A stretch of 12,881 nt of DNA from an uncultured Clostridia bacterium. GTDB taxonomy: Bacteria > Bacillota > Clostridia > Christensenellales > UBA1242. Below the pieces are notes generated by a model that was not told where the DNA came from, did not search any database, and worked only from the letters and a program-made list of their open reading frames with translations. Numbering within the stretch: position 1 is the stretch's first letter; each line of letters opens with the position of its first letter. The position numbers and the translations under genes are program-made. Positions 1 through 12,881 of this stretch are shown piece by piece. The stretch covers positions 1-12,881 of the forward strand of contig CALVUB010000015.1 of assembly GCA_944363385.1 (NCBI GenBank), read 5' to 3'.

Positions 1-55
1 GATACGGCGACCACCGAGATCTACACTCTTTCCCTACACGACGCTCTTCCGATCT
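1..55 (+). other. Illumina P5/TruSeq adapter left in the assembly (artefact)
   Basis: These 55 bases match, from memory, the Illumina P5 flow-cell oligo plus TruSeq read-1 primer site, lacking only its first few bases. The run ends in the canonical CGCTCTTCCGATCT, after which genomic sequence starts at base 56. It is sequencing-library DNA, not genome, and the contig should be trimmed here. The adapter happens to be open in the frame of the collagen-like gene, so an automatic gene caller could extend that protein falsely into it. Confidence 0.98.
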
Positions 56-56
56 T

Positions 57-635
57 GGCGCTACCGGTCCAACCGGTCCTACTGGCCCTGCCGGAACTGG
101 CGCAACTGGACCTACTGGCCCAACAGGCCCTCAAGGCACAGCTGGAACGGCTGGCGCGACTGGTGCTACTGGACCTACTGGACCTACTGGACCTACTGGA
201 CCTCAAGGCACAGCTGGAACGGCTGGCGCGACTGGTGCTACTGGACCTACAGGACCAACTGGACCTCAAGGCGCAACTGGAACTCAAGGCGCTGAAGGTG
301 CAACTGGCCCTACTGGTCCTCAAGGCACAGCTGGAACGGCTGGCGCGACTGGGGCGACTGGACCTACAGGACCAACTGGACCTCAAGGTGCAGCTGGAAC
401 AGCTGGCGCGACTGGTGCTACTGGACCTACAGGACCAACTGGACCTCAAGGCGCTACTGGAACTCAAGGCGCTGAAGGTGCAACTGGCCCTACTGGTCCT
501 GCCGGTGCAACGGGTGCTGAGGGCGCGACTGGTCCTACTGGCCCAACAGGACCTCAAGGCGCTACTGGAACTCAAGGCGCTGTTGGCGCAACTGGACCTA
601 CTGGACCGACTGGTCCTACTGGTCCAACCGGTGCT
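57..635 (+). repeat. Collagen-coding tandem repeats
   Basis: This is a 9-bp-based Gly-X-Y coding array (GGN-CCT-ACT and similar codons). Larger near-identical blocks sit on top of it: a block of about 90 bp around 232-320 recurs at about 412-500 with very few changes, an offset of 180 bp. Short-read assembly can collapse or expand such arrays, so the true repeat number is uncertain. Confidence 0.9.
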
Positions 636-1088
636 GGTCTTGCTGCTTACGGCGGGCTCTATAACTCAGCTCAGCAGACACCGACAATCACCACGCAAGA
701 CACCTACACACCTGTTGAGCTTGACACAGAAATGCCACTGCTCAATACTACCACCGCTTCAAATGCGATAACTGTTTTGCAAGCTGGTGATTATGAAATA
801 AGCTATCACCTTCAAATTAATTCAACAACTGAGCTTACTTTCAATGTGACAGCAAGAAACAACACCACGCCAATAGCTTCTTCAACCATTGAACAAACTG
901 CACTTGAAACAACAACAGGTGCCACTTTTGTAGTGGACGTGTCAAACTCGGTGATTGTAACGCTTTCCGCCAACGATGTGATTGACCTTGCTATTGCAAC
1001 CACAACCGCGCCTGGTGGTGCAACAATCACTATTCCTGAGAATGGTGATGCAACTTTAGTGGTAAAAAAACTTAGCGTAACAAGTTGA
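57..1088 (+). CDS. Collagen-like Gly-X-Y surface protein with BclA/C1q-like C-terminal domain (5' truncated)
   Basis: The gene runs in one open frame from the adapter junction to TGA at 1086-1088: 343 residues with the N-terminus missing. Residues 1-191 are 63 Gly-X-Y triplets (mostly GPT, GAT, GPQ, GTA) plus one broken step, G-T, at residues 13-14. Thr fills most Y positions, as in BclA-type exosporium and surface collagens, where it is often O-glycosylated. Residues 192-343 begin [12 protein letters not shown] and continue with beta-rich sequence containing [10 protein letters not shown] and a closing [10 protein letters not shown]. This resembles the trimeric jelly-roll (C1q/TNF-like) C-terminal domain of bacterial collagens. 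A trimeric, surface-exposed fibre is the family expectation; location here is inferred because the signal or anchor region is lost. The internal ATG at 732 is not the start, because the frame is open and collagenous upstream. The cell-surface role (adhesion, spore coat) is unknown. Confidence 0.92.
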
Positions 1089-1105
1089 TTTGGTCTAATC
1101 TTAAG

Positions 1106-1131
1106 AAAAAGGGCAAAAATGCCCTTTTTTT
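1106..1131 (+). terminator. Rho-independent terminator of the collagen-like gene
   Basis: The stem GGGCA/TGCCC (1111-1115 with 1120-1124) has an AAAA loop, is preceded by five A and followed by seven T. It lies 18 bases after the stop codon. The flanking A/T runs allow some termination on the other strand as well. Confidence 0.9.
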
Positions 1132-1198
1132 GCTATTTTTTCAAAAAAATTTTACTTTTTGCATAAAATAAAGTCTTTTTGCTGGCTTTTAAAATTTG

Positions 1199-1228
1199 TT
1201 GACAAAGATAAACTTTATGTGATATTAT
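1199..1228 (+). promoter_or_regulatory. leuS promoter, extended -10
   Basis: The -35 is TTGACA (1199-1204, perfect consensus). After an 18-base spacer comes TATTAT (1223-1228), preceded by TGA (1220-1222) as an extended -10. Transcription would be expected to start at about 1234-1236, on or next to the ATG of the leader mini-ORF. Confidence 0.8.
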
Positions 1229-1234
1229 AAAAAC

Positions 1235-1267
1235 ATGAAATATAGCAAAAATTTAGCGCTACTTTAA
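1235..1267 (+). CDS. Putative leuS leader peptide MKYSKNLALL
   Basis: This 10-codon ORF (ATG 1235, TAA 1265-1267) lies between the leuS promoter and the leuS attenuator hairpins. Three of its last four codons are leucine, and three different Leu codons are used (TTA, CTA, CTT). TTA and CTA are uncommon here: the nearby dfx gene has nine Leu codons and none is TTA or CTA. No Shine-Dalgarno sequence precedes the ATG. The predicted transcription start falls at the ATG itself, so if translated it would be as a leaderless message. Its stop codon abuts the first hairpin arm. A leader peptide rich in the codon for the amino acid used by the downstream synthetase is the classical design of ribosome-mediated attenuation. 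That it is translated is inference. Confidence 0.6.
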   Translation: MKYSKNLALL

Positions 1268-1353
1268 CTTTTGTGACCACCTGTTCGTGGCACAAGTTTT
1301 GGTTGTGCTAAAAAAATTCTTGCGCAACCAAAAGTGGTTGCTATTTTTATTTT
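1266..1353 (+). promoter_or_regulatory. leuS transcription attenuator: chain of alternative hairpins ending in a terminator
   Basis: Five arms are visible. A (1266-1280) pairs with B (1287-1298): CCAC/GTGG, GTG/CAC and AACTT/AAGTT with small bulges. B (GCACAA, 1290-1295) can instead pair with C (TTGTGC, 1303-1308). C (1297-1308) can instead pair with D (1322-1333) over 12 bp with one G-U. D (GCAACC, 1324-1329) can instead pair with E (GGTTGC, 1336-1341), followed by a T-rich tail (1342-1353), giving a terminator-like stem directly before the leuS SD. Neighbouring pairings exclude each other except A:B with C:D. In the inferred model, a ribosome stalled at the leader Leu codons leaves A free, so A:B and C:D form and transcription reads through. 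A ribosome at the leader stop masks A, so B:C forms and D:E terminates. A T-box was considered: the leader is short and lacks the usual conserved T-box core. Confidence 0.62.
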
Positions 1354-1366
1354 AAGGAGAACCAAA

Positions 1367-3775
1367 ATGAAAGAATATGACTTTAAAAAAATTGAAGAAA
1401 AATGGAAAAAATATTGGGAGGACCATGCGACTTTCAAGACTGATATTTGGGATTTTTCAAAGCCTAAATTCTATGCACTTGATATGTTCCCATACCCTTC
1501 TGGAGCAGGTCTTCATGTTGGCCATCCTGAAGGCTATACAGCCACTGACATTGTCAGCAGAATGAAAAGAATGCAGGGTTATAATGTGTTGCATCCCATG
1601 GGCTTTGACTCTTTTGGTCTGCCAGCTGAGCAGTATGCAATAAACACTGGCAATCATCCTTACGAGTTTACAAAGAAAAATATCGACTATTTCAGAAGTC
1701 AGCTAAAAAATATTGGTCTTTCTTTCGATTGGGACAGAGAAATTTCCACTTGCGAGCCAAGCTATTACAAATGGACTCAGTGGATTTTTAAGCGTCTATA
1801 TCAAAAAGGTTTGGCAAAGTTTATAGAAATGCCTGTCAATTTCTGTGAAGAACTTGGATGCGTGCTTGCAAATGACGAAATTGTTGACGGCAAAAGTGAA
1901 CGCGGTGGCTATCCTGTTGTTAAAAAATTTATGAAACAATGGATAATCGACATTGCCAAATACGGCGACCGACTTATTGAAGGACTTGAGGGCATCAATT
2001 GGCCAGAAAGCACCAAGACTATGCAAAAAAATTGGATTGGCAGGTCTGAAGGTGTTGAAGTTGACTTTGAACTTGTAGGTGGCGGAAAATTCTCTATCTT
2101 TACCACCTGCATCGAAACAATTTATGGTATAACTTTTATGGTTATGGCGCCAGAGGCAAAAATGGTTGACCAGCTGAAAGGTCGCATCAAAAACTGGAAT
2201 GAGGTGGAAGAGTATCGCAAAGAAACCGCCAAACTCAGCGACCTTGAGCGAACCGAACTGAACAAAGGCAAAAGCGGAGTGAAACTTGAAGGCGTTTACG
2301 CTATCAATCCAGTAAATAACAAAAAAGTGCCTGTGTTTATCGGCGATTTTGTGCTAGCAAGTTACGGCACTGGTGCTGTTATGGCAGTTCCATCTCATGA
2401 CCAACGCGACTTTGAATATGCAATTGCGCACAAAATTGATATGATTCAAGTTATTGAAGGCAGAGACGTGAGTAAATGTGCGTTTGAAAAACAAGATTAC
2501 CTTGGAAAAGGTTGCCACCTTATCAACAGCGAAGAATTTTCAGGTTTGACAGTGGAAGAGGCAAAAACAGCTATTACCGCCAAACTTGTCAAAATGGGTA
2601 AAGCGCGCAAAAAAGTCAACTATCGTCTTCATGAGTGGATTTTTGCTAGACAAAGATATTGGGGTGAGCCTATTCCAATCGTTCATAATAATGACGGAAC
2701 AACAACCGCCCTTGACGACACAGACTTGCCACTTGTTTTGCCAGTCCTCGATGACTATAAGCCAGCCAAAGATGGTAGCAGTCCGCTAGCAAAAGATGAA
2801 AACTGGGTCAATGTGACCTATAAAGGCAAAAAAGGCAAGCGAGAAACCTCTACAATGCCTGGCTCTGCTGGTTCAAGTTGGTATTTCTTAAGATATATCG
2901 ATCCGCACAATGAAGAAGAGATTGCAAACAAAAAACTGCTTGAGCACTGGCTTCCTGTTGATCTTTATGTGGGAGGGCCTGAGCATACAACTGGTCACCT
3001 TTTGTATTCGAGAATGTGGAACAATTTTCTTTACGATGAAGGCGTTGTGCCTGTAAAAGAGCCTTTCCAAAAACTTGTTCACCCTGGCATGATTCTTGGT
3101 GCAAATGGTATCAAAATGGGCAAACGCTATCCTGAATTTATCGTTGACCCTAACGATGTCATCGCAAAATATGGAGCCGACACTTTGCGCCTTTACGAAA
3201 TGTTTATGGGGCCTCTTGAAGTGTCTAAACCTTGGGATAACAATGGTGTGGCAGGCGTCAAGAAATTTTTGGATAGGATTTGGAAAATTTATCAAGAAAA
3301 AGAAATTGGCGATTTTGAAAATAACAATTTGAAACAAGTTTACAACCAGACTGTTAAAAAAGTCACCGAGGATTATGAAACTTTAAACTTCAACACCGCT
3401 ATTTCTCAAATGATGATTTTTGTCAATGCGCTTGCAAAAGAGCATAGCTTTCCTAGAGAATATGCTGAAGGATTTTTGAAACTTCTCAATCCAATCTGCC
3501 CTTTTATAACCGAAGAACTTTGGCAAAATATGGGGAATAAAAATACAATGTCCTATGAAAAATGGCCAACATATGATGAAAAAGCGCTCATTAGCGACAC
3601 AACAGAAGTGCCTGTTCAAGTCAACGGCAAACTTCGTGGAAAAATTATTGTAACCTCTTCTATGAGTGAAGAAGAGATAAAAGCCCTTGCTCTTGACGAG
3701 GTTAAAGATTTTGTAACTGGCGATGTCAAAAAATTTATCTATGTTCCAAAGCGAATTTGCAATGTCATTGTATAA
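1367..3775 (+). CDS. leuS: Leucyl-tRNA synthetase (class I)
   Basis: It charges tRNA-Leu with leucine in the cytoplasm, using ATP. The product is 802 residues, a normal bacterial length, and looks complete. The start is ATG 1367, preceded 7 bases upstream by AAGGAG (1354-1359); the upstream in-frame GTG at 1334 lies inside the attenuator stem and is rejected. Visible parts: the HIGH motif as HVGH (50-53); LANDEIVDGKSERGG of the zinc-domain region; the CP1 editing domain with a threonine-rich peptide TTCIET (246-251) and invariant GTGAVMAVPSHDQRD (Asp345); and a C-terminal tRNA-binding end with VQVNGKLRGK. Two signatures depart from the textbook. The KMSKS loop reads KMGKR (583-587), followed by YPEF instead of KGN, and the editing peptide usually reads TTRPDT. 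The second Lys of KMSKS and the Asp of HDQRD remain. Regulation is probably by the Leu-codon attenuator upstream. The gene is monocistronic, ending at the cloverleaf terminator. Confidence 0.98.
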   Translation: MKEYDFKKIEEKWKKYWEDHATFKTDIWDFSKPKFYALDMFPYPSGAGLHVGHPEGYTATDIVSRMKRMQGYNVLHPMGFDSFGLPAEQYAINTGNHPYEFTKKNIDYFRSQLKNIGLSFDWDREISTCEPSYYKWTQWIFKRLYQKGLAKFIEMPVNFCEELGCVLANDEIVDGKSERGGYPVVKKFMKQWIIDIAKYGDRLIEGLEGINWPESTKTMQKNWIGRSEGVEVDFELVGGGKFSIFTTCIETIYGITFMVMAPEAKMVDQLKGRIKNWNEVEEYRKETAKLSDLERTELNKGKSGVKLEGVYAINPVNNKKVPVFIGDFVLASYGTGAVMAVPSHDQRDFEYAIAHKIDMIQVIEGRDVSKCAFEKQDYLGKGCHLINSEEFSGLTVEEAKTAITAKLVKMGKARKKVNYRLHEWIFARQRYWGEPIPIVHNNDGTTTALDDTDLPLVLPVLDDYKPAKDGSSPLAKDENWVNVTYKGKKGKRETSTMPGSAGSSWYFLRYIDPHNEEEIANKKLLEHWLPVDLYVGGPEHTTGHLLYSRMWNNFLYDEGVVPVKEPFQKLVHPGMILGANGIKMGKRYPEFIVDPNDVIAKYGADTLRLYEMFMGPLEVSKPWDNNGVAGVKKFLDRIWKIYQEKEIGDFENNNLKQVYNQTVKKVTEDYETLNFNTAISQMMIFVNALAKEHSFPREYAEGFLKLLNPICPFITEELWQNMGNKNTMSYEKWPTYDEKALISDTTEVPVQVNGKLRGKIIVTSSMSEEEIKALALDEVKDFVTGDVKKFIYVPKRICNVIV

Positions 3776-3882
3776 AGCCGAAAAACGCTCGCTTCAATGC
3801 GAGCAAAAAAAGCACAGCCCTCTAGTGTAAACACTAAAGCTGTGCTTTTTTTAACCTCAGAAACTGAGGTTGTTTTTCGGCT
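3776..3882. terminator. Cloverleaf (four-way junction) bidirectional terminator between convergent genes
   Basis: An 11-bp perfect outer stem (AGCCGAAAAAC 3776-3786 with GTTTTTCGGCT 3872-3882) encloses three contiguous hairpins. H1 is GCTCGC/GCGAGC (3787-3792/3799-3804). H2 is a 14-bp perfect stem (3805-3818/3839-3852, A7...T7) with an inner TAGTGT/ACACTA stem. H3 is AACCTCAG/CTGAGGTT with an AAA loop (3853-3860/3864-3871). No base is unpaired at the junction. The element begins at the base after the leuS stop and ends one base before the stop of the opposing gene. H2 has T7 on both strands. H1 has a T5 on the minus strand and H3 a T5 on the plus strand, and these T5 runs are the arms of the outer stem. 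It can therefore act as a terminator for both genes. The cloverleaf shape itself is unexplained. Confidence 0.85.
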
Positions 3883-3883
3883 A

Positions 3884-4306
3884 TTAATAAACAGAGTTTA
3901 AATTCATAGTCATTGGAGCAACAACTGTTGCAATAATAAGCGCTAAAATAACAATCAAAAGCGTGGCATTAAATTTATATCCACCTTTAACCATTTTAAC
4001 AGCTTCAATCACAAGCGCTACAAAAGCGCAACCAAATGCCAAGAAGAAGAAAGCTGCTGCCGCGCACAAAGTTGCAATAGAATAAACTGCCAGTGGCAAG
4101 AATGCGGTGAAAAAGCTGAAGAAAATTGAAATGATTGAAAGCGAAAGCGCGATATAGTCAAAACTAAAAGCTTTTTTAAAGAAAGTCTCTGCTGATTTTT
4201 CTTCTACTTTTGGTTGAGCCTCATTTTTCTCAACTTTTTCCTCTTCAATTTCTACAGGTTCATTTTCTTCAATAACAACCTCTTCCTCTTTTATTTTTCT
4301 TTTCAT
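3884..4306 (-). CDS. Hypothetical small membrane protein, acidic N-terminus and three TM segments
   Basis: The product is 140 residues. Residues 1-50 are hydrophilic and very charged, with runs of Glu and Lys, probably disordered or coiled and cytoplasmic. They are followed by hydrophobic segments at about 52-70, 73-100 and 113-133, the first two separated only by a Pro-containing turn, and a short tail ending NLNSVY. There is no signal-peptidase site and no recognisable catalytic motif. The start is supported by GAGGTG (4311-4316) five bases from the ATG and by a good promoter just upstream. The gene converges on leuS and shares its cloverleaf terminator; the peroxiredoxin gene upstream has its own terminator, so this gene is transcribed alone. 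I do not recognise the family; the function is unknown. Coding status is supported by promoter, SD and membrane-like composition. Confidence 0.82.
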   Translation of the reverse strand: MKRKIKEEEVVIEENEPVEIEEEKVEKNEAQPKVEEKSAETFFKKAFSFDYIALSLSIISIFFSFFTAFLPLAVYSIATLCAAAAFFFLAFGCAFVALVIEAVKMVKGGYKFNATLLIVILALIIATVVAPMTMNLNSVY

Positions 4307-4324
4307 TTTTCACCTCATATAAGT

Positions 4325-4353
4325 ATTGTAACATTTTTGAAAAAATTAGTCAA
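4325..4353 (-). promoter_or_regulatory. Promoter of the small membrane-protein gene
   Basis: On the minus strand, TTGACT (4348-4353), a 17-base spacer and TACAAT (4325-4330) form a near-consensus housekeeping promoter. The expected transcription start is at about 4318, so the 5' leader would hold little more than the SD. Confidence 0.8.
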
Positions 4354-4419
4354 TCATTATTTTAACATTACAAATGACACAATACATTTTATGTTAAAAA
4401 CCGCTTTAAATTTCCATAA

Positions 4420-4447
4420 AAACAAAAAGAAGGCTTTATTTAGCCTT
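4420..4447 (-). terminator. Rho-independent terminator of the peroxiredoxin gene
   Basis: Read on the minus strand, AAGGCT (4447-4442) and AGCCTT (4435-4430) flank a 6-base loop, followed by CTTTTTGTTTTT. The stem overlaps the last codons and stop of the peroxiredoxin gene. The T-run on the plus strand would also permit weak termination in that direction. Confidence 0.82.
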
Positions 4448-5122
4448 TTTCTTGCTGTTTTTCTCCTTTCTAAAACACATAAACCAATCAAGGCAATACA
4501 TGTTTTCATCTTTGCTCTCAACTCGCTCTTTTGCAACGCCACATGAGCCAGCTGTTGGAATGATGACATCATCACCTGGACGCCAATCAGCAGGAGTTGC
4601 GCAAGCATCTTTATCTGCCTTTTGAAGAGCAATGACAATTCTTTTGATTTCATCAAAATTTCTTCCAGTTGAAAGTGGATAATACAAAATGGTTCTTATC
4701 TTTGATTCTGGGTCAATGACAAATACTGCTCTAACCGCCTGCGTTGTCGATTGTCCTGGCTGAATCATGCCATATTTTGAAGCAACTTCCATTTTTATGT
4801 CTTCAATAAGTGGAAATTTTACTTCAATGTTTTTCTTGCCATTCCATTCAAGCTCTTGAATTTTTCTAAGCCATGCGATGTGCGAATATATTGAGTCAAC
4901 TGAAAGCCCTACAAGCTCAGTATTTAACGCTTTAAATTCCTCCATCATCGAGCCAAAGGTCATAAACTCTGTGGTGCAGACAGGCGTAAAATCTGCTGGG
5001 TGAGAGAAAAGAATCACCCATTTGCCTTTATAATCTTCTGGAAAGTTGATATTGCCCTGTGTTGTTACTGCCGAAAAACTTGGTGCTGTGTCGCCAATAA
5101 GTGGCATACGATATTCTTCCAT
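4436..5122 (-). CDS. Peroxiredoxin, Prx6 (archaeal/clostridial AhpC-TSA) type
   Basis: It reduces hydrogen peroxide and organic peroxides in the cytoplasm through a peroxidatic cysteine. The product is 228 residues, usual for the long Prx6-like group. The thioredoxin fold carries the universal PxxxTxxC motif as PADFTPVCTTE, with peroxidatic Cys49; Arg131 is in the conserved QAVRAVFVIDP strand. The C-terminal extension has ATPADWRPGDDVI, then Cys210 and Cys216 in a CLDWFMC pattern. The same pair supplies the resolving cysteine in archaeal 2-Cys members of this group. Two further cysteines (174, 194) are present. The lysine-rich tail KNSKKKAK is short and species-specific. The start is set by AAGGAGG (5128-5134), 5 bases upstream; the next ATG (codon 6) lacks such an SD. 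It is monocistronic with its own promoter and terminator. It fits with the nearby superoxide reductase, which makes the peroxide it would remove. Confidence 0.96.
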   Translation of the reverse strand: MEEYRMPLIGDTAPSFSAVTTQGNINFPEDYKGKWVILFSHPADFTPVCTTEFMTFGSMMEEFKALNTELVGLSVDSIYSHIAWLRKIQELEWNGKKNIEVKFPLIEDIKMEVASKYGMIQPGQSTTQAVRAVFVIDPESKIRTILYYPLSTGRNFDEIKRIVIALQKADKDACATPADWRPGDDVIIPTAGSCGVAKERVESKDENMYCLDWFMCFRKEKNSKKKAK

Positions 5123-5151
5123 AAAAACCTCCTTAATTTTTTTACAATTTA

Positions 5152-5179
5152 ATTATACAAAAATTGCACCAATTTTCAA
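5152..5179 (-). promoter_or_regulatory. Promoter of the peroxiredoxin gene
   Basis: On the minus strand, TTGAAA (5174-5179), a 16-base spacer and a perfect TATAAT (5152-5157) lie 30 bases from the ATG. No clear PerR-type palindrome was seen around it. Confidence 0.7.
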
Positions 5180-5217
5180 AATGTTTTTTGTAAATTATTT
5201 TGTTTTTAAACAATTTA

Positions 5218-5226
5218 TGCTATAAT
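5218..5226 (+). promoter_or_regulatory. Extended -10 promoter of tRNA-Ser
   Basis: TGC-TATAAT (5218-5226) is an extended -10 with a perfect hexamer. The matching -35 region is only T-rich. It lies about 63 bases before the mature tRNA and diverges from the peroxiredoxin promoter. Confidence 0.65.
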
Positions 5227-5289
5227 ATACTTGTTTCAAAATTGCGAAAACACACTCATTTTTTAAACATTTGGAGTTGCTGAGCTTTT

Positions 5290-5380
5290 GGAGAGATGTC
5301 AGAGAGGCCGAATGAGACGGATTCGAAATCCGTTATACAACCTTGTTGTATCGGGGGTTCGACTCCCCCTCTCTCCGCCA
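5290..5380 (+). tRNA. tRNA-Ser, anticodon CGA
   Basis: Acceptor arms GGAGAGA (5290-5296) and TCTCTCC (5370-5376) pair perfectly, followed by discriminator G and an encoded CCA (5378-5380). The anticodon stem ACGGA/TCCGT encloses loop TTCGAAA, giving anticodon CGA (5324-5326), which reads UCG. A long variable arm (ACAA/TTGT core, 5336-5349) marks the serine class, and the T-arm is GGGGGTTCGACTCCCCC. The whole is 91 nt, normal for tRNA-Ser. Confidence 0.98.
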
Positions 5381-5390
5381 ACATGCACAC

Positions 5391-5422
5391 AACTAAACAC
5401 TATGAGTTTAGTTGGTTGTTTT
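5391..5422 (+). terminator. Terminator after tRNA-Ser
   Basis: The perfect 8-bp stem AACTAAAC/GTTTAGTT (5391-5398/5406-5413) has a 7-base loop and is followed by GGTTGTTTT. It starts 10 bases after the CCA end. Confidence 0.75.
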
Positions 5423-5505
5423 GTATTATAAGTTAACATAATCACTTATTATACATATATTTAAGTCACCCTACCTTAATTTTATTACTGACTTTAGGAG
5501 AATTT

Positions 5506-6036
5506 ATGATAGAAACCAACAGATTTATAATAAGACCATTTATAAAAACAGATGCTGAGAAAATTTATGAAGCATGTAATGATTTTGAAATATCAAAAAC
5601 CACATTGGGAATTCCTTTTCCCTACACATTAGAAGACTCACAAAATTTTATTGATTACACCAACAATGCTATTAGCAACCAAAAATCATACGAATTAGCA
5701 ATAACATTAAAAGAAAATACTAATGAAGTAGTTGGCTGTATATCTTTAATGGGTATTAAAAGGCCTGCAAATAAAGCCGAATTAGCATATTGGGTTGCAA
5801 AAAAATATTGGAATAACGGGATTGCAACAGAAGCAGCCAAAGCAATTATAGAGTACGGCTTTAATACTTTAAATTTACATAGCATATTTGCAAGATTTTT
5901 AGATAATAATCCTGCAAGCGGTAAAGTAATGCAAAAAATAGGGATGAAATATGTTGGTAGGATGAGAGAACATGAATATAAATTCGGTCAATATTATGAT
6001 GTGTTTTATTACGAAATATTAAAATCAGATTTATAA
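5506..6036 (+). CDS. GNAT-family N-acetyltransferase (RimJ/RimL-like)
   Basis: The expected reaction is transfer of an acetyl group from acetyl-CoA to an amine. The 176 residues match the RimJ/RimL-type branch in length and layout. The opening is ETNRFIIRPFIKTDAEKIYE. The central strand VGCISLMGIK leads to AELAYWVAKKYWNNGIATEA (92-111), the acetyl-CoA pyrophosphate-binding region. Then come NNPASGKVMQKIGMKYVGRMRE (134-155) and a C-terminal strand. The substrate may be a protein N-terminus or a small amine or antibiotic; this cannot be told. The start has TAGGAG (5495-5500), 5 bases upstream. Codon use differs sharply from the neighbours: 10 of 11 Leu codons are TTA (none is CTT) and Ile is often ATA, in a more AT-rich stretch just after a tRNA gene. 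This suggests recent acquisition. No strong promoter was seen. Confidence 0.93.
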   Translation: MIETNRFIIRPFIKTDAEKIYEACNDFEISKTTLGIPFPYTLEDSQNFIDYTNNAISNQKSYELAITLKENTNEVVGCISLMGIKRPANKAELAYWVAKKYWNNGIATEAAKAIIEYGFNTLNLHSIFARFLDNNPASGKVMQKIGMKYVGRMREHEYKFGQYYDVFYYEILKSDL

Positions 6037-6102
6037 TATCTTATACTAAAATAATTTTTTTAAAAAGTTATTTTAACATTATACAAAAAATTGATTAGAT
6101 AA

Positions 6103-6336
6103 GGAGATATATTACAATTAGGGCTGTGGCCAGCAGACTATGATTTTTCTGAATTTCAAAAAAATAATAGGGTTTATGTTTTTATTATTATAAATGGCAA
6201 AATATATAAATTTTATACCGGCATAAAATTTCAAAAATTTAAAAAGTTAATTGAAAATTTTAATCATAAATCATTTTACAATCATGGATTAAACATTGAA
6301 AAAAGTAAAAGTCTTAATAATATTTATTTCAGATAA
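6103..6336 (+). pseudogene. Start-less 77-codon ORF, probable gene remnant
   Basis: The frame is open from the TAA at 6100-6102 to TAA 6334-6336 and encodes 77 residues with protein-like composition (for example LGLWPADYDFSEF near the start, then many Lys, Ile, Asn, Phe and Tyr). There is no ATG, GTG or TTG near the front. A good-looking AAGGAG (6101-6106) is followed only by ATA and TTA codons in this frame. Either the gene has lost its start and N-terminus, or initiation uses a very rare codon. Composition is extremely AT-rich, even more so than the GNAT gene upstream, and fits the same foreign islet. I do not recognise the family. Confidence 0.4.
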
Positions 6337-6427
6337 ACTTTTAACTTAATTCAGTCAACGCCAGCGCATATTTTAGTGTTAGGATTGGTTGTCGGTCTTC
6401 CCGCCAGTATATCAAAAAGGAAAAACA

Positions 6428-6727
6428 ATGATAGGAAAATATAAAGTTATAACACTTTGCGGAAGCATGAAATTTAAAGATGATTTTCTGCGTGAACAAA
6501 AGCGTCTCACTTTGGAAGGAAATATCGTGCTTGCTCCAAATATGTTTGAACTTGAAAATATTACATCAAACATAAAAAGCATGCTTGACGAGATGCATAA
6601 AAGAAAGATTGACCTGGCTGACGAGGTTTTTGTTATCAATAAAAATGGTTATATTGGCTCTAGCACAAAAGCAGAAATTGAATATGCCCAAAATTTAGGT
6701 AAAAAGATAAATTTTATGAAAAATTAG
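6428..6727 (+). CDS. Small nucleoside 2-deoxyribosyltransferase-like protein
   Basis: The product is 99 residues. It starts with the strand VITLCGSMKFKDDF (CGS at 11-13), typical of the nucleoside deoxyribosyltransferase / DUF4406 Rossmann-like group. Mid-protein is MLDEMHKRKIDLADEVFVIN. The end has GYIGSSTKAEIEYAQNLGKKI, where the Gly-Ser-x-x-x-x-Glu stretch corresponds to the catalytic-Glu loop of the family. Related proteins cleave or exchange the base of (deoxy)nucleotides, but many short members are uncharacterised, so the activity is inferred. The ATG at 6428 is chosen because AAAAGGA (6415-6421) lies 6 bases upstream; an in-frame TTG 13 codons earlier has no SD. Composition returns to that of the host genes here. 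It ends before a bidirectional terminator shared with hsp20. Confidence 0.85.
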   Translation: MIGKYKVITLCGSMKFKDDFLREQKRLTLEGNIVLAPNMFELENITSNIKSMLDEMHKRKIDLADEVFVINKNGYIGSSTKAEIEYAQNLGKKINFMKN

Positions 6728-6780
6728 AACTCTTGCCAAATTGTTGTCCAATCATATTTAACTTTAAAAAATAGCTCACC

Positions 6781-6811
6781 AAAAAACGCACCCCTCTCGG
6801 TGCGCTTTTTT
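6781..6811. terminator. Bidirectional terminator between the deoxyribosyltransferase-like gene and hsp20
   Basis: The stem CGCACC/GGTGCG (6787-6792/6799-6804) is flanked by A6 (6781-6786) and T6 (6806-6811). It therefore works for the plus-strand gene ending at 6727 and the minus-strand gene ending at 6834. Confidence 0.88.
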
Positions 6812-6833
6812 CAATCCTGCGAAAGCTAAAATG

Positions 6834-7292
6834 TTATCTGATTTCGATTCTGTTTGAGCCTTCGATTTTCTTCTCTTCTTTTGGAAGAACAATCTTCAAA
6901 ATTCCATTGTCAAGTGATGCATTGACATCTTCTTTCTTGACATCACCAACATAGAATGATCGGCTGAATGAACCATAGCTTCGTTCTCTGCGAATGTAGT
7001 TTGATTTCTTGTTTTCGTCGCTGAAGTGATGTTCTCTCTTGGCTGATATTGTAAGATAACCATCTTTAAGGTCAAGATTTACATCTTTTTTGTCAATACC
7101 TGGCAACTCCACCTCAAGTGTGTAGTCTTTTTCACCCTCTTTGACATCAGTTTTCATCATCTGATTGAATCTGTTTGCATCCCTTCTGTCAATCATTGGC
7201 ATGCCAAAGAAGTCGTCAAAGAATGGTGAAAAGAAGCCAAAATCGTCTCTATCCCCTCTTGTTGTAAGATCAAATTTATCATTGTTTTTCAT
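6834..7292 (-). CDS. Hsp20 / alpha-crystallin small heat-shock protein
   Basis: This is an ATP-independent cytoplasmic holdase that keeps unfolding proteins soluble as large oligomers. The product is 152 residues, normal for the family. The N-terminal arm (1-45) is rich in Phe, Asp and Arg (DDFGFFSPFFDDFFG). The alpha-crystallin domain runs from about 46 to 140, with LEVELPGIDKKDVNLDLKDG, a loop with RRERSYGSFSRSFYV, and the hallmark ASLDNGILKIVLPK. The C-terminal tail carries the I-x-I oligomerisation motif as IEI (149-151). The start is backed by GGGAGG (7299-7304), 6 bases away. It has its own perfect-consensus promoter with a CIRCE-like half-site in the spacer, suggesting heat-shock repression by HrcA or a similar protein. 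It is divergent from dfx. Confidence 0.97.
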   Translation of the reverse strand: MKNNDKFDLTTRGDRDDFGFFSPFFDDFFGMPMIDRRDANRFNQMMKTDVKEGEKDYTLEVELPGIDKKDVNLDLKDGYLTISAKREHHFSDENKKSNYIRRERSYGSFSRSFYVGDVKKEDVNASLDNGILKIVLPKEEKKIEGSNRIEIR

Positions 7293-7326
7293 AATTTACC
7301 TCCCTTTGCATTTTAAATGCAAGCAT

Positions 7327-7355
7327 ATTATAGCGCAGAGTGCTAGCAATGTCAA
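7327..7355 (-). promoter_or_regulatory. hsp20 promoter with CIRCE-like half-site
   Basis: On the minus strand, TTGACA (7350-7355), exactly 17 bases and TATAAT (7327-7332) give a perfect consensus. Inside the spacer, CTAGCACTC (7338-7346) matches 8 of 9 bases of the HrcA operator half TTAGCACTC. Nine bases further on, where the other half should read GAGTGCTAA, stands ATATGCTTG, which keeps only the TGCT core. A promoter this strong on a stress gene implies repression, and the degenerate CIRCE is the best visible candidate. Confidence 0.75.
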
Positions 7356-7457
7356 ATAAATAGTGCCAATTTTTCTAAAAATTTTAAAAAATTTTTGTTA
7401 AGTTTTCAAAATTTTGACCTCTACAGCATCATTTTTGCCCAAAACGCAAGCGATTAT

Positions 7458-7486
7458 TTGGAAAATCACAGAAAATTTGATATAAT
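7458..7486 (+). promoter_or_regulatory. Promoter of the dfx operon
   Basis: TTGGAA (7458-7463), a 17-base spacer and TATAAT (7481-7486), preceded by TGA, form an extended -10 promoter. The expected start is at about 7493, with AAGGTG (7502-7507) placed 5 bases before the dfx ATG. Confidence 0.8.
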
Positions 7487-7512
7487 TTGTCTGAAAAAAG
7501 GAAGGTGAAATC

Positions 7513-7887
7513 ATGAAAAAACTTGTTTTTTATAAATGTCAAATATGTGGCAATGTGGTTGTTAAGCTTGTCGATGCAGGCGTGCCTGTGTTTTGCTGTG
7601 GGCAAAAAATGGTAGTGCTTGATGCCAACACAACCGACGGCGCTGTTGAAAAGCATAAACCAGTGACAAAGATTGACAGAAAAACTGTGTTTGTCCAAGT
7701 TGGCGAAGTCCTTCACCCTATGACTGAAGAGCATTACATCAACATGATTGTTTTGGAAACAAACAAAGGTTTTGCAGTGAAAAATCTCTTGCCCGGACAA
7801 ACTCCTTCAGCAAACTTTGTTTTGTCAGATGATGAAAAAGTGGTTGCAGTTTACGCATATTGCAACCTGCACGGCATGTGGGCATGA
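7513..7887 (+). CDS. dfx: Desulfoferrodoxin (superoxide reductase, class I type)
   Basis: It reduces superoxide to hydrogen peroxide without releasing oxygen, the standard defence of anaerobes, and acts in the cytoplasm. The product is 124 residues. The N-terminal desulforedoxin-like Fe(SCys)4 centre has all four ligands: Cys9, Cys12, Cys28 and Cys29 (CQIC...CC). The catalytic neelaredoxin domain has the EKHKP loop (Glu46, Lys47, His48), His68 and His74 in HPMTEEH, and the axial Cys117 plus His120 in CNLHG. The His4-Cys1 iron site is thus complete. The start has AAGGTG, 5 bases upstream. The stop codon overlaps the start of the next gene (ATGA), so the two are one operon and probably translationally coupled. 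The peroxide formed could be removed by the Prx6-type peroxiredoxin at 4436-5122. The gene is divergent from hsp20. Confidence 0.97.
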   Translation: MKKLVFYKCQICGNVVVKLVDAGVPVFCCGQKMVVLDANTTDGAVEKHKPVTKIDRKTVFVQVGEVLHPMTEEHYINMIVLETNKGFAVKNLLPGQTPSANFVLSDDEKVVAVYAYCNLHGMWA

Positions 7888-8429
7888 GCGAAATCTCATC
7901 TTGCGCTCTTTGTGGAAATTTAGTCAAGCTTTCAGATGATTGTCTTCTTCAAAAAGGAAAGACAAATTTTATTGTTGTTGGAGAAAGCCCTGCCAAAAAT
8001 GGTTGGATCGTGTCTAAAAAAGCCTTCTTTGACGCAAATGGCAAACTGCAAGCAAGTGGAAGAGTTTTGCAAAAATTGCTTGATATATTGAACATTTCAA
8101 TAACCGACATCTATTTTACCGAAGCATGCAAATGCATCATTGAAGACAGAAAAAATCTGGAAAAATGCGCGCAAAATTGTCTGCCACATTTAAAAAAGCA
8201 GTTGGCAAAACTTCCTTGCAAAGTGATTTTGACAATGGGTTTGCATCCAACGCAAGCACTTTTGGGCACAAAAATCAAAAAATTTTCAGATTTTGTTGGC
8301 AAAGAGTTTGATTTTAAAGTTGATGAGAAAAAATTTATACTAATTCCCATCTACCACCCTTCACCCCTAAATCCAAAAGGCTATAGTGGCAATGTGGAAA
8401 TTTTTCAAAAGCTAAAAAAATATAACTAA
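7884..8429 (+). CDS. Uracil-DNA glycosylase superfamily protein (family 4-like, probable 4Fe-4S)
   Basis: The product is 181 residues. The start ATG (7884) overlaps the dfx stop as ATGA; an in-frame TTG eight codons earlier is not needed. The fold signature is FIVVGESPAKNGW (29-41), corresponding to motif 1 (GEAPG) of family 4 glycosylases. It is followed by ASGRVLQKLLDIL, then the core strand VILTMGLHPTQALLG (114-128) and IYHPSPLNP (156-164), which carries the HPS of motif 2. Cysteines Cys7 and Cys10 (CALC) plus Cys82 or Cys84 and Cys95 or Cys99 are spaced as expected for the iron-sulphur cluster of this group. It may remove uracil or other damaged bases from DNA. Motif 1 is not canonical (ESPAKN instead of EAPGxxE), so substrate and activity are uncertain. 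Cotranscription with superoxide reductase hints at repair of oxidative damage (inference). Confidence 0.85.
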   Translation: MSEISSCALCGNLVKLSDDCLLQKGKTNFIVVGESPAKNGWIVSKKAFFDANGKLQASGRVLQKLLDILNISITDIYFTEACKCIIEDRKNLEKCAQNCLPHLKKQLAKLPCKVILTMGLHPTQALLGTKIKKFSDFVGKEFDFKVDEKKFILIPIYHPSPLNPKGYSGNVEIFQKLKKYN

Positions 8430-8449
8430 TTTTCTTTTTCAAGCTTTTT
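8407..8449 (+). terminator. Possible weak terminator of the dfx operon
   Basis: AAAAGCT (8407-8413) can pair with AGCTTTT (8442-8448), helped by inner A/T runs, and a few T follow. It overlaps the last codons of the glycosylase-like gene. The loop is long and the stem AT-rich, so this is tentative. Confidence 0.3.
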
Positions 8450-8464
8450 TGTCGCAAAATTGCT

Positions 8465-8492
8465 TTGAAGAATATATAAATTGTATTATAAT
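8465..8492 (+). promoter_or_regulatory. Promoter of the nucleoside-hydrolase-like gene
   Basis: TTGAAG (8465-8470), a 16-base spacer and a perfect TATAAT (8487-8492). Only five bases separate the -10 from the ATG at 8498, so the message is predicted to start at or next to the start codon. Confidence 0.75.
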
Positions 8493-8497
8493 TAGAC

Positions 8498-9457
8498 ATG
8501 ACTATGAAGAAAAATCAAAAGAAATATAAAGTTATTGTGATGACCGAACCAGGTGTCGATGATGCCACCTGTCTTATTTTGATGATGAATGACCCTAGAA
8601 TAGACATCAAACTTATCACAACTTTGCGTGGAAATGTGCCAATTGAAACTTGCACAAGAAACATGCTTCACCTTTTGGATTTATATGACAAAGATATTCC
8701 AGTTGCAAAGGGCGAGTCTAAAGCGCTTTATCGAAATAGTCCAACGGCTGAATACATTCATCAAAAGGAAGGACTAGGCGGATATATCCCACCAAAAAAG
8801 ACTTCGCATAAATGCATAAAAGAAGATGCGATTGAAGCAATGTATAGGGTGCTTAAAGAAGGCGATGGCGACATTATTCCAATTGTTTTAAGTCCTCACA
8901 CAAACATTGCCATGCTTATTTTAAAGCACCCTGACATTATTGAAAAAATCCCTTGCATATATTTTGAAGGCGCTTCTCCTTATGGAATGCCTGGTTTTCC
9001 CGACCACATTTCTTTCAACATTTCTTCCGACCCTGAAGCTTTCAAAATTGTCTTGGACAGCAAAATTCCCCTCTATATGATTCCTTCAGATATGGGAAGA
9101 AGAAAGGCTCACCTTGATGAAAAGTTTATCTATAGCCTTAAAGAGTTAAACGATAGCGGAAATTTAATCTTTCAGATGGATACAGGCTATTGGGAGCCTG
9201 GCTTTGTTGATAAGAGAATTGCCACCAACGACTCTTGTGCTTACTACTTTTTGGTGCATCCAGAACTGTTTGAAACAGTGCAGTGTCAGGTGGAAGTTGA
9301 TTGTGACCTTGAACCAGGCAAAACCTATATGAATTTCACTGAAAAAGGTCATGTAAAAATGGCGATTGCAATAAAACGAAAAAAATTTTTAAAATTGTTT
9401 TATAAAGACGTAAAAAATCTTAAAAAAATAAAATTAAAAAATTTTAATAGAGCATAA
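8498..9457 (+). CDS. Inosine-uridine nucleoside hydrolase-like protein with altered active site
   Basis: The product is 319 residues with the overall fold signature of IU-nucleoside N-ribohydrolases, which split nucleosides into base and ribose using an Asp-bound calcium. Visible motifs: EPGVDDA (17-23) where the family has DxDPGxDDA; LRGNVPIETCTRN (43-55); EGLGG (91-95); LSPHTNIA (132-139); FNISSDPEA (174-182); and NDSCAYYFLVHPELF (245-259). Compared with the Crithidia enzyme, Asp8 is Met15, Asp10 is Glu17, Glu166 is Ser173 and His241 is Asn245. The residues matching Asp14, Asp15, Asn39, Asn168 and Asp242 are kept. It may therefore have a different substrate or little hydrolase activity. No SD precedes either ATG 8498 or ATG 8504; the promoter position suggests a leaderless message starting at 8498. 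The tail (about 300-319) is Lys-rich. It has its own promoter and terminator, so it is a single-gene unit. Confidence 0.88.
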   Translation: MTMKKNQKKYKVIVMTEPGVDDATCLILMMNDPRIDIKLITTLRGNVPIETCTRNMLHLLDLYDKDIPVAKGESKALYRNSPTAEYIHQKEGLGGYIPPKKTSHKCIKEDAIEAMYRVLKEGDGDIIPIVLSPHTNIAMLILKHPDIIEKIPCIYFEGASPYGMPGFPDHISFNISSDPEAFKIVLDSKIPLYMIPSDMGRRKAHLDEKFIYSLKELNDSGNLIFQMDTGYWEPGFVDKRIATNDSCAYYFLVHPELFETVQCQVEVDCDLEPGKTYMNFTEKGHVKMAIAIKRKKFLKLFYKDVKNLKKIKLKNFNRA

Positions 9458-9477
9458 CCGATTTTGCTCTATTTTTT
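9446..9477 (+). terminator. Terminator of the nucleoside-hydrolase-like gene
   Basis: The perfect 9-bp stem AATAGAGCA/TGCTCTATT (9446-9454/9465-9473) is followed by T4 and further T-rich sequence. The stop codon (9455-9457) lies in the loop. Confidence 0.85.
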
Positions 9478-9663
9478 ATTTATATTCTTTAAAATAAAGG
9501 TGAAAAAAGATTAAAAAAACATTTTTTTAACAATTTTTCTTGATTTTTTCTTGATTTTTTAGCAATTTTTTAATAATTTTGATTAAAAAGTATTTTTCTG
9601 CCATTTTTGCAAACAATTTTTTATAGATATTTATTCTATAAATAAATATTTATTATATAAATA

Positions 9664-9732
9664 AAAATGCCGAATTTATTTTGAAATTTTCTTCTTGTGT
9701 GATAAAATCAAATTGTAAAAAAATGTCGAATT
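9664..9732 (+). repeat. 13-bp direct repeat flanking the promoter of the giant secreted-protein gene
   Basis: AAAATGCCGAATT (9664-9676) recurs as AAAATGTCGAATT (9720-9732), 12 of 13 identical, start to start 56 bp. One copy is just upstream of the -35 and the other overlaps the start of the SD region. A regulator binding both sides of the promoter is possible, but chance in AT-rich DNA is not excluded. Confidence 0.4.
9681..9708 (+). promoter_or_regulatory. Promoter of the giant secreted-protein gene
   Basis: TTGAAA (9681-9686), a 16-base spacer and TAAAAT (9703-9708), preceded by TGA as an extended -10. It lies 38 bases before the ATG. Confidence 0.6.
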
Positions 9733-9746
9733 AGGAGTAAGGGTTT

Positions 9747-12700
9747 ATGAAAACAAAAAAACTGTTTAATTCAATTTGTTTAACATTTGTCTTGATTGGT
9801 GTGCTTATCGGCGGACTGTTTTTATCAGGCGAAAAAAAATTTATCTCGTCAGATGCTGCTTTTACTGAATATACCGAAATCACAAACAATCTGCCAGAAT
9901 ATTTAAATCGCAAAGGTGGCATTAAAACATCTGATGACAGCATCATTCTTCTTGACGCTACAACCAATAACACCTTTTCTCTTTCAATTGCAGCTGATGA
10001 AGATGACATAATCACAGGTGAAAACGATAACGAACAAAATTACTCTTACAAAATTTCAGATACAGAATACTATTACTTCAACTTTACAAACGCCCTTTCT
10101 CTTTACAAAGATGTGACAAATCAGCAAGACTATACAAATCAAGCAAACCTGTTGGGGACCACCTCTATTGAAAATTTTGCAAGTCCTCATACAAACAACG
10201 CTTTCACAGTCGATGGTCTTTCAGTGCCACCTCAAAAACTGAATGTAAACTTTAAAATTGGTCCAAAATTTTCTGTTGATACTCAAAATCCGCAAAAAAT
10301 CATAACATTAGAAGAAGGTTTATACACCCTTGTGATTCCAATGACAAGATGGTATACATATGATGGCGGGCTGACTTACGCGACTGACTCATCTGACACA
10401 GTTCAAATTGAATATACCTTTATGATTTTCAACTCAAACACCTACTTCAACTCAACAACTGGTCTTCAAAACGCAACAATGTTAAACACAGAAAATGTGA
10501 CCTTGACAAACAACAGCGGTTATTCAATGTTCTATTACTACAACTACACTTCCACTTCTCTTCCAAAATTCTCCTATAACCCTTATGTTTATCAAATCAC
10601 TGTAAACTTCACCGACTATAATCAAAACAGTTTCTATCGCAAAGTGGAATATAACGGAAATGGTTTTAACATCAAAGATTCAAACGGAGACCTTGTCAGT
10701 GAAGGCGAAGAGTATATTATGACTGGCTATGATGATGAAAGCAAGGAGGCATACATAACTTTCAACGAACTTGGCAGTTACGACATTTCATTTGAATATC
10801 TCTATCGCGTTGAAGACAGCAATGAAATTTTTGAGCTTCCTTTTGACCAGCTTCAATCTGATTCATCACTCATCCAATACAACAAGGCACAAAGACTTTA
10901 TATCTATGGCTACCAAACCATGTATACCAACTTCAACGAGCCTGTCGACTCTGCCACAAACCAGTGCCAATCAAGAGAACTGAAAACAATTTCAGAGGAC
11001 AAAACAACTTTTGAGCAATCAGCAGATATCACCGCTTTGTTTATGAAGTCAACGCAGAAAACAGCTTTTTCTCAACCTAGTTCAAATCCATATACAATCT
11101 CTGGCAACGACTCCTTACAATCAGAAGTTCAAGCTTTCTTGAAAAGTGGCAACGCACCATCACTAGTAACGACAAATCAAGTGCCTATCAGATTTTTGTC
11201 AAATGTAAACCTTAAAACAAGTTCTGCTACAAACGACAATACAAAAAGTTATATCTTCTCTGTAACTGGAGAAGGAAATAGTTTAACATTGGATGACTCA
11301 TCGGATGACTCTTCAGCCTTTACAAATGAAAATCAAAACACACCTGGCACTTATGTTTATATCATTCAATATCAATTTGACAGCTATCTTGGAGAAGGTG
11401 GCGTGCAACAAAGCGCATATTATCACTATCAAATCTTCTATTTCCAAATCACAAACGAAACTCCTGCTGTGACTGTTGTAGATGAAAATGGCAACAATTT
11501 CTCAACAACAAGATATACAAACAAGTCAGTTTATCTTATCAATGAGTCAACTGACAGCCCTTACAACGCCGATGTGACAATTGAAGTCAACATTTATGAT
11601 TATGAGACACGTCAATCACAAACGATAGGCTTTCAAAATTTAGCCTCCTATGACAAATCAACTTACACATATTTCGCATCATTATCATCAGACGAAGCCG
11701 GTCTTTTAGCTCATAAAGGAAAAGAAGCTGTTTATATTGACAGCCAAGGCACAGGCGCAGACAGGAAATTTACAATCAGTTATCGCTCAACAATGACAAG
11801 CAACAACTCTTACACCTTCACGATTGACACAGATGAAATATCTTTTGCCTCTCCTCGTCTGGCTGAAGAAGGCCTAGATGGAAATTATTCGCTGGGCAGA
11901 GACATAACAGCGCCTACAACAAACTCACCTTTTGCTTTTGCTTGGAATGAAAAGGCAAGCGGAGCAACAACCTATGGCTATGTAAAATATTTCCAATTTC
12001 AAGCGATTAATTATTATAACACTACAAGCCTGCAAAGTCTGCTCAACCAACTTCTGACAATTGGCGTTGTTCCAGTTTCTTACAAACTTGACTTTAGCAA
12101 CTATTCTGATTGGAGTCCTATTTCAAATGCTTATGGACTTAACACCATTTCAGGCACAAGCATTAAAACTGACGCAGGACTTTATCTTATTGAAGTGTAT
12201 GACATTGCAGGAAATGTTGGCTATGATATCTTTGTGCTTGACAACACTGAGCCTCGCTTTATAAAGATTACCGAGGCTGACACAACAACTCTTGAAATTT
12301 TATCCGCTTCAGATGTGATAGCTGTCAGCGATGCAACCGTTTCGGTAAATTGGGGAGACTATAAAGGCATTATTTTGCAAAACTACTCAGATTTTTCTGC
12401 TATCAAATCTTATGAATATGCATATATGGTTGATAAGGTCAGCGCAGATACAGCCTTACAAGACGCCCTAAGAAAATACACCAACCCAGCTGAAAACTCA
12501 AACATAAAACATCTTTCACAACTTACAGGTAATATTGAAGATAGCCTTCCTTATGCAAGCAACTATATGGTCATTGAAATTGACAACAATTTTGCTGTAA
12601 AAAACACCACTTCAGACAACTTTGTCTTGCAACAAGGCAACAGCTATACAATTGAGATGATATCTAACGATGTTGCAATAGAAGGCACTTATCAATTTTT

Positions 12701-12881
12701 AGTGCGTGACGATTCAAACTCTCGAAGCGGAGGAAATGTGCTCAGCAGTTTGCAATCTTTCCCAAGCGCAATCTTGTCGGTGACAGTCACATCTGACTCT
12801 TCAAGACTTTTCATCACAGATAAAGCTGAAGAAGGCAATATTCTCACTCAAGCAGGTTTCTCTTTGACAGGAACTTTCTAT
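9747..12881 (+). CDS. Giant secreted/surface protein with Ig-like strands (3' end beyond window)
   Basis: The frame is open from ATG 9747 to the last base: 1045 codons and no stop. AGGAG (9733-9737) lies 9 bases upstream. The N-terminus is a typical export signal: MKTKK, a hydrophobic core (about 6-28, LFNSICLTFVLIGVLIGGLF), then SSDAAF as a possible cleavage area. The rest is polar, rich in Asn, Thr, Ser, Tyr and Asp, and almost free of cysteine (one after the signal, in NQCQSR), as in extracellular Gram-positive proteins. A strand-like G-x-Y followed by hydrophobics recurs at about residues 191, 343, 534, 811 and 980 (for example EEGLYTLVIP, DAGLYLIEVYD, EGTYQFLVRD). One is followed by DIAGNVGYDIFVLDNTEPRF, a pattern seen in bacterial Ig-like domains. 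The role is unknown; adhesin or surface-layer-like is a guess. Any LPxTG or other anchor would lie beyond the window. Confidence 0.9.
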   Translation, partial: MKTKKLFNSICLTFVLIGVLIGGLFLSGEKKFISSDAAFTEYTEITNNLPEYLNRKGGIKTSDDSIILLDATTNNTFSLSIAADEDDIITGENDNEQNYSYKISDTEYYYFNFTNALSLYKDVTNQQDYTNQANLLGTTSIENFASPHTNNAFTVDGLSVPPQKLNVNFKIGPKFSVDTQNPQKIITLEEGLYTLVIPMTRWYTYDGGLTYATDSSDTVQIEYTFMIFNSNTYFNSTTGLQNATMLNTENVTLTNNSGYSMFYYYNYTSTSLPKFSYNPYVYQITVNFTDYNQNSFYRKVEYNGNGFNIKDSNGDLVSEGEEYIMTGYDDESKEAYITFNELGSYDISFEYLYRVEDSNEIFELPFDQLQSDSSLIQYNKAQRLYIYGYQTMYTNFNEPVDSATNQCQSRELKTISEDKTTFEQSADITALFMKSTQKTAFSQPSSNPYTISGNDSLQSEVQAFLKSGNAPSLVTTNQVPIRFLSNVNLKTSSATNDNTKSYIFSVTGEGNSLTLDDSSDDSSAFTNENQNTPGTYVYIIQYQFDSYLGEGGVQQSAYYHYQIFYFQITNETPAVTVVDENGNNFSTTRYTNKSVYLINESTDSPYNADVTIEVNIYDYETRQSQTIGFQNLASYDKSTYTYFASLSSDEAGLLAHKGKEAVYIDSQGTGADRKFTISYRSTMTSNNSYTFTIDTDEISFASPRLAEEGLDGNYSLGRDITAPTTNSPFAFAWNEKASGATTYGYVKYFQFQAINYYNTTSLQSLLNQLLTIGVVPVSYKLDFSNYSDWSPISNAYGLNTISGTSIKTDAGLYLIEVYDIAGNVGYDIFVLDNTEPRFIKITEADTTTLEILSASDVIAVSDATVSVNWGDYKGIILQNYSDFSAIKSYEYAYMVDKVSADTALQDALRKYTNPAENSNIKHLSQLTGNIEDSLPYASNYMVIEIDNNFAVKNTTSDNFVLQQGNSYTIEMISNDVAIEGTYQFLVRDDSNSRSGGNVLSSLQSFPSAILSVTVTSDSSRLFITDKAEEGNILTQAGFSLTGTFY

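Follow-up and report, generated by a model that had tools for sequence, protein, structure and literature searches.

What controls leuS at a locus where a mini-ORF with Leu codons and a chain of hairpins lie directly ahead of the gene? T-boxes are the textbook control of aminoacyl-tRNA synthetase genes in Bacillota. For the window (the whole 12,881-nucleotide stretch of Clostridia DNA that we analysed), the original prediction had proposed a leader-peptide attenuator that induces leuS upon leucine starvation. Direct reading and a terminator scan located the Leu-codon mini-ORF, the chained arms and the terminator before leuS, in agreement with its description (Table 1). The segment 1235-1353 folds at -36.9 kcal/mol versus a shuffle mean of -21.7 kcal/mol (z -4.8), and none of 200 dinucleotide shuffles folds as well. 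The whole leader measures ~110 nt with its ten-codon mini-ORF, and two features go beyond the original description: the ORF starts at the predicted +1, and a sixth arm (O) pairs with arm C.

Table 1. Features of the leuS leader region in the window.
Feature	Position	Strand	Details	Basis
Promoter	1199..1228	+	TTGACA 1199-1204; 18-nt spacer with TG extension; -10 TATTAT 1223-1228	11/12 matches
Extended -10	1220-1228		TGATATTAT	read from sequence
Predicted +1 of leuS leader transcript	about 1235			promoter position
Leader mini-ORF, predicted leaderless	1235..1267	+	MKYSKNLALL-stop; ATG 1235; stop TAA 1265-1267	
Sensor codons of mini-ORF	1253, 1259, 1262		TTA 1253, CTA 1259, CTT 1262; GCG at 1256	read from sequence
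Arm O, inside mini-ORF	1252..1259	+	TTTAGCGC	complementary to 3' part of arm C
Arm A	1273..1280	+	partner B	arm pairing and covariation
Arm B	1287..1295	+	partner A or C	arm pairing and covariation
Arm C (1297-1308) with O-pairing 3' extension	1297..1312	+	partner O, B or D; C:D is the antiterminator	
O-complementary part of C	1305-1312		GTGCTAAA	
Arm D	1322..1333	+	partner C or E	arm pairing and covariation
Arm E	1335-1341	+	partner D	
Terminator	1324..1353	+	hairpin D:E 1324-1341; T-rich tail 1342-1353	terminator scan; D:E covariation
leuS Shine-Dalgarno	1354..1359	+	AAGGAG	read from sequence
leuS, leucyl-tRNA synthetase	1367..3775	+	802 aa; ATG 1367	TIGR00396, 967 bits, E 6.4e-291

Elsewhere in the window, a BclA_C-like C-terminal domain (732-1088; E 1.1e-6, below the curated cut-off) adjoined by a repeat-rich stretch lies just 5' of leuS, with a terminator-like hairpin (1104-1131) between it and the leuS promoter. 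An open-ended ORF of 1045 aa (9747-12881) has an N-terminus that looks signal-like by eye and perhaps encodes a large surface protein.

From the sequence comparisons described below, leuS is very probably under ribosome-mediated transcription attenuation, with a leader peptide read from a leaderless ORF and with induction on shortage of charged tRNA-Leu. We infer that transcription begins at the A of the AUG at 1235 and that a ribosome loads on this 5' end to read the ten codons. With plentiful charged tRNA-Leu, the ribosome at the stop codon (1265) would cover arm A, favouring B:C and leaving D free to pair with E, and transcription would terminate at 1342-1353. With scarce charged tRNA-Leu, the ribosome would wait at TTA 1253 (or at the later CTA or CTT), leaving A free, so that A:B and C:D would form and leuS would be transcribed. 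In an untranslated leader, O:C would enclose A:B and D:E would terminate; O:C is thus the predicted off-state of a leader that is not being read.

To delimit the distribution of this leader, we scanned a sequence collection for LeuS, which gave 65 loci, and inspected the upstream regions of 24. The leader with its Leu codons is present in nine (L004-L010, L047, L049), whose LeuS proteins are 78-97% identical to the window LeuS, and absent in 15, whose LeuS proteins are 77% identical or less. An RNA model (R1) was built from nine leuS leaders of genus g1, i.e. the window and eight relatives, leaving out L049, which is nearly the same as L007; L049 was also excluded from the arm swaps, folding and codon counts below. 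On 60 sources (covering 59 of the 65 loci) R1 matched the window and all nine leader-bearing loci, plus a chance-like reverse-strand position in the window (E 0.48). In the genus, R1 found the leuS leader in 10 of 112 genomes, always before leuS and at E 1e-13 or better, and did not find it in the other 102. Any match at E<=1 occurs in 16 of the 112, the six beyond the leuS ten having best E values of 0.23-0.82; the weak matches L115, within a murB-like gene, and L116, ahead of an rplJ-like one, were taken as chance. Across the family, R1 matched 24 of 309 genomes at E<=0.01: ten in g1 and 13 in g19 before leuS, and one in g16 before hisS. A search of 396 genomes of the order with model R2 returned four matches, three known and one new, a g18 leuS leader (L402, MKIEFYTLLS-stop, found too late for the tests from which L049 was excluded), and none outside the family, in a search of a size at which strict filters may miss weak matches. 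In total, 24 of the 25 model-found leaders precede leuS and one precedes hisS. The relatives' genomes are metagenome-assembled, and leuS was called from N-terminal sequence, the calls in the window, L345 and L402 also being checked by family search. A weak tree of LeuS N-termini left the leader-bearing rows of g1 and g19 unseparated. The LeuS of one g19 genome (G148; L345/L210) is 54% identical to that of the window, compared to 78-80% for two other leader-bearing LeuS proteins; a leader of the same kind before so divergent a LeuS may reflect gene replacement under a kept leader.

The sensor codons persist in the leader-bearing relatives through synonymous changes, as the original prediction had anticipated. 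A mini-ORF of 10-12 codons is present in all 22 leuS leaders compared; the third codon of the LALL motif encodes Leu in 22/22, via six different codons, and the fourth in 19/22, via three. Some leaders hold little Leu: L222 (LALPVC) and L402 have two each, and in L005 Phe replaces the last Leu. The 85 Leu codons of the 22 leaders comprise 33 TTA, 23 TTG, 18 CTA and 9 CTT, versus 24, 35, 8 and 75, respectively, among 158 in eight window genes, so that leaders over-represent CTA and TTA relative to a gene set that comes from one genome, the leader set coming from two genera. An alternative that we consider improbable holds that the leader is a nucleotide-conserved, protein- or metabolite-binding RNA whose mini-ORF is incidental and conserved through O:C pairing. 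Arms B (GTGGCACAA) and C (TTGGTTGTGCT) are indeed almost invariant in g1 and O is complementary to C, whereas the CTN/TTR changes that keep Leu at codons 3 and 4 fall mostly outside O.

The original prediction had also called for covariation in the arms, and A:B, B:C, C:D and D:E all covary. In alignment A4 (23 leaders, fitted to R1 and therefore biased towards it), 96.7% of A:B and C:D cells are paired and nine of 15 pairs have changed on both sides; shuffled controls gave a mean of 2.4 such double changes, with 0/500 reaching nine, and slid versions gave 0-3. Because MAFFT left the terminators structurally unaligned across groups, we used an alignment-free arm-swap test, in which arms were cut by script rules and the permutations ignore kinship. 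Among the 22 leuS leaders, swapped arms reached the pairing of the leaders' own arms in 0 (A:B), 3 (B:C), 2 (C:D) and 0 (D:E) of 5000 permutations. Within g1 alone only D:E passes (2/5000, with 4590 for A:B, 3828 for B:C and 535 for C:D), and within g19 alone A:B passes (0/5000, with 159/5000 for D:E). In one arm comparison the L006 terminator was uninformative, its row having been ended too early by the T-run rule. For O:C, the leuS leaders showed no signal in this test (1295/5000), and adding hisS brought only a modest one (210/5000). Individual leaders are nonetheless telling: TTTGGCA pairs with TGCCAAA as O:C in L223, and in L212 a Ser codon (TCA) in place of the first Leu codon comes with a matching C. 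The hisS leader of G141 has the same layout with His codons and argues against a nucleotide-conserved RNA: O, B, C and D are all altered, yet their pairing is retained. Its own arms pair at -13.1 (O:C), -9.1 (B:C), -12.5 (C:D) and -11.5 (D:E) kcal/mol, compared to means of -2.8 to -9.2 kcal/mol when mixed with leuS arms.

We then asked which codons precede other synthetase genes. Three hisS leaders encode the peptides MKTLNILHHHK (model-found, in g16), MKTIYFLHHHI and MKNISFLHHHIK, each ending at a stop codon, L298 and L299 being the two HHH leaders added to the model-found one from 23 inspected of 30 fetched hisS-like loci. In seven genomes we also looked ahead of tRNA-synt_1 and tRNA-synt_2b genes and found valS leaders with VVVV (stop-terminated MKKQFVVVVEKF and MKKNLVVVVNNL, in two g16 genomes) and ileS leaders with IIII or III...III (likewise MLELILAIIIIGHIVLPIKL and MKINAIIISNIIISSNN, in two g19 genomes); the synthetase genes behind the His, Val and Ile leaders were checked by family search. 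The codon turns His, Val or Ile before hisS, valS or ileS and hence follows the synthetase, which also speaks against an incidental mini-ORF, and each enzyme would probably be made more when its amino acid runs short. Of the 16 homopolymer runs present in 159 mini-ORFs ahead of 55 synthetase genes, 11 are cognate; the remainder are III, NNN, KKK, KKK and LLL. By locus, 10/15 are cognate versus a permuted mean of 1.37, and 0/200000 permutations reach ten. Since the leuS and hisS loci were partly pre-selected, we repeated the permutation without them (44 loci): four of eight run-bearing loci are cognate, a count reached in 118/200000 permutations. Most of the 55 amino-acid labels were assigned by size and sequence reading; the test left out three unlabelled loci (L376, L377 and L381) and took in three hisS loci. 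A tRNA-His(GTG) gene immediately follows hisS at two of the three loci with an HHH leader (L224, 1296-1372, minus strand; L298, 2827-2903, plus strand), and the synthetase and its tRNA may thus share one attenuated transcript.

The position of the ORF relative to the promoter is likewise conserved. Each of the 25 model-found leaders has a -35/-10 pair spaced by 17-18 nt ahead of it, and the ATG follows the -10 after exactly 6 nt in 23 of them and after 7 and 8 nt in the remaining two, a constancy that argues further against an incidental mini-ORF; the gap is 7 and 10 nt in the valS leaders and 7 and 6 nt in the ileS leaders. As +1 generally falls seven bases after the -10, the AUG lies at the predicted +1 and the leuS-leader sensor ORF is probably leaderless. 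An SD-like motif is absent from the 20 nt before the ATG in 28 of 31 leaders; of the three with such a motif, two are the hisS leaders L298 and L299, which do appear to be SD-led, and the third is L402, whose motif precedes the -10. Strict promoter-ATG matches with a gap of 6 nt number 23 in 10 genomes versus one in the reversed control; of these, 10 are leuS leaders and 3 infC leaders, and the other 10 open ORFs of 133-403 aa. With gaps of 5-8 nt the 10 genomes give 165 matches versus 15 for the reversed pattern, and at 6 nt six g16/g19 genomes give 239 versus 35; long ORFs, among the matches listed, are mostly at gap 6. Many protein genes (in G000, G028, G069, G141, G148 and others; e.g. L185, L187, L193, L194 and L197) look leaderless, a gap of exactly 6 nt separating their ATG from a sigma-70-like -10; they include polC-, ruvC-, lgt- and sufC-like ORFs by reading. 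On the basis that promoter and ATG are so commonly close in these genomes, leaderless translation appears routine in the lineage.

No other clear cognate short leaderless leader was seen among the promoter matches listed (68, 34 and 40, with repeat places double-counted and places picked by eye). At L286 (G148), the sole additional candidate from these matches, a leaderless-looking 26-codon hydrophobic ORF (MKFLKLIVLFAIAVVVACFLAQCGVF, then a stop codon) is followed by a terminator-like hairpin and a membrane-protein-like ORF; it is possibly another leader peptide. The infC leader (L384-L400; e.g. L384, about 1360-1500) is AGAAGTTTCCACTTCTCACC-like and nucleotide-conserved in three genera, with a later hairpin and U-run. 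Its g1 versions frequently contain a leaderless-looking mini-ORF, of 17 codons in three genomes. We dropped this 17-codon ORF as a candidate leader peptide: the same nucleotides persist without the ATG in L394 and L396-L400, and the leader therefore looks like an RNA element. That so similar-looking a mini-ORF seems to be part of such an RNA lends the nucleotide-conserved reading of the leuS leader some weight. Over the leuS leader, however, no Rfam family matched at or above threshold; freshwater-2 RNA (RF02980) reached 28.8 bits versus a gathering cut-off of 49.9, with its upper-case consensus UAGAAC unmatched, and was rejected.

Next, we simulated the proposed attenuator by partition-function folding of 24 leaders (22 leuS, one hisS and one valS) with a ribosome mask ending at A-site +12, an assumed footprint. 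In unmasked RNA, D:E prevails over C:D in 21/24 (exceptions L004, L217 and the valS leader L334). With the ribosome at the first sensor codon, C:D prevails over D:E in 21/24 (exceptions L010, L215 and L223). With the ribosome at the stop codon, D:E prevails over C:D in 18/24, and in 14/24 or 17/24 with a footprint shorter or longer by 3 nt, respectively. All three predicted states are satisfied in 14/24 leaders. For the hisS leader L219, minimum-energy folding (mask +14) and the ensemble agree in giving all three states; valS L334 attains them as minimum-energy folds at +14, while its ensemble at +12 favours C:D when free and at the stop. In minimum-energy folds, a stalled ribosome fails to bring about C:D in ileS L330 and L333, valS L335 and hisS L298, and in hisS L299 an antiterminator-like fold persists at the stop. 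The window leader satisfies two of the three states: the switch geometry originally proposed holds for the stalled ribosome, which yields C:D, and fails for the ribosome at the stop, where equilibrium folding still favours C:D (-23.9 versus -19.3 kcal/mol for B:C plus D:E, a difference of 4.6). Kinetics could rescue the stop state in the window, if B:C formed before D is made.

The unresponsive equilibrium fold at the stop would also suit a second alternative, slightly less probable than a nucleotide-conserved RNA, by which the same arms and peptide exert translational control, or the hairpin lowers leuS expression without leucine sensing. In the window, AACCAAAAUG at the leuS start is a further possible partner of arm C: the D-arm sequence AACCAAAA (1326-1333) recurs there at 1359-1366, and C could thus also mask the start codon. 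This repeat, however, is not kept in the aligned relatives, T-runs follow D:E in the aligned leaders, and cognate codons would be purposeless.

A degenerate or divergent T-box is a very improbable third explanation: three T-box matches occur in the window genome (before pheS-, thrS- and glyS-like genes, one of them above gathering) and a T-box lies directly before leuS at the distant locus L024, but RF00230 has no match over the window leader at E<=5 or, at E<=0.05, in the attenuator loci of ten relatives, and the leader, at about 110 nt, is half of the 219-position T-box model. A T-box hit over the leader was one of the outcomes that the original prediction had named as refuting it; the absence of one in this covariance-model search supports its attenuation reading, as do the persisting Leu codons, the covarying arms and the codon that switches with the synthetase. 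At the other distant leuS loci scanned, L014, L020 and L023 have a T-box 380-420 nt upstream, which perhaps belongs to another gene. Below gathering but at E<=1.8e-5, T-box matches accompany ileS in three genomes (one of g1, two of g16) and valS in two of g19. The peptide type, with no T-box match at E<=0.05, occurs at ileS in a pair of g19 genomes and at valS in a pair of g16 genomes. The g16 leuS loci show no T-box (three loci at gathering, two at E<=0.01) and no obvious Leu leader.

The transcription attenuator that we favour resembles known systems in several respects. Leader-peptide attenuators act on pheST in γ-proteobacteria and are predicted for leuS and trpS in Streptomyces (PMC1262725), and share with the present leaders a short cognate-codon ORF, alternative antiterminator and terminator and a synthetase downstream, in Streptomyces including leuS itself. 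Unlike these, the present leaders belong to Clostridia (Bacillota) metagenome-assembled genomes, have a predicted leaderless ORF and five chained arms plus an O:C off-state, and serve four synthetases in one family. According to PMC1262725, no Firmicutes synthetase gene was subject to classical attenuation. The original prediction was right that peptide attenuation is unusual in Bacillota, yet there is precedent: His leaders are predicted before hisZ and hisS* in bacilli, where exchange between T-box and leader peptide is discussed (PMC2965389), and His leader peptides precede his operons in three Firmicutes groups (PMC9413887). Those too are His-codon peptides in Firmicutes, some replacing T-boxes, whereas the leaders described here come from another lineage, and add leuS, valS and ileS; a single covariance model made from Leu leaders picks up a His leader too. 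The leaderless attenuators of mycobacteria with a Cys uORF (Canestrari 2020, by way of the citations in PMC9031893 and PMC13236596) likewise are leaderless sensor ORFs with cognate codons, here predicted, but are described in PMC9031893 as controlling translation of downstream genes, whereas here an intrinsic terminator precedes the synthetase. Compared to T-boxes (RF00230), the genes and the logic are the same, uncharged tRNA raising the synthetase, but sensing is proposed to occur by ribosome stalling rather than by direct tRNA binding. We found no report of peptide attenuators for leuS, valS or ileS of Bacillota in the open-access literature searched. As far as this literature goes, the lineage, the control of leuS, valS and ileS there, the chained-arm layout shared across amino acids, a predicted leaderless sensor ORF ahead of a synthetase gene and the predicted O:C state are new.

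We tentatively propose, as a possibility short of an even chance, that leaderless-peptide attenuators replaced T-boxes lineage-wide at the branched-chain and His synthetase genes and that the sensor includes the leaderless start itself. By our reading of its column heads, a table in PMC9031893 gives (p)ppGpp as an inhibitor of canonical translation and an activator of leaderless translation, in which case the sensor ORF would stay read in starvation as ordinary translation falls. With peptide attenuators in some members of the family and T-box matches at valS and ileS in sister genera, the exchange of one sensor for the other should be traceable gene by gene. At about 110 nt and ten codons, with apparently no 5' UTR and an extra predicted untranslated off-state, the design is very small and would offer a clean system for asking how leaderless initiation supports the coupling of transcription and translation.
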